From NCBI RefSeq assembly GCF_900111925.1, contig NZ_FOKA01000006.1:1-64000 (forward strand): a stretch of 64,000 nucleotides of DNA, given 5' to 3'. Source of the stretch: Cellulomonas marina. Its GTDB lineage: Bacteria > Actinomycetota > Actinomycetes > Actinomycetales > Cellulomonadaceae. Positions 1 to 64,000 of the stretch are shown piece after piece; position 1 is the first letter of the stretch, and each line of letters opens with the position of its first letter. A program made the translations under genes and the position numbers. Below the pieces are notes generated by a model. It was not told the origin of the DNA, searched no databases, and worked only from the letters and a program-made list of their open reading frames with translations.

Positions 1-220
1 TCCCGACCCGGGTGTCCAGGTCCCGGTGCCGGTACCCGTTGCGGCGGTTGACCCGGTCCTGGCTGCGCTGGCCCCACTCGGCGCCGCACACCGCGTCGGC
101 ATCCGCCGAGAGCAGCACGTCGATGAACGTGCTCAGCAGGTGACGCATCAGATCTGGGGAAGCCTGCTCCAGGTGCTCGTGCAAGAACCGGGCAGGGTCG
201 ATACTCGTCGGTGCGGTCAT
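1..220 (-). CDS. IS256-family transposase, N-terminal part (runs off the left edge)
   Basis: Reading the minus strand from ATG at 220 gives about 73 residues with no stop before the edge. The peptide has the IS256/mutator transposase N-terminal hallmarks: SPDLMRHLL, then LLSADADAVCGAEWG, then RRNGYRHRDLDTRVG. This region precedes the DDE catalytic domain, which lies outside the window. The element end must fall just right of 220, where there are short inverted repeats (about 234-262 and a palindrome at 265-279). The next gene, a hipA homologue, lacks its 5' end exactly there, so the element probably inserted into or beside hipA. Only the N-terminus is visible, so activity cannot be judged. 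Confidence 0.85.
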   Translation of the reverse strand, partial: MTAPTSIDPARFLHEHLEQASPDLMRHLLSTFIDVLLSADADAVCGAEWGQRSQDRVNRRNGYRHRDLDTRVG

Positions 221-490
221 CGTGTTGCTCCACTTCGAGAGTGCTGTGAGAGGTTCACTCGAAGGGTCACGCGGTGACCGCGTCCTCGTCTACGACGACG
301 CGCCCACCGGGCTACCGGTACACCACTCTGCTGGACTCAACTCCCCCACCCGGCACGGGCGCGCGCCTGGCTCGAGGGACTCCTTCCGGAGGGGCGCGCG
401 CGCACCCACCAGGCCGTCGAGGTCGGGGTCGACCCGGAGGACACGCTGGGGTTCCTCGCCATCTACGGCCGCGACACCGCCGGAGCCCTG

Positions 491-1561
491 GTGCTCGTCC
501 CGGCAGGGGAGACGTCGGTCGACCGCATCGGTCACCTCGAGACCGTCGACGACGAGGAGATCGCCCGCATGCTGCTCCGGGCTGCCGGGCGAGCGGGAGG
601 GGCGAGCGGCCGTCGGGACTCACTCACCTCGCTCCCCGGCATGGAGCCGAAGATCGCGCTCGCCCTGGACCCGCAGGGGCGGTGGAACCGGTGCGTGGAC
701 GGGGCGCCGTCCACCCACATCCTCAAGCTGTCGCGCGAGGCCGGCAGCGCCACCGCTGACACGATCGACACCGAGGCGGCCGCGCTGGACCTGGCCCGGC
801 GGATCGGCCTCACCACCGTCGACGCCCACGTGGCGACCTTCGGCGGCGTGCGGGCGATCGTCGTCAGCCGCTACGACCGGATCGCCTCTTCAGACGGGGT
901 CACCGCGCGGCTCCACCAGGAGGACTGCGCCCAGGCGATGGGACTCGACACCCGCAATCCCGACAGGAAGTTCCAGTTCGGGCGCTCGCTGCCCTCGCTG
1001 CTCAGGATCGCGCAGCTGCTGCGTGAGGGCGCCTCGGAGCCGGACGAGCTGCTGCGCCTGACGACCTTCAACCTGGCCATCGGGAACACCGACGCCCACG
1101 CCAAGAACATCTCCCTGCTGCACCCGGACGACGGCACGGTGTCGCTGGCACCGGCCTACGACGTCGCGATGCACCTGCACGCGGACGTGCCCGGCGAGAG
1201 CGCCATGGACATCGCCGGCCGACGCGCCATGCGCGACGTCACCGGACCCGACCTGCTTCAGGAAGCCATGAGCTGGGGCATGCCTGCGCGTCGCGCCGAA
1301 CGCGTCGTCGCGGCCACCCTCGACGAGCTGCGCACCGCGCTGGAGGAGATCGACCGCGACCGGCACCCCGGCGTCCGCGATCTGGCGTGGCGCACCGTCG
1401 AGAAGCGCACGCAGCAGCTCGCGGACCAGCTCGCACCCGTGCAGCGTGCTGCGCGTCCCCAGGGGCGCGCGCACGCGACGCAGCCGCGCCGACCGAAGGG
1501 CAGCCCGCGCGGCGGGCAGTTCGGCACGATGCATCGCTCCGAGCCCGACCCTGAGCCGTGA
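491..1561 (+). CDS. hipA: HipA-family Ser/Thr kinase toxin, 5'-truncated (possible pseudogene)
   Basis: HipA toxins are kinases; the E. coli enzyme phosphorylates glutamyl-tRNA synthetase and causes growth arrest unless held by HipB. Visible motifs: the SLPGMEPKIAL loop (residues 47-57), ATP-binding lysine in HILK (K79), SRYDR (126-130), HQEDCAQAMG (142-151), the catalytic loop NTDAHAKN (199-206) and YDVA (223-226). The kinase core therefore looks intact. The N-terminal subdomain does not. The same frame continues upstream with recognisable HipA sequence (RAWLEGLLPEG, then LGFLAIYGRDTAGAL, about 362-490), but no start codon is found between the stop at 275 and GTG 491, and the first 40-50 family residues are missing. 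No hipB is visible. The C-terminal tail ends in a GSPRGGQF motif. The start at 491 is simply the first available codon and lies inside the domain. Confidence 0.75.
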   Translation: MLVPAGETSVDRIGHLETVDDEEIARMLLRAAGRAGGASGRRDSLTSLPGMEPKIALALDPQGRWNRCVDGAPSTHILKLSREAGSATADTIDTEAAALDLARRIGLTTVDAHVATFGGVRAIVVSRYDRIASSDGVTARLHQEDCAQAMGLDTRNPDRKFQFGRSLPSLLRIAQLLREGASEPDELLRLTTFNLAIGNTDAHAKNISLLHPDDGTVSLAPAYDVAMHLHADVPGESAMDIAGRRAMRDVTGPDLLQEAMSWGMPARRAERVVAATLDELRTALEEIDRDRHPGVRDLAWRTVEKRTQQLADQLAPVQRAARPQGRAHATQPRRPKGSPRGGQFGTMHRSEPDPEP

Positions 1562-1742
1562 CGGTACGGGCGGCGAGGAGTTCGGCACCGCGATCTCCGC
1601 CGACGGCAGTCCCGGACCATGCCCTTGTCGGCGCGCAGGGCCGCCACAGCTCGGCGAGGATCACGACGTAGTGCCGCCCGGCTCTTGCGCCTGCGCGATA
1701 GCCTGGGCGCGGATCGACAACCGAACACGCTGCTCGAGCCGT

Positions 1743-1965
1743 GGTGGGAGAGCTCCCGCCGCACCCACCGGCGCGACGCCGTAGGAGCAACCCTCCCCGG
1801 GAAACTCTCAGGCCCCCGCACCGCCACGGCGAGGCGACTCTGGAAAGCGGCCGCCCGTCCCCGACGGGCCGGCCCACCGACGGTGCAAGCCGGCGCGTCC
1901 CGCACGACGGACCGGCGAAGCTCTCAGGTCGTGCGCCCGCAGGCGCGCCGATGACAGAGCGGGGA
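1743..1965 (+). promoter_or_regulatory. Tandem glycine riboswitch
   Basis: Two consecutive glycine aptamers precede gcvP. Aptamer I (about 1743-1850) opens with GGGAGAGC, has GGAAACTCTCAGG in the middle and closes with ACTCTGGAAAGCGG. Aptamer II (about 1879-1965) opens with GGTGCAAGCC, has GGCGAAGCTCTCAGGT and closes with GATGACAGAGCGGGGA. These are the conserved blocks of the family, in order and twice. The GTG of gcvP starts 47 nt downstream. Glycine binding is known to switch such leaders on, so the operon should be induced by glycine. No obvious intrinsic terminator sits between aptamer II and the gene, which favours translational control (inference). The remaining part of the 450-bp hipA-gcvP gap (1562-1742) shows nothing recognisable. 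Confidence 0.93.
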
Positions 1966-2011
1966 GCCCCCTGCCCGTCCCGGCCTGCCCGGACGACCCC
2001 GTGGAGCCCCC

Positions 2012-5000
2012 GTGACCGACCAGCTCGAGCGCACCCTGCCCGCCGGCGCCACCGGCACGTCCGGTACCGACGCCCCCGTCATTGCGACGCACGGCGACGA
2101 GTGGTCGCCGGCCGCCACCATCTTCGCCGACCGGCACGTCGGCCCGCGCGGTACCGAGGCCGAGCACATGCTGTCCGCGCTCGGCTACGCGGACCTCGAC
2201 GCCTTCGTCGACGCCGCGGTCCCCGCCGCCATCCGCTCGGAGCGCCCCCTCGACCTGCCGGCCGCGCGCTCGGAGGAGGAGGTCCTGGCGGCCCTGCGCG
2301 GCATCGCCGACCGCAACCGCGTGCTCACCTCCATGATCGGCCAGGGCTACAGCGGCACCATCACGCCGCCGGTCATCCGCCGCAACCTGCTCGAGTCGCC
2401 GGCCTGGTACACCGCCTACACGCCCTACCAGCCGGAGATCTCCCAGGGCCGGCTCGAGGCGCTGCTCACCTTCCAGACCGTGGTCTCCGACCTCACCGGC
2501 CTGCCCACGGCCAACGCCTCCCTGCTCGACGAGGCCACCGCCGTCGCCGAGGCCGTCGCGCTCATGTGGCGCGCGCAGAAGAACGCTCCCGGCACGGTCG
2601 TGCTCGACGCGGACCTGTTCGGGCAGTCCCTCGCGGTGACCCTCGGGCGCGCGAACGCGATCGGCCTGCCGGTCGTCGTCGCGGACCTCACCCAGGGCCT
2701 GCCGGAGGTCGAGGGCAAGCTCCTCGGGGTCGTCGTGCAGCAGGTCGGGGCGTCCGGGCGGGCGCTGGACCTCGGTCCGGTCGTCTCCGCCGCGCACGAG
2801 CAGGGGGCGCTCGTCACCGTCGCCGCGGACCTGCTCGCGCTGACGCTGCTGCAGGCCCCCGGCGACCTCGGCGCCGACGTGGCCGTCGGGTCCGCGCAGC
2901 GCTTCGGCGTGCCGCTGTTCGGGGGCGGCCCGCACGCGGCCTTCGTCGCCGTCCGGGCCGGGCTGGAGCGCACGCTGCCCGGGCGGCTCGTCGGCGTGAG
3001 CCTCGACGCGGACGGCGCGCCGGCCTACCGGCTCGCGCTGCAGACGCGCGAGCAGCACATCCGCCGCGAGAAGGCGACGAGCAACATCTGCACGGCCCAG
3101 GCGCTCCTGGCCGTCGTCGCCGCCATGTACGCCGTCCACCACGGGCCGGACGGGCTGCGCGCCATCGCCGAGCGGGTGCACGGCCGCGCCGTGTCCGTGG
3201 CCGACGCGCTGCGCGGGCACGGGCTGACGGTCGAGCACGCGGAGGTCTTCGACACCGTGCGCGTCGTCGTGCCGGGGCGCGCCGGCGCGGTCCTCGCGGC
3301 TGCGGAGGCGCGGGGCATCAACCTCTGGGCGCCCGACGCGGACCACGTCCAGGTGGCCTGCGACGAGCGGACGACCGCCGACCACGTCGTGCAGGTCGTC
3401 GAGGCGTTCGCCGAGGCGGCGGTGCTGGGCGAGGCCGACGGCACCGACGGCGACGACGCCGTCGTCGCCACGACGCCCGGCGTCACGGTGCTCGACGCCG
3501 CCACGCCGCCCGCGCACCTGCTGCGCACGTCGGACTACCTCACGCACCCCGTCTTCCACCGCCACCGCTCGGAGACGGCGATGCTGCGCTTCCTGCGCCG
3601 GCTGTCGGACCTGGACCTGGCGCTCGACCGCACGATGATCCCGCTGGGCTCCTGCACCATGAAGCTCAACGCGACGGTGGAGATGGAGCCCATCTCCTGG
3701 CCGGGCTTCGCGGACGTGCACCCCTACGCCCCGGCCGACCAGACCCGCGGCTACGCGGAGCTCGTCGAGCAGCTCCAGGGCTGGCTGGCCGAGATCACGG
3801 GCTACGCGGCGGTGTCCGTGCAGCCCAACGCCGGCAGCCAGGGCGAGCTCGCGGGCCTGCTCGCGATCCACGCCTACCACCAGGCGAACCGCGCCGAGGG
3901 TGAGCCCGACCGCGACGTGTGCCTCATCCCCGCCTCCGCGCACGGCACGAACGCGGCGTCCGCGGCGCTCGCGGGCCTGCGCGTCGTCGTCGTCGCCACC
4001 GCGCCGGACGGGTCCGTCGACCTGGCCGACCTCGACGCGAAGCTCGAGCAGCACGGCCCGCGCGTCGCCGCGATCATGCTCACCTACCCCTCGACGCACG
4101 GCGTGTACGAGGAGCACGTGCGCGAGGTGACCGGCCGCGTCCACGCCGCGGGCGGCCAGGTGTACATCGACGGCGCGAACCTCAACGCCCTCGTCGGGCT
4201 GGCGCGCCCGGCCGAGCTGGGCGGCGACGTGTCCCACCTCAACCTGCACAAGACGTTCTGCATCCCGCACGGCGGGGGCGGGCCGGGCGTCGGGCCGGTC
4301 GCGGTCGCCGCGCACCTGGTGCCCTATCTGCCCGGGGACCCGACGCCGGAGCGCCTGCGCTCCCGTGCGCCGCACCCCGCGGCCGGCGGTGCGGCGGGCG
4401 GTGCGGCGGCGTCCGACGAGGTGCGGGCCGACGAGCGCGCGGGCCGTCCGGGGGCGGTGCTCGTCGCCCCCGGGGACGTCCCGCTGGCCGGCACGCCGGT
4501 GTCGGCGGCGCCGTGGGGGTCGGCCGGGATCCTGCCGATCTCCTGGGCGTACGTCGCGCTCATGGGGCCCGACGGCCTGCGGCGGGCGACCGAGACCGCA
4601 GTCCTGGCGGCGAACTACCTCGCCGTGCGGCTGCGCGACCACTTCCCGGTGCTCTACACCGGCCCGGGCGGGCACGTCGCGCACGAGTGCATCCTCGACC
4701 TGCGGCCGCTCACCGCCGAGACGGGCGTGACCGCCGAGGACGTGGCCAAGCGGCTCATGGACTACGGCTTCCACGCCCCGACGCTGTCGTTCCCCGTGCC
4801 GGGCACCCTCATGGTGGAGCCGACGGAGAGCGAGGACCTCGGCGAGCTCGACCGCTTCGTCGACGCCCTCGTCGCCATCCGCGGCGAGATCGACGCGGTG
4901 GCGCAGGGCCGCTGGCCGTTGGCCGACTCCCCGCTGCGCCGCGCGCCGCACACCGCCGCGAGCGTGTCCGCCGACGCGTGGGACCTGCCGTACGGCCGCG

Positions 5001-5143
5001 AGCTGGCGGCCTTCCCCGTGCCGGGGCTGCGGCGCGCGAAGTACTGGCCGCCGGTGCGACGCATCGACGGCGCCCGCGGGGACCGCACGCTCGTGTGCTC
5101 CTGCCCGCCGGTCAGCGCGTTCGACCAGGGGGACCGGGCGTGA
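2012..5143 (+). CDS. gcvP: Glycine dehydrogenase (decarboxylating), P-protein
   Basis: P-protein of the glycine cleavage system: PLP-dependent decarboxylation of glycine with transfer of the aminomethyl group to lipoyl-GcvH. At 1043 residues it is longer than the usual 950-960, with an about 40-residue N-terminal extension, an insert near residues 775-815 and a C-terminal extension. The two homologous aminotransferase-fold halves are visible; PLP-binding Lys is K747 in [18 protein letters not shown]. Other family blocks seen are [18 protein letters not shown] and [10 protein letters not shown]. It starts with GTG at 2012 behind a short GGAG and directly follows the glycine riboswitch. The stop overlaps the gcvT start (GTGA), so translation is probably coupled. 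Confidence 0.97.
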
Positions 5144-6396
5144 GCGGGGACGTGACGGTGGGCACGACGACTGACGCGACGACGGGCACGCCGACCGGCA
5201 CCACGACGGACTCGACGCGGCGGTCCCCGCTGCACGACGAGCACGTCGCCCTCGGCGGGACGCTCGTGCCGTTCGCCGGCTGGACGATGCCGCTGCGCTA
5301 CACCTCGGACCTGGCGGAGCACACGGCCGTCCGGACCGCGGCGGGGCTGTTCGACCTGTCGCACATGGGCGAGATCGTCGTCGAGGGCCCGGGCGCCGGC
5401 GCGTTCCTCGACCGGGCGCTCGTCGGGGCGCTGTCGGCCCTGCGCGTGCTCGGCGCCCGCTACACGATGCTCTGCCGGGAGGACGGCGGGGTGCTCGACG
5501 ACCTCGTCGTCTACCGCACGGGCGACGAGGCGTACCTCGTCGTCGCGAACGCGGCCAACCACGAGGTCGTCCTGGCGGCGCTGCGCGAGCGGGCGGCGGC
5601 CGCGGCGGGTGTCGTCGGCGAGGTGCGGGTCGAGGACCGGTCGGCGGCGACCGCGCTCGTCGCCGTGCAGGGTCCGCGGGCGCTGGACGTGCTCGTCGCT
5701 CTGCCGGGGCTCGTGCTGGCGGCGGGGCCGGACGGGTCGGTCACCGACCTGCCCACCGGGCTGGCGGTGCTGAAGTACTACGCCTGCCTGCCGGCAGCCG
5801 TCGACGGGCGGCCGGTGCTCCTCGCGCGGACCGGCTACACGGGGGAGGACGGGTTCGAGCTGTTCTGCGACGCGGCCGACGCCCCCGCGCTGTGGCGCGC
5901 GCTGCTGGCGGTCGGGACGCCGCTCGGCCTGGTACCCGCGGGCCTGGCCGCCCGGGACAGCCTGCGCCTCGAGGCCGGGATGCCGCTCTACGGGCACGAG
6001 CTGGACACCACGACGACGCCGTTCGAGGCCGGGCTGGGCCGCGTGGTCCGCCTGGACAAGGTCGACGCCGCCGGGGAGCCGGTGCCGTTCGTCGGGCGGG
6101 AGGCGTTGGCCGCCCGCGCCGGCTCGGCACCCGCGCGCGTGCTCGTCGGGCTGGAGGGCCTGGGCCGGCGGGCCGCCCGGGAGGGCTATCCGGTCCTGGC
6201 GTCCGCCGCCGCCGACGCGCCGCGCGTCGGCACGGTGACGTCCGGGGCGCCGTCGCCGACGCTGGGCCGGCCCGTCGCCATGGCCTACGTGACGCCGGAG
6301 CTGTCGGCGCCGGGGACGGAGCTGGCCGTCGACGTGCGCGGCCGCCCCGAGCCCGTGCGGGTCGTGGCGTTGCCGTTCTACCGCCGCGCGCGCTGA
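5140..6396 (+). CDS. gcvT: Aminomethyltransferase, T-protein
   Basis: T-protein of glycine cleavage: releases ammonia from aminomethyl-lipoyl-GcvH and passes the one-carbon unit to tetrahydrofolate. Family blocks read in order: [80 protein letters not shown] and [18 protein letters not shown]. The chosen GTG at 5140 overlaps the gcvP stop by 3 nt and gives 418 residues, with a Thr-rich, low-complexity tail of about 28 residues before the conserved domain. A GTG at 5152 or 5158 would remove part of that tail and cannot be excluded. Confidence 0.94.
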
Positions 6397-6471
6397 CCCC
6401 TACCCCCTGGCGCGACCCCTGGCGCGACCCCCTAGCGTGACCCCCGACCGTCCCCACCCGGAGGAGACCCC

Positions 6472-6849
6472 ATGACGTCGCCCGAGCTGCCCGCCGACCT
6501 GCACTACACCGCCGAGCACGAGTGGCTGCGCGACGGCGAGCCCGCCACGTTCGGCATCACCGCCGTGGCCGCCGACGCGCTCGGGGACGTCGTCTACCTC
6601 GAGCTGCCGGCCGTGGGCGACGAGGTCACGGCCGGCGCGGTCGTCGGCGAGATCGAGTCGACGAAGTCCGTCTCCGAGCTCTACTCCCCGGTGACCGGCA
6701 CGGTCGTCGAGGTGAACACCGCGGCCGTCGACGACCCCTCCGTCGTCAACGCCGACCCGTACGGCGCCGGCTGGCTGCTCAAGGTCGACGTGACGGCTAC
6801 CGGGTCGCTGCTCACCGCCGAGGAGTACGCGGCCGGCACCGCGGGCTGA
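6472..6849 (+). CDS. gcvH: Glycine cleavage system H protein
   Basis: Lipoyl carrier that shuttles the aminomethyl and reducing equivalents between P-, T- and L-proteins. The 125-residue length is typical. It reads [10 protein letters not shown] near the start and the lipoylation site [18 protein letters not shown] with K65. GGAGGAG lies 8 nt before the ATG. It is the last gene of the gcv operon: lpd (L-protein) is not here, as is usual since it is shared with other dehydrogenases. A short 12-bp repeat fills the 75-nt gap after gcvT, and a strong hairpin follows. Confidence 0.97.
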
Positions 6850-6895
6850 CCGCGGCTCCGCCGCACGACGACCGCCGTACGACGACGGCAGCCGC

Positions 6896-6929
6896 ACGAC
6901 GCCGGGACCCGGGAGGGTCCCGGCGTCGT
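6896..6929 (+). terminator. Intrinsic-type hairpin after gcvH
   Basis: A perfect 14-bp GC-rich stem (6896-6909 pairing with 6916-6929) around a 6-nt loop begins 46 nt after the gcvH stop. There is no U-tract, which is common for hairpin terminators in high-GC actinobacteria. It ends the gcv operon and insulates the downstream LuxR-type gene. Confidence 0.8.
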
Positions 6930-6999
6930 CGTGTCCGCGCACGTATCAGGACGCTCCTCCGGCGTTCCTGCTGTGCCGAGGGGCGCGGAAAAGGTCGCG

Positions 7000-7023
7000 T
7001 CGTTCACCCAAACCGGTGAACGA
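7000..7023. promoter_or_regulatory. 24-bp palindrome upstream of the LuxR-type gene
   Basis: Perfect 9-bp arms TCGTTCACC and GGTGAACGA are separated by 6 nt. The site lies about 130 bp upstream of the orphan HTH gene at 7152 and well clear of the gcvH terminator. Symmetry and position suggest a dimeric repressor or activator operator. No regulator can be assigned from sequence alone. Confidence 0.5.
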
Positions 7024-7151
7024 TGGGCTCCGAACCCCCCGTGTCAGAAGAAGTCGCGGAAACGGCGTCATAGGCGTGAGCGGGGCACCTCTCATGCACG
7101 ACGCACACGGACGGACCCCTGCCGGGGGCCGTCGGAACCCGGAGGGCCCAG

Positions 7152-7385
7152 ATGAGCACCATGGTCGAGATGCGCGAGCCGATGACGTCCCTCGTCACGC
7201 TGACACGTCGCGAGCGCGTCGTGCTGGCCGAGCTGGGTGAGGACGTGACGCTCGAGGAGATCGCCACGCGCCTGTTCGTCACCCGCAACACGGTGAAGAG
7301 CCAGGTCCGCAGCGTCTACAAGAAGATCGGCGTCTCCACGCGCCACGAGGCCGTGGCCTGGGCGATCGCCCACGGCATCCGCTGA
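7152..7385 (+). CDS. Orphan LuxR/GerE-type HTH protein (77 aa)
   Basis: A stand-alone DNA-binding domain with no receiver, PAS or ligand domain. It reads LTRRERVVLAELGEDVTLEEIATRLFVT and then RNTVKSQVRSVYKKIGVSTRHEAV, the complete four-helix GerE fold with recognition helix NTVKSQVRSVYKKI. GGAGG stands 8 nt before ATG 7152. Such single-domain proteins act as transcription factors in other actinobacteria, but the target is unknown. A perfect palindrome lies in its upstream region. It is not obviously in an operon with the Nudix gene 58 nt downstream, though co-transcription is possible. Confidence 0.85.
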   Translation: MSTMVEMREPMTSLVTLTRRERVVLAELGEDVTLEEIATRLFVTRNTVKSQVRSVYKKIGVSTRHEAVAWAIAHGIR

Positions 7386-7443
7386 CGCACCCCGCAGGAC
7401 CGCCGCCGGGCGGAGCAGGCAGCCCGGCTGGCAGGATCGGCGC

Positions 7444-7878
7444 ATGACCGGCTCGCAGCCCACCCTCGTCGTGGCAGCCGCCCTCGTCGACGACCTCGAC
7501 GCGCCCACCGTCCTGCTCAGCGCTCGTCGCCGCACGCCGGCCAGCCTCGCCGGCCGCTGGGAGTTCCCCGGCGGCAAGGTGGAGCCGGGCGAGACGCCGG
7601 AGGAGGCCCTCCACCGCGAGCTGCGCGAGGAGCTCGGCGTCGCCGTCGGGCTGGGGGACGAGGTCCCCGGGCCCGAGGACGGCGTCTGGCGCATCACCCC
7701 CACGCACGTGCTGCGGCTCTGGCTGGCCGAGGTGGTCAGCGGCGTGCCGGCCCCCCTCGTCGAGCACGACGAGCTGCGCTGGCTCCCGGCCGGGCAGTGG
7801 TTCGACGTGCCGTGGTTGGACGCCGACGTCCCCATCGTCACGGCCGTCGTCGCGCTGACCAGCGCGGACGCTGCCTGA
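7444..7878 (+). CDS. Nudix hydrolase, MutT/8-oxo-dGTP-diphosphatase-like
   Basis: A 144-residue protein with a perfect Nudix box at G44-V66, matching GX5EX7REUXEEXGU (glutamates E59, E62 and E63 bind the metal). It begins VVAAALVDD, has LSARRRTPASLAGRWEFPGG and ends with the HDELRWLPAGQW block typical of MutT/NudG-type pyrophosphohydrolases acting on oxidised or modified (d)NTPs. The substrate cannot be fixed by sequence. The ATG follows AGGATCGGCGC, a spacing that would fit a very short 5' leader. Confidence 0.9.
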   Translation: MTGSQPTLVVAAALVDDLDAPTVLLSARRRTPASLAGRWEFPGGKVEPGETPEEALHRELREELGVAVGLGDEVPGPEDGVWRITPTHVLRLWLAEVVSGVPAPLVEHDELRWLPAGQWFDVPWLDADVPIVTAVVALTSADAA

Positions 7879-7928
7879 GCTCGTCTCGTTCGTCCTGGGC
7901 GAACGAGGCCACGACCGCCCTCGAAGGG

Positions 7929-7958
7929 CTGGCACTCACGTGCGTCGAGTGCTATAAC
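7929..7958 (+). promoter_or_regulatory. CIRCE element (HrcA operator) overlapping the hsp20 promoter
   Basis: CTGGCACTC-N9-GAGTGCTAT matches the CIRCE consensus TTAGCACTC-N9-GAGTGCTAA at 14 of 18 arm positions, with the exact 9-nt spacer (7929-7955). The right arm runs into TATAAC (7953-7958), a good -10 box, and the left arm supplies a -35-like CTGGCA 18 bp upstream. Bound HrcA would therefore block the promoter. The hsp20 start lies about 95 nt downstream. Confidence 0.85.
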
Positions 7959-8052
7959 ATCTCCCGTAGCCGCTGCGCGGTGACGCCGACCGCCACCGCG
8001 TGAGCGCCCCGGCGCCGGGAGGTCCGGCGCCGTCCCGAGGGAGGTGACGGCT

Positions 8053-8493
8053 GTGGCTACGCGACTCGACCCGTTCCAGGAGATGGACCGTCTGCTCGGC
8101 CAGATGTTCGCGGCCGACCGCGCGACGGCCAGCATGCCGATGGACCTGTACCGGTCCGGCGACCACTACGTCCTGCACGTCGACCTGCCGGGCGCGGACC
8201 CGGGGACGATCGACGTGAACGTCGAGGACCGCACCCTGACGATCCGCGCCCAGCGCACGCCGCGCACGGAGCAGGACGTCCAGTGGCTGGCCAAGGAGCG
8301 GCCCGTGGGCACCTACGCCCGGCAGCTCACCGTCGGCCGCGGGCTCGCGCTCGACCGGATCTCGGCCACCTACGCCGACGGCGTCCTCACGCTGACGATC
8401 CCCGTCGCCGAGGAGGCGAAGCCGCGGCGCATCGAGGTGCAGCACGGCGGCAGCGCCACCCAGATCGGCGCGTCGGAGCCGGCCAGCGCCTGA
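8053..8493 (+). CDS. Hsp20/alpha-crystallin small heat-shock protein
   Basis: ATP-independent holdase that keeps denatured proteins soluble. The 146-residue protein starts MATRLDPFQEMDRLLGQMF, followed by an alpha-crystallin domain (about residues 35-125: MDLYRSGDHYVLHVDLPG, then YADGVLTLTIPV) and a short C-terminal tail; the IxI-type anchor is not obvious. I chose GTG 8053 because GGGAGGTGA sits 7 nt upstream and the residues match the family start; GTG 8044 lies inside that Shine-Dalgarno. A CIRCE operator covers the promoter, so HrcA should control it. A strong terminator follows, making it monocistronic. Confidence 0.93.
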   Translation: MATRLDPFQEMDRLLGQMFAADRATASMPMDLYRSGDHYVLHVDLPGADPGTIDVNVEDRTLTIRAQRTPRTEQDVQWLAKERPVGTYARQLTVGRGLALDRISATYADGVLTLTIPVAEEAKPRRIEVQHGGSATQIGASEPASA

Positions 8494-8540
8494 TCCGGCT
8501 GCGTGATCCGGCTGCCGGTCGGCTGCGCCGGCACCGACAG

Positions 8541-8575
8541 CGAGAGCCCGGGACCGCGAGGGTCCCGGGCTCTCG
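8541..8575 (+). terminator. Terminator hairpin after hsp20
   Basis: A perfect 15-bp stem (8541-8555 with 8561-8575) closes on a 5-nt loop. It lies between hsp20 and the convergent metE, so it can act in both directions. Short GTCAGGCGTCAG-like direct repeats follow at about 8585-8635, running into the metE stop. Confidence 0.8.
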
Positions 8576-8622
8576 CCGCGTGAGGCGTCAGCGTCAGGCG
8601 TCAGCCGTCAGGTGTCAGACCG

Positions 8623-10971
8623 TCAGGCGTCGGCCGTCACCGCGCGCCGCTCACGGACGGCCCGCGTCGCGGCGACGAGGTGCTCCAGCGAGGGCACGAC
8701 CTCCTCGTAGCGGCGGGTCTTGAGGCCGCAGTCCGGGTTGACCCACACGCGCTGCGGGTCGATGGACCGCACCGCCTCCGTGAGCAGCTCCGTGACCTCC
8801 TCCGTGCTGGGCACGCGGGGGGAGTGGATGTCGTAGACGCCCGGGCCGATCTGGCGCTCGAAGCCCGAGGCGGCGACGTCCGCGAGGATCTCCATCTTGG
8901 AGCGCGCGGCCTCGATGCTCGTGACGTCCGCGTCGAGGCCGTCGATCGCGTCGATGACCTCGCCGAACTCCGAGTAGCACAGGTGCGTGTGGATCTGCGT
9001 CTCGTCGCGCACGCCGGCCGTGGCCAGACGGAAGGACCGCACCGACCAGGCGAGGTACGCGGCGTGGTCGGCCCGGCGCAGCGGCAGGAGCTCGCGCAGG
9101 GCGGGCTCGTCGACCTGGATGATGCCGATGCCGGCGGCCTCGAGGTCGGCGATCTCGTCGCGCAGGGCGAGGGCCACCTGGTCGGCCGTGTCGCCGAGCG
9201 GCTGGTCGTCGCGGACGAAGGACCAGGCGAGGATCGTCACCGGACCGGTGAGCATGCCCTTGACCGGCTTCGGCGTGAGCGACTGCGTGTAGGTCGACCA
9301 GCCGACGGTGATCGGCGCCGGGCGGGACACGTCGCCCCACAGCAGCGACGGGCGCGTGCAGCGCGAGCCGTAGGACTGCACCCAGCCGTTGGCGGTGACC
9401 GCGAACCCGTCGAGGTTCTCCGCGAAGTACTGGACCATGTCGTTGCGCTCGGGCTCGCCGTGGACGAGGACGTCGATGCCGACGTTCTCCTGCAGCTCGA
9501 CGACACGGCGGATCTCCGCCTTCATCTCGTCCTCGTACTGCTCGGCCGTGAGCTCGCCCTTGCCGAAGGCGGCGCGCGCCTTGCGGATCTCCTGCGTCTG
9601 GGGGAAGGAGCCGATGGTCGTCGTCGGCAGCGGCGGCAGGGAGAAGCGGGCGGTCTGCGCGGGCTCGCGCTGGGCGTACGGGGTGCGCTCGGCGTCGGCG
9701 TCGGTGAGGGCGCCGGTGCGCTCGCGGACCTCGGGCCGCACGACACCGGGGGTCTGCGCGCGGGTCCGCAGGGCGTCGCCGGCCTCGAGGAGCTGCGCGT
9801 GCACGGCCTCGCGGCCCTCGACGAGCCCCTCGGCGAGCGTGACGACCTCGCCGACCTTCTGGTCGGCGAACGCGAGCCAGGACCGCAGGGTCGCGTCGAG
9901 CTGCGGCTCGTCGGCGACGTCGTGGGGGAGGTGGAACAGGCTGGTCGACGAGGCGACCGTGACGGCCCCGGCGCCGAGGCGCTCGAGCTGCTCGAGCTGG
10001 GTCAGCTTCGCGTCGAGGTCGGCACGCCACACGTTGTGGCCGTCGACGACGCCGGCGACGAGGGTCGTGCTCTCCAGGCCCGGCACGGCGGCCGCGGGCG
10101 CCGACCCCTTGACGAGGTCGATCGCGAGGGCCTCGACGGACGTGGCGGCCAGCACCGGCAGCGCGTCCTGCAGGTCGCCGTAGGGCGCGGCGACGAGCAG
10201 CGCCGGGCGCTCGGGCCGCGCGAGCTCGTCGGCCAGCACGGCGTAGGCGCGGGCCGTCGCCGCCAGGAGGGCGTCGTGGTCCGCGTCGACGGAGTCCGAC
10301 ACGAGGGTCGGCTCGTCGAGCTGCACCCACGTGGCGCCGGCGGCGGCCAGGCGGCGCAGCAGCTCGGCGTACACGGGCAGCAGGTCCTCGAGGCGGTCGA
10401 GCGGGACGAAGCCCTCAGGGCTCCCGGCGGCCGGCTTGGACAGCGCGAGGAACGTGACGGGCCCGACGAGCACGGGGCGCGTGAGGACCCCGTCGGCGAG
10501 GGCCTCGGCGAACTCCCGGACGGGCCGGTCGGACGCGAGGCGGAAGGTCGTGCCCGGGCCGATCTCGGGGACGAGGTAGTGGTAGTTCGAGTCGAACCAC
10601 TTCGTCATCTCCAGCGGCAGGTCGTCCCCGCGGCCGCGTGCCACCGTGCTGTAGCCGGCGAGGTCGAGGCCGCCGTCGGCGTCGACGAGGTCCGCGAAGC
10701 GCTCGGGCACCGCCCCGGTGACGACCGCCGCGTCGAGCACGTGGTCGTAGAAGGAGAAGGCGCTGGGGATCGAGGCGTCGTCGGTGCCCAGGCCCAGCTC
10801 GGCCAGGCGGGTGCGGGTGCGGCGGCACAGGTCGGCGGCGACGGTATCGAGCTCGTCGGCGGTGCTGCGGCCGGCCCAGAAGGACTCCAGCGCGCGCTTG
10901 AGCTCGCGGCGCGGGCCGATGCGCGGGTACCCGAGGACGGTCGCGCGGGGGAACGGGACGGTGCTGGTCAT
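8623..10971 (-). CDS. metE: Cobalamin-independent methionine synthase
   Basis: Transfers the methyl group of 5-methyl-THF (polyglutamate) to homocysteine, the last step of methionine synthesis. At 782 residues it is full length with both barrels. Visible blocks are [17 protein letters not shown] at the N-terminus, [31 protein letters not shown], and the zinc/homocysteine ligands in [12 protein letters not shown] and NPDCGLKTR. It lies 108 bp after metF on the same strand, so the SAM riboswitch upstream of metF probably serves both. The spacer carries a 15-bp direct repeat (about 11014-11060). Confidence 0.97.
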
Positions 10972-11079
10972 GGTCCTGGCCTTCGGTCGGTCGGTCGTCA
11001 GGGCGGTACGTCGTGGAGGTGCGGGTCGTGGAGGTGCGGGTCGTGCAGGTCGTCGTGCGAGCGGTCGACGGCGGCGCGG

Positions 11080-12138
11080 TCAGCCGACGGCGGCGGGGAC
11101 GCGGTCGCCGGCGGCGGGGGTGTCGCCGGGCGCTTCGCCGGGCGCTTCGTCGGGCGCGTCGTCGTGCGCGTGGCCGAGCAGGCCTGCGCGCTCGAGGGCG
11201 TCGAGCGGCCCCCGGTGCTGGTTGAACGTGTAGACGTGCACGCCGGGGGCGCCGGCGTCGAGGACGCCGCGCAGCAGCTCGGCGGTGGCGTCCACGCCGA
11301 CCTCGTGCCGGTGCTCGGGGTCCTCGATGGCGTCGAGCCGCCCGACGAGCGCGGCCGGCGCCGGGACGCCCGTGAGCTGCTCGAGGCGGCGCAGGCGCCC
11401 GGGGTCGGTGAGCGGGATGACGCCCGGGATGATCGGGATGCGCACCCCGGCGGACCGCGCCTCCTCGACGAGGCCCGCGAAGTCGTCCGCCGTGTGCACG
11501 ACCTGCGTGATGGCGAAGTCCGCACCCGCCTCCTGCTTCGCGAGCAGCGACTGGACGTCCTGCGCGCGGGTGCCGCCGGTGGCGTGGTTGCCCCGCGGGA
11601 ACGCGGCGACGGCCAGCGACAGCGGGCGCACGGTGGCGCGCACGGCCTGCGCCGGGCTGACCGCGACGCGTTCGGCCTCGATGCGGCGCAGCAGCGCCAC
11701 GAGGTCGGCGGCCGTGTCGACGCCGTCGGGGTGCGGCTGCCAGTCCTCGGCGTCGGCGGGCGGGTCCCCGCGCAGCGCCAGGAACGCGCGCACGCCCTCG
11801 TCGAGGAACTCGCGCACGACCTGGGACACCTCCTCGCGCGAGGTGCCCACGCAGGTGAGGTGGACGATCGCCGTCAGGGACGTCTCGCGCAGCAGCCGCC
11901 GCACCAGCGCCCGCGTCGTCTCCCGCGTGCGCCCCGAAGCGCCGTAGGTCACGGAGACGAAGTCGGGGCGGGCCGCCTCGAGCGCGCGCACGGTCTGCCA
12001 CAGGCGGGGCTCGGCCGCGGGGGTGCGCGGCGGGAACAGCTCGAAGGAGAGCGTGGGGCGCTCGGTCACGGCGGGCAGGTGCTCGGGGCCCGGCGGGCAC
12101 ACGTCGGCGCCGCGGGGACAGCGAGGTCGGTCGGTCAT
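11080..12138 (-). CDS. metF: Methylenetetrahydrofolate reductase
   Basis: Reduces 5,10-methylene-THF to 5-methyl-THF, the methyl donor for MetE next door. It reads LSFELFPPRTPAAE, FVSVTYGASGRTRE, VHLTCVGTSREEV, FLALRGDPP, ADFAITQ, IPIIPGVIPLTDPGRLRRLEQLTG and HVYTFNQ, the FAD-barrel blocks in order. The start is taken at ATG 12138 (352 residues); a longer frame back to 12288 would run through the SAM riboswitch. About 50 residues before the conserved core and the Ala/Pro-rich tail are dispensable-looking. The Shine-Dalgarno GGAG is part of the 3' strand of the riboswitch P1 helix. Confidence 0.95.
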   Translation of the reverse strand: MTDRPRCPRGADVCPPGPEHLPAVTERPTLSFELFPPRTPAAEPRLWQTVRALEAARPDFVSVTYGASGRTRETTRALVRRLLRETSLTAIVHLTCVGTSREEVSQVVREFLDEGVRAFLALRGDPPADAEDWQPHPDGVDTAADLVALLRRIEAERVAVSPAQAVRATVRPLSLAVAAFPRGNHATGGTRAQDVQSLLAKQEAGADFAITQVVHTADDFAGLVEEARSAGVRIPIIPGVIPLTDPGRLRRLEQLTGVPAPAALVGRLDAIEDPEHRHEVGVDATAELLRGVLDAGAPGVHVYTFNQHRGPLDALERAGLLGHAHDDAPDEAPGEAPGDTPAAGDRVPAAVG

Positions 12139-12147
12139 CGTCCGGCT

Positions 12148-12239
12148 CCATCGGTCCTGGCGGAAGCACCCACACCCTCGGTGAGGAGGGCGGGTTGCTG
12201 CGGCGTCGCTGAGCCAGGTCTCTCGGCCGCTCTGGATGG
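12148..12239 (-). promoter_or_regulatory. SAM riboswitch (S-box type) controlling metF-metE
   Basis: On the minus strand the leader reads CCATCCAGAGCGGCCGAGAG, GACCTGGCTCAGCGACGCCG, CAGCAACC and GGGTGCTTCCGCC, then closes with CGATGG. The order AGAGCGGC..GAGAGACCTGGC..GACGCCGCAGCAACC..GGTGCTTCC is that of the SAM-I/SAM-IV core. P1 is CCATC pairing with GATGG. The SD GGAG overlaps the 3' strand of P1 only about 10 nt before the metF ATG, so SAM-stabilised P1 would hide the ribosome binding site. SAM-I and SAM-IV cannot be separated by eye. Confidence 0.88.
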
Positions 12240-12250
12240 TCGCGGTGAGG

Positions 12251-12279
12251 CTAGGGAAGGTCTCGCAGCGTGGGCAAGA
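12251..12279 (-). promoter_or_regulatory. Candidate promoter of the metF leader
   Basis: Minus strand TTGCCC, 17-bp spacer, then CTAGCC(T). The -10 is about 12 nt before the riboswitch P1, so the transcript would start at the riboswitch itself. Assigned by eye from spacing and hexamer likeness only. Confidence 0.45.
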
Positions 12280-12342
12280 ACCGTCCACCAGCCGAGACGA
12301 TCGGTCTCGTGGAGCCGGACGGACCGGGACGGACCGGTCGGC

Positions 12343-12969
12343 CTAGCGTCGCGTCACGACCGGGCAGGTCGCGAGGTGGTCGTCGACGAGCCCGCACGCC
12401 TGCATCGTCGCGTACATCGTCGTCGGCCCGACGAACCGGAAGCCGAGGCCCTTGAGCTCCTTCGCGAGGGCGGCGGACGCCGGGGTGCGGGCGGGTACGT
12501 CGGCCCAGCTGGTGGGCCGTGGCCGCGCACCGCCCTCGTCGTCCGCCGGCGCGTGGGACCAGACGACCTCGTCGAGCGACCGGCCCGCGTCCTGCAGCGC
12601 GACGACCGCCCGCGCGTTGGCGACCGTCGCCTCGATCTTCAGACGATTGCGGACGATGCCCGCGTCGGTGAGCAGCCGGGCGACGTCGGCCTCGTCGAAC
12701 GCCGCCACCGCCGCGGGTTCGAAGTCCGCGAAGCCCCGGCGGAAGGCGGGCCGTTTGCGCAGCACGGTGATCCACGACAGCCCCGACTGGAAGCCCTCCA
12801 GCGCGATGCGCTCGAAGAGCGCCCGGTCCCCGTGGACGGGCACGCCCCACTCCGTGTCGTGGTACTCCTCGTAGAGCGGGTCGCCGTCGCCGAAGCAGCG
12901 GCCGGTCACCGCACCGGTCATCGCACCGGTCATCGCACCGGTCATCGCACCGGTCGTGTCGCTGGTCAT
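12343..12969 (-). CDS. tag: DNA-3-methyladenine glycosylase I
   Basis: Removes 3-methyladenine from alkylated DNA, starting base-excision repair. It aligns by eye along most of E. coli Tag: RCFGDGDPLYEEYHDTEWGVP, FERIALEGFQSGLSWITVL, DAGIVRNRLKIEATVANARA, LKGLGFRFVGPTTMYATMQA and CGLVDDHLATC, including the Cys/His residues that bind zinc. Starting at ATG 12969 gives 208 residues; the first about 20 are a 12-bp tandem repeat encoding (TGAM)n. Any of the ATG codons inside the repeat could serve as start, so copy number could alter the N-terminus without changing the enzyme domain. Confidence 0.94.
   Translation of the reverse strand: MTSDTTGAMTGAMTGAMTGAVTGRCFGDGDPLYEEYHDTEWGVPVHGDRALFERIALEGFQSGLSWITVLRKRPAFRRGFADFEPAAVAAFDEADVARLLTDAGIVRNRLKIEATVANARAVVALQDAGRSLDEVVWSHAPADDEGGARPRPTSWADVPARTPASAALAKELKGLGFRFVGPTTMYATMQACGLVDDHLATCPVVTRR
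12905..12952. repeat. 12-bp tandem repeat in tag (4 copies)
   Basis: Four contiguous copies of GTCATCGCACCG (the first with one change) encode the TGAM repeat at the Tag N-terminus. The unit length of 12 keeps the frame, and each copy brings a minus-strand ATG. Confidence 0.9.
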
Positions 12970-13046
12970 GCCGGTGATCCTGCCGGAGCACGGGGACACG
13001 GCCGCAGCGCCCGGGCGCGGGTGTGGACGGCGGCGTCGAGGACGGG

Positions 13047-13077
13047 CCCGGGGACGGCTCGGCGAGCCGTCCCCGGG
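13047..13077 (-). terminator. Terminator hairpin of the sugar ABC operon
   Basis: A perfect 14-bp stem (13047-13060 with 13064-13077) with a 3-nt loop begins 15 nt past the stop of the glycoside hydrolase gene on the minus strand. It separates the LacI/ABC operon from tag. Confidence 0.8.
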
Positions 13078-13091
13078 TGTACCGGCACCGC

Positions 13092-14027
13092 TCAGGCGAG
13101 CTGGAGCCTGTCGCCCACCCGCACGACCGGCAGCGGGTCGGTGATCTCCCCGACGAACTGCCCGTCCTCGGTGTCCCGGAAGCCGATCAGGGACCACCCG
13201 AGGACCGGGTCCTGCACCAGCCGGGCGGCGTACAGCGACGGGTGGTCGAACGTGTGCGCGCGGGAGAAGTCCCACGGCCCGAGCAGCGACTCCCCGGGGA
13301 CCACCCACATGCCGCCGCCGGTCCACTCCTGGCGCCGCTCGGGCGACAGGTGCTCCGACAAGCAGCAGAAGATGAGCACGGGCAGCCCGTCGACGACCTC
13401 GACCTGCGTGACCTCGAGCTGGCCGAAGCCGGCCGGCGAGGTGAGCGGAGGTCCGACCTCCCAGTGCTCGAGGTCCTGGCTGCGGGCGTGGCCGACGACG
13501 CTGCGGCCGATCGGGTCCCCGGTTCGCACCCGGGCGGTGACCAGCATGTGCCAGCCGTCGCCGTCCGGGTCGCGCAGCACCCACGGGTCGCGCCAGGCCT
13601 CGTCGAACCAGGTGCCCTGGTCCAGCGTCTCGTACCAGCGCGGGTCGGCCGACGTCACCGGACCGGGCAGGCGCTCCCAGACGACGAGGTCGTCGGAGCG
13701 CGCGACCCCGATCCGCTGGACCAGCCCGCGGTCGGCGCGGGACACGCCTGTGTAGAACATCCGCCACGACCCGTCGTCGGCGCGGACGACGGACCCGGTC
13801 CACGTCGCCTGGTCGTCCCACGCGTCGGGGTCCGCCGCCACCAGGGCGTCGGGCAGCAGCTCCCAGGAGCGCAGGTCGGTCGAGCGGGCGTGCCCGATGG
13901 AGGCGCGCAGGTGCCGCCGGTCGGGCTCGAGGAGGGCGCGGGAGGCCCGGAGGAAGAACAGGTGGTGGTGCGTCCCGTCGTAGGCGGTCCAGCTGTCCCA
14001 CACCCAGTGGTCGGCGAGCTTGAGCAC
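13092..14027 (-). CDS. Intracellular GH32/GH43-like five-bladed-propeller glycoside hydrolase
   Basis: A 311-residue protein without a signal peptide, last in a sugar ABC operon and 5 nt from the permease stop, so it should act on the imported glycan. It shows three acidic motifs of GH-J/GH-F propellers: HWVWDSW near the start (likely nucleophile Asp), WRDPWVLRDPDGDGW (transition-state Asp) and QLEVTQVEVVDG (likely acid/base Glu). Repeated HARSTDLRSWE and ARSDDLVVWE blade sequences resemble levansucrase/fructosidase-like proteins. A beta-fructosidase on sucrose or short fructans is the best guess; an arabinosidase/xylosidase-type GH43 is the alternative. It starts with GTG. Confidence 0.75.
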   Translation of the reverse strand: MLKLADHWVWDSWTAYDGTHHHLFFLRASRALLEPDRRHLRASIGHARSTDLRSWELLPDALVAADPDAWDDQATWTGSVVRADDGSWRMFYTGVSRADRGLVQRIGVARSDDLVVWERLPGPVTSADPRWYETLDQGTWFDEAWRDPWVLRDPDGDGWHMLVTARVRTGDPIGRSVVGHARSQDLEHWEVGPPLTSPAGFGQLEVTQVEVVDGLPVLIFCCLSEHLSPERRQEWTGGGMWVVPGESLLGPWDFSRAHTFDHPSLYAARLVQDPVLGWSLIGFRDTEDGQFVGEITDPLPVVRVGDRLQLA

Positions 14028-14032
14028 CGGCC

Positions 14033-14974
14033 CTACCCCTTCACGCCGCTGGCGGCGATGCTGCTGACGAAGGCGCGCTGGAAGACCAGGAACACCAGGA
14101 GGACCGGCAGGGTGATGAGCGACGTGTACGCCATGACCTCACCCCAGGCCGTGTTGAGCTGGAAGAAGTACTGCATGCCGACCATCACGGGCCGCAGCTC
14201 CTCCTTCTGCACCGTCATGAGCGGCCAGAGGTAGGAGTTCCACGCGGGCAGGAAGGTGAGGATCGCGACGGTGGCGAACGCCGGCCCCGCCAGCGGCGCG
14301 ACGATGCGGCGGTAGATCGTGAACCAGCCGGCCCCGTCGATGCGGGCGGCCTCGTCGAGCGACTTCGGGATCGTCGAGAAGTACTGCGTGAACAGGAAGA
14401 TCGAGAACGCGTTCGCGACGAACGGGACGACCTGCACCTGGTAGGTGTTGAGCCAGCCGAAGTCGTACTTGAGCACGAACCCCTCGAACACCAGCGTCGG
14501 CAGCTTCGAGACCCAGTAGACCATCGGCACCGCGATCGTCTCGAAGGGGACGATGAGCGTGGCGATGATGACGGTCAGGAGGACCTTGCGGCCCCGGAAC
14601 TCCATCCGCGACAGGGCGAACCCGGCCATGGAGTTCACGACGAGCCCGAGGCCCACGATGAGCACGGTGACGACCACCGAGTTGAGCAGGAACCGGCCGA
14701 CGGGGACGCGGTCGAAGACGTCGGCGTAGTTCTGCAGCGAGATGTCTCCGACCGGCAGGAAGGCGCGCGGCGAGTCGACGTCGGACAGGATCTGCGCGTC
14801 CGGCTTGAGGCTCGAGACGAACATGAAGACCAGCGGGAAGAGGAAGAACACCGCGAGCACGGTCATGAGCGCGTAGGAGCGCCAGGCGCGGGTGGTGCGG
14901 GGGCCGGTGGCGGGCGCGGTCGCGGGGGTGCGACGGGCGGACCGGCCGCGCGGCGGGGCGGCGGCGTTGGCCAT
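14033..14974 (-). CDS. Sugar ABC transporter permease, MalG/AraQ type
   Basis: Inner-membrane subunit of a CUT1-type importer. The 313 residues include an Arg-rich cytoplasmic tail, then six membrane segments (the first SYALMTVLAVFFLFPLVFMF). The EAA loop is SLDEAARIDGAGWFTIYRRIVAPLAGP, which docks on the ATPase. Start ATG 14974 lies 2 nt after the stop of the partner permease, so translation is likely coupled. Confidence 0.94.
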   Translation of the reverse strand: MANAAAPPRGRSARRTPATAPATGPRTTRAWRSYALMTVLAVFFLFPLVFMFVSSLKPDAQILSDVDSPRAFLPVGDISLQNYADVFDRVPVGRFLLNSVVVTVLIVGLGLVVNSMAGFALSRMEFRGRKVLLTVIIATLIVPFETIAVPMVYWVSKLPTLVFEGFVLKYDFGWLNTYQVQVVPFVANAFSIFLFTQYFSTIPKSLDEAARIDGAGWFTIYRRIVAPLAGPAFATVAILTFLPAWNSYLWPLMTVQKEELRPVMVGMQYFFQLNTAWGEVMAYTSLITLPVLLVFLVFQRAFVSSIAASGVKG

Positions 14975-14976
14975 GG

Positions 14977-15948
14977 TCAGTCCTTGTCTCGGGTCAGCCG
15001 GCGCTGCACGAGCGCCACGGCCAGGACCAGCACGAAGAAGATGAGGGAGATGGCCGCGCCGTAGCCGACCTGCTGCTCGCGGTAGCCGCGGCGGACGGCG
15101 TGGTACACGAGCGTCGTCGTGGAGTTGACCGGACCGCCCTGCGTCATGACGTCGATCTGCACGAACAGGCCCAGGGCGGCGATCGTGATGGTCACGAGGA
15201 TGAAGACCATCGTCGGGCGCAGGCCCGGCCACGTGACGTTGGTGAACTGCTGCCGCGGCGTCGCGCCGTCCATGCGGGCGGCCTCGTACAGCTCCTCCGG
15301 GATGGTCTGCAGGCCCGAGAGCCAGATGATCATGTGGAAGCCGACGGCCTGCCAGATCGAGAGCACGATGATCGCGGGCAGCGCCGTGGCGGTGTTGTTG
15401 AGCCACGCGGTGCCCTGCCAGGCCCCGAAGGTGAGCGTGTCGATCGCGGAGTTCACCAGGCCGTCCTGCTGGTACATGAACTTCCAGAGGATCGACACGA
15501 CGACGATCGACGTCACCACGGGGATGAAGAAGATGACGCGGTAGGCCGTCACGCCGCGCAGCCGCTGGTTGACCAGCAGGGCCAGCACGAGCCCGAGGCC
15601 GGCCTGCACGGGGACGACGACGACCGCGAACAGCGCGGTGTTGAGCACCGAGCGGAGGAACACCGGGTCCGCGGTGAAGGCCCGCACGAAGTTGTCGCCG
15701 CCGACGAAGCGGGGCGGCTCGGGCGAGATGAGGCGGGCGTTGGTGAAGGAGAGCCCGAAGGCGAGCGCCACCGGGACGACGAGGAAGAGCAGGAGGAGCA
15801 CGACGGCGGGGGCGACCATGCCGTAGGCCGACCGGTGGCCGCGCAGGGCGGGCGACCGCCGACGGCGGGTCGTCGGGCGGGTCTCCGGGGACGCGGCGCG
15901 CGCGGTCGCGGTGGCCGGCGTCCCCTGCTGCTGGACGGGGATGCTCAT
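14977..15948 (-). CDS. Sugar ABC transporter permease, MalF/UgpA type
   Basis: Partner permease of the CUT1 importer, 323 residues with six membrane helices after a 35-residue basic N-terminal tail. The EAA loop reads PEELYEAARMDGATPRQQF and is followed by the family's TWPGLRPTMVF. It follows the binding-protein gene by about 80 nt. No ATPase gene is present in the operon; in related actinobacteria a shared MsiK-type ATPase encoded elsewhere energises many CUT1 systems (inference here). Confidence 0.94.
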   Translation of the reverse strand: MSIPVQQQGTPATATARAASPETRPTTRRRRSPALRGHRSAYGMVAPAVVLLLLFLVVPVALAFGLSFTNARLISPEPPRFVGGDNFVRAFTADPVFLRSVLNTALFAVVVVPVQAGLGLVLALLVNQRLRGVTAYRVIFFIPVVTSIVVVSILWKFMYQQDGLVNSAIDTLTFGAWQGTAWLNNTATALPAIIVLSIWQAVGFHMIIWLSGLQTIPEELYEAARMDGATPRQQFTNVTWPGLRPTMVFILVTITIAALGLFVQIDVMTQGGPVNSTTTLVYHAVRRGYREQQVGYGAAISLIFFVLVLAVALVQRRLTRDKD

Positions 15949-16028
15949 GACGGGTCCGTTCCGGCGGGTGGGCGGGCTCGCGCCTGCCCACCCGCCTGGC
16001 GTGGTCGGGGGCTGCCGAGCTCAGCGGC

Positions 16029-17315
16029 TCAGGAGCCGTAGCCGTCGTTGGCCTGGATGTCCGCGTCGATGTCCGCGACCGCCTGGTCGAGGGTCGACTG
16101 GATGTCGGCGCCGGCCATGATGTCCTTGGCCGCGCGCTCGAAGGTGCTGCTGATGACGGCGTAGGCGGGCGTCGGGGGCCGCAGGACCGCGAACTGCGTC
16201 AGGTCGACGAACGGCCGCAGCGGCGCGCCCTCCGCGAAGTCCTGCGAGGCGGCCTCGGCCTCCTCCGTCGCCGGGATGACGACCTGGCCGTCGCTGAAGG
16301 CGGTCACGTACTCCGTGTCGAAGCTGTGCTCGAGGTACGCGCGCGCACCCTCGACCTGGTCGCAGGAGCTGGAGATGCCCCACTGCCAGGACCCGCCACC
16401 GATCTTCGGGCCCTGGCCGAAGTCCGGCGGCGGGAGGATCAGCAGGTCGTCACCGGCCGCCGTGAGGGAGTCCTTCGCGTTCCAGACGCCGGTGTAGCTG
16501 ATGGCGGCCTCGTCCTCGTTGAACTCGGTGTTGCCCACCGTGCCGCCGTTGCTCGTCAGGCCGCGCTCGAACGCGCTCTGGAACCAGGTGAAGAACGCCA
16601 CCGCCTCGGGACCGTTGAGGACGCCGTCGGCCGACTGGTAGTCCTCGCGGTCGATGAGGTCGCCGCCGGCGCTCTGCAGCATGGGGGAGTAGGCGTAGGG
16701 CCACCACTCTCCGGTGTCCTCGGCACCGATGTCGAGGGGCGTCTCGTAGCCCGCGGCCTTGAGGGTCACCAGCGCCGCGTCGAACTCCTCGATGGTCCAC
16801 GGGGAGTCGACCGTCGGGATGCGGATGCCGTTGGCCTCGAGCACCGACTGCCGCGCGAACAGCGACAGCGCCGCGTCCCAGTAGCCGGCGGAGTAGATCT
16901 CACCGTCCCACTCGCCCACCGCCGTGGGCAGCAGCGCGTCCGTGATCTCGGAGGAGATGCCGAGCGGTTGGATGTAGCCGGCCCACGCCCAGTTCGGGAC
17001 GATGGGTCCGTCCATGTCGAGCAGGCACGGCAGGTCGCCGGACGCGGCGGCGGCGACGATCGCGTCGTTGTACGCGCCCTGCGGGAACGACTCCTCGACG
17101 ACCTCGTAGTCGTCCTGCGAGGCGTTGAAGTCGTCGATGATCTGCTCGTAGACGGCGAGCTCGGCCGGGTTGCCGGCGGAGTGCGTCCAGAGCGTGATCT
17201 GGGCGGGGCCGTCGCCGGAGGAGCCCTCCGACTGGCCGGCCTGGCCGCAGGCCGTCAGGGCCGTGGCCGACGCGGCGGCGATCGCTACGATCGACGCGAG
17301 GGACGTGCGCTTCAT
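16029..17315 (-). CDS. Sugar ABC transporter substrate-binding lipoprotein
   Basis: A 428-residue cluster-B (MalE/UgpB-like) extracellular binding protein. The signal peptide MKRTSLASIVAIAAA ends in lipobox LTAC with the lipidated Cys23. The mature part opens QITLWTHSAGNPAE, typical of the family, with SFPQGAYNDAIVAAAASGDLP and WQWGISSSCDQVEGA further on. It is the first transport gene, upstream of both permeases and directly downstream of the LacI-type regulator. The ligand is not deducible; the hydrolase downstream points to a fructoside or another short oligosaccharide. Confidence 0.93.
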   Translation of the reverse strand: MKRTSLASIVAIAAASATALTACGQAGQSEGSSGDGPAQITLWTHSAGNPAELAVYEQIIDDFNASQDDYEVVEESFPQGAYNDAIVAAAASGDLPCLLDMDGPIVPNWAWAGYIQPLGISSEITDALLPTAVGEWDGEIYSAGYWDAALSLFARQSVLEANGIRIPTVDSPWTIEEFDAALVTLKAAGYETPLDIGAEDTGEWWPYAYSPMLQSAGGDLIDREDYQSADGVLNGPEAVAFFTWFQSAFERGLTSNGGTVGNTEFNEDEAAISYTGVWNAKDSLTAAGDDLLILPPPDFGQGPKIGGGSWQWGISSSCDQVEGARAYLEHSFDTEYVTAFSDGQVVIPATEEAEAASQDFAEGAPLRPFVDLTQFAVLRPPTPAYAVISSTFERAAKDIMAGADIQSTLDQAVADIDADIQANDGYGS

Positions 17316-17399
17316 CGCGGTTCCTCTCCTGGGGTCGGGCGTTGCCGCGCCCGTGCCCCGTGCTCGGTGGGCGCCGCGGTCGCGGCGTCCACGGGTGTG

Positions 17400-18464
17400 T
17401 CACTGCCCGTCGCCGGTCCTCTGTCCAGGAACGACCGGCGGCGGGCTCACGGAACCCCGCTCGACGAGGGGGCACGGCATCCGCAGGACGCCGTCGGCCT
17501 CGTCGGGGGGTGGTCGGACCCCGAGGAGGACCTCGGTGGCCCACCGGCCCATCGCGTGGTGCGGCAGCGCGACGGTGGTGAGCGGCGGGTCGAGCTCGGG
17601 GGCGATGAGGACCAGGTCGTCGTAGCCGACGACGGACAGATCCTGCGGGATGCGCAGGCCGTGCCGGCGGGCCGCGGTGTACGCGCCGTGGGCGACCTGG
17701 TCGTTGTAGCAGAACACCGCGGTCGGACGGTCGGCCGGCGGCAGGGCCAGCAGGGTCTCCGTCGCCGCGGCGGCGTCGGCCGCCGCCGTCGTGGCCGAGC
17801 GGACGTGCCATCGCGGGTCCGGTGCGACGCCGGCCTCGGCGAGGACCTCCCGGTAGCCCTGCTCGCGCAGGACGGAGGCCACGGGCCTCGGGTCCTCGTC
17901 GATGTCGACGAGCCCGATGCGCCGGTGCCCCGCGGCGACCAGGTGCGCGATCGCCGCGCGGGCGCCGCCGAGGTCGTCCGGGACGACGGCCGGCCGGGCG
18001 TCGTCGCCCACGGGGTAGCAGTCGAGGAAGACGGTGCCGGGGGGCAGGTCCGCCGGCGGGTCGACCGGCCGGTGCCACATCGAGGCGTAGATCATGCCGT
18101 CGACCTGCTGGGCGAGCAGGGCGCGCACGGCGTCCTCCTCGACCTCGCGCACGCCCCCGGTGCCGACGAGGAACAGCAGCCGGCCGTGCTCGCGGGCCAC
18201 GTCCTGCGCCGCCTCCACCATGCCGACGGCGAACGGGGTGGTCGCGATGCGGTCCGAGAGCAGGCCGATGGTGTGGGTGCGGCGGGTGCGCAGCCCCCGG
18301 GCCAGGACGTTGGGCTCGTAGCCCATCTCCCGCGCCAGGTCGCGGATGCGGGTCCGGGTGGTCTCCGGGAACCGGGCCGCGTTCCGGTCGTTGAGGACGA
18401 GGGACACCGTGGTCACCGAGACGCCGGCCGCACGGGCCACGTCGGCGATCCTCACGCGCGTCAC
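17400..18464 (-). CDS. LacI-family transcriptional regulator
   Basis: A 354-residue repressor: HTH IADVARAAGVSVTTVSLVLN at the N-terminus, hinge NVLARGLRTRRTHTIGLL, then a periplasmic-binding-protein-like sensor domain with the FCYNDQVAHGAY and LSVVGYDDL blocks. Start GTG 18464 is preceded by AGAGGAG at good spacing; the frame is open farther upstream but without family sequence. It is divergent from nothing and sits 84 nt upstream of the binding-protein gene on the same strand, so it probably controls that operon and itself through the operator just upstream. Confidence 0.92.
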   Translation of the reverse strand: MTRVRIADVARAAGVSVTTVSLVLNDRNAARFPETTRTRIRDLAREMGYEPNVLARGLRTRRTHTIGLLSDRIATTPFAVGMVEAAQDVAREHGRLLFLVGTGGVREVEEDAVRALLAQQVDGMIYASMWHRPVDPPADLPPGTVFLDCYPVGDDARPAVVPDDLGGARAAIAHLVAAGHRRIGLVDIDEDPRPVASVLREQGYREVLAEAGVAPDPRWHVRSATTAAADAAAATETLLALPPADRPTAVFCYNDQVAHGAYTAARRHGLRIPQDLSVVGYDDLVLIAPELDPPLTTVALPHHAMGRWATEVLLGVRPPPDEADGVLRMPCPLVERGSVSPPPVVPGQRTGDGQ

Positions 18465-18481
18465 GAGCTCTCCTCTGAGCA

Positions 18482-18497
18482 GGTAAACCGATTGACC
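18482..18497. promoter_or_regulatory. Candidate LacI-type operator
   Basis: GGTAAACCGATTGACC is an imperfect palindrome centred on CG (6 of 8 pairs), the shape of GalR/LacI-family sites. It lies 18 nt upstream of the lacI-type start, a position fit for autorepression and, by read-through, control of the sugar operon. Confidence 0.55.
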
Positions 18498-18634
18498 AGC
18501 ACCCCGAGGATGGCCGGGTGCCCGGTGCGCTGTCAACCACCGATGCACGATCGTGACCGGTGTCCGCGCCCGGTCGTGCCCGGGTGCGCCCGTTCAGGTG
18601 GCGCGGCAGGGCTCCTGACCTGCGAGGTGGCCGG

Positions 18635-21600
18635 TCAGGGCAGGGTGGCCAGGGCCTTGCGGATACGGGTGGTCGAGACGGGCACCGGGACGCCGAGCGT
18701 CTGGGCGAAGAGGCTCACCCGCAGCTCCTCGAGCTGCCAGCGCACGGCCTCGAGTGCGGCGTCGCGCGCCACGTCGGGCGGGGCGGCCGCGGCCCGGGTC
18801 ACGGCCGCGCGGTAGGCCTCCGTCACGTCGCGGACCTGCCACGCGAGGTCGGCGTCGCGCTGGGGGCTGTCCGCGGCCTTCTCCAGCCGCAGCCGCGCCG
18901 CGCGCAGGTACCGGGTGAGCTGCGGCAGCCGGTCGGCCCCGGTCTCGACGACGAAGCCCGGGTGGACCAGCGCCGCCGCCTGCTCGCGGACGTCCTGCAC
19001 CGTCGCCAGGAGCGCGAGGCTCGTCGTCCCGCGGACGGCTGCCTCCAGCTCGCGCCACGCGGTCAGCACGGCGACGAGGTGCCCGACCAGGCCGTGCACG
19101 GCGTCCTCGAGCCCCGCGCGCACGGCCGCGCGCACGGCGGCGTAGTCCTCCGCGGTGCGGACGCGCTCGGCGGGCACGGACCCGGGGGCGGCGGCGCCGG
19201 CCGCGGGTGCGAGGTGGCGCGCCACCAGCGCGTCGATCGCCGCGAGCTGCACGTCCGCGACGAGCGCGTCGGTGCTGGGGTACGGCGAGGCGGCCAGGGC
19301 CAACGCCTGCGTGCCGGTCCAGCGCGAGGTGACCCGGCCGGACGGCAGACCGACGTCGGCCAGCAGCAGGCGACGCAGCCCGCGCCGGGAGGCCGTCGGG
19401 CGGGCGGCTGCGTCGGCGAGCGTCCGCACGGCCGCCGTCGCGCCGGCGCCCGTGCCCTCCTCGACCAGGGAGGGGTACGCCCGGACGGGGACGCCTCCGA
19501 CGGTCGTCTCCACCACGTCGGGCAGGGTGCCGCCGGGCAGGTCCGGCCACGTGGTGAGCCCGCTGCGCTCCAGGGGCGGGCTCGGTGGGGCGGCCGGCGC
19601 CGCCCCGGGACCGGGTCGCGGCGCCGGCGACCCGTCGCGGCGGCCGCCGCGCCCCCGGGCGCGCACCTCCCCGTCCGCGCGGGGACCGGCGCCCGGCCCC
19701 GCCGGCCCGCCGCCCGCCGCTGCCTGCGCCTCGGCCATCGCGGCCTGCACCGCCGTGCGCACCGCCGAGGAGACGGCGTCCTGCGCCCGGCCCGCCAGCC
19801 GGCGCTGCAGCACGAGGAGGTCCTTGCCCTCGTCGAGCACACCGCCGCGGTCCCCGACGACGCGGAACGTCATGCGCAGGTGCGCGGGGAGCCGGTCCTC
19901 GTCGACGTCCGCCGGGTCGACGTCCACGCCGCGGACCGCGCGCACGGCCTGGGCGAACGCCTCCCGGAACGACGGCGCCGCGTCGCCGGCGCGCACGGTG
20001 GCCTCCCACGACGCCAGGTGCTCGTGCATCCACGCGTCGACGAGCCGCGCGACGTCCGGCGCCGGCACGAGCTGCACGCGCACGGGCTTCGGCAGGGCGC
20101 GGATGGTCGCGGTGACGAGGTCGGCGCGCAGCCCGGGCACCATCCAGTCGAAGCCCTCCGGCCGCAGCCGGGCCAGCGTCACGAGCGGCACGTGCACGGT
20201 GACGCCGTCCGCCTCGGTGCCGGGCTCGAACTGGTACGTCAGCGGCAGGCTGAGGTCGCCCTGCGGCCAGCGGGACGGGAACGCGCGCTCGTCGACGCCG
20301 TGCCCCTCGCCGACGAGCAGCTCGCGCGTGAAGGTCAGGAGGTCGGGGTCGGCGCGCCGCGCGCCCTTCCACCACCGGTCGAAGTGCGCGGCCGACACCA
20401 CGTCGTCCGGCACGCGCTCGTCGTAGAAGTCGAACAGCACGTCGTCGTCGACGACGAGGTCGCGGCGGCGGGCGCGTGCCTCGAGCTGCTCGGCCTCGGC
20501 CAGCAGGCGCCGGTTCTCGTGGAAGAAGCGGTGCGGCGTCGTCCACTCGCCCTGCACGAGCGCGTGGCGCAGGAACAGCTCCCGCGCGTGGCCGGGGTCG
20601 ACCTTCGAGTACAGGACCCGGCGGTCGGCGACGATCGGGACGCCGTAGAGCAGCACCTTCTCCGTCACCATGGCCGCGCCCTGGCGGGTCGACCACGCCG
20701 GCTCGGAGTACGTGCGCCGGACGAGGTGGGCCGCCAGCTCCTCGGCCCACTCGGGCTGGATGCGCGCGGCGTCCCGCGCCCACAGCCGCGACGTCTCGAC
20801 GAGCTCGGCCGCCATGACCCACGCCGGGGGGCGCCGGGCCAGGCCGGAGCCCGGGAAGATCGCGAACCGCGCGCCGCGAGCACCGATGTACTCGTTGCGG
20901 GCCCGGCGGTCGGGGCGGGCACCGCGGGCGGCGTCGCGACCCCGGTCGCCGCGGCCCTTCGTCGTGGCCTGGACCTCCGTGGCCTCCTGCATGCCGATCT
21001 GCGACAGCAGCCCGGACAGCACGGCCTGGTGGATGCGGTCCCCGTCCCAGCCCCAGCGCGTCCGGTCGGCCTCGAGGGCCTCGGCGTCCGCGGGGGCGTC
21101 AGCGGGTGGCGCCTCGGTGCGGAGCGCGTCGGCGGCACCGGTCCCCGACGGCGTGTCTCCGGCGACACGCCGGTCACCCGGACCGCGCTCCGCACCGTTC
21201 CGCCGACCGGCCGCGTCGCCCGGCGCGTCGACGACGCCGCGGTCGGTGGGGCGGGGGGCGCCCTTCGCGTCGATGCCGAGGGGGGCCGTGAGGTCGCGCA
21301 GCTGCGTGACGACGTCCTGCCACTCGCGCAGCCGCAGGTAGTTGAGGTGCTCGGCGCGCACCTGGCGCCGGAACGCCGACCCGGACAGCGCTCGGCGCTG
21401 CTCGCGCAGCCACGTCCACAGGTTGAGGTACGTCAGCAGGTCCGACGAGGGGTCGGCGAAGCGGCGGTGCAGCGCGTCGGCCTGCTCGCGCTGGTCGGCC
21501 GGGCGCTCGCGGGGGTCCTGGATGGACAGCGCCGCGGCGATGACCGCCACCTCGCGGGCGACCCCGCGCCGCCCCGCCTCGACGATCATCCGCGCGAGCC

Positions 21601-23434
21601 GCGGGTCGATCGGCAGCTGCGCCAGCGCCTGCCCCGTCGACGTGAGCCGCAGCCGGCCGTCCTCCGCCGCCAGCGCCCCCAGCTCGGTGAGCAGCGCGAC
21701 CCCGTCCCGCACCGACCGCACGTCCGGCGGGTCGACGAACGGGAAGTCGACGACCTCGTCGGGCGAGGCGACGACGCCCACCGCGATCATCTGCAGGACC
21801 ACCGACGCCAGGGACGTGCGCAGGATCTCCGGCTCGGTGAACTCCGGCCGCGAGAGGTAGTCCTCCTCCGAGTAGAGGCGGATGGCGACGCCGGGGGAGA
21901 GGCGGCCCGAGCGCCCCGAGCGCTGGTTCGCGGACGCGCGCGAGATCGGCTCGATCGGCAGGCGCTGCACCTTCGTCGCCTTGGAGTAGCGCGAGATGCG
22001 GGCGGTGCCGGGGTCGACGACGGACGTGATGCCGGGGACGGTGAGGGACGTCTCGGCGACGTTCGTCGCCAGGACGACCCGGCGGGCGGTGTGCGCCTCG
22101 AAGACGCGGTGCTGCTCCGCCGCCGACAGCCGCGAGTACAGCGGCAGCAGCTCCACCGGCCGCGGGTGCCGCGGGTCGGTGACGCGCGTCCCGAGCGCCG
22201 TGCGCAGGGCGTCCTCGGCGTCGCGGATCTCCCGCTCCCCGGACAGGAAGACCAGCACGTCGCCGGGGGAGTCGACGAGCAGCTCCTCGACCGCCTCGAC
22301 GATGCCCGTGACGAGGTCCTTGTCGGCGCCGCGGGCCGCGGCCGCCGCGCCCGAGGCCCGGCCCGTGCGGGCGCTGCCGCCGCGCGCGGCCCGTGCGGCC
22401 GTCGCGGGGGCGCGGTCGTCCTCGTCGACGAACAGCTCGTCGTCCTCGTCCTCGACGCCGGTGCGGTCCGGCGACAGCGGCCGGTAGCGCACCTCGACGG
22501 GGTAGGTGCGGCCCGTGACCTCGACGACGGGGGCGGGCAGGACGTCGGGGTGCTCCGGGTCGACGCGCGCGCGCTCGGCCTCCGTCAGGCCGGCGAGGCC
22601 CGTCGCCGGGTCCACCGGCGTGCCGAAGTGCCGGGCGAACCGCGCCGAGTCGATCGTCGCCGAGGTGATGATCAGCTTGAGGTCCGGGCGGCGCGGCAGC
22701 AGGCGCGTGAGGTACCCGAGGATGAAGTCGATGTTGAGCGACCGCTCGTGCGCCTCGTCGACGATGAGCGTGTCGTACTGGCGCAGCATCGGGTCGCGCT
22801 GGATCTGCGCGAGCAGGATGCCGTCGGTCATGACCTTGACGAGCGTGTCCTCGCTCGACTCGTCGGTGAAGCGCACCTGGTAGCCGACGACGCCGCCGAT
22901 GCGGCCGCCCAGCTCCTCCGCGATGCGCTCGGCGACGGACCGCGCGGCGATGCGGCGGGGCTGGGTGTGGCCGATCTGGCCGGCGCGCCCGCGGCCCAGC
23001 TCGAGGGCGATCTTGGGCAGCTGCGTCGTCTTGCCGGACCCGGTCTCGCCCGCGACGACGACGACCTGGTGGTCGCGGATCGCCGCGGCGATCTCCTCCC
23101 GGCGCGCGCTGACCGGCAGGTCCTCCGGGAAGGCGATCGTGCCGAGGTCGACGGCGGCGCGGTGCTCGGCCGCGCGGGCGCGGCGGGCCTCGGCGCGGGC
23201 GTCGTCCTCGGGGCGACGGCCCCGGGGCTGCTGCGGCCCGGCGGCCCGGCCGCGGACGTCGCCGCGTGCGTCCGACCGGGCGACGTCGCGAGGCCGCCGG
23301 CCTCGTCGTCGGCCCTGCCCCTCGCTTCGGCCCCCGCTGCGGCCCTCGCTGCGGCCCGGACCGCCGCCCGACCCCGGGCGCGACGGCTCGCCGCCCGCGG
23401 GGGGCGGTGGGTCGACCGGGACGGACGCGCTCAC
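18635..23434 (-). CDS. hrpA: ATP-dependent RNA helicase, DEAH type
   Basis: A DEAH/RHA-family helicase of 1599 residues, longer than the 1300 of E. coli HrpA. Walker A GETGSGKTTQLP is at about 129-140, motif II is VDEAHERSLN, motif III SATID, and the late motifs include ATNVAETSLTVPGI and QRSGRSGR. HA2/OB regions and the long HrpA-specific C-terminal domain follow. The first about 90 residues are Gly/Arg/Ser-rich with RSEG repeats, and further charged low-complexity inserts occur near 350 and 800. I start it at GTG 23434, since the frame farther upstream crosses the divergent cyclase gene. E. coli HrpA rescues stalled ribosomes; a matching role is inference. Confidence 0.94.
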   Translation of the reverse strand: MSASVPVDPPPPAGGEPSRPGSGGGPGRSEGRSGGRSEGQGRRRGRRPRDVARSDARGDVRGRAAGPQQPRGRRPEDDARAEARRARAAEHRAAVDLGTIAFPEDLPVSARREEIAAAIRDHQVVVVAGETGSGKTTQLPKIALELGRGRAGQIGHTQPRRIAARSVAERIAEELGGRIGGVVGYQVRFTDESSEDTLVKVMTDGILLAQIQRDPMLRQYDTLIVDEAHERSLNIDFILGYLTRLLPRRPDLKLIITSATIDSARFARHFGTPVDPATGLAGLTEAERARVDPEHPDVLPAPVVEVTGRTYPVEVRYRPLSPDRTGVEDEDDELFVDEDDRAPATAARAARGGSARTGRASGAAAAARGADKDLVTGIVEAVEELLVDSPGDVLVFLSGEREIRDAEDALRTALGTRVTDPRHPRPVELLPLYSRLSAAEQHRVFEAHTARRVVLATNVAETSLTVPGITSVVDPGTARISRYSKATKVQRLPIEPISRASANQRSGRSGRLSPGVAIRLYSEEDYLSRPEFTEPEILRTSLASVVLQMIAVGVVASPDEVVDFPFVDPPDVRSVRDGVALLTELGALAAEDGRLRLTSTGQALAQLPIDPRLARMIVEAGRRGVAREVAVIAAALSIQDPRERPADQREQADALHRRFADPSSDLLTYLNLWTWLREQRRALSGSAFRRQVRAEHLNYLRLREWQDVVTQLRDLTAPLGIDAKGAPRPTDRGVVDAPGDAAGRRNGAERGPGDRRVAGDTPSGTGAADALRTEAPPADAPADAEALEADRTRWGWDGDRIHQAVLSGLLSQIGMQEATEVQATTKGRGDRGRDAARGARPDRRARNEYIGARGARFAIFPGSGLARRPPAWVMAAELVETSRLWARDAARIQPEWAEELAAHLVRRTYSEPAWSTRQGAAMVTEKVLLYGVPIVADRRVLYSKVDPGHARELFLRHALVQGEWTTPHRFFHENRRLLAEAEQLEARARRRDLVVDDDVLFDFYDERVPDDVVSAAHFDRWWKGARRADPDLLTFTRELLVGEGHGVDERAFPSRWPQGDLSLPLTYQFEPGTEADGVTVHVPLVTLARLRPEGFDWMVPGLRADLVTATIRALPKPVRVQLVPAPDVARLVDAWMHEHLASWEATVRAGDAAPSFREAFAQAVRAVRGVDVDPADVDEDRLPAHLRMTFRVVGDRGGVLDEGKDLLVLQRRLAGRAQDAVSSAVRTAVQAAMAEAQAAAGGGPAGPGAGPRADGEVRARGRGGRRDGSPAPRPGPGAAPAAPPSPPLERSGLTTWPDLPGGTLPDVVETTVGGVPVRAYPSLVEEGTGAGATAAVRTLADAAARPTASRRGLRRLLLADVGLPSGRVTSRWTGTQALALAASPYPSTDALVADVQLAAIDALVARHLAPAAGAAAPGSVPAERVRTAEDYAAVRAAVRAGLEDAVHGLVGHLVAVLTAWRELEAAVRGTTSLALLATVQDVREQAAALVHPGFVVETGADRLPQLTRYLRAARLRLEKAADSPQRDADLAWQVRDVTEAYRAAVTRAAAAPPDVARDAALEAVRWQLEELRVSLFAQTLGVPVPVSTTRIRKALATLP

Positions 23435-23608
23435 GACGTCCCATCCTCGCAGCCGTGACGACCCCTGCCCGACGAGGGACCTGGCCGCAGGGGCGTTGCG
23501 CCGCCCGGGTGACCGTGCCCGCGGCGTGTCCTCACCCCTCCGCACCCGCCCGATGGACAGGACGAGGGCCGCGACCGGCCCCTCGCGGACGACGGATCGG
23601 GGTGACCG

Positions 23609-25663
23609 GTGGGCGGCAGGACGAGCAGGTGGTCCCCGGTGGCGACGAGCATCGCGCCCAGCCTCGCCTTCGCCCTGCTGTTCGCCGCCGCGTCCGTCGT
23701 CACCCGGCTGAGTGCCGGCACCTCGCCGGTCGGGCTCGTCCACCCGGCGGCCGGTGTCGCGGCGGTGTGGTTCGTCGTGCAGGGGCTCCGGCCACGGCCC
23801 ACCCGCGTGGTGGTGCTCGACCACGCCCTCCTCGTCGGCATCGCCACGACCGTGGGTCTCCTGGACGGCGTCCCGACGGTCACCGCGGTCGGTCTCGCGC
23901 TGGCCGGTGTCGTCCGCGTCCACGTCTTCGTCCGGCTCCTGCGCCGCTGGGCACCGGACCTGACGGGTCCCGACGGCGGCTGGGAGCTGCACCGGCCCGG
24001 GCAGATCGTCCCGGTGCTCGCGGCCGCGGTCGTCGCGTCGCTCGCAGGGTCGACCGTGTCGTGGCCCGCCGTCGCGCTGGGACCGGGCGCGCCGTGGCCC
24101 GACACCGTCCTGCTGCTCGTGACGCGCAGCGCGGCGGGCATCGTCGTCGTCTCGCTGGTCGCGCTGCGGGTGCCGCAGATGGCGCGCGACTGGCGGGCAC
24201 GGGCGCTCGAGCGCCGTGCACCGGGCCGTGCACCCGGACGTGCACCCGGACGTGCACCCGGACGTGCACCCGGACGTGCACCCGGACGGGTGCCGGCCGC
24301 CCGCCGGTGGGCCGCGGCCGAGCTCGCGCTCGCGCTGGTGGTCTCGGCCGCCCTGTGCACGGTCGCCTTCGGGCTGCTGCGGCTGCCGCTGGCGTTCACG
24401 GTGCTGGCGGTCACCGCGTGGGTCGCGGTGCGGTTCCGGACGTCCGTGGCCGTCCTGCACGACGCGGCCGTCGGTGCCGTGGTGCTCGTCGCGACCGTGC
24501 GCGGCGCCGGTACGTTCTCCCTGGTGACGAACCACGTGGAGCAGGCGCTCGTCGCGCAGCTGTTCGTCGTGCTCCTGCACGTGCTCGGCCTGGCGCTGGC
24601 CACGGGGCGCGACGAGCGGACCGCGCTCGCGGACCGGCTGCGCGGCGCGGTCGCCGAGGCGGAGCGGACCACCGACCGGGTGCGCGACCTCGCGGCGGCC
24701 GTCGCAGCCGTGACGCAGGCCGCCGACCCCCGCGCGGAGGTCTGCGCCGCCGCGTGCCGGCTGACGGGCGCCGACTCGGCGTTCCTCGTCGAGCCCGACG
24801 GGTCCGGGGACCTCGTGTCGACCGGGGAGTCGGGGTGGGACGTGCCCATCCGGCTGTCCATGACCGACGAGAGCCTGAGCCTGCGCGTGTACCTGTCCGG
24901 CGAGGGGGCGTTCGCCCCGGACGTCACGCGGCACCCGCGGGTCGCGCCCGTGATGAGCGAGGCGCTCGGCCCCGCGTCCGCGCTCTGGGAGCCGGTGCAG
25001 GCGCGCGCCGGCGTCACCGTGGCGGTGCTCGTCGTCATCTGGCGGACGCCGCGTGCGGAGCTGCCGCCCGAGGACGTCGCCACGTTGCGGGCGCTGGGCG
25101 CGGGTGCGTCCCACGCCGTGGAGCGGGCGGACCTGCTGGCGCAGCTCGAGGTCGCCGCCGAGCGCGACGTGCTCACCGGCCTGGCCAACCGCCGACGCTG
25201 GGACCACCTCGCCGCGACGGAGGTCGCGCGGGCGCACCGGGCCGGCACCCCCCTGAGCTTCGCGCTCGTCGACCTCGACCACTTCAAGGCGTTCAACGAC
25301 ACCCGCGGGCACCTGGCCGGCGATGCGCTGCTCGTCGACTTCGGCCGGCTGCTGGGTCGGTGCCTGCGGGAGACGGACGTCGTCGCGCGGTGGGGCGGCG
25401 AGGAGTTCGCGCTCGCGCTGCCGGGCTGCACCGCGACGGACGCGGCGCAGCTCGCCCGGCGGGTCCAGGCCGTGGTCCCGCAGGGGCAGACGTGCACGAT
25501 CGGCATCGCCGAGTGGCGGCCGGGGCTGTCGGTGGCGGACGCCCTGGCCCGCGCCGACGAGGCGCTCTACCGCGGGAAGAAGGGCGGCCGCGACCTCATC
25601 GCGGTGCACGGCCGCGCGCTGCCGGGCGTCATCCCGAGCCCGCCGCCCGGCAGGGGGGCCTGA
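23609..25663 (+). CDS. Membrane diguanylate cyclase (MASE1-like, GAF, GGDEF)
   Basis: Makes cyclic di-GMP from two GTP. The first about 330 residues form 8-10 membrane segments of MASE1 type (ALLFAAASVVTRLSAGTSPVG, then LVHPAAGVAAVW). A GAF-like region (about 360-500) links to the GGDEF domain (about 510-680), whose active site is GGEEF near residue 596 in ARWGGEEFALALPG. The I-site RETD sits five residues before GGEEF, so product inhibition is expected. A cytoplasmic loop carries a 12-bp tandem repeat coding (RAPG)n. GTG 23609 is the likely start; hrpA is transcribed divergently 175 bp away. Confidence 0.92.
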   Translation: MGGRTSRWSPVATSIAPSLAFALLFAAASVVTRLSAGTSPVGLVHPAAGVAAVWFVVQGLRPRPTRVVVLDHALLVGIATTVGLLDGVPTVTAVGLALAGVVRVHVFVRLLRRWAPDLTGPDGGWELHRPGQIVPVLAAAVVASLAGSTVSWPAVALGPGAPWPDTVLLLVTRSAAGIVVVSLVALRVPQMARDWRARALERRAPGRAPGRAPGRAPGRAPGRAPGRVPAARRWAAAELALALVVSAALCTVAFGLLRLPLAFTVLAVTAWVAVRFRTSVAVLHDAAVGAVVLVATVRGAGTFSLVTNHVEQALVAQLFVVLLHVLGLALATGRDERTALADRLRGAVAEAERTTDRVRDLAAAVAAVTQAADPRAEVCAAACRLTGADSAFLVEPDGSGDLVSTGESGWDVPIRLSMTDESLSLRVYLSGEGAFAPDVTRHPRVAPVMSEALGPASALWEPVQARAGVTVAVLVVIWRTPRAELPPEDVATLRALGAGASHAVERADLLAQLEVAAERDVLTGLANRRRWDHLAATEVARAHRAGTPLSFALVDLDHFKAFNDTRGHLAGDALLVDFGRLLGRCLRETDVVARWGGEEFALALPGCTATDAAQLARRVQAVVPQGQTCTIGIAEWRPGLSVADALARADEALYRGKKGGRDLIAVHGRALPGVIPSPPPGRGA
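24215..24286. repeat. 12-bp tandem repeat in the cyclase gene (6 copies)
   Basis: Six contiguous units CGTGCACCCGGA (the first copy diverged) encode RAPG repeats in a basic loop between predicted membrane helices. Copies 2-6 are identical, which suggests recent slippage or strong homogenisation. Confidence 0.92.
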
Positions 25664-25734
25664 CGCCCGACGCCGGAGCCGGTGACGGAGACCACCGCTC
25701 CCGCCCGCCCCGACGGAGGGCGCCGCGCGTCGGC

Positions 25735-25822
25735 GGCGGGCATGATGAGGGTCAGGTGCGCCGGGAAGTCTGGTCGGCAGTCCCGTCGGCGTCCCCGCCG
25801 GCAAGCCGCCGCCCCTCCGGAG
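25735..25822 (+). promoter_or_regulatory. Candidate structured RNA leader of nhaA
   Basis: Upstream of nhaA lies GGCGGCGGGCATGATGAGGG, then TCAGGTGCGCCGGGAAGTCT, GGTCGGCAGTCCC and finally CCCGCCGGCAAGCCGCCGCCC. Local pairings visible are GCCG with CGGC around GGAAGTCTGGT, GGGA with TCCC, and an outer GGCGGC with GCCGCC that closes the element just before the Shine-Dalgarno CCGGAGGA. This compact, unusually ordered layout in front of a cation/proton antiporter recalls the nhaA-I (Li+) riboswitch class, but I cannot confirm the consensus from memory. Covariance search needed. Confidence 0.5.
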
Positions 25823-25827
25823 GAACC

Positions 25828-27171
25828 GTGTCGTCCTCGTCGCCCACCCCGCCCGGCTCCGCCGCCCCCGGCCCGACCGCCGCACCGGTGGCGCCGCGGT
25901 CCCTCGTCGTCCGCTTCGGCCGCTGGGCCGCGCAGGAGACGACGGGCGGGCTGCTGCTCCTCGGCGCCGCGCTGCTCGCGCTGCTCTGGGCCAACTCCCC
26001 GTGGCGCGGCGTGTACGAGACGGTGTCGAGCACGGTCGTCGGGCCCGCCGCCCTGCACCTCGACCTCAGCATCGCGACGTGGGCGGCCGACGGGCTGCTG
26101 GCGATCTTCTTCCTCGTCGTCGGCATCGAGCTCAAGCACGAGCTCGTCGCCGGCAGCCTGCGCAACCCGCGGCAGGCCGGGGTGCCGATGATCGCCGCGG
26201 TGGGCGGCATGGCCGTGCCGGCGCTGGTCTACCTGGGCGTCGTGCACGGGCTCGGGGAGCCGACCGCGTCGCACGGGTGGGCCATCCCCAGCGCCACCGA
26301 CATCGCCTTCGCGCTGGCGGTGCTGGCGATCTTCGGCCGCGGGCTGCCCGTAGCGCTGCGGACGTTCCTGCTCACTCTGGCGGTCGTCGACGACCTGCTG
26401 GCCATCGTCGTCATCGCCGCGTTCTACACGAGCGAGCTCGCGGTGCCGGCGCTGCTGGGCGCGCTCGCGCTCGTCGCCGTCTTCGGGGTGCTCGTGCGGC
26501 TGCGCCGGCCGCCGGTGTGGCTGCTGGTGCCCATCGGCGTGGCGGCCTGGGTGCTCATGCACTCCTCGGGGGTGCACGCGACGATCGCGGGCGTCCTCCT
26601 GGGCCTGACCGTGCCCGCGAAGGCCCTGCACGGCGAGCACCACTCCCGCACGCACAGCTGGGAGGGCGTGTGGCGGCCGGTGTCGGCCGGCTTCGCGCTG
26701 CCCGTCTTCGCGTTCTTCGCCGCCGGCGTCAGCCTGCTCGACGAGGAGGGCAGCCCGGTGGTGGGCGAGGTGCTCGGCCAGCCGGTGGTCGCCGCGGTGG
26801 TCCTCGGCCTGGTGGTCGGCAAGGTCGTGGGGGTGCTCGGCACGACGGCCCTCGTCGTGCGCCTGACGCCGCTGCGCCTGGCGGACGGGATCGGCCTGCG
26901 CGACCTGCTGCCCGTCGGGCTGCTGGCCGGGATCGGGTTCACGGTGTCGCTGCTCATCGCGGAGCTGTCCTTCGCGGACGGCGAGCACACGGACGGGGCG
27001 AAGGTCGCGGTGCTGCTGGGCTCGGTCCTGGCGGCCGTGCTCGGGTCGGTGATGCTGCGCTGGGACGCGCGGCACGACCGGACCCGGGACATGAACGAGG
27101 ACGGCATCGACGACGGGGACCTGGTGCGCATCGGGGACGAGGCACCGGCGCCCGCCGCCGATCGCCCGTAG
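25828..27171 (+). CDS. nhaA: Na+/H+ antiporter NhaA
   Basis: Exchanges Na+ or Li+ for protons across the membrane. The 447-residue protein starts at GTG 25828 behind CCGGAGGAACC; the first about 30 residues are Ser/Pro-rich. NhaA blocks are all present: GGLLLLGAALLALLWANSPW, FFLVVGIELKHELVAG, AIPSATDIAFALAVL, the ion-binding aspartate pair in LTLAVVDDLLAIVVIAAFY, and GIGFTVSLLIAELSF. About 12 membrane helices. A structured leader precedes it and no nhaR is nearby, so RNA-level control is plausible. Confidence 0.96.
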   Translation: MSSSSPTPPGSAAPGPTAAPVAPRSLVVRFGRWAAQETTGGLLLLGAALLALLWANSPWRGVYETVSSTVVGPAALHLDLSIATWAADGLLAIFFLVVGIELKHELVAGSLRNPRQAGVPMIAAVGGMAVPALVYLGVVHGLGEPTASHGWAIPSATDIAFALAVLAIFGRGLPVALRTFLLTLAVVDDLLAIVVIAAFYTSELAVPALLGALALVAVFGVLVRLRRPPVWLLVPIGVAAWVLMHSSGVHATIAGVLLGLTVPAKALHGEHHSRTHSWEGVWRPVSAGFALPVFAFFAAGVSLLDEEGSPVVGEVLGQPVVAAVVLGLVVGKVVGVLGTTALVVRLTPLRLADGIGLRDLLPVGLLAGIGFTVSLLIAELSFADGEHTDGAKVAVLLGSVLAAVLGSVMLRWDARHDRTRDMNEDGIDDGDLVRIGDEAPAPAADRP

Positions 27172-27174
27172 CAT
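27169..27174 (+). promoter_or_regulatory. Candidate -10 box (TAGCAT) for the Abhydrolase_9 gene
   Basis: TAGCAT overlaps the nhaA stop codon (TAG) and lies 48 nt before the GTG at 27223. It matches the TANNNT form seen repeatedly near starts in this window. No clear -35. Confidence 0.35.
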
Positions 27175-27222
27175 CGCGCCTCCCGGGACCGCAGCCGGCC
27201 GGCCCGGCGAGGGGAGGCCTGC

Positions 27223-28974
27223 GTGCGGCACCCCGTCCTGCGCCCGGCACCGCCGCACCCGGCCGGTCTCGTGGTCGCGACGCTCTTCGCGGTCCTGGCG
27301 ACGACCCCCTCGCTGCTGCCGCGGGACTGGCTGTTCCAGGGCCTGGTCTCGGGCGTCTCCGGAGCCGCGGGGTACGGCGTGGGCGTCGCCGGGGCGTGGC
27401 TGCTGCGGCGGTCGTCGCGGTGGCGGGCGTGGCGGGCGCGGGTCGACGTCCGCGTGCGGGACCGGGTGCCGGCGCGCCTGCGGCGCGCCGGGCTGCCGCT
27501 GCTGGGGGTGCTCGCGGCGGCGGCCCTCGTCGTGGCGCTCGCGGTCGGGGCGGGGTGGCAGCGGGAGCTGACGACGGCCATGGGCATGCCGTCGACGACG
27601 ACGTCGGGCTGGCTGCGGGCCGCCCCGCTGCTCGTCCTCGTCGCCGGCGTGCTCGTCGGGGTCGGGCGCGGGGTGGGCCTGCTCGTGCGGCTGGCGGCTG
27701 CGGGGCTGCGCCGGCTCCGCGTGCCGAGCGGTGTCGCCGGGCTGGTGGCGACCCTGCTGGTGGCGACCGGGCTCGTCGTCGTCGTGGACGACGTGCTGCT
27801 CGCGCGGGCGCTGTCGGCGGTCGACGCGGCGTTCCGCGGGTCGAACCAGGCGGACCTGCCCGGGGCGCCGGCGCCCGTCGAGGCGGACCGCACGGGCGGG
27901 CCGGGGTCGCTCGTGGCATGGGAGACGCTGGGGCACTGGGGGCGGGCGTTCGTGGACGGGGAGCTGTCGGCGGCGACGCTGGCCGCGGCGCCGCGCGGGG
28001 CCGTCGCCGACCCGGTGCGCGTCTACGTCGGCATCGACAGCGCCGAGGGCGCGGCGGCGCGGGCCGACCTCGCCGTCGCCGAGCTCGAGCGGGTCGGGGG
28101 CTTCGACCGGGAGGTGCTGCTCGTCGTGACGACGACGGGCAGCGGCTGGGTGAACGCCGCGGCCGTGGACGCGCTGGAGCTGCTGCACGGCGGCGACACC
28201 GCGGCCGTCGCCACGCAGTACTCCTACCTGCCGAGCTGGCTGTCGTTCCTCGTCGACCGGTCGCGCGCGGAGGTCGAGGCGCGGGCGCTGTACGACGCCG
28301 TCGAGGCGCGGGTGGAGGCGATGCCCGCCGACGAGCAGCCGCGGCTGCTGTCCTACGGCGAGAGCCTCGGGTCGCTGGGGTCGGAGAGCGTCTTCACGTC
28401 GCTGGCCGACATCCGGGCGCGGTCCGACGGTGCGGTCTGGTCCGGGCCGCCGCACGCGAACACGGTGTGGCACGCGCTCGTCGAGCGCCGCGACCCCGGG
28501 ACGCCGGAGGCCGAGCCCGTGTACGCCAGCGGGCTCGTCGTGCGGTTCGCCGACGACGCCGCCGACATCGCCGAGCCGCCGACGCCGTGGGAGGAGCCGC
28601 GGGTGCTGTACCTGCAGAACCGGTCGGACCCCGTGGTGTGGTGGTCGCCGGAGCTCCTGCTCGAGCGCCCGGACTGGCTCGCCGAGCCGCCCGTGGACGG
28701 CGACCGGCCGACGATGACGTGGTACCCCGTCGTCACGTTCTGGCAGCTCACGTTCGACCTCGTCAACGCCAAGTCGGTGCCCGACGGGCACGGGCACAAC
28801 TACGAGGCCGTGCTGCTCGACGCGTGGGCGGCGGTGGCGGCGCCCGAGGGCTGGACGGACGCGGACACGGCTTCAGCGCACCTGGTGCTGGACCCGCTGC
28901 TGGACCCGCTGCTGGACCCGCTGCTGGACCAGGTGCCGGACGAGGTGCCGCCCGTGCAGGAGCAGGAGGGCTGA
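27223..28974 (+). CDS. Membrane-anchored alpha/beta-hydrolase (Abhydrolase_9 family)
   Basis: A 583-residue protein of the actinobacterial PF15420/PF10081 type. The N-terminal half has about four membrane helices (GLVVATLFAVLATTPSLLPR, then ALVVALAVGAGW and others); the C-terminal half is a hydrolase domain with RVYVGIDSAEGAAARADLAV, a TGSGWVNAAAVDALE block, and the nucleophile elbow SYGESLGSLGSE. A YLQNRSDPVVWW motif likely carries the catalytic Asp. The substrate is unknown; lipase/esterase activity is suspected for the family. The C-terminus holds a (DPLL)n repeat from 12-bp units. GTG start. Confidence 0.85.
   Translation: MRHPVLRPAPPHPAGLVVATLFAVLATTPSLLPRDWLFQGLVSGVSGAAGYGVGVAGAWLLRRSSRWRAWRARVDVRVRDRVPARLRRAGLPLLGVLAAAALVVALAVGAGWQRELTTAMGMPSTTTSGWLRAAPLLVLVAGVLVGVGRGVGLLVRLAAAGLRRLRVPSGVAGLVATLLVATGLVVVVDDVLLARALSAVDAAFRGSNQADLPGAPAPVEADRTGGPGSLVAWETLGHWGRAFVDGELSAATLAAAPRGAVADPVRVYVGIDSAEGAAARADLAVAELERVGGFDREVLLVVTTTGSGWVNAAAVDALELLHGGDTAAVATQYSYLPSWLSFLVDRSRAEVEARALYDAVEARVEAMPADEQPRLLSYGESLGSLGSESVFTSLADIRARSDGAVWSGPPHANTVWHALVERRDPGTPEAEPVYASGLVVRFADDAADIAEPPTPWEEPRVLYLQNRSDPVVWWSPELLLERPDWLAEPPVDGDRPTMTWYPVVTFWQLTFDLVNAKSVPDGHGHNYEAVLLDAWAAVAAPEGWTDADTASAHLVLDPLLDPLLDPLLDQVPDEVPPVQEQEG
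28885..28932. repeat. 12-bp tandem repeat at the 3' end of the Abhydrolase_9 gene (4 copies)
   Basis: Four units of CTGCTGGACCCG, the outer two slightly changed, encode LDPL repeats near the protein C-terminus. Confidence 0.88.
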
Positions 28975-28979
28975 ATTCA

Positions 28980-29492
28980 GTGGACGCCATGGCGCCCGAC
29001 CGTGGTGAGACCGGCAGCGACGGCGAGCGGCGGGCGCGGGCGGCGTTGGAGGCGTGCGGGGCCGCGTTCACGCTGACGCGGCACGGGCCGGTGGCGTCGC
29101 TGGCCGAGGCGGCGGCGGCGCGGGGCGTGACGCCGGCGGACGTCGTGAAGACGCTCGTCGTGCGGCGCGGCGACGACGACTTCCTGTTCGTGCTGGTGCC
29201 GGGCGACCGGACGATCTCCTGGCCCAAGCTGCGGGCCCTCCTGGGCGTCTCGCGCCTGTCGATGCCCGACGCCGAGACCGCCCGCGACGTGACCGGCTAC
29301 GAGCGCGGCACCATCACGCCGTTCGGCTCGACGACGGCCTGGCCCGTCGTCGCCGACCACCGGGTGCGCGGCCGCACGATCTCGCTCGGGGCGGGGGCGC
29401 ACGGCGTCGCGGCGACCATGGCCGGGGACGACGTCGTGCGCGTCCTGGCCGCAACCGTGGCGGACGTGACGGATCCCGTGCCGGACGTGTGA
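28980..29492 (+). CDS. YbaK/ProX-type aminoacyl-tRNA deacylase
   Basis: A 170-residue trans-editing domain protein: DVVKTLVVRRGDDDFLFVLVPGDR carries the lysine conserved in YbaK/Cys-tRNA(Pro) deacylases, followed by VTGYERGTITPFGS and the GAGAHGVAAT block. It hydrolyses mischarged tRNA (for YbaK, Cys-tRNAPro); the exact amino acid is not predictable. The GTG at 28980 follows AGGAGG by about 10 nt; ATG 28989 is an alternative. It lies 5 nt after the hydrolase gene, so the two are probably co-transcribed, though no functional link is evident. Confidence 0.88.
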   Translation: MDAMAPDRGETGSDGERRARAALEACGAAFTLTRHGPVASLAEAAAARGVTPADVVKTLVVRRGDDDFLFVLVPGDRTISWPKLRALLGVSRLSMPDAETARDVTGYERGTITPFGSTTAWPVVADHRVRGRTISLGAGAHGVAATMAGDDVVRVLAATVADVTDPVPDV

Positions 29493-29820
29493 CGGAGGCG
29501 TGAGAGGGCCGGACGAGGGCGGACGTCCCTCCTCCGGGTGAAGACTGTGGCCTATCCTGGTCGCCCGGCATGCCCGTGTCGGTCCCTCGTGGGAACGTCG
29601 TGCGGGTCCCCGGACGTTGACCGGTCGGACCTGCGGGATGCCACGTGGCACCCCACGGGCGGACCGGTGAGCAGGACGCACCGGAGCGTCCGGCTGGATC
29701 ACCGAGGACACCTCGGCCGGTCCCGGCGGTCCAGCGAGGGCCGCACGTGCACCACCCGCACCACGAGAGCGACGCAACCCGCAGGGGACCACGGCTGCGC
29801 GCGGCAAGGAGCACCACGTC
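29493..29820. other. 328-bp intergenic region without a recognisable gene
   Basis: Between the deacylase and the STAS gene. I see no convincing ORF, RNA family or terminator. It holds short palindromes (GCCACGTGGC near 29640-29650; CCGAGG-AC-ACCTCGG near 29702-29717), which may mark regulator sites for the STAS gene. Confidence 0.5.
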
Positions 29821-30207
29821 ATGACCCATCTCGCCGACAGCCCTGCCGGCGCGATCCTCGTCGAGCACGAGAGCGGCACCACGCTCGTCCGGCTCGTCGG
29901 GGAGATCGACGGGGCTCTGCGCGAGCAGGCCAGCCACACCATGGGGCTGGCCCTGTTCGCCGACCAGCGCGTCGTCGTCGACGCGACGAGCACCACCTTC
30001 GTCGACTCCTCCGGCCTGGCGTTCGTGCTGCAGCTGCACATGGCCACGCAGGAGGCCGGCCTCGAGCTGCGCCTGCGGGACCCGTCCCGCGTCCTGCGGA
30101 CGGTCCTGGAGACGGTCGGGCTGTCCGACCGCATCCCCGACGACGAGCCCGCGGCCGCCACGGCGGGCACGCCGGCCGTCGGCGCCCGGCAGGCGCCGCG
30201 GGGCTAG
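29821..30207 (+). CDS. STAS-domain anti-sigma factor antagonist
   Basis: A 128-residue SpoIIAA/RsbV-type protein. The core reads TLVRLVGEIDGALRE and VVVDATSTTFVDSSGLAFVLQL, with the phosphorylatable serine in DSSGL. Such proteins bind an RsbW-type kinase and free a sigma factor when dephosphorylated. No kinase, phosphatase or sigma gene lies nearby, so the partner switch is encoded elsewhere. AAGGAG precedes the ATG. Convergent with the MetE-like gene, overlapping by 4 nt. Confidence 0.9.
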   Translation: MTHLADSPAGAILVEHESGTTLVRLVGEIDGALREQASHTMGLALFADQRVVVDATSTTFVDSSGLAFVLQLHMATQEAGLELRLRDPSRVLRTVLETVGLSDRIPDDEPAAATAGTPAVGARQAPRG

Positions 30208-31439
30208 CGCCAGAGACGGCGGCTGGCCAGCTCCGCCCCGGCGACGAGCGACTCGAGCTTCGCCCACGCGATCTGCGCGTGGACCCGGCCGCCGAGACCG
30301 CAGTCCGTGGACGCGACCACGCGCTCGCGCCCGACGCGCTGCGCGAAGCGCTCGATCCGCTCGGCGACGAGCTCCGGGTGCTCGACGACGTTCGTCGCGT
30401 GCGAGACGACGCCCGGCAGGATGACGGCGTCGTCGGGGAGCACCACGTCGTCCCACACCCGGTACTCGTGCTCGTGCCGCACGTTCGCCGCCTCGAAGGA
30501 GAAGGCGCCGGCGTGCACCCCCAGCATCGTCGAGACGATGTCGGCCATCGGCAGGTCGGTGGTGTGCGGCCCGTGCCACGAGCCCCAGCACAGGTGGAAG
30601 CGGATGCGGTCCTTCGGCAGGCCGCGCAGCGCGTGGTTGAGCGCCTCGACGCGCAGCCGCGTGAAGGCCAGGTAGTCCTCGAGCGACGGCTCGGGCTCGA
30701 TCTGGTCCCAGCTCTCGGCGACGGAGGGGTCGTCGATCTGCAGGACGAGGCCCGCGTCGATGATCGCCGTGTACTCCTCGCGCAGGACGTCGGCCCAGGC
30801 GTAGAGGAACTCCTCGTCGCTGCGGCCGGTGGCGTCGTGGATGCGGGCGGCCGACCCGGGGGCCAGCGAGGTGACGAAGCCCTCGGGCGCCCCGGTGGCG
30901 TCGAGGGCCGCCCGCAGGTGCCGGACGTCGGCGGCGATCGCGTCCTGGCCCGTGTACGTGAGGTCGCCGACCGCCTCCGGGAAGACGGGCGGGGCGCCGT
31001 GGAAGATGCCCGACGTCGGGTCGGTGTAGGCCTCCGCGAACCGCTGCTGGTCGCGGCGGTGGGAGAAGCCCGTGAGCCGCACCTCGCCGGGGCCGGACAC
31101 GACCTTCTCCGTCGCCCAGGCCGCCCGCTCGTCGAGCGCCAGGCCGCCCGTGCGCTGGAAGGAGTAGGACCACCAGGCGCCGAAGTCCATGGGCGAGCTC
31201 ATGGCCTTGCCGTACTCGCCGTCCCCGGGGACGGAGATGCCGAGGGCCAGCTGGCGCTCGACGAGGGCGCGGACCTGCTCTCCGAGGAAGGCGTCCCAGT
31301 CCTCGGGCACGCCGTTGCCGGCCCCCTGCGCCGACTCCTGCGCCGCCTCCTGTCGCGCGCGGTTCGCCGCGACGAGCTCGTGGGTGCGCGGCAGGGAGCC
31401 GGCGTGGGTGGTGAGGATGGCGTCGTCGCTGCGGAGCAT
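30204..31439 (-). CDS. Core-only MetE-like methyltransferase (methionine synthase II family)
   Basis: A 411-residue single-barrel homologue of the MetE C-terminal half, in addition to the full-length MetE at 8.6-11 kb. It opens with LTTHAGSLPRTHELVAAN, has the zinc-site blocks HLCWGSWHGPHTTDLPM and STDCGLGGRVH, and lacks the N-terminal folate-binding half. Related proteins include archaeal core MetE and other thiol methyltransferases; the methyl donor and acceptor are unknown. There is no SAM riboswitch. A TAGCAT box ends 6 nt before the ATG, which suggests a leaderless mRNA. Confidence 0.88.
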   Translation of the reverse strand: MLRSDDAILTTHAGSLPRTHELVAANRARQEAAQESAQGAGNGVPEDWDAFLGEQVRALVERQLALGISVPGDGEYGKAMSSPMDFGAWWSYSFQRTGGLALDERAAWATEKVVSGPGEVRLTGFSHRRDQQRFAEAYTDPTSGIFHGAPPVFPEAVGDLTYTGQDAIAADVRHLRAALDATGAPEGFVTSLAPGSAARIHDATGRSDEEFLYAWADVLREEYTAIIDAGLVLQIDDPSVAESWDQIEPEPSLEDYLAFTRLRVEALNHALRGLPKDRIRFHLCWGSWHGPHTTDLPMADIVSTMLGVHAGAFSFEAANVRHEHEYRVWDDVVLPDDAVILPGVVSHATNVVEHPELVAERIERFAQRVGRERVVASTDCGLGGRVHAQIAWAKLESLVAGAELASRRLWR

Positions 31440-31445
31440 GCGGCG

Positions 31446-31451
31446 ATGCTA
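31446..31451 (-). promoter_or_regulatory. -10 box (TAGCAT) of the MetE-like gene; leaderless start
   Basis: Minus strand TAGCAT followed by 6 nt and then ATG 31439. With transcription starting about 7 nt after a -10, the mRNA would begin at or next to the start codon. No Shine-Dalgarno is visible. Confidence 0.5.
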
Positions 31452-31463
31452 GGGGCGTCCCGG

Positions 31464-33344
31464 TCAGGGGCGGGGGCCGCGTCCGCCGCCGGCGGGGCCG
31501 CCGCCCATCCCGCCGCCCCCGCCCATGCCGGCGACCTCGACCCCGGCGGTGGCGGTGACGAGCGTCGTCGCGCCCGAGGCGTCCCCGGACGCCGCGAGCC
31601 CGCCGACCTCGTCGCCGGACGCCGTGCCGCCCTCCGCGAGGGTGTACGTCGCGTCCGCGACGACGTCCGCCGAGGAGAGGACGACGTTGCCGACGGTGGT
31701 GCTCGTGGTGAAGGTGGCCAGCACGGCGCCGCTCTCGTCGAGCAGCTGCAGGACGGTGCCGTCACCGACGGGGGAGCTGAGGGTGAAGGAGACGAAGGAC
31801 TGCGGCGACGAGGCCGAGGGGGTCATGGCCATGCCCGACGAGCCAGCCGCCAGCAGCGTGCCGCCCGAGACCTCGAAGGTCCCGTCGACGTCCAGTGCGC
31901 CGTTGCCGCTGCCCTCGGGGCCGTTCACGACGACCGTGCCGCCGGTCATCGTCAGGTAGCCGTTGGCGTCGAGACCGTCGCCGTCCGACCGCACGACGAC
32001 CGTGCCGCCGCTGATCGTCAGGCCGTAGGCGTCGCTCGTGCTCTGCGCCATCGGGTCGCCACCGGCGGCCTCGGTGGCGGTGGGGTCGGAGGCGTTGACG
32101 CCGTCGTCGCTCGCGGTGATGTCGACCTCCCCGCCGGCGAGGGTGATGACGCCGGACTCGAGGCCCTCGTAGGAGTCCGTGACGGTGACGGTCCCGCCGT
32201 CGACCGTGACCGCACCGTCGCCGTGGATCCCGTCGTCGCCCGACGCGACCGTCACGGTGCCGCCGTGGATGCCGACCGCGCCGTTCGTGTGGATCGCGTC
32301 GTCGGTGGCGTCGACGTCGACCGTGCCGCCGCCGACGACGACGGACACGCCCGCGACGAGGCCGCGCGGCGACTCCGTCCCTGTCGGCGTGCTGCCGCTG
32401 CCGTCGCCGGCGGTGACCGCGAGGACGCCGTCCCCGACGACCACGTCCGTCGTGGCGTCCACGCCGTCGTCCGTGGCGGTCACCGTGGTGGTGCCGCCCG
32501 TGATCGCGACGTAGCCCGCCGTGGCATCGGTGTCGTCGTCGGACTTCAGCCCGTCGCCGCCGGCGGTGACGTCGAGCGTGCCGCCCTCGACGACGAGGTA
32601 GTCCTGCCCGCGCACGCCGTCGTCGACCGCGGTGACGACGAGCTCGCCGGACTGGACGACGAGGCCGTCGGAGGAGGAGATGCCGTCGTTGCTGCTGCCC
32701 TCCACGCTCAGCTTGCCGGTGCCGGTGATCGTCAGGTCGGCCTGGCTCGCGAGCGCGGCGGTCGGGCCGGCGCCGTCCGCGGCGGTCCAGCCCGCGGTAT
32801 CGGCGAGGTGGTTCTCGCTGCCCTCGGCGAGGAGCACGGTGACCTCGTCGGCGGCGACGACGGACAGCGCGGCCCCGGTCGACGACGTGACGTCCGCGCC
32901 GTCCAGCACGAGCGTGACCGTGCCCTCGTCGGCGGTGTCGACGACGACCTGGCCGTCGTCGAGCGTGCCGGAGAGGACGTAGGTGCCGGCCGCGGTCACG
33001 GTGACGGTCGAGCCGTCGACGGTGACGCCGTCGCCGCTGCTCGTCGCCGAGCCGCCGTCGAGGGTGACCGTCGTGGCGGTGGACAGGTCCCCGTCGGCCT
33101 CCGTGCCGTCGGTGTGGGTGGCGAGGTTCGCGGCCAGGGCGTCGGTGACGGACTGCGCGGCGTCGGTGCTGGTCACGGTGCCGTCGGTGGCGTCGTCGAC
33201 GGTCGTGGTGGAGCCGCTCGACGCGCTGGTCGTCGAGTCGGCGGAGGTGGTCGCGGCGGCCGTCGAGCAGCCGGTGAGCACGGCGGCGACGAGGGTGGCG
33301 GACGCGAGCGTCCGGGCGAGGACGGGGCGGCGGGCGATGCGCAT
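31464..33344 (-). CDS. Cthe_2159-like carbohydrate-binding beta-helix lipoprotein
   Basis: A 626-residue surface lipoprotein: MRIARRPVLARTLASATLVA with lipobox LTGC (Cys26), a Ser/Thr linker, then a long right-handed parallel beta-helix built from repeats such as ITGGTTTVTATDDGVDA, VDGGTVTVTDSYEGLES and ISGGTVVVRSDGDGLDANG. The frequent DDG/SDDG turns are likely calcium sites. Cthe_2159 of Clostridium thermocellum binds cellulose/pectin-type acidic polysaccharide with Ca2+. The C-terminus is a Gly/Met tail. It is last in an operon with DUF4956 and a VTC polymerase, a context repeatedly associated with CotH-type spore-coat-like kinases, but no CotH gene is present here. Confidence 0.85.
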   Translation of the reverse strand: MRIARRPVLARTLASATLVAAVLTGCSTAAATTSADSTTSASSGSTTTVDDATDGTVTSTDAAQSVTDALAANLATHTDGTEADGDLSTATTVTLDGGSATSSGDGVTVDGSTVTVTAAGTYVLSGTLDDGQVVVDTADEGTVTLVLDGADVTSSTGAALSVVAADEVTVLLAEGSENHLADTAGWTAADGAGPTAALASQADLTITGTGKLSVEGSSNDGISSSDGLVVQSGELVVTAVDDGVRGQDYLVVEGGTLDVTAGGDGLKSDDDTDATAGYVAITGGTTTVTATDDGVDATTDVVVGDGVLAVTAGDGSGSTPTGTESPRGLVAGVSVVVGGGTVDVDATDDAIHTNGAVGIHGGTVTVASGDDGIHGDGAVTVDGGTVTVTDSYEGLESGVITLAGGEVDITASDDGVNASDPTATEAAGGDPMAQSTSDAYGLTISGGTVVVRSDGDGLDANGYLTMTGGTVVVNGPEGSGNGALDVDGTFEVSGGTLLAAGSSGMAMTPSASSPQSFVSFTLSSPVGDGTVLQLLDESGAVLATFTTSTTVGNVVLSSADVVADATYTLAEGGTASGDEVGGLAASGDASGATTLVTATAGVEVAGMGGGGGMGGGPAGGGRGPRP

Positions 33345-33411
33345 GGGAGGTCTCCTGGTGGCCCGGTACGGACCGGTGGTGGGGTGAGGCGGGTCGAGGT
33401 GGTGCCGCCGG

Positions 33412-34299
33412 TCAAGCGGCGACGAGGTGCGGGCCGACGTCCTGGGTCAGCACGCGGTGCCAGGGGGTGGCGGGCAGGCCGGGGTGCAGGGCCGCCATGC
33501 CGGTGCCGTACTTCGAGATGCGGACGGGCCGGTACCCGTGGCGCCACAGCAGGCGGTCCGTCGACGACGGGGTCGACCCGGTCTTGGTCTCGACGACCGC
33601 CATGCCGGCCAGGGCCAGCGGCGGAGCCGACGGGGTGCCGTCGGGGCCGAGGGCCGTCCAGGTGAGACCCGTGTCGATCGTCGTGCGGCTGTCCGTGGCG
33701 GGCAGGTGCAGCGTGGCCCGGCGGTAGCGGCTGACGAGCGTGGGTCGCAGGTCGGGGATCCCGTCGCCGTCGCCCAGGGGGACCGCGGCGGCGTCGAGGA
33801 CCTCGGCGGTGAAGCGCAGGCCGTCCTCGTCGAGCACGTCCCGGTGGACGAGGTCGTACGGCAGCCGCTCCTTGACGGTGGTGCCGCGCGTGCCGCGCGT
33901 CTTGACCTCCACCCAGCAGCTCGCCGCGTCGACGTAGGTGCGGGTGCGGACCTTGAACCGCCGCCGCCGCCGACGTGCCGCGCCGAGGTACGACACCAGG
34001 TCGGGGGTGTCGAAGTAGACGGACTCGTAGGCGAAGGAGCGGGCGCCGTCGATCTCGAGGACGCGGGCGCCGTCCTCGACGCCCGCGCCGATCCCGGCGA
34101 GCACGTGGTCCAGCTCGGCCAGCGGGACCACGTACTTGCGGTCCACGCGGGTCTGCCGCGAGGCCCGCTCGACGAGCTCGGCCAGGCCCACGGGCGGCAG
34201 CCGGTGCAGGACCGCCTCGCCGAGCGGCGGCACGCCGGCCGTGACGGGGACCCGGGTGCCCGCGGGGCCGCCCGTCGGGGCGCTCATCGGGGCGCTCAT
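33412..34299 (-). CDS. VTC-domain polyphosphate polymerase
   Basis: A 295-residue tunnel-fold protein of the VTC family, which in yeast polymerises polyphosphate from ATP. Basic/acidic tunnel blocks are visible: RVDRKYVVP, YFDTPDLVSYLGAARRRRRRFKVRTRTY, CWVEVKTRG, TVKERLPYD, SRYRRATLHL and VVETKTG. ATG 34299 overlaps the DUF4956 stop (ATGA), so coupling is likely. The start region is a 12-bp duplication giving MSAPMSAP, so two start codons (34299 and 34287) are available. Product and acceptor in bacteria are unproven. Confidence 0.88.
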   Translation of the reverse strand: MSAPMSAPTGGPAGTRVPVTAGVPPLGEAVLHRLPPVGLAELVERASRQTRVDRKYVVPLAELDHVLAGIGAGVEDGARVLEIDGARSFAYESVYFDTPDLVSYLGAARRRRRRFKVRTRTYVDAASCWVEVKTRGTRGTTVKERLPYDLVHRDVLDEDGLRFTAEVLDAAAVPLGDGDGIPDLRPTLVSRYRRATLHLPATDSRTTIDTGLTWTALGPDGTPSAPPLALAGMAVVETKTGSTPSSTDRLLWRHGYRPVRISKYGTGMAALHPGLPATPWHRVLTQDVGPHLVAA

Positions 34300-34955
34300 C
34301 GGGACACGCCCTGGTCGACGCGGTGCTGCAGGGGGAGCGGGAGAGGGTCGCGCGCAGGGGTGTGCAGCGCGGCCTGCGGCGGGGCCTGCACCGGCGGCTG
34401 CGTCGGTCGCCCGGCCTCCACCAGCTCGTACCGCACCTCCAGCGCCGTCGTGTCGTTCACCAGGTCGACCCGGTGGACGCCCACGGAGTGCACGCGGGCA
34501 CCGAGCAGCCGCTCGAGGTGCGCGACGAGGGCCGTCTCGTCCGTGAAGGCGCGGTCGAGCACCATGTCCTGGCGGCGGTACCGCCGCAGCAGCCGCGGGT
34601 GGTCGCCCACGGCGAGGACGAGGACGACCAGCGCCATGAGCGCGACCGACACGAGGACGTCCGTCGTCGCCAGGCCGCCGAGGAGGCCCAGCGCCAGGGC
34701 CGCGAAGTAGTAGGCGACCTCGTGCTGGCCGAGCTCGGTGGACCGCAGCCGGATGATCGACAGCACCCCGAACAGCCCCAGCCCCAGGCCGGCGCCGACC
34801 GTGCTCGTCGCCAGGGCCGCCGACACCGCGAGCACGCCGACGTTGACGGCGAGGAAGGACACGACGAGGTCGCGGCGGCGGTGGCGCGGCAGGTAGACCG
34901 CGAAGGCGAGGAGGCAGACGGCGACGAGGTCGGCCGCGAGGAGGGGGAGGCTCAT
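34296..34955 (-). CDS. DUF4956 integral membrane protein
   Basis: A 219-residue protein with about four membrane helices (LLAADLVAVCLLAFAVYLPR, LVVSFLAVNVGVLAVSAALA, AYYFAALALGLLGGL, VLVSVALMALVVLVLAVG) and the family motif GLFGVLSIIRLRSTELGQHEVAYYF, followed by a cytoplasmic domain. DUF4956 proteins regularly accompany VTC-domain polymerases. It is first in the three-gene operon and divergent from sbcD; three 11-bp-spaced direct repeats sit in the promoter region. Start ATG 34955. Confidence 0.9.
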   Translation of the reverse strand: MSLPLLAADLVAVCLLAFAVYLPRHRRRDLVVSFLAVNVGVLAVSAALATSTVGAGLGLGLFGVLSIIRLRSTELGQHEVAYYFAALALGLLGGLATTDVLVSVALMALVVLVLAVGDHPRLLRRYRRQDMVLDRAFTDETALVAHLERLLGARVHSVGVHRVDLVNDTTALEVRYELVEAGRPTQPPVQAPPQAALHTPARDPLPLPLQHRVDQGVSR

Positions 34956-35017
34956 GTCGGGCTCCGGTGGGGCTCGGGGGTGCTGCTGGGGACGGGGACC
35001 ATGAAGCCCGCGGCGTC

Positions 35018-35046
35018 TGTGCCGACCCTGTGCCGGGGGTGTGCCG
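35018..35046. promoter_or_regulatory. Triple TGTGCCG direct repeat, exact 11-bp period
   Basis: Perfect TGTGCCG heptamers start at 35018, 35029 and 35040, separated by four variable bases. Direct repeats spaced by one helical turn are the hallmark of OmpR/PhoP-family response-regulator sites. The array lies 63 nt from the DUF4956 start and about 60 nt from the sbcD -10, so it could control either side. Confidence 0.6.
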
Positions 35047-35104
35047 GAGGTACGGACCGGCCCGACCCGCCGCCCGCGTCCGGGGTCGTGTCGGTGCCCC
35101 CGTC

Positions 35105-35110
35105 TACCGT
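35105..35110 (+). promoter_or_regulatory. -10 box (TACCGT) of sbcD; leaderless start
   Basis: TACCGT ends 7 nt before ATG 35118, leaving no room for a Shine-Dalgarno; transcription would start at the ATG. Confidence 0.45.
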
Positions 35111-35117
35111 CCCCGGC

Positions 35118-36299
35118 ATGCGGATCCTGCACACGTCCGACTGGCACCTGGGCCGGTCGTTGCACGGCGTGGACCTCCTCGACCACCAGGCGGCCTACGC
35201 CGACCACCTGGTGGAGCTGGTCCGTGCCGAGCGCCCGGCGGCGGTCGTCGTGGCGGGGGACGTGTACGACCGCGCGATCCCGCCGGTCGAGGCGGTGGCG
35301 CTGCTGTCGGCGACGCTCGCCCGGCTGGCCGAGCACACGGTCGTCGTGCTCACGTCGGGCAACCACGACTCCGCGACGCGGCTCGGGTTCGGCGGGGCGC
35401 TCATGCGCGAGCAGGTGCGGCTGCGCACCACCGTGGCGGCGCTGGCCGAGCCGGTGGTGCTGCCCGGGGACGCCGAGGACGTCCTGGTCTACGGCCTGCC
35501 GTACCTGGACCCGGACGCCACCCGCGCGGCCCTGGCCGACGAGGGGGCGGAGCCGCTCGCGCGCTCGCACGCCGCCGTGACGGGCGCCGCGATGCGCCGG
35601 GTGGCGGCGGACGTCGCCCGTCGCCGTGCCGCGGCCCCGGGGCGGCGGCTGCGCGTGGTCGTCGCGGGCCACGCGTTCGTCGTCGGCGGCCAGGCCAGCG
35701 AGTCCGAGCGGGACATCCGTGTCGGGGGCGTCGACCACGTGCCGGCCGGCGTGTTCGCCGGTGCGGACTACGTCGCGCTCGGGCACCTGCACGGCCCGCA
35801 GCGGCTGAGCGGCGTCGAGGGCACGGTCGTGCAGTACTCCGGCTCGCCGCTGGCGTTCTCCTTCTCCGAGCAGCACCACCGCAAGTCGACGGTCCTCGTC
35901 GACCTCGACGCGGCCGGCGGCGTGCGGACGGAGCTCGTCGCGGCGCCCGTGCCGCGGCGGCTGGTGGACGTCCGGGGCTCGTTGGAGGAGCTGCTCGGCG
36001 CGGCGGGGGAGCCGCACGTCGACGCCTGGACGCGCGTCACGGTGACGGACGCGCACCGGCCGCCGGACCTGTACGCCCGCGTGCGGGCCCGGTTCCCGCA
36101 CGCGCTCGTCGTGCACCACCGGCCACCGGAGGCCGTCGGGGCCGGCGCCCGGTCCGCGCTGGTGACGGCCGCGCGGGACCCGTGGGAGGTCTCGGCGGAG
36201 TTCGTCGCGCACGTGACCGGCCGGGACGCCACGCCGGCGGAGCTGGCGGTGCTGCGGCGCGCGACGGAGGACGTCCTGGCCGCGGAGAGGAGCGCCTGA
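35118..36299 (+). CDS. sbcD: Exonuclease SbcCD subunit D (Mre11-like nuclease)
   Basis: The 393-residue metallophosphoesterase subunit: HTSDWHLGR, GDVYDRAIPP, SGNHDSATRLGF, VAGHAFV and ALGHLHGPQ supply the two-metal site ligands. With SbcC it cleaves DNA hairpins and processes blocked double-strand ends. ATG 35118 begins exactly at MRILHTSDWHLG, and a -10 box immediately upstream suggests leaderless initiation. Its stop overlaps the sbcC start (TGATG). Confidence 0.96.
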   Translation: MRILHTSDWHLGRSLHGVDLLDHQAAYADHLVELVRAERPAAVVVAGDVYDRAIPPVEAVALLSATLARLAEHTVVVLTSGNHDSATRLGFGGALMREQVRLRTTVAALAEPVVLPGDAEDVLVYGLPYLDPDATRAALADEGAEPLARSHAAVTGAAMRRVAADVARRRAAAPGRRLRVVVAGHAFVVGGQASESERDIRVGGVDHVPAGVFAGADYVALGHLHGPQRLSGVEGTVVQYSGSPLAFSFSEQHHRKSTVLVDLDAAGGVRTELVAAPVPRRLVDVRGSLEELLGAAGEPHVDAWTRVTVTDAHRPPDLYARVRARFPHALVVHHRPPEAVGAGARSALVTAARDPWEVSAEFVAHVTGRDATPAELAVLRRATEDVLAAERSA

Positions 36300-39200
36300 T
36301 GCACCTGCGCACGCTGACCCTGCAGGCCCTGGGGCCGTTCCGGGGCCGCCACATCGTCGACCTGGCCGCGCTGGGCGCCTCCGGGCTCTTCCTGCTCGAG
36401 GGCCCCACCGGCGCCGGCAAGTCCACCCTCATCGACGCCGTGGTCTTCGCGCTCTACGGCAAGGTCGCCTCGGCGGACGCCAGCGACGAGCGGCTGCGCT
36501 GCACCCTGGCGGCCGACGACGTGGAGACGGTCGTCGACCTGGTCTTCGAGGTCGAGGCAGGCCTCTTCCGGGTGCGCCGGACCCCGGCGTACGACCGGGC
36601 GAAGAAGCGCGGGACGGGCTCGGTGCGGCAGCAGGCGAGCGTCCGCCTGTGGCGGCTGACGCCGGACGACCCGGAGGGGACGCTGGTGGCGAGCCGGCTG
36701 GACGAGGCGGGGGCCGAGATCCTCCGCGTCGTCGGGCTGGACCGCGCGCAGTTCGTCCAGACGATGGTGCTGCCGCAGGGGGAGTTCGCCCGGTTCCTGC
36801 GCGCCGACCCGGAGGAGCGCCGCGGCCTGCTGCAGACGATCTTCGGCACGGAGGTGTACGAGCGGCTGCAGGCGCGGCTCGTCGAGCTGCGGCGCGAGGC
36901 CGACCGGGCGACCGAGGAGGCGCGGAACCGCGTGACGGGCGCGCTGGCGCGCACGGTGGGCGCGGCCGGGCTCGACGAGGGTGCCGCGACCGCGCTGGCC
37001 GCCGCGCTGGAGGAGGCCGGACCCACGACGGGCGCCGTGCTCGCGCTGACCGCGCCGCTGGCGGCCGTCGCGGCCGGGCTGGCCGAGGACGCGGCAGCTG
37101 CCGGGGAGGCGGCGGCCGTCGCGGGTGACGTGCTCTCCGGCGTGGAGGAGGCACTGCACGCGGCCGAGCGCACGGTGGTGCTCGTGCGCCGACGTACCGA
37201 CCTGCTGGGGCAGCGCTCGGCACTGCAGGCCGAGGAGCCGGCCGTGCAGGTCCGGCGCGGGCTGCTGGTCGCATCGCGGACGGCCGGGCCCGTACGAGGT
37301 CCGCTGTCGGCGGCCGACCGCGCCCGCACGGAACGGACCGCCGCCGCCAAGGCCCTCGAGGCCGCGTGCGACGCAGCGCCGGCGGCGCTCCTGACCGCCC
37401 TGGGCGGTGCGACGGCCGGGGGCGGCACCGGCACCGGTACCGGCGGTGAGCACGCGGGCGGCGCGGGATCGGCGGGTGTGACGCTCGGAGTGCTGGCGGA
37501 GCGGGAGGCGCAGGCGCGCGCGGTGCTCGCCCGGCTGGAGCGTCCCGTCGCGCTGGAGGCGGGTCTGGAGGCCCGGCGGCGCGGCGTCCGCGAGGCGCGG
37601 GCTGAGGTGGACGACGCGTCGGCGGTCGCCGCGGCGGTGGCGGTCGCCCTCGCCGCGCGGCCGGAGGGGCGCGCAGCGCTGGAGGAGGCCCGCGAGGCGC
37701 TCGCCGACGCACCGGCCGCGCTGGTGCGGGCGGAGGGCGCCGTCGCGGAGGCCGAGGCGCTCGCGCGGGGGGTGCTCGCCGCGGCGGCCGCGGCCGAGGA
37801 GGTGGGGGCGGCGCAGGACGCCGTCACGCGGTGCGCCGGTGCTGCCGGGGTCGCGGTGGCGGCCGAGGCGGAGGCGCGCACGCGGCGGGTCGCGGGGCTC
37901 GCCGGCGAGCTGGCGCAGGACCTCGTCCCGGGCACGCCGTGCGCGGTGTGCGGCGGGCGGGAGCACCCGCTGCCGGCGCCGCTGGCCCCCGACCACGTCA
38001 CGGAGGAGGACGTCGAGCGGCTCACGGCGGCGCGCGAGCGGGCGGAGGCCCGGCTGTCGGCCGCTGCCGCACGGCTCGCGGAGGTGACGGCCCTCGCGGA
38101 CGCCGCGCACGCCGCCGTCGGCGGTGCCACGGCCGACGACGCGCGGGAGGTGCTCGCGGCGGCGCGTGCCGCGCTCGAGGCGGCGGAGGCGGACCGGACG
38201 GCCCTCCTCCGCGCCGAGGCGGACCTGCGCGAGCACGACGCGCGGACGGAGAGGCTGCGGGCGGAGGCGCAGGAGGCCGCCGGGCGGCGGGCCGAGGCGG
38301 AGGCAGGGCTCGTCGTCCTCGTCGGCGCGCTGGAGGCCGACGAGGCCGAGGTGCGGGCGGCCCGCGACGGGCACCCGACGGTCGCGGCCCGGCACTCGGC
38401 GGCCGCCGCCGAGGTCGACGTGCTCGTCGAGCTCCTCGAGGCCGTGCGGGCGCACGCCGAGGCCGACCGGACGGCGGCGCGCTGCGAGGCCGATCTGGCC
38501 GCGGCGCTGCTCGCCGCCGGTCACGGCGACGAGGCCGCCTGCCGGGCGGCCCTGCTCGAGCCGGAGGAGGAGGAGCGGCTCGACGCGCAGGTCCGCGCCC
38601 ACGAGGCACGCCTCGCGGCCGTGACGGCGGCGCTGGCCGACCCCGAGCTCGCCGCCGTGGCCGACCTGTCGGCCGACGCCCTGCCCGACCTGACCCTGCT
38701 CACGGCCGCCCGCGCGGAGGCGCGGTCACGCGCCCGGGACGCGGCCGGCCGGGCGCAGGCCGCCGCGGACCGCGTCGAGGCGTTGCGCCGTCACGCCGAC
38801 GCGCTGACCGCCGCCGCCGCTGACCTCGACGCGGCGGTGGCCGCGGCGGCCCCCGTGCAGCGCCTGGCGGCGCTGGCGTCCGGGACCGGCCGGGACAACG
38901 CGACCGGCCTCTCGCTGGCGACCTACGTGCTGGGGCGCCGGTTCGAGGACGTCGTCGCGGCCGCCAACGAGCGGCTCGCGGTCATGTCCGACGGCCGGTA
39001 CGCCCTGGCCCGGTCCGAGGAGCGCGAGGACGTGCGGACGCGGCGCACGGGGCTTGCCATGAAGGTCCTCGACCACCGGACGGGCGCGTCCCGCGACCCG
39101 CGGACGCTGTCGGGCGGGGAGACGTTCTACGTCTCGCTGTGCCTGGCGCTGGGGCTGGCCGACGTGGTGTCGGCCGAGGCGGGCGGCATCCGGCTGGGCA

Positions 39201-39403
39201 CGCTCTTCGTCGACGAGGGCTTCGGGTCGCTCGACCCCGGGACGCTCGAGGGCGTGCTGGCCGAGCTGGGCCGGCTGCGGGCCGGTGGACGCACGGTGGG
39301 CGTCGTCTCGCACGTGGAGGCGCTCAAGCAGGCGGTCGCGGACCGCATCGAGGTGCGGCCGTGCGGCGACGGGTCCAGCACGCTGCGGGTGCTGGCCGGA
39401 TGA
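36299..39403 (+). CDS. sbcC: Exonuclease SbcCD subunit C (Rad50-like SMC ATPase)
   Basis: A 1034-residue ATPase. Walker A is LEGPTGAGKSTLIDAV near residue 35, two very Ala/Glu/Arg-rich coiled-coil arms flank the zinc hook GTPCAVCGG near residue 545, and the C-terminal half has signature LSGGETFYVSLCLALGLADVV and Walker B TLFVDEGFGSLDPGTL. It holds DNA ends and powers SbcD. One-base overlap with sbcD. The arms are extremely GC-rich, which explains long spurious open frames on both strands here. Confidence 0.95.
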   Translation: MHLRTLTLQALGPFRGRHIVDLAALGASGLFLLEGPTGAGKSTLIDAVVFALYGKVASADASDERLRCTLAADDVETVVDLVFEVEAGLFRVRRTPAYDRAKKRGTGSVRQQASVRLWRLTPDDPEGTLVASRLDEAGAEILRVVGLDRAQFVQTMVLPQGEFARFLRADPEERRGLLQTIFGTEVYERLQARLVELRREADRATEEARNRVTGALARTVGAAGLDEGAATALAAALEEAGPTTGAVLALTAPLAAVAAGLAEDAAAAGEAAAVAGDVLSGVEEALHAAERTVVLVRRRTDLLGQRSALQAEEPAVQVRRGLLVASRTAGPVRGPLSAADRARTERTAAAKALEAACDAAPAALLTALGGATAGGGTGTGTGGEHAGGAGSAGVTLGVLAEREAQARAVLARLERPVALEAGLEARRRGVREARAEVDDASAVAAAVAVALAARPEGRAALEEAREALADAPAALVRAEGAVAEAEALARGVLAAAAAAEEVGAAQDAVTRCAGAAGVAVAAEAEARTRRVAGLAGELAQDLVPGTPCAVCGGREHPLPAPLAPDHVTEEDVERLTAARERAEARLSAAAARLAEVTALADAAHAAVGGATADDAREVLAAARAALEAAEADRTALLRAEADLREHDARTERLRAEAQEAAGRRAEAEAGLVVLVGALEADEAEVRAARDGHPTVAARHSAAAAEVDVLVELLEAVRAHAEADRTAARCEADLAAALLAAGHGDEAACRAALLEPEEEERLDAQVRAHEARLAAVTAALADPELAAVADLSADALPDLTLLTAARAEARSRARDAAGRAQAAADRVEALRRHADALTAAAADLDAAVAAAAPVQRLAALASGTGRDNATGLSLATYVLGRRFEDVVAAANERLAVMSDGRYALARSEEREDVRTRRTGLAMKVLDHRTGASRDPRTLSGGETFYVSLCLALGLADVVSAEAGGIRLGTLFVDEGFGSLDPGTLEGVLAELGRLRAGGRTVGVVSHVEALKQAVADRIEVRPCGDGSSTLRVLAG

Positions 39404-39432
39404 GCGGGAGGGCGTGTGCCCGGGAGCGGCGG

Positions 39433-39900
39433 CTACCAGGTCCAGCCGCGGGAGACGAGCTCGGACTCCTCGCGGAACCGCTCCGACTCGTCCATCGGAC
39501 GCCGGCGGTCGACCTCGATGCCGGCGAGCCCGCACGCCTCGGCGAGCAGGGCGTCGTAGGCGAGCTGGCACGCGAGCAGGCGCGTCGTGCGGGCGTAGGC
39601 CGTGGGGTCGTCCTCGAGCTCACGGACGTTGCTGACGACGGCGCTGAGCCGGGTCTGCAGGAGCAGCGCGTCGAACGGGTCGAGGGCGCCGCCCTCCTCG
39701 CCCTTGGCCCGGCCGTTCATGGGGCCGTCGAGGAGCGCGACACGGTTGGTGCCGGACCCCTGCTGGGGCAGCACGGCCGGCGTCCGCGCAGGGGCGGACG
39801 AGCGGCGGTCGGCGTCGTGTCCCGTGGGGACGAGCATCCACACGAGCCACAGCACCGAGGAGGTCACCATGGTGACGACTAGCAGCAGCACCCACGTCAT
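39433..39900 (-). CDS. Uncharacterised membrane-anchored protein (155 aa)
   Basis: Not recognised. One N-terminal membrane helix (WVLLLVVTMVTSSVLWLVWMLV), a polar linker of about 45 residues, then a helical cytoplasmic or outside domain (LLQTRLSAVVSNVRELEDDP, TTRLLACQLAYDALLAEACG). AAGGA precedes the ATG, and a TAGCAT -10 (39930-39935, minus) with TTCGCA 18 bp upstream gives a plausible promoter. Divergent from DUF2993, convergent with sbcC. Confidence 0.7.
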   Translation of the reverse strand: MTWVLLLVVTMVTSSVLWLVWMLVPTGHDADRRSSAPARTPAVLPQQGSGTNRVALLDGPMNGRAKGEEGGALDPFDALLLQTRLSAVVSNVRELEDDPTAYARTTRLLACQLAYDALLAEACGLAGIEVDRRRPMDESERFREESELVSRGWTW

Positions 39901-40129
39901 CGTGTGTCCTTCGTTCGGCTGGGAGCACGATGCTACGTGACGTACGCCTCACTTGCGAACAGAAGCGGACACCCCGGGCGTACCGCTGGGGGCGACCTGC
40001 GGGGCCGTCGCGCGGAGCTCGGGCGCCGGGAAGCGCTCGCGGGGCCGCTGACCAGCGGTCCTGCCGTCGTTCTCCGGCGGGCGAAGGAAACGGACGCACG
40101 ATCCACAGGGACGGGACGGGGACGGAAAC

Positions 40130-40855
40130 ATGAGCGCCCGGGCTGCTGACGGGCGACGAGCCGGCCGCTGGGCGGTGCTCGTCGCCGTGCTGGTGCTCGT
40201 CGCCGTGGTGCTCGGCGGGCTGTGGTGGGCCGACGGCTGGGCCGGTCGGCGGGTGCGCGACGGGGTGGCGCTTGCCGTGGCCGAGGCCGTCCCCGGCGCT
40301 CGCGGCGAGCCCGAGGTCGTCGTGCACGGGTGGCCCGTGCTCACGCAGCTGGTCGCCGGCCGGCTGGAGCGGGTCGACGTCCGGCTCGACGGCGCGACGC
40401 TCGACGGCGTCGACGTCACGGACGTGAGCGGGCGGCTCCGCGGGGTCAGCACGGGCGTGGCCCCCACCGCGGAGGACGCCGTCCTGCACGCCACCGTGCC
40501 GGTGGCGTCGCTGCAGGCCCTCGTCGACGAGCAGGTGGACGTGGACACCGAGCTGGCCGTCCGGGACGGCGCGCTGACCGCCGACCTGGAGGTCCTGCGG
40601 CTGCCCGTCCGGGTCGAGCTGGGCCTGCGGGTCGAGGACGCCCGCCTGCTCGTCGACGTCGTCGGCGGCACCGTGGCGAGCGCGCGGGTGGACGTCGACG
40701 ACCTCCCGGGCGTCCTGGCCAGCCGGGTCCAGGGGCTCGAGGTGCCGGTCGCGGGCCTGCCGGCCGGCCTCGCGCTGACGGACGCCGAGGTGGTGGCCGA
40801 CGGCGTGCGGGTCCGTGCGGCCGGGACCGACGTGGTCCTGACGGCGTCGTCGTGA
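40130..40855 (+). CDS. DUF2993 (LmeA-like) exported protein
   Basis: A 241-residue protein with one N-terminal membrane helix (WAVLVAVLVLVAVVLGGLWW) and an extracytoplasmic lipid-binding-type domain: ARRVRDGVALAVAEAVPG-like start, VHGWPVLTQLVAGRLERVDV, then repeated beta-hairpins. Mycobacterial LmeA is involved in lipomannan/mannan elongation; that role here is only by family. Its stop overlaps the start of the M50-like gene. Confidence 0.85.
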   Translation: MSARAADGRRAGRWAVLVAVLVLVAVVLGGLWWADGWAGRRVRDGVALAVAEAVPGARGEPEVVVHGWPVLTQLVAGRLERVDVRLDGATLDGVDVTDVSGRLRGVSTGVAPTAEDAVLHATVPVASLQALVDEQVDVDTELAVRDGALTADLEVLRLPVRVELGLRVEDARLLVDVVGGTVASARVDVDDLPGVLASRVQGLEVPVAGLPAGLALTDAEVVADGVRVRAAGTDVVLTASS

Positions 40856-41553
40856 GCGCCGAGCTCGCCGCGGTGCCGCGGCCCGCGCTCGGGCTGGCCG
40901 TCGCGGCGCTCGTCGTCCTCGTCGTGTCCTGGGGTCCGGCGTGGCGCGTCGCCCGGCACGGCGTGACGCTGGTCCACGAGGCGGCGCACGGCGCGGTGGC
41001 GCTGCTCGTCGGACGGCGGCTGGCCGGGATCCGGCTGCACTCCGACACGTCGGGGCTCACGGTGTCGGCGGGCCGGCCGCGCGGGCCGGGGATGGTGGCG
41101 ACCCTGCTCGCCGGGTACCCGGGTCCGGCGCTGGTCGGCCTCGCGGCGGCGCGGGTGCTGGCGGAGGGTCGCGCCGCGCTCGTGCTGTGGAAGCTGCTCG
41201 TCGTCGTCGTCCTGGTGCTGCTCGTCGTGCGGAACCTGTTCGGGCTGTGGACGGTGCTCGTCGCCGGGGGGCTTCTCGTCGCCGTCACCCAGCAGGCGTC
41301 GCCCGAGGTGCAGGGGGTCGTCGCGCACGCGCTGACCGGCCTCCTGCTGCTGGGGTCGGTGCGGGCCGTGGTGGAGCTGGGCCGGTCGCGGCGGCGGCTG
41401 CGCGGCGGCCGGCGCCAGGACACGTCGGACGCCGGGCAGCTCGCCGGGCTCACCGGCGTCCCCGGCACGCTCTGGGTCGCCTTGTTCGGGCTGGTCTGCG
41501 TCGGGTGCACCGCGCTGGCGGCCACGTGGCTCTGGGCGGCGGCGACCGCGTGA
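40852..41553 (+). CDS. M50-like (site-2-protease-type) membrane metallopeptidase homologue
   Basis: A 233-residue membrane protein with the zinc motif HEAAH in TLVHEAAHGAVALLVGRR, followed by SDTSGLTVSAGRPRGPG and about five hydrophobic helices (YPGPALVGLAAARVL, LLVVVVLVLLVVRNLFGLW). The second-ligand NPDG/LDG motif of classical S2P is not seen; this is the shorter actinobacterial M50 branch. GTG 40852 overlaps the DUF2993 stop. Substrate unknown. Confidence 0.82.
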   Translation: MSAELAAVPRPALGLAVAALVVLVVSWGPAWRVARHGVTLVHEAAHGAVALLVGRRLAGIRLHSDTSGLTVSAGRPRGPGMVATLLAGYPGPALVGLAAARVLAEGRAALVLWKLLVVVVLVLLVVRNLFGLWTVLVAGGLLVAVTQQASPEVQGVVAHALTGLLLLGSVRAVVELGRSRRRLRGGRRQDTSDAGQLAGLTGVPGTLWVALFGLVCVGCTALAATWLWAAATA

Positions 41554-41569
41554 CGCGGCGGGAGAGGAC

Positions 41570-42316
41570 TCAGCCCGCGACGACGCACCGGTCGAGCCAC
41601 CGCGCCATGGCGTCCCGCTCGGCCGGCGTGACCCACAGGCCGTACGCCGCCTTCACCCGCACCTGCCGCAGCACGTACGCGCACCGGTACCCGGTCTGCG
41701 GGGGCAGCCACGTCGCGGCGTCGCCCGCGCCCTTCTGCTGGTTGGCGGGCCCGTCGACCGCGAGCAGGTTCGCCGGGTCGTTCGCGAAGGCCTCGCGCTG
41801 CTCGACCGTCCAGCCCTGGGCGCCCTTCTGCCAGGCGTCCGCCAGCGCCACGACGTGATCGATCTGGACCGCCGCGGAGTCCGGGCCGCGGCGGAAGGTC
41901 AGCGTGCTCCCCGTGTAGGGGTCCGCGAGCGTCCCGGCCACGACGACGCAGGCGTCCTCGGGGTCGGTCCGCACCGCCTCCAGGTCGCGCGCCAGCACGT
42001 CGTCACGGGTGCGGCAGCCGTTGCCGTCGACGTCCGCCCACGGCTCGCCGAACCGGGCGCGGTCGTAGCCCTTGCTCGGCGCGCGCCCCTTCACCGCCAG
42101 ACCCTCGAGGGCGGACCGCCCGGCCGCGAGGTCCTGCGCGGTGACGGGGAACCGGGCCGCCTGCTGGGCCTGCGTCCACACCGGCGTCCCGGCCCCGACC
42201 GCCACCGCGACCGCGAGCAGCACGAGCAGCGGCACCCATCCGGGCAGATGCCAGCGGCGTCGTCGGCGGGGTGGCCGGGTGCCCGGTCGAGGGGTCCCTC
42301 GGCGGGTCCTCGCCAC
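41570..42316 (-). CDS. Membrane-anchored or secreted HNH-family nuclease (DUF1524-like)
   Basis: A 248-residue protein: Arg-rich start, one membrane/signal helix (LPGWVPLLVLLAVAVAVGAG), then the nuclease region with CRTRDDVLARDLEAV, VQIDHVVALADAWQKGA, and NDPANLLAVDGPANQQKG, the pattern (DHxxAL...NDxxNLxxxxxxxNxxKG) of exported HNH nucleases widespread in actinobacteria. The catalytic His is in IDHV. Two cysteine pairs may form disulfides outside the cell. Start GTG 42316 is preceded by GGGAGG. No partner or immunity gene is evident. Confidence 0.85.
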   Translation of the reverse strand: MARTRRGTPRPGTRPPRRRRRWHLPGWVPLLVLLAVAVAVGAGTPVWTQAQQAARFPVTAQDLAAGRSALEGLAVKGRAPSKGYDRARFGEPWADVDGNGCRTRDDVLARDLEAVRTDPEDACVVVAGTLADPYTGSTLTFRRGPDSAAVQIDHVVALADAWQKGAQGWTVEQREAFANDPANLLAVDGPANQQKGAGDAATWLPPQTGYRCAYVLRQVRVKAAYGLWVTPAERDAMARWLDRCVVAG

Positions 42317-42347
42317 GTCCACCTCCCGCTTCACCTCGCCCGCGCTG

Positions 42348-42402
42348 GCACGCACCTCGCACGCACCTGGCACGCACACCGCACGCACCTCGCACGGGCA
42401 CC
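42348..42402. repeat. 11-bp tandem repeat upstream of the HNH gene (5 copies)
   Basis: Five contiguous 11-bp units related to GCACGCACCTC, between 32 and 86 bp upstream of the HNH gene start on the minus strand. Units 1 and 4 are identical; the fifth is diverged. Non-coding. Confidence 0.85.
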
Positions 42403-42524
42403 CCACGACGTGCCCCGGGGATGCCCCGAGCCGGGCAGCAGGGTGCCACCCGCGGCACGGTCCGCCGGTCGAGCCCTGCGGCGTGGCGCGCCGCCCGGGT
42501 GGGGCGGGGCTGGGGACGGCTCGA

Positions 42525-43268
42525 TCAGCGACCGGCGGCGCGGCGCAGCGGGGCGAGGAACCGCCCGACGGCGGAGCGGGAGCGCTGCGTGGGCAGGACC
42601 GGGAGGGTCGGCGTCGCGTCGGTGGTCGGCGTGGCGTCGGCGGACCGTTCGGCGGCCTGATCGGTGGCCGGGTCGGGGGTCCGGGTCGAGGACGCCGGCC
42701 CGGCCGTGCCGGTACCGGCGCCGGCGTCGGATCGGGCCAGCGCCGCGCGCTCCCGCCGCGCCTGCGCGTGCATGCGGTGCGGCAGGTCGGCGGTGGACAG
42801 CATCGGGCCGTCGGGACGGCGGACCAGCGCGCGGACCAGGGCGTCCGTGACGGCGCGCACCTCGTCGGGCCCGAGCCGCGCCGGCAGGGCGTGCAGGATG
42901 CCCGGCAGCTCGTGCGTTCCCACGACCGCCACGCCGCGGGTGCCGCCGACCAGCGGGTACAGCTCGTGCGGCGACCGCTCGTCGGGCACGCAGACGGCCA
43001 CGCGGACGAGGTGCCGGAACCGGGCGTCGAGGAGCGAGGTGATGACGCTGCCCGCGCGCTGGACCGCGCCGCGTGCGGCGTCGAGCCGGCGCGCGGCGAA
43101 GGGCCCGCCACCGGTCGCGCTCACCACGACGACGACGCCGCCCGGGCCCACGACGATGCACTCGGCCGCCGCGCCCGGCAGCTCCGCCACACGCGGTCCG
43201 TGCAGCACGGTCCAGCCCTCGAGGCGCCGCGTCGGCACCGGGGCCCCGTGCAGGTCGTCCATGGTCAT
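42525..43268 (-). CDS. NERD-like hypothetical protein
   Basis: A 247-residue protein whose first half resembles a reduced NERD fold: LEGWTVLHGPRVAELPGAAA, ECIVVGPGGVVVVVSATGG, where NERD proteins have IDHLVVGPGGVFVIDTK. The catalytic K of that motif is replaced (SATGG), so nuclease activity is doubtful. The second half is charged and Thr/Pro-rich low complexity ending in a basic tail. It lies 66 nt after the ParA-like gene on the same strand; a functional link is untested. Confidence 0.6.
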   Translation of the reverse strand: MTMDDLHGAPVPTRRLEGWTVLHGPRVAELPGAAAECIVVGPGGVVVVVSATGGGPFAARRLDAARGAVQRAGSVITSLLDARFRHLVRVAVCVPDERSPHELYPLVGGTRGVAVVGTHELPGILHALPARLGPDEVRAVTDALVRALVRRPDGPMLSTADLPHRMHAQARRERAALARSDAGAGTGTAGPASSTRTPDPATDQAAERSADATPTTDATPTLPVLPTQRSRSAVGRFLAPLRRAAGR

Positions 43269-43334
43269 GATGCCTCCCTGCCGCCTCCATCGGCACGGGT
43301 GCGGGCCGACCTGAGGCCCGGGGGACGCGGGTCT

Positions 43335-44234
43335 CTAGCGCTTGCCGCCCTTCGCGCCCTTGGGCGGCTTCGTCCCGGCCTTCGTCCGACCGGTGGTGGT
43401 CTTGGTGGCAGGCGCGGTGGTGGGCGCGGTAGTGGGCGCGGCGGTGGTGGCGGGCTCGGCGGGCAGCACCTGGCGCTCGACGGCCGCCCACAGGGCCGCG
43501 AAGGCGGCCGTCGCCGGGGAGCGCGGCGCGAACGTCACCAGCGGCGCCCGGTGCACGCCCATCTGCTCGACCGCGGTCGCCGCGGGCACGACGACGTCCA
43601 GCACGTCGGGCCGCCCTCCCGCCAGCTCCCCCACGGCCTGCCGGTGCGCGGTGCGTCGTCGGTCGACCATGGACAGGAAGGCGAGCACGGGCACGGGCCG
43701 CGGCGCGTCGGCGACCAGCTCGAGCACCTGCTCGAGCGAGCGAAGCGCCAGCGGGGACGGCGGCAGCGGCACGACGAGCGCGTCCGCGGCCCGCAGCACG
43801 TTGCGGGCGACGAGCGACGCCGCCGGCGGGCAGTCGAGCACGGCGAGGTCGTAGCGGTCGCGGACCGGCTCGAGCGTCTCCTCGATGCGGCGCCCCGACC
43901 GTTTGGCGGCGTCGAGCGCGAGTTCCAGGTCGCGGTAGGTGGCGTCGCCGGGCAGCACGTCGAGCGTCTCCCACGCGGTCTGCCGGATGGCCGACGCGAC
44001 GGTCGACCGGCCCTGCACGAGCGCCTCGGCGCCGCCCTTGAGCCGCGGCTTCACGTCGAGCAGCCACGTCGCGCCGCCCTGCGGGTCGAGGTCCCACAGC
44101 AGCACCTCCCGGCCCGCCGCGGCGGCGTGGGCGAGGTTGACGGCCGCCGTGGTCTTGCCGACCCCGCCCTTGACCGACCACACCGCCACCGTCCGCAGCC
44201 GCCGACCGCTGCCCGTCGTCCGCCCTCGTGCCAC
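43335..44234 (-). CDS. ParA/MinD-family ATPase, orphan
   Basis: A 299-residue deviant-Walker ATPase: VWSVKGGVGKTTAAVNLAHA, LLWDLDPQGGATWLLDV, YDLAVLDCPPAASLVARNVL and ADALVVPLPPSPLALRSLEQV. The C-terminal 45 residues are Ala/Thr then Lys/Gly-rich, including a 12-bp repeat. GTG 44234 follows GGAGG by 6 nt. No parB and no obvious centromere sites lie beside it, so it is not the chromosomal Par pair; it may position another cargo. Confidence 0.88.
   Translation of the reverse strand: MARGRTTGSGRRLRTVAVWSVKGGVGKTTAAVNLAHAAAAGREVLLWDLDPQGGATWLLDVKPRLKGGAEALVQGRSTVASAIRQTAWETLDVLPGDATYRDLELALDAAKRSGRRIEETLEPVRDRYDLAVLDCPPAASLVARNVLRAADALVVPLPPSPLALRSLEQVLELVADAPRPVPVLAFLSMVDRRRTAHRQAVGELAGGRPDVLDVVVPAATAVEQMGVHRAPLVTFAPRSPATAAFAALWAAVERQVLPAEPATTAAPTTAPTTAPATKTTTGRTKAGTKPPKGAKGGKR
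43411..43446. repeat. 12-bp tandem repeat in the ParA-like gene (3 copies)
   Basis: Three units of GGCGCGGTGGTG with one or two changes encode the APTT repeats of the C-terminal tail on the minus strand. Confidence 0.8.
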
Positions 44235-44310
44235 GCCCGGCCTCCGTCCGTCGTGCGGCCCCTCGCCCCTGCCCGCGGTCCGCGGCGCGCCGCCCCGGTC
44301 GGGTGCGGTC

Positions 44311-45150
44311 GTGGCCCGAACCGTACCGAGCCGCCGCACGCGTGGTTCGATCGCGACGACGTGCCGCGACACAGGACCCGAGGAGATCGCCCTGCTGCCC
44401 GACCCCCTGCCCGCCACGCCGCCCGCCACACCGCCCGCCACACCGCCCGCCACACCGCCCGCCACACCGCCCGCCACACGGCCCGCCACACCGCCCGACG
44501 CCGTCCTGCTCGACCTCGACGGCACCCTCGCGGACTCCGAGCCGCTGTGGTCCCGGGCCACGGCGGAGCTGGCCGCCCGGCACGGCGCGCCCTGGGACGA
44601 CGCCACGGACGGCCACCGCATCGTCGGGTGGGCGATCCCGGACATCGCGGCGCTGCTCGTCGCGCGGGGCGTGGCACTGCCGTCCCCCGTGGTCGAGGAG
44701 TGGCTCAACGACCGCGTCGCCGCGCTCATGGGGGCCGAGCCGCCGTGGCGCCCGGGTGCGACCGCGCTGCTCGGCGCCCTCGTGGACGCCGGCGTGCCGA
44801 CGGCGCTCGTGACGATGACCTACCGACGGCTGGCGACGACGGTCCGCGACGCGGCGCCGCCCGGCGCGCTGGCGGTCGTCGTCGCCGGCGATGACGTGCG
44901 CCGCGGCAAGCCCGACCCCGAGGCGTACCTCACGGCCGCGGCGACCCTCGGCGCGGACCCGGCGCGGTGCGTGGCGGTGGAGGACTCCCTCACCGGCGTG
45001 ACCGCCGCGCTCGCCGCGGGCGCCCTCACGTACGCGGTGCAGCCCGCCACGGTCCTGCCCGCCGCGCTGGCCGATCACCCGCGGGTGCGGCGGGTGGACG
45101 GGCTGCCGGCGGTCGCGGCCGCGCTGGGGCTCAGCGCGGCGGGACGGTGA
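44311..45150 (+). CDS. HAD-superfamily phosphatase (beta-phosphoglucomutase-like subclass)
   Basis: HAD motifs: I LLDLDGTLADSEPLW, II ALVTMTYRRL, III GKPDPEAYL and IV CVAVEDSLTGV, with a helical cap between I and II. The fold starts near 44500. Upstream is a Pro/Thr tail from seven 12-bp repeats with no start codon inside; GTG 44311 is the nearest in-frame start and gives 279 residues. CTG codons after GAGGAG (about 44391) could initiate instead. Its last 20 nt overlap the convergent TetR gene. Substrate unknown. Confidence 0.82.
   Translation: MARTVPSRRTRGSIATTCRDTGPEEIALLPDPLPATPPATPPATPPATPPATPPATRPATPPDAVLLDLDGTLADSEPLWSRATAELAARHGAPWDDATDGHRIVGWAIPDIAALLVARGVALPSPVVEEWLNDRVAALMGAEPPWRPGATALLGALVDAGVPTALVTMTYRRLATTVRDAAPPGALAVVVAGDDVRRGKPDPEAYLTAAATLGADPARCVAVEDSLTGVTAALAAGALTYAVQPATVLPAALADHPRVRRVDGLPAVAAALGLSAAGR
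44410..44493. repeat. 12-bp tandem repeat in the HAD gene (7 copies)
   Basis: Seven units of CCCGCCACACCG; copies 2-5 are identical, 1 and 6 differ by one base. They encode the PATP repeat before the phosphatase domain. Confidence 0.92.
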
Positions 45151-45730
45151 GGTGCTCGAGCAGCTTCTCGACGAGCATCCGCTGCCGCCGCGGGGTGATC
45201 GCGTCCCCGCCGAGCGCCACTGAGGCACGCAGCCCGACGAGCAGCCACAGGGCCTCGTCCACCACCGTCTCGTCGGACTCGGCCGTCCGCACCTCGCCCC
45301 GGGCGCGGCCCTCACGCAGGTGCTGGTACATCCGCGTCCGGCAGCGCTCGTGGTGCCCGGCGAACAGCGCCGCCACGGCCCGGTCCTGCGTCGCCGCCTC
45401 CCAGAAGGCCGTGACGACCCGTGCCTCGAGGCGGCGCTCGTCGTCGAGGGGCAGCAGCTCCACCCACTGCCGCCGCAGCGCCTCGAGCCCCGTCGTGCCG
45501 TCGACCGCCGTGGCGACGCGGGCCTCCGCCCGCTCGAACGCCTGCCGGCACGTGGCGTGCAGCAGCTCGTCCTTCGTCGGGAAGTAGGGCTTGACCGCCC
45601 CGTTGGCGAACCCGGTGACCTCGGCCACGCGGCGCAGGGTCACGGCGGCGAGCCCCTCGTCGAGGATGAGCCGGCCCGTCGCCGCCACGAGCTCGTCGCG
45701 GCGGCGGTCGCGGTCCACCGTCCTGGGCAC
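45131..45730 (-). CDS. TetR-family transcriptional regulator
   Basis: A 199-residue repressor: RRDELVAATGRLILDEGLAA, VTLRRVAEVTGFANGAVKPY and FPTKDELLHA make the TetR HTH, followed by a helical ligand domain (ARVVTAFWEAATQDRAVAAL, WLLVGLRASVALGG). GTG 45730 has GGGAGGCGACC directly upstream. It is divergent from the 1116-residue helicase-like gene (226 bp apart), which makes that gene a candidate target, and convergent with the HAD gene with a 20-nt overlap. Confidence 0.92.
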   Translation of the reverse strand: MPRTVDRDRRRDELVAATGRLILDEGLAAVTLRRVAEVTGFANGAVKPYFPTKDELLHATCRQAFERAEARVATAVDGTTGLEALRRQWVELLPLDDERRLEARVVTAFWEAATQDRAVAALFAGHHERCRTRMYQHLREGRARGEVRTAESDETVVDEALWLLVGLRASVALGGDAITPRRQRMLVEKLLEHLTVPPR

Positions 45731-45955
45731 GGTCGCCTCCCCTCGGTCGAGGCAGCGCTGCCCCGCCGGCGGCCGGGAGCGCGCCCCCGTCGTCCGCGCG
45801 CCCGACGGTAGTGGTCCGCGGCGTCCCCCGAGGCCGGTGCGGACGGGTCGTCCGTCACAGCGGGCGCTCACGCCGGACGCCGCGCCGCCGATGGGCTGAC
45901 GGGCCGGCCGGCCCGCCGCCGCCCGCCGCGAGCGGCGACCTGGGACGGGGGACGC

Positions 45956-48900
45956 GTGCACGACGAGACGGCCGCCGCCGCGGCGCCGCCCGCGCCGGAC
46001 CCTTCGCCCGCTCCCGTGCCCTGGGCCGACGAGGTGCTCGGCGTCCCCCGCCGGCACCCGCTGCGGGACCTCGACGCGGTCCGCTCGGTCGTCCTCGACC
46101 TGCCCGACGAGGGCCGCGACCTGCTCGACCGCCTCGTCGAGGGGCGCCGCGTGCTGCTCGTCGCCGGCGAGCCCGCGGGGGGCGAGGGCGTGTGGCGCGT
46201 GCTCCCGCCGCCCGCGACGGCTGGGCCGGCCACCACGCCCGGTGTCACGCCCGGTGTCACGCCCGGTGCCCCGCCCGTGCCCGTCGACGAGCCCCCGGGC
46301 GACCCGCTCGAGGCGCTCGCCCGGGCGGCGGCGGCCGCGGACCGGCGCCTCGACGGCGCGGAGCTCGTCCTCGCGCTCGGCCGGCTGTCGGACGCCGACG
46401 ACGCCCCCGGCTGGTCCGTCGCCGCCGGCGGGAGCCGGCTCGGCCGCACCGCCGCCCTGCTCCTGCCCGTACGGCTGCACCCGTCGCCCGAGGCCCCCGA
46501 CGCGTGGGAGCTGCGGTGCGAGCCGGGCCGTCCCGCCCGCCGCAACGCCGCCGCGGGCCGCGCCGTGGCCGCCGAGCACGGGCCGCTCGCCGCCGCGCTC
46601 GCCGACCCCGCCCCCGTCCCGGTGACCCGGCTGGCCGGGGTGCTCGACGAGGTCCTCGCCGCCGCGACGCCACCGGTGCGCGCGACCCGCGCCGCCGAGC
46701 TCGCCCTCCTGCCGCTCGCGCCCCTCGAGGACGCGGCCGCCCTCCGAGCGCTGCCGCTGCCGGTCGCGGGGCTGAACCCGCGCGGGCCTTGCCCGGGGGT
46801 CGAGGTGCTCGAGACGCCCGCCGGGCCCGGCGGCACGCGCGCCGTGGCCGACGTGCTCGTCGCCGCGCTCACGGCCGGGACGCCGGTGACGGTCGTCGCC
46901 GGGCAGGACGCGGACCTCGACGACCTGGCCGCCCGGCTCGACGCCGCGGCCCTCGGACCCTTCGTGCTCGCGCTCACCGGGCGCGGCGCCACCGTGGGGG
47001 GGCTGCGGGACCGGCTGCGCAGCGCGGGGCGGCCCCCGGCGGCGCTGCTCGAGGGCGTCACGGGGGACGCCGCGGAGCACGCCGCGCTCACGGCCCGCCT
47101 GGCGCGCGACGACGCGGCCGGGCACCTGCCCGGCCCGGCCGGCGTGGCGCTGTGGGACGCGTTCGCGGCGGTGCTGCGGCTCGAGGCGGAGCTGCCGCCC
47201 GAGGCGGTCGCCCTCGCGCCGGCCCTGCCCGTCGGCGACCTCGCGCGGCGTCCGGACGCGCTGCCCGCGCTGCGGTCGACCGTCGCCGACCTGGCGGAGG
47301 CGCTCGTGGGGGGCGGGGACCCCGACGCGTGGGCCGCCGAGCACCTCGCGGGCACCGCGGAGGCCGACCTCGACCGCGTCGCCGTGGCGGTCACCGGCCT
47401 GCTCGCTGCCGACCGCGCCGTCCGCGCCACGGGCAGCGCGCTCGCCGACCTCGTGGCCGCCCCGCGCGTGCTGGTCGACGTCGCGGCGCACCTCGAACTC
47501 GTCGCCGCGTGGCTGGACGCGGGCGCGGCCTCGCGTCCCGTCGCCGCGTCCGCGTGCGTCCGGACCGTCGACGACTCCTGGCACGCCGCCGCGTCCGCCG
47601 CGCGGGCCGCGCTCGCCGGGGTCCGTTCCGCCGGGAGGGAGCTCGTCGGGCCGGACGGCTCCGTCGGCCCCGGTGCCCTCGGCCTCGACCTCGACGTCCT
47701 GGACGCGACCCTCGTCGCGACCCCGGAGCGGCGCTGGTGGCCCGAGCGGGACCGGCGCCGGCGCCGGGCCGCGGTGCTCGCCGCGCTCGCCCCGCACCGT
47801 CGGCCGGACGTCGCGCTCGAGCCCGACGACGCGCCCGGGCTCGTCGAGGCGCTGCTGGCGCTGCGGGACGCCGCGAGGGAGGTCGTCCGGCGGGTGGCCG
47901 CGGTCCCGGGGACCGTGCTGCCCCCCGGGTGGCAGCCCCTCGACGACGCCGCCGCCGACGCCCTGCTCGCCGACCTCGACCTGCGCGCGGCCACCGCCGC
48001 GCTGGCCACGGCACCCGGCGTCGGCCCGGGGGCCGTCGACGCGGCCGTGCCGCCCGGGCCGGCGGAGGCGCGCGCGGCGGCGGAGGCGGTCCGCGCGCTC
48101 GCGGCCGCGTGGTCCGCCCTGCCGGCCGCGCTCGGCACGGACCTGGCGGGGCTCGCGAGGGCGTGCGGCGACCGGCCCCCGGCCGCGGTGCTGACCCACG
48201 ACGGTCCGCGGTGGGCCGACGAGGTCGCGGCGGGCCTGCCCGGGCTGCGGGCGCGCGCGGGCCTGCGGCTGGCCCGGGCGGCGCTGCCCGACGAGGTCGC
48301 GGCGGTCCTGCTGCCCGACGGGCCCGGGGGCCGGCGACGCGCGCGGGTCGCACCGGAGCACCTCGTGGGCACGGTGGAGCTCGCGGCGGCCCACGCCGTT
48401 CTCGACGAGCGCCGGGCCGCCCTGGACCCGCGCTCCTCGGGCACCGCCGTGCTGCGGCCGGCCGAGCGGGCGGCCGTCGTCGATCGGCTGGCCGCCCTGG
48501 AGCTCGCGGAGCGGTCCGCGGCCCGGGCGCGCGTGCCGCTGCGGCTGCTCGCGGCCCTGCCGGAGGAGGCCCGCGTCGCCCTGGCCGACGGCCTCGTCGC
48601 CGACCTCGCGGCGGCCGTGCCGATGCGGCCCCTGTGGGCGTTCCTCGCGGGCCGCGGCGACGACCTGGCGGTGCTGCTGCCGGCGGTGCTCGTGCCCCTG
48701 GACCTGCTGGGCCGTGCCCTGCCGCTGCAGCACGAGGACGCGGTGCTCGTCGTGGAGGACGCCGGCCGGGTGCCGGCGGCGCGGGTCGCGGTGGCCGCGT
48801 CGCGGGCGCGCCGCGTGCTGCTCGTCGAGCGCACGGGAGGGGCGCCCCCCGACCCGGCCAGCGCCCTCGTCGTCCTCGGCGCCGGTGCGTCCCCCGTACA

Positions 48901-49306
48901 GGACGGCGGCGGCCCCCGGCGGCCGGAGCTGCGGGCGGCCGGCGGCGGCCCGGCCTGGGGGCGGCACCGGGCGGCCGTGGCCGCCGCGCTGGTGGCGGCG
49001 GGCCTCGTCGTGCGCGACCCGGCCGGTCCGGAGGGGACGGTCGCGGACCTCGTCGTCGGACGGGCCGACGGGTCCGGGGTCGCCGTGCTGCTCGACCGGC
49101 CGGCGCCCGGGGCGCCCGCCGGCAGCAGCAGCGGCGACGTGGCGCTGTCGGCCTGGCTGCAGGGCCGTGACGACGGGGGCTCCTGGGCCGCGGTGCGTAC
49201 CGTGACCGCGGCCGCGTGGCTGACCGTCCCGGACGGTGTCGTCCAGGACGTGGACGCAGCGCTGCCCCCGGTGGCGGGATCCGCTGCACGTCACACGATG
49301 AAGTGA
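45956..49306 (+). CDS. Degenerate SF1 (DUF4011-type) helicase-like protein without NTPase motifs
   Basis: Not an obvious family member at first sight: 1116 residues, very rich in Ala, Arg, Asp and Leu. Four segments read like the large actinobacterial DUF4011/AAA_11 helicases. About 165-215 has LLPVRLHPSPEAPDAWELRC and RRNAAAG...EHG. About 280-320 has the place of motif I, but with TPAGPGGTRAV (287-297) instead of GPPGTGKS, then GTPVTVVAGQDADLDDLAARL. About 910-965 has the motif II/III region as VEDAGRVPAARVAVAASRARRVLLVE instead of DEASQ and GDPKQ. About 1001-1090 resembles the MTES_1575 endonuclease-like domain with ADLVV in place of DLAV. No GKT/GKS and no DEAD/DEAS-like box exists anywhere. 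The frame is intact. Its stop overlaps the SDR start. GTG start. Confidence 0.7.
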   Translation: MHDETAAAAAPPAPDPSPAPVPWADEVLGVPRRHPLRDLDAVRSVVLDLPDEGRDLLDRLVEGRRVLLVAGEPAGGEGVWRVLPPPATAGPATTPGVTPGVTPGAPPVPVDEPPGDPLEALARAAAAADRRLDGAELVLALGRLSDADDAPGWSVAAGGSRLGRTAALLLPVRLHPSPEAPDAWELRCEPGRPARRNAAAGRAVAAEHGPLAAALADPAPVPVTRLAGVLDEVLAAATPPVRATRAAELALLPLAPLEDAAALRALPLPVAGLNPRGPCPGVEVLETPAGPGGTRAVADVLVAALTAGTPVTVVAGQDADLDDLAARLDAAALGPFVLALTGRGATVGGLRDRLRSAGRPPAALLEGVTGDAAEHAALTARLARDDAAGHLPGPAGVALWDAFAAVLRLEAELPPEAVALAPALPVGDLARRPDALPALRSTVADLAEALVGGGDPDAWAAEHLAGTAEADLDRVAVAVTGLLAADRAVRATGSALADLVAAPRVLVDVAAHLELVAAWLDAGAASRPVAASACVRTVDDSWHAAASAARAALAGVRSAGRELVGPDGSVGPGALGLDLDVLDATLVATPERRWWPERDRRRRRAAVLAALAPHRRPDVALEPDDAPGLVEALLALRDAAREVVRRVAAVPGTVLPPGWQPLDDAAADALLADLDLRAATAALATAPGVGPGAVDAAVPPGPAEARAAAEAVRALAAAWSALPAALGTDLAGLARACGDRPPAAVLTHDGPRWADEVAAGLPGLRARAGLRLARAALPDEVAAVLLPDGPGGRRRARVAPEHLVGTVELAAAHAVLDERRAALDPRSSGTAVLRPAERAAVVDRLAALELAERSAARARVPLRLLAALPEEARVALADGLVADLAAAVPMRPLWAFLAGRGDDLAVLLPAVLVPLDLLGRALPLQHEDAVLVVEDAGRVPAARVAVAASRARRVLLVERTGGAPPDPASALVVLGAGASPVQDGGGPRRPELRAAGGGPAWGRHRAAVAAALVAAGLVVRDPAGPEGTVADLVVGRADGSGVAVLLDRPAPGAPAGSSSGDVALSAWLQGRDDGGSWAAVRTVTAAAWLTVPDGVVQDVDAALPPVAGSAARHTMK
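46235..46270. repeat. 12-bp tandem repeat in the helicase-like gene (3 copies)
   Basis: Three units of ACGCCCGGTGTC (last with one change) encode TPGV repeats in a Pro-rich linker near residue 95. Confidence 0.85.
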
Positions 49307-50196
49307 TGACAGACAACACCGCACCCGACCCGCGCGAGGCCCACCCCGGCACGGAGGCCCAGGACGCCGAGACCATCGCCCACCCGGGTCTCACCGGCGA
49401 CATGCCCTCCGAGCCCGACCACGGCGAGGAGAGCTACGTCGGCCACGGCAAGCTCGACGGCCGCAAGGCCCTCATCACCGGCGCCGACTCCGGCATCGGC
49501 CGCGCCGTCGCCATCGCCTTCGCCCGCGAGGGTGCCGACGTGGCCATCTCCTACCTGCCCGAGGAGGAGGAGGACGCGAAGGTCACCGCGTCCTGGGTGG
49601 AGAAGGCCGGCCGGAAGGCCGTCCTGCTGCCCGGGGACATCCGCGACGAGTCCTTCTGCACGCAGCTCGTCGAGAGCGCCGCCTCCGGGCTCGGCGGCCT
49701 CGACGTGCTCGTCAACAACGCCGCGTACCAGATGGCGCAGCCGGCGGGCCTCGAGGACATCACCACCGAGCAGCTCGACCGCGTCTTCAAGACCAACCTC
49801 TACGCGATGTTCTGGATCACGCGGGCGGCCCTGGCGCACCTCGGCGCGGGCTCGACCATCGTCAACACGAGCTCCGTGCAGGCCTTCCAGCCCAGCCCGC
49901 CGCTGCTGGACTACGCCACGACGAAGGCCGGCATCCTCAACTTCACGAAGGGCCTGGCGGAGACCCTGGCCGAGAAGGGGATCCGCGTGAACGCGGTGTG
50001 CCCCGGCCCGATCTGGACCCCGCTCATCCCCGCCACGATGCCCGAGGAGAAGGTCGACGAGTTCGGCGGCGACACGCCGCTCGGCCGCGCCGGCCAGCCG
50101 GCGGAGATGGCCCCGGCCTACGTCTACCTGGCCTCGCCGGACTCGAGCTACGTCACCGGCGACCGCATCGTCGCCACGGGCGGCAAGATCGTCTGA
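49306..50196 (+). CDS. SDR-family oxidoreductase (GSP39/YdaD-YghA-like)
   Basis: NAD(P)-dependent dehydrogenase of 296 residues: about 45-residue N-terminal extension, then ALITGADSGIGRAVAIAFAR, NNAAYQ, NTSSVQAFQP, the catalytic YATTK, and the PGPIWTPLIPA block. The EGADVAISYLPEEEEDA stretch places it with the general-stress SDR group (YdaD, YghA, YhxD). Substrate unknown. Its ATG overlaps the stop of the helicase-like gene (TGATG), so the two are co-transcribed. Confidence 0.93.
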   Translation: MTDNTAPDPREAHPGTEAQDAETIAHPGLTGDMPSEPDHGEESYVGHGKLDGRKALITGADSGIGRAVAIAFAREGADVAISYLPEEEEDAKVTASWVEKAGRKAVLLPGDIRDESFCTQLVESAASGLGGLDVLVNNAAYQMAQPAGLEDITTEQLDRVFKTNLYAMFWITRAALAHLGAGSTIVNTSSVQAFQPSPPLLDYATTKAGILNFTKGLAETLAEKGIRVNAVCPGPIWTPLIPATMPEEKVDEFGGDTPLGRAGQPAEMAPAYVYLASPDSSYVTGDRIVATGGKIV

Positions 50197-50205
50197 CCGG
50201 ACGGC

Positions 50206-50271
50206 GGCCGGGACCCGTCACGCGTGACTCGTCGCGTGACCCGTCACGCGAAGCGCGACGGGTCCCCGGCC
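50206..50271. terminator. Bidirectional terminator hairpin between SDR and yciO
   Basis: About 18 bp of imperfect stem: 50206-50224 pairs with 50254-50271, with an inner GTCACGCGTGAC palindrome in the loop. It begins 10 nt after the SDR stop; the yciO stop codon is inside it. Confidence 0.65.
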
Positions 50272-50864
50272 CCCTCCCGCACGACCTCGGGCGACCCGCC
50301 CGTGAGGTCGACGACCGTCGTCGGCGTGGTGCCGCAGTCGCCCGCGTCGACGACGGCGTCGAGCACGTCGTCGAGCTCCTCCTTGATCTGCCAGCCCTCG
50401 GTCATGGGCCACTCGGCCCCGGGCAGCAGGAGCGAGGAGGACAGGATCGGCTCGCCGAGCTCCGCGAGGATCGCCTGCGCCACCGGGTGCTGCGGGATCC
50501 GCACGCCGACGGAACGCTTCTTGGGGTGCGCCAGCCGTCGCGGGACCTCCGGCGTGGCCGGGAGGATGAAGGTGTACGGCCCCGGCGTCGCGGCCTTGAT
50601 GGCCCGGAAGGCGCTGTTGGACAGGTCGACCATCTGCCCGAGCTGCGCGAAGTCCGCGCACACGAGCGTGAAGTGGTGCTTGTCGTCGAGGTGCCGGATG
50701 CGCCGGATCCGCTCCGCGCCCCCGTGGTTCTCCAGCCGCGCGCCGAGGGCGTAGCAGGAGTCCGTCGGGTACGCGATGAGCGCGTCGTCGCGGAGCTGCG
50801 CCACGACCTGCGAGATCGCGCGCGGCTGCGGGTCCTGCGGGTGCACGTCGTAGTAGCGGGCCAC
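50244..50864 (-). CDS. yciO: YciO/YrdC-domain (Sua5-like) protein
   Basis: A 206-residue protein co-linear with E. coli YciO: MARYYDVHPQDPQPRAI, VAYPTDS-type IAYPTDSCYALG, RHLDDKHHFTLVC, ATPGPYTFILPATPEVPRRL, ILSSSLLLPG and PTTVVDLTGGSPEVVREGAG. The YrdC fold binds RNA/ATP and in Sua5/TsaC makes threonylcarbamoyl-AMP; YciO itself is a paralogue of uncertain role. GTG 50864 is chosen because a TAGCGT -10 box (minus) ends 7 nt upstream; the alternative GTG 50873 lies inside that box. Confidence 0.92.
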   Translation of the reverse strand: MARYYDVHPQDPQPRAISQVVAQLRDDALIAYPTDSCYALGARLENHGGAERIRRIRHLDDKHHFTLVCADFAQLGQMVDLSNSAFRAIKAATPGPYTFILPATPEVPRRLAHPKKRSVGVRIPQHPVAQAILAELGEPILSSSLLLPGAEWPMTEGWQIKEELDDVLDAVVDAGDCGTTPTTVVDLTGGSPEVVREGAGDPSRFA

Positions 50865-50871
50865 GACGCCC

Positions 50872-50877
50872 ACGCTA
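50872..50877 (-). promoter_or_regulatory. -10 box (TAGCGT) of yciO; leaderless start
   Basis: Minus strand TAGCGT, then 7 nt, then GTG 50864. It decides the start codon and implies a leaderless mRNA. Confidence 0.5.
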
Positions 50878-50885
50878 GGCCGCCG

Positions 50886-50922
50886 CGCGCCGGGCGCCAC
50901 CGCGAGGGCGGCGCCCGGCGCG
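50886..50922 (-). terminator. Terminator hairpin after the FKBP lipoprotein gene
   Basis: A perfect 13-bp stem CGCGCCGGGCGCC / GGCGCCCGGCGCG around an 11-nt loop, 13 nt beyond the stop on the minus strand. Confidence 0.75.
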
Positions 50923-50934
50923 GGCGCGAGCGCG

Positions 50935-51909
50935 TCAGGCCGCCGGCGCCGGGACCGTGCCGAGGAGGTCGACGACGAACACGAGCGTCGAGCCGCCCGG
51001 GATGTCGCCGTTGTCCTCGGCGCCGTAGCCGAGGTCCGGCGGGATGACCAGCAGCACCTGCGAGCCCACCGTCTTGCCGGCCAGGCCCTGCGTCCACCCC
51101 TGCACGACCTGCTGCAGCGAGAAGGACGCGGGCGTGCCGCGCTCCCAGGAGGAGTCGAACGAGGTGCCGTCCCACAGCCACCCGCTGTAGTGCGCGATGA
51201 CCGTGTCGGTCTCGGCGACGACCGGCCCGGTCCCCGTGATGAGGTCCTGCGAGACCAGGGTCGTGGGCGGGTCGCCGGCGACCGGCTCGATGGACGGCGC
51301 GCCGTCCTCCGCCAGCGTCACGGTCGGCAGGCCCTCCGGGGGCGTGACGGCCGTGCCCTCCGCACGGTCGGGGACGGTCTGCGCGGAGGGGATGTCGACC
51401 ACGGCGACCCGCGTCGGCTCGCCCGGGATGGCGAGGAGCGCGCGCACGCCCACCTGCTGCCCGACGAGGGCCTCGACGAACGCGGTCGGCAGGGAGGTGC
51501 CGTCGAGCACGAGCTGCTCGGGGGCGCCGCCCTCGTCGTGCGTGGAGCCGAGCGCGGACCCGTCCTCGCCGGAGACCCACGTGGAGTCCAGCGCGACGAT
51601 CTGGCCCTCCTCCAGGGTCTCGCCGGTGCCGGGCGTGAGGATGCGGGCGGCGACGTCGCCGACGGTGAAGGGGGTCTCGGGCAGCGTCACGGTGGCGGCG
51701 GCCCCGGGCTCGCCCTCGACCACCACCTGCTCCAGCGCCGCCTGGTCGGCGGCGCTGGTGTCCGCCGTCGCGGAGGCCGACGACGAGGGGCTGGCGCTCG
51801 CGCCGTCGGTGCCGTCGTCGGCGGAGCACCCGGCGACGACGGCCACGAGGCCGAGGGTGAGCACGCCGCCGGCGGCGACGATCTTGCGGAAGCGGGCGGT
51901 GCGGCGCAC
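50935..51909 (-). CDS. FKBP-type peptidyl-prolyl isomerase lipoprotein
   Basis: A 324-residue exported foldase: signal peptide ending VVAGC with lipidated Cys28, Ser/Thr/Ala linker, then a first degenerate FKBP-like domain (about 65-170: DSTWVSGEDGSALGS, FVEALVGQQVGVRALL) and a complete C-terminal FKBP domain (about 225-320: VIAHYSGWLWDGTSFDSSWE, VVQGWTQGLAGKTVGSQVLL, IPPDLGYG). It probably helps fold exported proteins at the outer face of the membrane. Confidence 0.92.
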   Translation of the reverse strand: MRRTARFRKIVAAGGVLTLGLVAVVAGCSADDGTDGASASPSSSASATADTSAADQAALEQVVVEGEPGAAATVTLPETPFTVGDVAARILTPGTGETLEEGQIVALDSTWVSGEDGSALGSTHDEGGAPEQLVLDGTSLPTAFVEALVGQQVGVRALLAIPGEPTRVAVVDIPSAQTVPDRAEGTAVTPPEGLPTVTLAEDGAPSIEPVAGDPPTTLVSQDLITGTGPVVAETDTVIAHYSGWLWDGTSFDSSWERGTPASFSLQQVVQGWTQGLAGKTVGSQVLLVIPPDLGYGAEDNGDIPGGSTLVFVVDLLGTVPAPAA

Positions 51910-52081
51910 GGCGGTCCTCGGGGCTGGGGGTGGGTGTCGGCGCGCGGTGCCCGGCGGGCCTTCGGCGACCCGGCGACGGCCCGCACGCGCTGCGGTCCGG
52001 GGTCGACGGTACGCGACGGTCCTGGACGCCCCCTGGGCGCGCTGCCGGTGACTCTGCCGGTGGTCTGTCGGTGCCGTCCTC

Positions 52082-52087
52082 TAGCGT
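52082..52087 (+). promoter_or_regulatory. Candidate -10 box (TAGCGT) of the Gfo/Idh/MocA gene
   Basis: CTCTAGCGTGCG lies 33 nt before the start at 52121, the same TAGCGT hexamer seen upstream of other genes in this window. Confidence 0.4.
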
Positions 52088-52120
52088 GCGCCCGGGGTCC
52101 ACGACGACGGGGAGGTGCAC

Positions 52121-53227
52121 GTGGCGGAGCCGCTGCGGTTCGGGCTGGTCGGCAGCGGGTGGCGCGCGGAGTTCTTCGCGCGCGTCGCCCGGCTCTTCCC
52201 CGAGCGCTACACGCTGATCGGGGTGGTGGCGCGGTCCGCGGAGCGCGGGGCGGAGGTCGAGCGGGCCTGGGGCGTGCCGACCGTGCGCACGGTCGAGGAG
52301 CTCGTGACCGGCGCCCTGCCCGGTGCCGGTGCCCGCGCCGACCGCCCGCAGCTCGTCGTCACCGCGACGCCCTGGCCCGTGACGCCCGACGTCGTGCGGG
52401 AGGTCGTCGCCGCGGGCGTGCCCGTGCTGGCCGAGACGCCGCCCGCGCCGGACGTCGACGCGATGCGCGAGCTCTGGGCCGACGTCGGCAGCACCGACCT
52501 GGTGCAGGTCGCCGAGCACAGCGTCTTCATGCCGCAGCACGTCGCCCGGCTGGCCGCCGTGCGGGCGGGGCTGCTGGGGACGGTCACCTCCGTGCACGTG
52601 TCCTCCACGCACCAGTACCACGCGGTGGCGCTGCTGCGCCGGTTCCTGGGCGCGGGCCGGGGGCCGGCGGAGGTGCGGGCGACGACGCACGTGGCCCCGC
52701 TGCTGGACCCGGCCTCGCGCGCGGGTTGGACGGGGGCGACCGAGCCGGTTCCCGCGACGACGACCCTCGCCACGCTGGACCTCGGCGAGGGGCGGCTGGG
52801 CCTGTACGACTTCACCGACAACCAGTGGCACAACCCGCTGCGGGCCAACCGCCTGCTGGTGCGCGGCAGCCACGGCGAGCTCGTCGACGACCGGCTCACG
52901 CGGTGGCTCGACCCGCGGACGGTCGTCACGTCGTCGCTGGTGCGCCGGCAGTCCGGCGTCGAGCAGGACCTCGACGGGTACGACCTCGAGCACGTCAGCC
53001 TCGACGGCCGGGTCCTGTGGCGCGCGGAGCACGAGGGCGGCCGGCTCGCCGACGACGACCACGCGGTCGCGGGGCTGCTCGCCGCGACCGCTGCCTGGGT
53101 GCGCGGCGACGGCCCGGCGCCCTACCCCCTGGCCGAGGGCCTGCAGGACCACCTGCTCGGGCTCGCCATCGGGGAGGCGGCGTCGTCGGGCGGCGTCGTG
53201 CGCACGGTCGCGGAGGCGTGGGCCTGA
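52121..53227 (+). CDS. Gfo/Idh/MocA-family oxidoreductase
   Basis: NAD(P)-dependent sugar-type dehydrogenase of 368 residues: Rossmann start FGLVGSGWRAEFFARVAR, ACADRPQLVVTATPW-like loop, the EKP position reads AETPPAP, and the C-terminal dimer domain has SSTHQYHAVALLRRFLG. The usual catalytic Lys of EKP is absent, as in some subfamilies, so activity is uncertain. GTG 52121 follows GGGGAGG by 5 nt and is preferred to GTG 52115, which overlaps that ribosome site. Confidence 0.87.
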   Translation: MAEPLRFGLVGSGWRAEFFARVARLFPERYTLIGVVARSAERGAEVERAWGVPTVRTVEELVTGALPGAGARADRPQLVVTATPWPVTPDVVREVVAAGVPVLAETPPAPDVDAMRELWADVGSTDLVQVAEHSVFMPQHVARLAAVRAGLLGTVTSVHVSSTHQYHAVALLRRFLGAGRGPAEVRATTHVAPLLDPASRAGWTGATEPVPATTTLATLDLGEGRLGLYDFTDNQWHNPLRANRLLVRGSHGELVDDRLTRWLDPRTVVTSSLVRRQSGVEQDLDGYDLEHVSLDGRVLWRAEHEGGRLADDDHAVAGLLAATAAWVRGDGPAPYPLAEGLQDHLLGLAIGEAASSGGVVRTVAEAWA

Positions 53228-53293
53228 CGTGGCACGACCCTCGTCGGGGACGTTCCGGATGCGGCGTGACCGGGGCCGCGCGACGGTAGCCGC

Positions 53294-54280
53294 ATGACGC
53301 GTTTCGGCTACACCCTCATGACCGAGCAGTCCGGTCCCAAGGACATCGTGCGGTATGCCGTGGCGGCCGAGGAGGTCGGCTTCGACTTCGAGGTCTCCAG
53401 CGACCACTACTTCCCCTGGCTGGACTCGCAGGGGCACGCCGGCTACGCGTGGAGCATGCTCGGCGCGGTCGCGCAGGCGACGTCGCGCGTCGGCCTCATG
53501 ACCTACGTGACCTGCCCGATCCTGCGGTACCACCCCGCGGTCGTCGCCCAGAAGGCCGCGACGCTGGGGATCCTCTCCGACGGGCGCTTCACCCTCGGCC
53601 TCGGCGCGGGGGAGAACCTCAACGAGCACGTCGTCGGCGAGCGCTGGCCGGCCGTGGGCGAGCGGCACGACATGTTCGAGGAGGCCGTGCACATCATCCG
53701 CGAGCTCCTCTCGGGCGAGCGGCTGACCTTCGAGGGGACGCACTTCCGCACGGACTCCGCCCGCCTCTGGGATCTGCCCGACGAGAAGGTCGAGATCGGC
53801 CTGGCCGTCTCCGGTCCGCAGTCGGTGCACCGGTTCGCGCCGCTGGGCGACCACCTCGTCGCCACGGACCCGGAGAAGGAGCTCGTCGACATGTGGCAGG
53901 AGGCGCGCCCGGCCGGGACCGGGCCGTCGCGCGCCGTCGGCCAGATCCCCATCTGCTGGGGCCCGGACAAGGACGCCGCGCTCGCGAAGGCGCACGACCA
54001 GTTCCGCTGGTTCGCCGGCGGCTGGAGGGTGAACGCCGACCTGCCGACGACCGAGGCCTTCGAGGCGGCGAGCCAGTACGTCCGCCCCGAGGACGTCGCG
54101 GAGACGATCCCCTGCGGCCCGGACCTCGACGCGATCGTCGAGGCCGTGCAGCCCTACTGGGAGGCCGGCTTCACCGACATCGCCCTCGTGCAGGTGGGCG
54201 ACGAGGGCCAGCAGGAGTTCCTCGACACGGCCGCCGGGCCGCTGCTGGAGAAGCTCCGCGCGGCCGCGCCCAGCGCCTGA
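53294..54280 (+). CDS. F420-dependent LLM-class oxidoreductase (G6PD-like family)
   Basis: A 328-residue TIM-barrel flavin/F420 enzyme: FGYTLMTEQSGPKDIVRYAV, FDFEVSSDHYFPW, GLMTYVTCPILRYHPAVVAQ, LGLGAGENLNEHVVG, and ISVSGPQSV-type LAVSGPQSVHRFA. It belongs with the TIGR03557-like group near F420-dependent glucose-6-phosphate dehydrogenase. The substrate is not deducible. A terminator follows. Confidence 0.9.
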   Translation: MTRFGYTLMTEQSGPKDIVRYAVAAEEVGFDFEVSSDHYFPWLDSQGHAGYAWSMLGAVAQATSRVGLMTYVTCPILRYHPAVVAQKAATLGILSDGRFTLGLGAGENLNEHVVGERWPAVGERHDMFEEAVHIIRELLSGERLTFEGTHFRTDSARLWDLPDEKVEIGLAVSGPQSVHRFAPLGDHLVATDPEKELVDMWQEARPAGTGPSRAVGQIPICWGPDKDAALAKAHDQFRWFAGGWRVNADLPTTEAFEAASQYVRPEDVAETIPCGPDLDAIVEAVQPYWEAGFTDIALVQVGDEGQQEFLDTAAGPLLEKLRAAAPSA

Positions 54281-54297
54281 GGGCCCGTCGGCTCGCT

Positions 54298-54340
54298 GCA
54301 GGTCGGGGCGCACCGACGCTCGTCGGGCGCCCTGACCTGC
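54298..54340 (+). terminator. Terminator hairpin after the F420 oxidoreductase
   Basis: GCAGGTC-G-GGGCGC pairs with GCGCCC-T-GACCTGC, enclosing a second small stem CCGACG/CGTCGG. It starts 18 nt past the stop. Confidence 0.75.
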
Positions 54341-54407
54341 GGATTCGTACGCCCGAACACCGCGCTCGGGCGTGACCGGCGGCGCAGCCGCGTGCCAGGA
54401 TCGTCCC

Positions 54408-55532
54408 ATGACCTCCTTCTCCACCCCGGGCTCCGCCGTGCCCGCGCCGGCCGCCCCCACGCCGGCCCAGGTGCGGCGCTGGCGGCAGATGCTGGCCGAC
54501 GAGCGCGCCGAGGCGGCGGTCTACCGGGACCTGGCGTCACGGCGCGAGGGCGAGGAGCGGGAGATCCTGCTCGCGCTGGCGGAGGCCGAGCGGCGCCACG
54601 AGCAGCACTGGCTCGACCTGCTCGGCGACCAGGTCGGCCGGCCGCTGCGGGGCGACTGGCGCAGCCGCGTGCTCGGCGTGCTGGCGCGGCGCTTCGGGTC
54701 GGTGTTCGTGCTGGCGCTGGCGCAGCGCGCCGAGGCCCGCTCCACCTACGAGCGCGACCAGGACGCGACGCCGCGCATGGCCGCCGACGAGCGCCTCCAC
54801 GAGGAGGTCGTGCGCGGCCTGGCGATGCGGGGGCGCAACCGCATGTCCGGGACCTTCCGGGCCGCGGTCTTCGGAGCGAACGACGGGCTCGTGTCGAACC
54901 TGGCGCTCGTCCTGGGCGTGGGGGCCGGCGGGGTGTCGACGTCGGTGGTGCTGCTGACGGGCCTGGCCGGGCTGCTCGCCGGGGCGCTGTCCATGGCGGC
55001 GGGGGAGTACGTGTCCGTGCGCTCCCAGCGCGAGCTGCTCGACGCCTCGCGCCCCGGGCCGCACGCCCGCAGCGCCCTCGAGCACGTCGACGTGCAGGAG
55101 AACGAGCTCGCGCTGGTCTACCGCGCGCGCGGCATGGCGCCCGACGAGGCCGCCGAGCGGGCGCACACCGTCCTGGCGGCCCTGCAGGCCGGCAACCCGC
55201 GCCGCCCGGCGTCCGGCCTCAGCCCGTCGGACGACGAGGGCGACCACGAGACGGTCGGCACGGCCGTCGGGGCGTCGCTCGCGTCGTTCGCGTTCTTCGC
55301 CTCCGGCGCCGCGGTCCCCGTGCTGCCCTACCTGCTCGGCGCCGAGGGGCTCGTGGCCGTCGCGTGGTCGGCCGCGCTCGTCGGGCTGGCGCTGTGCGCG
55401 ACGGGGGCCGTCGTCGGGCTGCTGTCCGGGGCGCCGCCGCTGCGGCGGGCGCTGCGGCAGGTGGCGATCGGTTTCGGCGCCGCCGCCGTCACGTACGCGC
55501 TGGGGCTCGCGTTCGGCACGGGCGCGCTCTGA
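54408..55532 (+). CDS. Ferritin-like domain fused to VIT1/CCC1 iron/manganese transporter
   Basis: A 374-residue fusion. The N-terminal third is a rubrerythrin/ferritin-like helical bundle (LADERAEAAVYRDLASRREG, ILLALAEAERRHEQHW, LALAQRAEARSTYERD, ERLHEEVVRG) with the ExxH-type metal ligands. The rest is VIT1/CCC1: FGANDGLVSNLALVLGV, GLLAGALSMAAGEYVSVRSQ, QENELALVYRARG, and three more helices. Such fusions export or store Fe2+/Mn2+. ATG 54408 is preceded by CAGGATCGTCCC, fitting a short leader. Confidence 0.92.
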   Translation: MTSFSTPGSAVPAPAAPTPAQVRRWRQMLADERAEAAVYRDLASRREGEEREILLALAEAERRHEQHWLDLLGDQVGRPLRGDWRSRVLGVLARRFGSVFVLALAQRAEARSTYERDQDATPRMAADERLHEEVVRGLAMRGRNRMSGTFRAAVFGANDGLVSNLALVLGVGAGGVSTSVVLLTGLAGLLAGALSMAAGEYVSVRSQRELLDASRPGPHARSALEHVDVQENELALVYRARGMAPDEAAERAHTVLAALQAGNPRRPASGLSPSDDEGDHETVGTAVGASLASFAFFASGAAVPVLPYLLGAEGLVAVAWSAALVGLALCATGAVVGLLSGAPPLRRALRQVAIGFGAAAVTYALGLAFGTGAL

Positions 55533-55583
55533 CGCCGGCCTGACGCCGGGCTGACGGCGGGCTGACGTCGGGCTGACGCCGGG
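55529..55583. repeat. 11-bp tandem repeat after the VIT1 gene (5 copies)
   Basis: Five contiguous 11-bp units of CTGACGCCGGG. The VIT1 stop TGA is in the first copy. Because 11 is not a multiple of 3, later copies place TGA in all three frames, a dense read-through barrier. Confidence 0.9.
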
Positions 55584-55676
55584 CGGAGGCTGCCCCGCCC
55601 TCTTAGGCTCGACGCGTGCCGCCGCCCGGCGGTGCGCGGCGCGGGGGCGTGCCGCACCGACGTCAGGGAGGTCCCC

Positions 55677-56039
55677 ATGCGGGGCAAGGTCGCGTTCGTC
55701 CTCGGGGCAGGGGTGGGCTACGTGCTCGGCACCCGTGCCGGCCGCCAGCAGTTCGACCGCCTGAAGGCGCAGGCCGACAAGGTGTGGCAGAACCCGAAGG
55801 TGCAGGACTACGTCCACGGCGCCGAGGACCAGGTCGCGACCTTCGCCAAGAGCCAGGGGTCGGCGCTGAAGGACAAGGCCGTGGGCGCGGCGAAGGCGAA
55901 GCTGCAGGGCTCGTCGGGCTCGTCCTCGACGGAGCCGACGCCGGGCGTGGACCCGACGGCCGGCGCGCCCGCCACCCCGCCGCGGACCGCGAGCGGCGAG
56001 CCGGGACCGTCGGCGCCCGGGGGGACGCCGCAGGGCTGA
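55677..56039 (+). CDS. YtxH-like small protein (120 aa)
   Basis: N-terminal glycine-zipper helix GKVAFVLGAGVGYVLGTRAG followed by RQQFDRLKAQADKVWQNP and a helical middle, then a disordered Ser/Pro/Thr tail. This matches the YtxH family, poorly understood and often stress-linked. AGGGAGG lies 7 nt before the ATG. A TAGGCT box (55603-55608) may be its -10. Confidence 0.82.
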   Translation: MRGKVAFVLGAGVGYVLGTRAGRQQFDRLKAQADKVWQNPKVQDYVHGAEDQVATFAKSQGSALKDKAVGAAKAKLQGSSGSSSTEPTPGVDPTAGAPATPPRTASGEPGPSAPGGTPQG

Positions 56040-56107
56040 CCTCGGCCGCCGAGCGCGGCGGCGGCGGTCGTCCACAGGCCGCCGCACGCGTGCCGCCGCC
56101 CCTGCCC

Positions 56108-56113
56108 TAGCGT
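56108..56113 (+). promoter_or_regulatory. Candidate -10 box (TAGCGT) of the WXG-like cassette
   Basis: CCCTAGCGTCC lies 38 nt before GTG 56152, in the same form as other boxes in this window. Confidence 0.4.
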
Positions 56114-56151
56114 CCGGCTCCGCGCGGGGCGACCGTCCCCGCCGGGACGGG

Positions 56152-56493
56152 GTGGGTGCGGTGGCGACGGACACGGGCGGCGGGGGCGCGCCGGCGGGCG
56201 GCACCCTCGTCGTCGACACGGGGGCGCTGCGATCGCTCGCGGCCGCGCTCGACGCCGTGCGCGCGCTGCTGCCCGGCGGCACACCCGCGCTCGACGAGCT
56301 GCCGGCCGCGGTCGGGCACCCGGCGCTGGCGGCCGCCGCGCGCGACCACGTCGACGGGCGCCGCGCGGACCTGGTCGGGATGGACGACGAGCTGCGGTCC
56401 CTGGCCGAGGGCTGCCGGGCGGTGGCCGACGGCTTCGAGTCGGCGGACGGACGGCTGGCGGCCGGGGTGCCGGCCGTGGGCGGCGCCGCGTGA
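56152..56493 (+). CDS. WXG100-like small helical protein (cassette gene 1)
   Basis: A 113-residue protein, no signal peptide, not clearly assignable. It forms two predicted amphipathic helices (LVVDTGALRSLAAALDAVRA and MDDELRSLAEGCRAVADGFE) around a turn, the size and shape of an ESX/T7SS substrate or chaperone; no WXG is present at the turn. GTG start at 56152. The stop overlaps the next gene by 4 nt. By analogy with type VII toxin loci it could be a targeting partner (inference). Confidence 0.62.
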   Translation: MGAVATDTGGGGAPAGGTLVVDTGALRSLAAALDAVRALLPGGTPALDELPAAVGHPALAAAARDHVDGRRADLVGMDDELRSLAEGCRAVADGFESADGRLAAGVPAVGGAA

Positions 56494-57908
56494 GCCGGCC
56501 CGCCGGCGGGTTGTCGCCGCTCGCGGCCGAAGACCCCGTCCCCGGGAGACCGGACCGCGTGAGCGCTGCCGCGGCCGAGCTCGCCCTCGCGGCGGGTGCC
56601 CTGCTCGACGCCGCTTCCCGCGTGCGGGGCTCGGTGGTCGCCGGGCAGTCCCTGGCCGCCGCCGCCCTGGCCTCCCGTGCCGGCGGGACGGCCATCGACC
56701 TCGACCGGGTCGCCGACCGGGCGGCGGCCGCGTCGCGCGCGCTCGGCACCTACGCCGCCGACCTCGAGGAGGCGCAGGCTCGCGCCCGCACGGCCCTCGA
56801 GCACGCCCGCGCGGCGGAGCGGGTGCGGGACCGTGCGGCTGCCGCGGCTGACGACGTCGTCGCGCAGCAGGTCCGCGAGGTCGACCCGGTCCGCGTCGCG
56901 GCGCTGGCCGCCGACGGGGCGGCCGCGGCGGGGGCGATGGCCGCCGCGGAGGACGACCTCGCGGCGGCGCGGGCCTCGGTGGCGGCGGTAGAGGCCGCCC
57001 GCGACGCGTCCGCCCTGGCGGCCGCGCGGGTGCTCGACGCGAACGGTCCGCTGCCGTGGTCCGCCCTGGGAGGGCTGGCGGCCTCGGTGGGAGCCGTCCT
57101 GGGGGCGGTGGTCCACGCCGTGGGGACCGGCGTGGGGACCGGCGTGGCGACCGCCGCCGGGACGGCCTGGGACGGCGTGGTGGCAGCGGGTCGGTGGCTG
57201 CTGGAGCGCCTCGACACCATCGCGCCGGTGCTCTCGATCGGCGCGTTCCTGCTCGGGTGGGTGCCGGTGCTCGGGCAGGTGCTGATCGTGCTCGCGACCG
57301 TCGCGGCCGTCGTGGCTCTCGTGCGCGATCTGTGCCGGAAGCTGCAGGGCGACGACGAGACCACCTGGTGGACGGTCGCCGGCGACCTCCTCGGCGTGGT
57401 GTCGGGCGGCCTGAGCCGCGCCATCGGCGTCGGTGTGCTGGCGGCTGCCGGCGGAGGCGTGCGCTTCGGTACGGTCGTCGGCCGGGAGGCCCGTGCCTCC
57501 ATGACCTCGTTGGTGCTCTTCCGCGCCCTCCGTGCGGACCTCGGCGACGGCGTCTCGCGGGTGCGGGACGCCGCGGCGCAGGTCCGCCGGATGCCGGTCG
57601 GGGACGCGCTGGGCACGGTCGGCGCGTCCGTGCTGGGCGCCGCGCGCGCGCCGCACCAGCGCCTGCTCCGGTTGTTCGCCAACGCCGACGAGTGGCAGGC
57701 CCTCCGCGGCCTGGCGAGCACGGTCGCCGGGCGGCCCGTGCTCGGGGCGGTCCCGCTCGACGACGTCCCGCGGGAGACGGCAGCCGCGGGGACGCTCGCC
57801 TGGACCGGGATGCGGGCGTACGACGCGACGAGCCTCGTCGGGGAGGTCGGCGAGCTGCGGCGGGAGCTGATCGGTCCCGGGCGGCGCGTGGCCCGGAGCG
57901 CGTCGTGA
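56490..57908 (+). CDS. Large T7SS-like/LXG-like effector candidate (cassette gene 2)
   Basis: A 472-residue protein, not recognised. Residues 1-180 are one long Ala-rich helical/coiled-coil region (VSAAAAELALAAGALLDAAS, ARARTALEHARAAERVRDRA), as in LXG and WXG-type N-termini. Residues 230-280 hold a hydrophobic hairpin (IAPVLSIGAFLLGWVPVLGQ, then VLIVLATVAAVVALV). The C-terminal 190 residues are soluble, with no recognisable catalytic motif. Four-nt overlaps with both neighbours show a tight operon. It could be an exported effector, but no EccC/EssC ATPase is in the window. Confidence 0.62.
   Translation: MSRPAGGLSPLAAEDPVPGRPDRVSAAAAELALAAGALLDAASRVRGSVVAGQSLAAAALASRAGGTAIDLDRVADRAAAASRALGTYAADLEEAQARARTALEHARAAERVRDRAAAAADDVVAQQVREVDPVRVAALAADGAAAAGAMAAAEDDLAAARASVAAVEAARDASALAAARVLDANGPLPWSALGGLAASVGAVLGAVVHAVGTGVGTGVATAAGTAWDGVVAAGRWLLERLDTIAPVLSIGAFLLGWVPVLGQVLIVLATVAAVVALVRDLCRKLQGDDETTWWTVAGDLLGVVSGGLSRAIGVGVLAAAGGGVRFGTVVGREARASMTSLVLFRALRADLGDGVSRVRDAAAQVRRMPVGDALGTVGASVLGAARAPHQRLLRLFANADEWQALRGLASTVAGRPVLGAVPLDDVPRETAAAGTLAWTGMRAYDATSLVGEVGELRRELIGPGRRVARSAS
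57119..57154. repeat. 12-bp tandem repeat in cassette gene 2 (3 copies)
   Basis: CGTGGGGACCGG twice exactly and once with two changes, encoding VGTG repeats between the coiled coil and the hydrophobic hairpin. Confidence 0.82.
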
Positions 57909-58576
57909 CGGCGGTCGGCAGCGGGGTCGTCGTCGTGCTGCCGGACCACTGGACCTCGGTGCCCCTCCGGGACCTCGCCGGCCGGGAGCGGGCGGTGCGC
58001 GCGGTGGTCCGGCGGCGTCTCGGGGTCGCCGACGGGCGCGCGCACCTGCGGCGCGAGCTGACGCGGGACCTGACGGCGTCGGCGCGGCGGGCGGCCGACG
58101 CGGGGGCGTGGCTGCTGGCGCTGTACGCCCTGCCCGTGCCGCAGCCCACCGGGGCGTCGCGCGACGACCGCCGCGCCGACCGGTCCGGGGACCACCCCCT
58201 GGCCGTGGTCACCGCCTCGCTGACGGCGTCCGTGCTGCCGCTGCCGGGCGGTGGGCGCGGGCTCGATGCGGTGGCGGCTGCCGTGGGTGGCGCCGCCCGG
58301 ACCGCGGCGGGCGCCGGCGACCGGACGCTCGTCCGCGGGACGGGGTCCCTGGGGCCCGTGCTGCGGCGGCGGCGCGTCCTCGACCGTCCGGACGGCTCGC
58401 AGCACGTCGTGTGGGACGCGTGGCTCGACGTGCCCGCCTCGCGCGGCGGGGCGGCCGTCCACCACCTCGCCGTCGCGTCGGAGCACGTCGAGCTCCTCGA
58501 GCCGCTCACGGGGCTGGTCGACGCCGTCGTCGGCGCGGTGCACCTGCTGCACGACCGTGACCGCCCAGCAGCCTGA
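57905..58576 (+). CDS. Unknown partner or immunity candidate (cassette gene 3)
   Basis: A 223-residue soluble protein, not recognised. It opens VVVLPDHWTSVPLRDLAGRE, has a helical middle (ADAGAWLLALYALPVPQ), and ends with beta-rich sequence RVLDRPDGSQHVVWDAWLDVP. GTG 57905 overlaps the effector-like gene stop. Position and size suggest an immunity protein, escort factor or substrate-binding chaperone. Assignment is by context only. Confidence 0.6.
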   Translation: MTAVGSGVVVVLPDHWTSVPLRDLAGRERAVRAVVRRRLGVADGRAHLRRELTRDLTASARRAADAGAWLLALYALPVPQPTGASRDDRRADRSGDHPLAVVTASLTASVLPLPGGGRGLDAVAAAVGGAARTAAGAGDRTLVRGTGSLGPVLRRRRVLDRPDGSQHVVWDAWLDVPASRGGAAVHHLAVASEHVELLEPLTGLVDAVVGAVHLLHDRDRPAA

Positions 58577-58601
58577 CGCGACGACGACGGCGCCTCGCCC
58601 G

Positions 58602-60485
58602 TCAGCCGCCCAGCTCGGTCCGCAGGTGGGTCAGCCGTCGGCGCAGCGCGGCCGGCACCCGGTCCCCGAAGCCGTCGAAGAAGGCCTCGATGCGGTCGGC
58701 CTCGGCCGTCCACGCGTCGCGGTCGACGGTGAGCAGCGCGTCGAGGTCGCCGGGAGTCAGGTCGAGACCGTCGATGTCCAGGGCGCCGGGCGCCGGCAGG
58801 AGCCCGAGCGGGCTGCGGACCGCCGCGACGTCGTCCCGCCGCCCGCGCGCCCGGTCGACCTGCTCCGCGACCCAGGCCAGCACCCGGATGTTCTCGCCGA
58901 ACCCCGGCCACAGGAACCGGCCGTCGGCGTCGCGGCGGAACCAGTTGACGCCGAAGACCAGGGGCCGGCGGTCCTCGGCGATCCCTTGGCCCACCCGCAG
59001 CCAGTGCTCCCAGTGCCGCGCCATGTCGTACCCGCAGAAGGGCATCATCGCGAACGGGTCGCGCCGCACCTCGCCGAGGGTGCCCTCCGCGGCCGCGGTG
59101 CGCTCCGAGGAGATCGTCGCCCCGAGGAACACCGCGTGCTCCCAGTCCTCCGCCTGCAGGACCAGCGGCACGTCCGCGGCCCGGCGCCCGCCGAACACGA
59201 TCGCGTCGAGCGGCACGCCCGCGGGGTCGTCCCAGTCGTCCGCGATGGTGGGGCACCGGTCGGCACGGACGGTGAAGCGCGAGTTGGGGTGCGCCGCCGG
59301 GCGTCCGGCCGCGCCGTCGGCGGGGGTCCACGGGCGCCCGGTCCAGTCGGTCAGGTGCGCGGGCGGCTCGGGCGTCAGGCCCTCCCACCACACGTCGCCG
59401 TCGGGGGTGAGCGCGACGTTGGTGAAGATCGTGTCCCGGGCGACGGTCTCGACCGCCGCCGGGTTCGTCGCCGCGCCCGTGCCCGGGGCGACGCCGAAGA
59501 ACCCGGTCTCGGGGTTGATGGCCCGCAGCGTGCCGTCGGCGCCCGGACGCAGCCACGCGATGTCGTCGCCGAGCGTCTCCACGCGCCAGCCGGGCAGCGA
59601 CGGGCTCAGCATCGCCAGGTTCGTCTTGCCGCAGGCGGACGGGAACGCCGCCGCGACGTGGTAGCGCCGCCCCTCGGGCGAGATCAGCCGGACGAGGAGC
59701 ATGTGCTCGGCGAGCCAGCCCTCGTCGCGCCCGATCACGGAGGCGATGCGCAGCGCGAAGCACTTCTTGCCCAGGAGCGCGTTGCCGCCGTACCCCGAGC
59801 CGAACGACCAGATCTCCCGCTCCTCCGGGAAGTGGACGACGTACTTCAGGCGGTTGCACGGCCACGGCACGTCGGCCCGGCGCGTCCCGTCCGCGTCGAC
59901 GAGCGGCGCGCCGACGGAGTGCACCGCCGGGACGAAGGGCGCGCCGGCCTCCACGAGGGCGAGGACGTCGGACCCGACCCGCGCCATGACGCCCATGCTC
60001 ACCACGGCGTAGGGCGAGTCGGTGAGCTGCACGCCGAGGGCCGACAGGGGTCCGCCGACCGGGCCCATCGAGAACGGGACGACGTACATCGTCCGGCCGC
60101 GCATGCAGCCCGCGAAGACGGCGCGGAGCTCGCGGCGCATCTCGGCCGGGTCGCGCCAGTTGTTCGTCGGCCCCGCGTCGGCGGCGTCCGAGGGGCAGAT
60201 GAAGGTCCGGGACTCCACGCGCGCCACGTCGTCGGGGTCGGAGCGGGCCAGGTAGCTGCCCGGGCGGAGCTCCGGGTCGAGCGGCAGCAGGGTCCCCGTG
60301 GCGACCATGCCGGCGACGAGCCGCTGCCGCTCCCGCTCGGAGCCGTCGCACCACACGACCGCGTCCGGCTCCGTGAGGCGGGCGACGGCGTCGACCCAGG
60401 CGCGCACGTCGCCCGTCGCGGCGACGGCGGCCAGGTCCTCGAGGGTGGTGAGCGGTGCCGGGGCACGTCCGACGAGCATCGTCAT
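58602..60485 (-). CDS. pckG: Phosphoenolpyruvate carboxykinase (GTP)
   Basis: Interconverts oxaloacetate + GTP and PEP + CO2 + GDP, the gluconeogenic entry or anaplerotic step. A full-length 627 residues with the GTP-class motifs: [40 protein letters not shown], the P-loop [13 protein letters not shown], and [27 protein letters not shown] sits 8 nt before ATG 60485. It is divergent from ramB across 95 bp, so a shared control region is likely; poxB lies beyond. Confidence 0.97.
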
Positions 60486-60531
60486 GTCGGTGACCTCCTC
60501 CTGCGGGCCCGGACGGCCCGACGTCGGCCTC

Positions 60532-60537
60532 TATGCT
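60532..60537 (+). promoter_or_regulatory. Candidate -10 box (TATGCT) of ramB
   Basis: CTCTATGCTTCG is an AT-rich island in the pckG-ramB gap, 43 nt before ATG 60581. An earlier ATG at 60533 lies inside the box and is not likely used. Confidence 0.5.
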
Positions 60538-60580
60538 TCGTCACGCAGGACGCCGCGACGACGGGGACGAGGTGTTGAGG

Positions 60581-62095
60581 ATGGCGATTCTTGACAGCGG
60601 GTCAGATCGCGGCGGGCGGGTGGCGGCGGACGCCGACGCGCCGGGGGCGGACGCCCTGACCCTCGGGCGTCGGCTGCGGCACCTGCGGACCGCCCGCGGG
60701 CTCACCCTCGACGCGCTGGGCAGCCGGGTCGGGGTCACGGGCAGCCTGCTCTCCCTCGTCGAGAACGGGCGGCGCGAGCCGCGGCTGCCCCTGCTGCGAC
60801 GCCTCGCCGAGGCCCTCGAGGTGGGCCTGCCCGACCTCCTCGACGCCGAGCCGCCCTCCCGGCGCGCGGCACTGGAGATCGCCCTCGACCGCGCGCAGCG
60901 GTCCCCCGGCTTCGAGCGCCTGTCCCTGCCGGCGGTCCGGCCCGGCCGGACGCTGCCGCTGCCGGTGCTCGAGCAGCTCGTCGGCCTGCACGCGGAGCTG
61001 GCGCGGCGCGACCTGGAGGCCGTGGCGACGCCGGAGGAGGCGCGCCGGGCCAACACCCAGATCCGGCTCGAGCGGCAGGCCCGGGACAACTACCTCCCCG
61101 ACATCGAGCGCCTCGCCGAGACGATGGTCCGGCGGGCCGGGTACAGCTCCGGCGCGCTGACGCACCGGGCGGTGTCCCGCATGGCGGAGGACCTCGGCTT
61201 CCGCATCGTCCACGTCGACGACCTGCCGTCGAGCACCCGCACGGTGACGGACCTGGCGAACGGGCGGATCTACCTGCCGCCGGCATCCTCCCCGGGTGGG
61301 CACGGCCTGCGCTCGCTCGCGCTGCAGGCCATCGCGCACCGCGTCCTGGGCCACGAGCGACCGACCTCCTACGACGACTTCCTCCGCCAGCGCGTCGAGA
61401 TCACCTACTTCGCCTCCGCGTGCCTGCTCCCGGAGTCCTCCGCGGTGGAGGCGCTGGGGGCTGCCAAGAAGGCGAAGGACCTCGCCATCGAGGACCTGCG
61501 GGACGCCTTCGGCGTCACGCACGAGGCGGCCGCGCAGCGCTTCACGAGCCTGGCGACGCACCACCTCGACATCCGGGTGCACTTCGTCCGGGTGGGCGGC
61601 GACGGCGCCCTGCACCGGGCCTACGCCAACGACGGCCTGCCCCTGCCGACCGACGTCACGGGTGCGATCGAGGGGCAGATCGTCTGCCGGCAGTGGGGGG
61701 TGCGGCAGGCCCTGGCCCGTCGCGACCGGTCGTCGGAGTCCTACCAGTACACCGACACGCCGGCGGGCACCTTCTGGTGCTCGACGCAGACGGGCTCGGG
61801 TACGGGGGGCCACACGGGCCTGGCCATCGGCGTGCCGTTCGCGTCCGCCAAGTGGTTCCGCGGCCGCGACACGACCGTGCGGCGCACGTCCACCTGCCCG
61901 GACGAGGCGTGCTGCCGACGGCCGTCCCCCGTCGCCGCGGCCCGGTGGGCCGACGCCTCGTGGCCGAGCGCCCGCGTCCACCAGCAGATCTTCTCCCCGC
62001 TGCCGGCCGGCGACTTTCCCGGCGTCGACTCGCGCGAGGTCTACGCCTTCCTCGAGCGGCACGCCCCGGCGGCGGGAGCCCCCGGAACGCGCTGA
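60581..62095 (+). CDS. ramB: RamB/ScfR-family transcriptional regulator
   Basis: A 504-residue regulator of the short-chain fatty-acid/acetate group. The HTH_3 domain is LGRRLRHLRTARGLTLDALG, SRVGVTGSLLSLVENGRREP; the IrrE/ImmA-like domain has LALQAIAHRVLGHERP (His residues kept, the usual HExxH Glu replaced); the ScfR C-terminal domain carries RQWGVRQALARRDRSSESYQ, TPAGTFWCSTQ, GLAIGVPFASAKWFRG and CPDEACCRRP. In corynebacteria RamB represses glyoxylate-shunt genes and affects acetate metabolism. Divergence from pckG and proximity of poxB fit that theme. Confidence 0.93.
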   Translation: MAILDSGSDRGGRVAADADAPGADALTLGRRLRHLRTARGLTLDALGSRVGVTGSLLSLVENGRREPRLPLLRRLAEALEVGLPDLLDAEPPSRRAALEIALDRAQRSPGFERLSLPAVRPGRTLPLPVLEQLVGLHAELARRDLEAVATPEEARRANTQIRLERQARDNYLPDIERLAETMVRRAGYSSGALTHRAVSRMAEDLGFRIVHVDDLPSSTRTVTDLANGRIYLPPASSPGGHGLRSLALQAIAHRVLGHERPTSYDDFLRQRVEITYFASACLLPESSAVEALGAAKKAKDLAIEDLRDAFGVTHEAAAQRFTSLATHHLDIRVHFVRVGGDGALHRAYANDGLPLPTDVTGAIEGQIVCRQWGVRQALARRDRSSESYQYTDTPAGTFWCSTQTGSGTGGHTGLAIGVPFASAKWFRGRDTTVRRTSTCPDEACCRRPSPVAAARWADASWPSARVHQQIFSPLPAGDFPGVDSREVYAFLERHAPAAGAPGTR

Positions 62096-62106
62096 TCGGG
62101 CCGCTG

Positions 62107-63927
62107 TCAGGGCAGCGGGACGTTGCGCAGGTTCGAGCGGGCCATGGCCATGACCTCCCCGACCCCGCCGCCGAGGACCTCCTTGCTCATGGCGGCCGTG
62201 AAGCCGGTGACCTGCTGGCGGGTGAGCTTCGGGGGCAGGGAGAGCGCCCGCGGGTCGGTGACGAGGTCGACGAGCGACGGCCCCTCGTGCGCGATCGCCT
62301 CGCGCAGGGCGGCCCGCACGTCGCCGGGGTGCTCGACGCGGACCGCGTGCAGCCCGACCGCTCGGGCGACCGCGGCGTAGTCGACCGCGACGGAGTCCGT
62401 CCCGTAGGACGGGAACCCGTCGACCAGCATCTCGAGCCGCACCATGCCCAGCGTCGCGTTGTCGAACAGCACCACGGTCACGTCGAGCTGCAGCTGCTGC
62501 AGCGTGATGAGCTCGCCGAGCAGCATCGACAGCCCGCCGTCGCCCGCCACGGCGACGACCTTGCGGCCCGAGGCCGCCGCGCCGCGGACGGTGAGCCCGT
62601 CGGTCCCGGCGTCGCCCTTCCCCAGCGGTGCCCGCCCGGCCAGCGCCGCTCCGATGGCGTGCGGCAGGGCGTTGGCCATCGACCCGTGCCAGAAGGACCC
62701 GATCATCCGGCGGTGGTGCGTGGGCGTCAGGTACCGCGCCGCCCAGACGTTGCACATGCCCGTGTCGACGGTGAAGACGGCGTCGTCGGGCGCCTCCTCG
62801 TCGAGCAGCACGGCCGCGTACTCGGGGTGGATCGGCTCGAGGTGCTCCACGTCCTTCGTGTACGCGCCGACGCCGCCCATGAGCTTGGCGTGCCTCGCGC
62901 GCATCCGGTCGAGGAACCGGTGGCTGTGCTTGGGCCGCACCAGGCCGAGGAGCGCGCGCACGGTCTCCCCGACGTCCCCGACGACCGCGAGGTCGTTGCG
63001 GGTGCGGCGGCCGAGGTGCGTGGCCTCGACGTCCACCTGCGCCGTGCGGACCCCCGCGGGCAGGAACTGGTCGTAGGGGAAGTCGCAGCCGAGCAGGAGC
63101 AGCAGGTCGGCGCCCTCCATGGCCTCCTGGCACGCGCCGTACCCGAGCAGCCCCGACATCCCCACGTCGTACGGGTTGTCGACCTGGACGAACTCCTTGC
63201 CCCGCAGGCTGTGCCCGACCGGGGCGTTCAGGCGCGCCGCCAGGGCCACGACGTCCTCGCGGGCCCCGCGCACACCGGCGCCCGCGAAGATCGTCACCTT
63301 GTCGGCGGCGTCGATCGCGGCCGCCAACCCGGCCACCGCGGCGGCGTCCGGGACGACGCGCGGCGCCGCGGGCCGGGTGAGCACGTCCGGCGCAGCGGGC
63401 GGCGCTTCGAGGTCGGCGACGTCCCCGGGCAGCGTCAGCACCGCGACGCCCGGGGCGCCGTAGGCGTGGTGGATCGCCGAGCGGATGACGCGCGGCGCCT
63501 GCGCGGCCGAGGAGATCATCTCGGAGTAGACCGAGCACTCCGTGAAGAGCCGGTCGGGGTGCGTCTCCTGGAAGAAGCCCGTGCCGATCTGCGCGCTGGG
63601 GATGTGCGAGGCGATGGCCAGGACCGGCACCCCGGACCGGTTGGCGTCGTACAGGCCGTTGATGAGGTGCAGGTTGCCGGGCCCGCAGGAGCCGGCGCAC
63701 ACGGCGAGGGTGCCCGTGATCTCCGCCTCGGCCGCGGCGGCGAAGGCGGCCGCCTCCTCGTGCCGCACGTGCACCCACGCGATGTCGGCGCCGTCCTCCC
63801 GCGCCCGGCGGATCGCGTCGACCACGGGGTTGAGGCTGTCGCCGACGATCCCGTAGACGTGCCGCGCGCCCGCGGCGAGGAGCTGGGCGACGAGCTGGTC
63901 CGCGACGGTGGTGCGGCGACGGGGCAC
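62107..63927 (-). CDS. poxB: Pyruvate dehydrogenase (quinone) / pyruvate oxidase, ThDP-dependent
   Basis: Oxidatively decarboxylates pyruvate to acetate, passing electrons to quinone, or in the oxidase branch makes acetyl-phosphate. The 606 residues include HVYGIVGDSLNPVVDAIRR, the catalytic-loop Glu in VRHEEAAAFAAAAEAEITGT, VAVAGDGGLSMLLGELITLQ and FDNATLGMVRLEML for ThDP/Mg2+. The C-terminus lacks a clear lipid-binding helix of E. coli type. GTG 63927 has GGAGG 5 nt upstream. Convergent with ramB, 11 nt apart. Confidence 0.93.
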   Translation of the reverse strand: MPRRRTTVADQLVAQLLAAGARHVYGIVGDSLNPVVDAIRRAREDGADIAWVHVRHEEAAAFAAAAEAEITGTLAVCAGSCGPGNLHLINGLYDANRSGVPVLAIASHIPSAQIGTGFFQETHPDRLFTECSVYSEMISSAAQAPRVIRSAIHHAYGAPGVAVLTLPGDVADLEAPPAAPDVLTRPAAPRVVPDAAAVAGLAAAIDAADKVTIFAGAGVRGAREDVVALAARLNAPVGHSLRGKEFVQVDNPYDVGMSGLLGYGACQEAMEGADLLLLLGCDFPYDQFLPAGVRTAQVDVEATHLGRRTRNDLAVVGDVGETVRALLGLVRPKHSHRFLDRMRARHAKLMGGVGAYTKDVEHLEPIHPEYAAVLLDEEAPDDAVFTVDTGMCNVWAARYLTPTHHRRMIGSFWHGSMANALPHAIGAALAGRAPLGKGDAGTDGLTVRGAAASGRKVVAVAGDGGLSMLLGELITLQQLQLDVTVVLFDNATLGMVRLEMLVDGFPSYGTDSVAVDYAAVARAVGLHAVRVEHPGDVRAALREAIAHEGPSLVDLVTDPRALSLPPKLTRQQVTGFTAAMSKEVLGGGVGEVMAMARSNLRNVPLP

Positions 63928-64000
63928 GGTGGACCTCCGGTCCGGTGGGCGTGCTGCGCACGGCGGACCGCCGCGCGGGCGTGGCGCCATCGTCGTCCCG

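Follow-up and report, generated by a model that had tools for sequence, protein, structure and literature searches.

The analysed window is a stretch of 64,000 nucleotides from Cellulomonas marina. The gene studied here, termed the pseudo-helicase, was placed in it together with its predicted domains and its neighbours as follows.

45131..45730, minus strand: TetR-type regulator, divergent, start inferred
45956..49306, plus strand: pseudo-helicase gene, 1116 aa, GTG start (open reading frame; NCBIfam ProA match, E 4e-21)
46022..46765, plus strand: DUF4011-like / pre-ATPase beta domain, residues 23-270, with WADEVLGVPRRHPLRDL at the relatives' WKxxLLDLSLRNxLLNL
46814..46837, plus strand: dead Walker A / motif I, residues 287-294, TPAGPGGT replacing GPPGTGKS
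47069..48676, plus strand: long all-helical insertion from motif Ia to motif II, residues 372-907 (AlphaFold2; ProA alignment)
48749..48766, plus strand: dead Walker B / motif II, residues 932-937, VVEDAG replacing FDEASQ
48824..48841, plus strand: place of motif III, residues 957-962, VERTGG at GDSKQMPP of intact relatives
48842..48949, plus strand: short low-confidence linker, residues 963-998, at the place of the relatives' RecA2 (motifs IV-VI)
48950..49261, plus strand: PD-(D/E)xK-like domain (MTES_1575/Vsr type), residues 999-1102 (alignment, model)
49306..50196, plus strand: SDR oxidoreductase (PRK06128-like), its start overlapping the pseudo-helicase stop by one base
50244..50900, minus strand: synteny anchor, which we take to be a Sua5-like gene

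The pseudo-helicase frame (45956-49306) runs through 1116 codons with no internal stop, from a GTG immediately preceded by a G-rich stretch. GC was 82.7% over the gene and.91/.61/.97 at the three codon positions, which supports coding on the plus strand. An antisense frame of 1397 codons covering this stretch is open too. At this GC content a long open frame is cheap, so the intact 3.3 kb frame on which the preliminary description had relied was found as stated but is weak evidence alone; the strand is settled by the homology to ProA. The coupling to the SDR gene (TGA 49304-49306 overlapping ATG 49306-49308 as TGATG) and the divergent orientation of the TetR gene were both as described there.

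NCBIfam ProA (NF058533) matched residues 284-875, across RecA1, the helical insertion and motif II, with an E-value of 4e-21, and the PADLOC PDC-S37 profile matched with an E-value of 2.8e-6. These anti-phage families gave the best profile matches, and the order DUF4011 - RecA1 - helical insertion - motif II/III - nuclease is theirs; the window gene differs from them in its score (74.2 bits, below the curated cut-off of 1500 bits) and in the loss of the NTPase motifs, RecA2 and the C-terminal wHTH-type part. Hhalign gave 99.2% to ProA versus 52% to a second dead family described below. The intact Actinotalea solisilvae protein (L108) was aligned by BLASTP at 32% over 707 residues (E 2.5e-35). 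The best BLASTP score (137 bits, against intact L108/L103) was compared with those of 200 locally block-shuffled copies (at most 31.2 bits), and chance homology was rejected. Assignment to the DUF4011/SF1/MTES_1575 kind, proposed from the letters, is supported at the level of sequence.

The pseudo-helicase had no Pfam match at E <= 1, DUF4011 (PF13195) included, and MTES_1575 (PF18741) had no match to its C-terminal piece at E <= 10. The orthologue introduced below matched DUF4011 with an E-value of 1.8e-4 (22.0 bits, cut-off 22.2) and MTES_1575 with an E-value of 0.25 (11.9 bits, cut-off 38.2). Protein-database searches with the window protein (whole, and residues 535-790) returned only itself among the matches listed, probably because Ala-rich words took up the candidates, and a scan of genome contigs with it gave no relative among 320 pattern matches. 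SEG-filtered tblastn against 80 loci yielded nothing at E <= 1e-8 or 1e-10; unmasked BLASTP recovered relatives where that search did not. A match in G019 (E 2.7e-4) was dropped as another protein, of solute-binding type judging from its translation; one in G004 was an intact ProA.

Homology, dead motifs and open frame, the core of the preliminary description, stood. Alignment with intact relatives placed TPAGPGGT at GPPGTGKS, VEDAGR at FDEASQ and VERTGG at GDSKQMPP, so that each catalytic motif is replaced, as had been noted. The term 'full-length' did not hold: compared with intact relatives, the protein lacks ~450 residues at the N-terminus, the entire RecA2 (motifs IV-VI) and the wHTH/DUF3320-type part at the C-terminus, the RecA2 gap spanning SWHYRS to NVAITRAR in both orthologues. 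In the nuclease-like domain, acids 1031, 1047 (Glu in the orthologue) and 1061 are kept, the DR motif arginine is gone and TARDRD/TVADRD, a motif present in intact relatives, has been lost. Models were generated with AlphaFold2, the helical insertion having pLDDT values of mostly 80-95. RecA1 and 1B matched SF1B helicases (Upf1-like SF1 fold) and the nuclease-like domain appeared to retain a PD-(D/E)xK-like fold, in models that lean towards the intact relatives because they were predicted with their alignments. The structural resemblance to SF1 helicases suggested earlier was borne out by RecA1 and 1B, but Foldseek with the whole model found nothing at E <= 0.001, and likewise with the nuclease-like part. 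That a family is missing from the fold lists carries no weight as evidence.

A syntenic orthologue with an open frame and the same dead motifs was found in one other (G059) of 81 genus genomes, solely via synteny with the Sua5-like gene. The latter was matched in 60/60 genus genomes, closely (at least 69%) in 58 and only distantly in G001 and G029; its neighbourhoods were compared in 20 of the 60 genomes and in G014. G059 conserves the gene order, with FKBP-like (presumably an FKBP) - Sua5-like - SDR (88%) - orthologue - ParA-like - two further genes, and the SDR starts 18 nt behind the orthologue stop, with no overlap. The TetR gene had no tblastn match at this locus and was rejected as a constant partner. 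Among the 80 loci searched by tblastn, the window gene's neighbours gave no locus shared with L108. The orthologue, 1201 aa counted from the first Met in one continuous frame, was aligned over 1080 codons with 49.5% identity and 26 gap runs. Common to both proteins are TPAGPGGT, V[ED]DAGRVPA and RARRVxLVERxGGA. Identity was 83% in the window around motif I (a value attained in 1.3% of windows; gene-wide 50%) and 86% in the motif III window (1.9%), compared with 63% for motif Ia (15%), 71% for motif II (14%) and 66% for the nuclease (6%); the places of dead motifs I and III rank among the best conserved windows. Homologues with intact motifs do exist (L108), and what the preliminary description would have counted against its reading is in part present.

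Divergence of the pair at plus-strand codon positions was.304/.352/.472, highest at third positions, and antisense coding was rejected on this ground. The reading in which the frame is spurious, with the real gene on the other strand or nothing coded, can draw on the 1397-codon antisense frame; it deserves practically no credence given a plus-strand translation homologous to ProA, a syntenic plus-strand orthologue and divergence mostly at plus-strand third positions.

NG86 estimates for the pair were dN.463 and dS.677, a ratio of 0.68, with 0.50 to 0.91 per region and the highest of the five values in the last 141 residues (C-terminal region); these ratios are rough because dS is saturated. 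The expectation of a dN/dS well below 1 was not supported gene-wide. The core dead family member gave 75% identity and a ratio of 0.29 in the same species pair, and six neighbours were 62-89% identical, so that the pseudo-helicase, at 49.5%, is evolving much faster. The FKBP-like neighbour gene had an NG86 ratio of about 0.74. Neutral evolution was simulated in 27 settings with 4 runs each. At a four-fold divergence of 0.38-0.44, simulated pairs retained 26-30% amino-acid identity with second-position differences of.48-.51; the observed pair (four-fold divergence.449) had 49.5% and.352. Since the observed identity lies far above that of the neutral simulations, the protein was under constraint, though of a loose kind. 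In both pseudo-helicase and orthologue, GC at second positions has stayed short of its value at third positions. The shared motif loss that the preliminary description had asked about is present in a pair whose identity exceeds neutral expectation.

A profile built on the region around motif I found matches at E <= 1e-5 in 13 of the 81 genus genomes, exceeding 200 bits only in the window genome (G000) and G059 (next 56.8). The other 11 matches sit in frames of 1427-2173 codons, and 8 of these loci carry GPPGTGKSQ and FDEASQ (G073, G044 and G045 were not among the loci read). Among 150 family genomes, 17 matched at E <= 1e-8, none above 48.5 bits except G000; these profile searches scored part of the candidates per genome (at most 54 and 29). 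The ProA profile found in G000 only the pseudo-helicase and a second NTPase-dead member (C14; 1630 aa, L010:3069-7958:-). By this profile no active paralogue was found in the own genome, and the earlier idea that the pseudo-helicase partners one is not supported. In G059 the same profile gave, besides the orthologue, a C14-type gene and a weak match (E 8e-7) in an 864-codon frame; in G014 it gave a C14-type gene, a 720-aa protein (L078:9172-11331:-) and nothing else. This 720-aa protein is a remnant that aligns with two parts of L108 at 43% and 49% identity; like the window gene it comes from an Actinotalea-like ProA and lies near the Sua5-like gene, but it keeps only the helical part and DUF3320, with neither RecA domain nor nuclease. 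The motif loss is derived, because homologues with intact motifs are present in Actinotalea and elsewhere, and their sequences make it very probable that the ancestor was active. In trees, support for the position of the window gene among ProA proteins was weak (31-47), and its stem length was 2.45.

Fast divergence with a dN/dS of 0.68, loss of half of the domains and presence in 2/81 genus genomes would also be expected of a slowly decaying relic of an acquired ProA-type gene. Its frame could have stayed open since stops are rare at 83% GC, as the open antisense frame illustrates, and could be partly held by the TGATG coupling to the SDR gene; the extreme amino-acid composition fits as well. 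We nevertheless consider decay unlikely, as the frame is continuous in both species despite 26 gap runs, the SDR overlap of one species is an 18 nt gap in the other, second-position GC still stands apart from the third-position level, motifs I and III, though dead, are conserved at their sites, and neutral simulations fall to 26-30% identity where 49.5% was observed.

RecC and AddB retain RecA2, which is missing here. This difference, together with the lack of a helicase motor among six Pfam-scanned neighbours and of an intact family member in the genome by the ProA profile, makes it improbable that the protein serves an unrelated active motor as its dead partner subunit, the role of RecC/AddB for RecB/AddA and RecD. 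Such a role would agree with the similar fold and loss (dead SF1 fold, altered PD-(D/E)xK) described for RecC (PMC1185551) and AddB (PMC4824097). A motor-less but still active nuclease would account for the three kept acids and the PD-(D/E)xK-like fold of the model, but is very improbable with the TARDRD/TVADRD motif lost and the highest dN/dS of the five regions (0.91) falling in the C-terminal region.

The explanation that we regard as probable, with some reserve, is that the gene encodes what is left of an anti-phage-type helicase-nuclease: a protein kept in two species that is NTPase-dead and binds nucleic acid independently of ATP. Its ancestor would have been an intact ProA/MTES_1575-type SF1 (Upf1-like) helicase-nuclease (ProA, Hhe type), now called anti-phage. 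In a Cellulomonas lineage of two sister species, ATP binding and hydrolysis would have been lost, to judge from the motifs, together with RecA2 and the C-terminal and N-terminal parts; the DUF4011/1B-like domain, ATP-dead RecA1, long helical domain and PD-(D/E)xK-like domain would then have been retained. Such a protein presumably cannot be a motor. It would most likely grip nucleic acid or a partner protein without ATP, through RecA1/the helical part and the nuclease-like domain, a mode known from the dead helicase folds of RecC/AddB and Deinococcus radiodurans PriA. We infer that the pseudo-helicase is expressed, binds nucleic acid and functions in defence or in the processing of DNA. The motif loss may have been a product of strong GC drift while constraint was relaxed, the remainder being retained later; cause and effect may run either way. 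Where lysine is nearly absent (0-1), that of Walker A would hardly be expected to persist: the pseudo-helicase has 1 (its last residue) in 1116, with 0 Ile and 0 Tyr, the orthologue and the own-genome core member have 0, and two intact genus ProA have 22 and 29. This far-drifted composition speaks against the explanation, as do the restriction to 2/81 genomes, the fast evolution and the dN/dS values (0.68; 0.91 in the last 141 residues), which also fit slow decay. The Foldseek searches that found no match count against it too.

Several known systems are comparable. The MTES_1575 architecture, as described in print (PMC3710099), comprises transglutaminase, SF1 helicase, Vsr-type REase, two wHTH overlapping DUF3320, and a HEPN domain; the window gene shares the SF1 RecA1 and a putative Vsr/PD-(D/E)xK-like C-terminal part but has lost the helicase catalytic motifs and lacks the transglutaminase part, RecA2 and wHTH. 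The closest working analogues are RecC, with its inactive nuclease-like domain (PMC1185551), and AddB, with its helicase-like domain (PMC4824097), in which a dead SF1-like fold is likewise joined to a nuclease-like domain; these work in complexes with active motors, whereas none is known for the window gene. D. radiodurans PriA, characterised as a pseudohelicase that binds DNA without ATPase (PMC4504706), also has a helicase fold with lost motifs, but is of a different helicase family and has a known role in replication restart. A P. aeruginosa defence hotspot is flanked by a DUF4011 gene (PMC10250203). No description of a dead DUF4011/ProA-family member was found in the literature searched, mostly at abstract level. 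Utp25 has reportedly been described in print as a pseudohelicase (PMC9539457). RecC, AddB, D. radiodurans PriA and Utp25, dead helicases that still have a role, reveal ATP-free uses of the helicase fold.

The NTPase-dead family that is core to the genus is a more interesting result than the window gene itself. A C14-type gene (at least 2 profile segments in one frame) was present in 38/40 genus genomes among the matches listed; it was split over two frames in G028 and reduced to one segment at a contig end in G035, and G013 (89% complete) was without one among the matches listed. None of 21 aligned C14-type loci carries G....GK[ST], DEASQ or GD.KQ; they do retain GD in motif III. An mscL match adjoins the gene in 14/21 loci, which ended at differing distances. 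The own-genome member resembles the window gene in superfamily and in lacking Walker A/B and GD.KQ, but differs in its degenerate RecA2, its wide distribution and its 75% identity, and its loss was probably separate. In a 35-row tree the C14 family groups with the intact ~1430-residue type (support 100), apart from the window gene. Together with the hhalign values, this suggests two separate motif losses, a tentative conclusion in view of the long branches.

We lean slightly towards the view that ProA/MTES_1575-type helicase-nucleases turned NTPase-dead at least twice in Cellulomonas, once in a core family of 1440-1870 residues near mscL and independently in the shorter window gene of two sister species, and that they were kept for an ATP-independent job; as far as the searches show, no pseudo-helicase of this defence-type family would have been described before them. 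A defence-type helicase-nuclease family seems to have been converted to dead proteins more than once within one genus, and defence finders that call the family by profile can count proteins unable, by sequence, to hydrolyse ATP. One dead family is near-universal among the sampled genus species and mostly labelled 'hypothetical protein'. Among the best 120 of 524 database relatives of the C14 family, 0/120 had the G....GK[ST] or DEASQ pattern. These records are mostly from Cellulomonas and mostly named 'hypothetical protein', other names being 'restriction endonuclease type II-like', 'Helicase' and 'ATP-binding protein'; single records name Cellulosimicrobium and Brevundimonas.

The shortened, NTPase-dead pseudo-helicase of the window (45956-49306, plus strand, 1116 aa) contained no isoleucine, no tyrosine and a single lysine, and its FYMINK content was 0.7%, compared with approximately 10% in two intact relatives. 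A 12-bp tandem array within the gene (46233-46281) encodes TPGVTPGVTPG; the syntenic orthologue in genome G059 carries a separate array, TTGP, at a different place. Synteny with the orthologue's locus is retained at 41573-42385, which encodes a GmrSD_C-type protein.

Two other stretches of the window were recorded. A 241-aa frame at 40130-40855, free of lysine, isoleucine and tyrosine, may be a gene or a chance frame. A tandem array of 7.4 copies of the 12-bp unit GCCCGCCACACC was located at 44409-44497, between a ParA-like gene and a HAD-type gene, the frames of both of which run open through it.

A second NTPase-dead DUF4011/ProA-type family, with proteins of 1440-1870 residues, was represented by loci L010, L045-L064 and L180, the own-genome member (L010:3069-7958, minus strand, 1630 aa) lying on contig C14. 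Among the matches listed in a profile search, this core family was present in 38 of 40 genus genomes. mscL adjoined the core gene in 14 of 21 loci, fetched with differing flank lengths, and most records bore the name 'hypothetical protein' (best 120 of 524 database relatives).

The core gene of G028 (contig C1, 3006433-3009902) was divided between two frames of 993 and 1112 codons, by either a frameshift or an assembly error. The same two explanations apply to G005 (contig C9, 122164-127855), where neighbouring frames of 1546 and 800 codons together make up one ProA-type gene. Close to the Sua5-like gene, locus L078 (9172-11331, minus strand) encodes a 720-aa protein that corresponds to a ProA-type protein reduced to its helical part and DUF3320, with both RecA domains absent.
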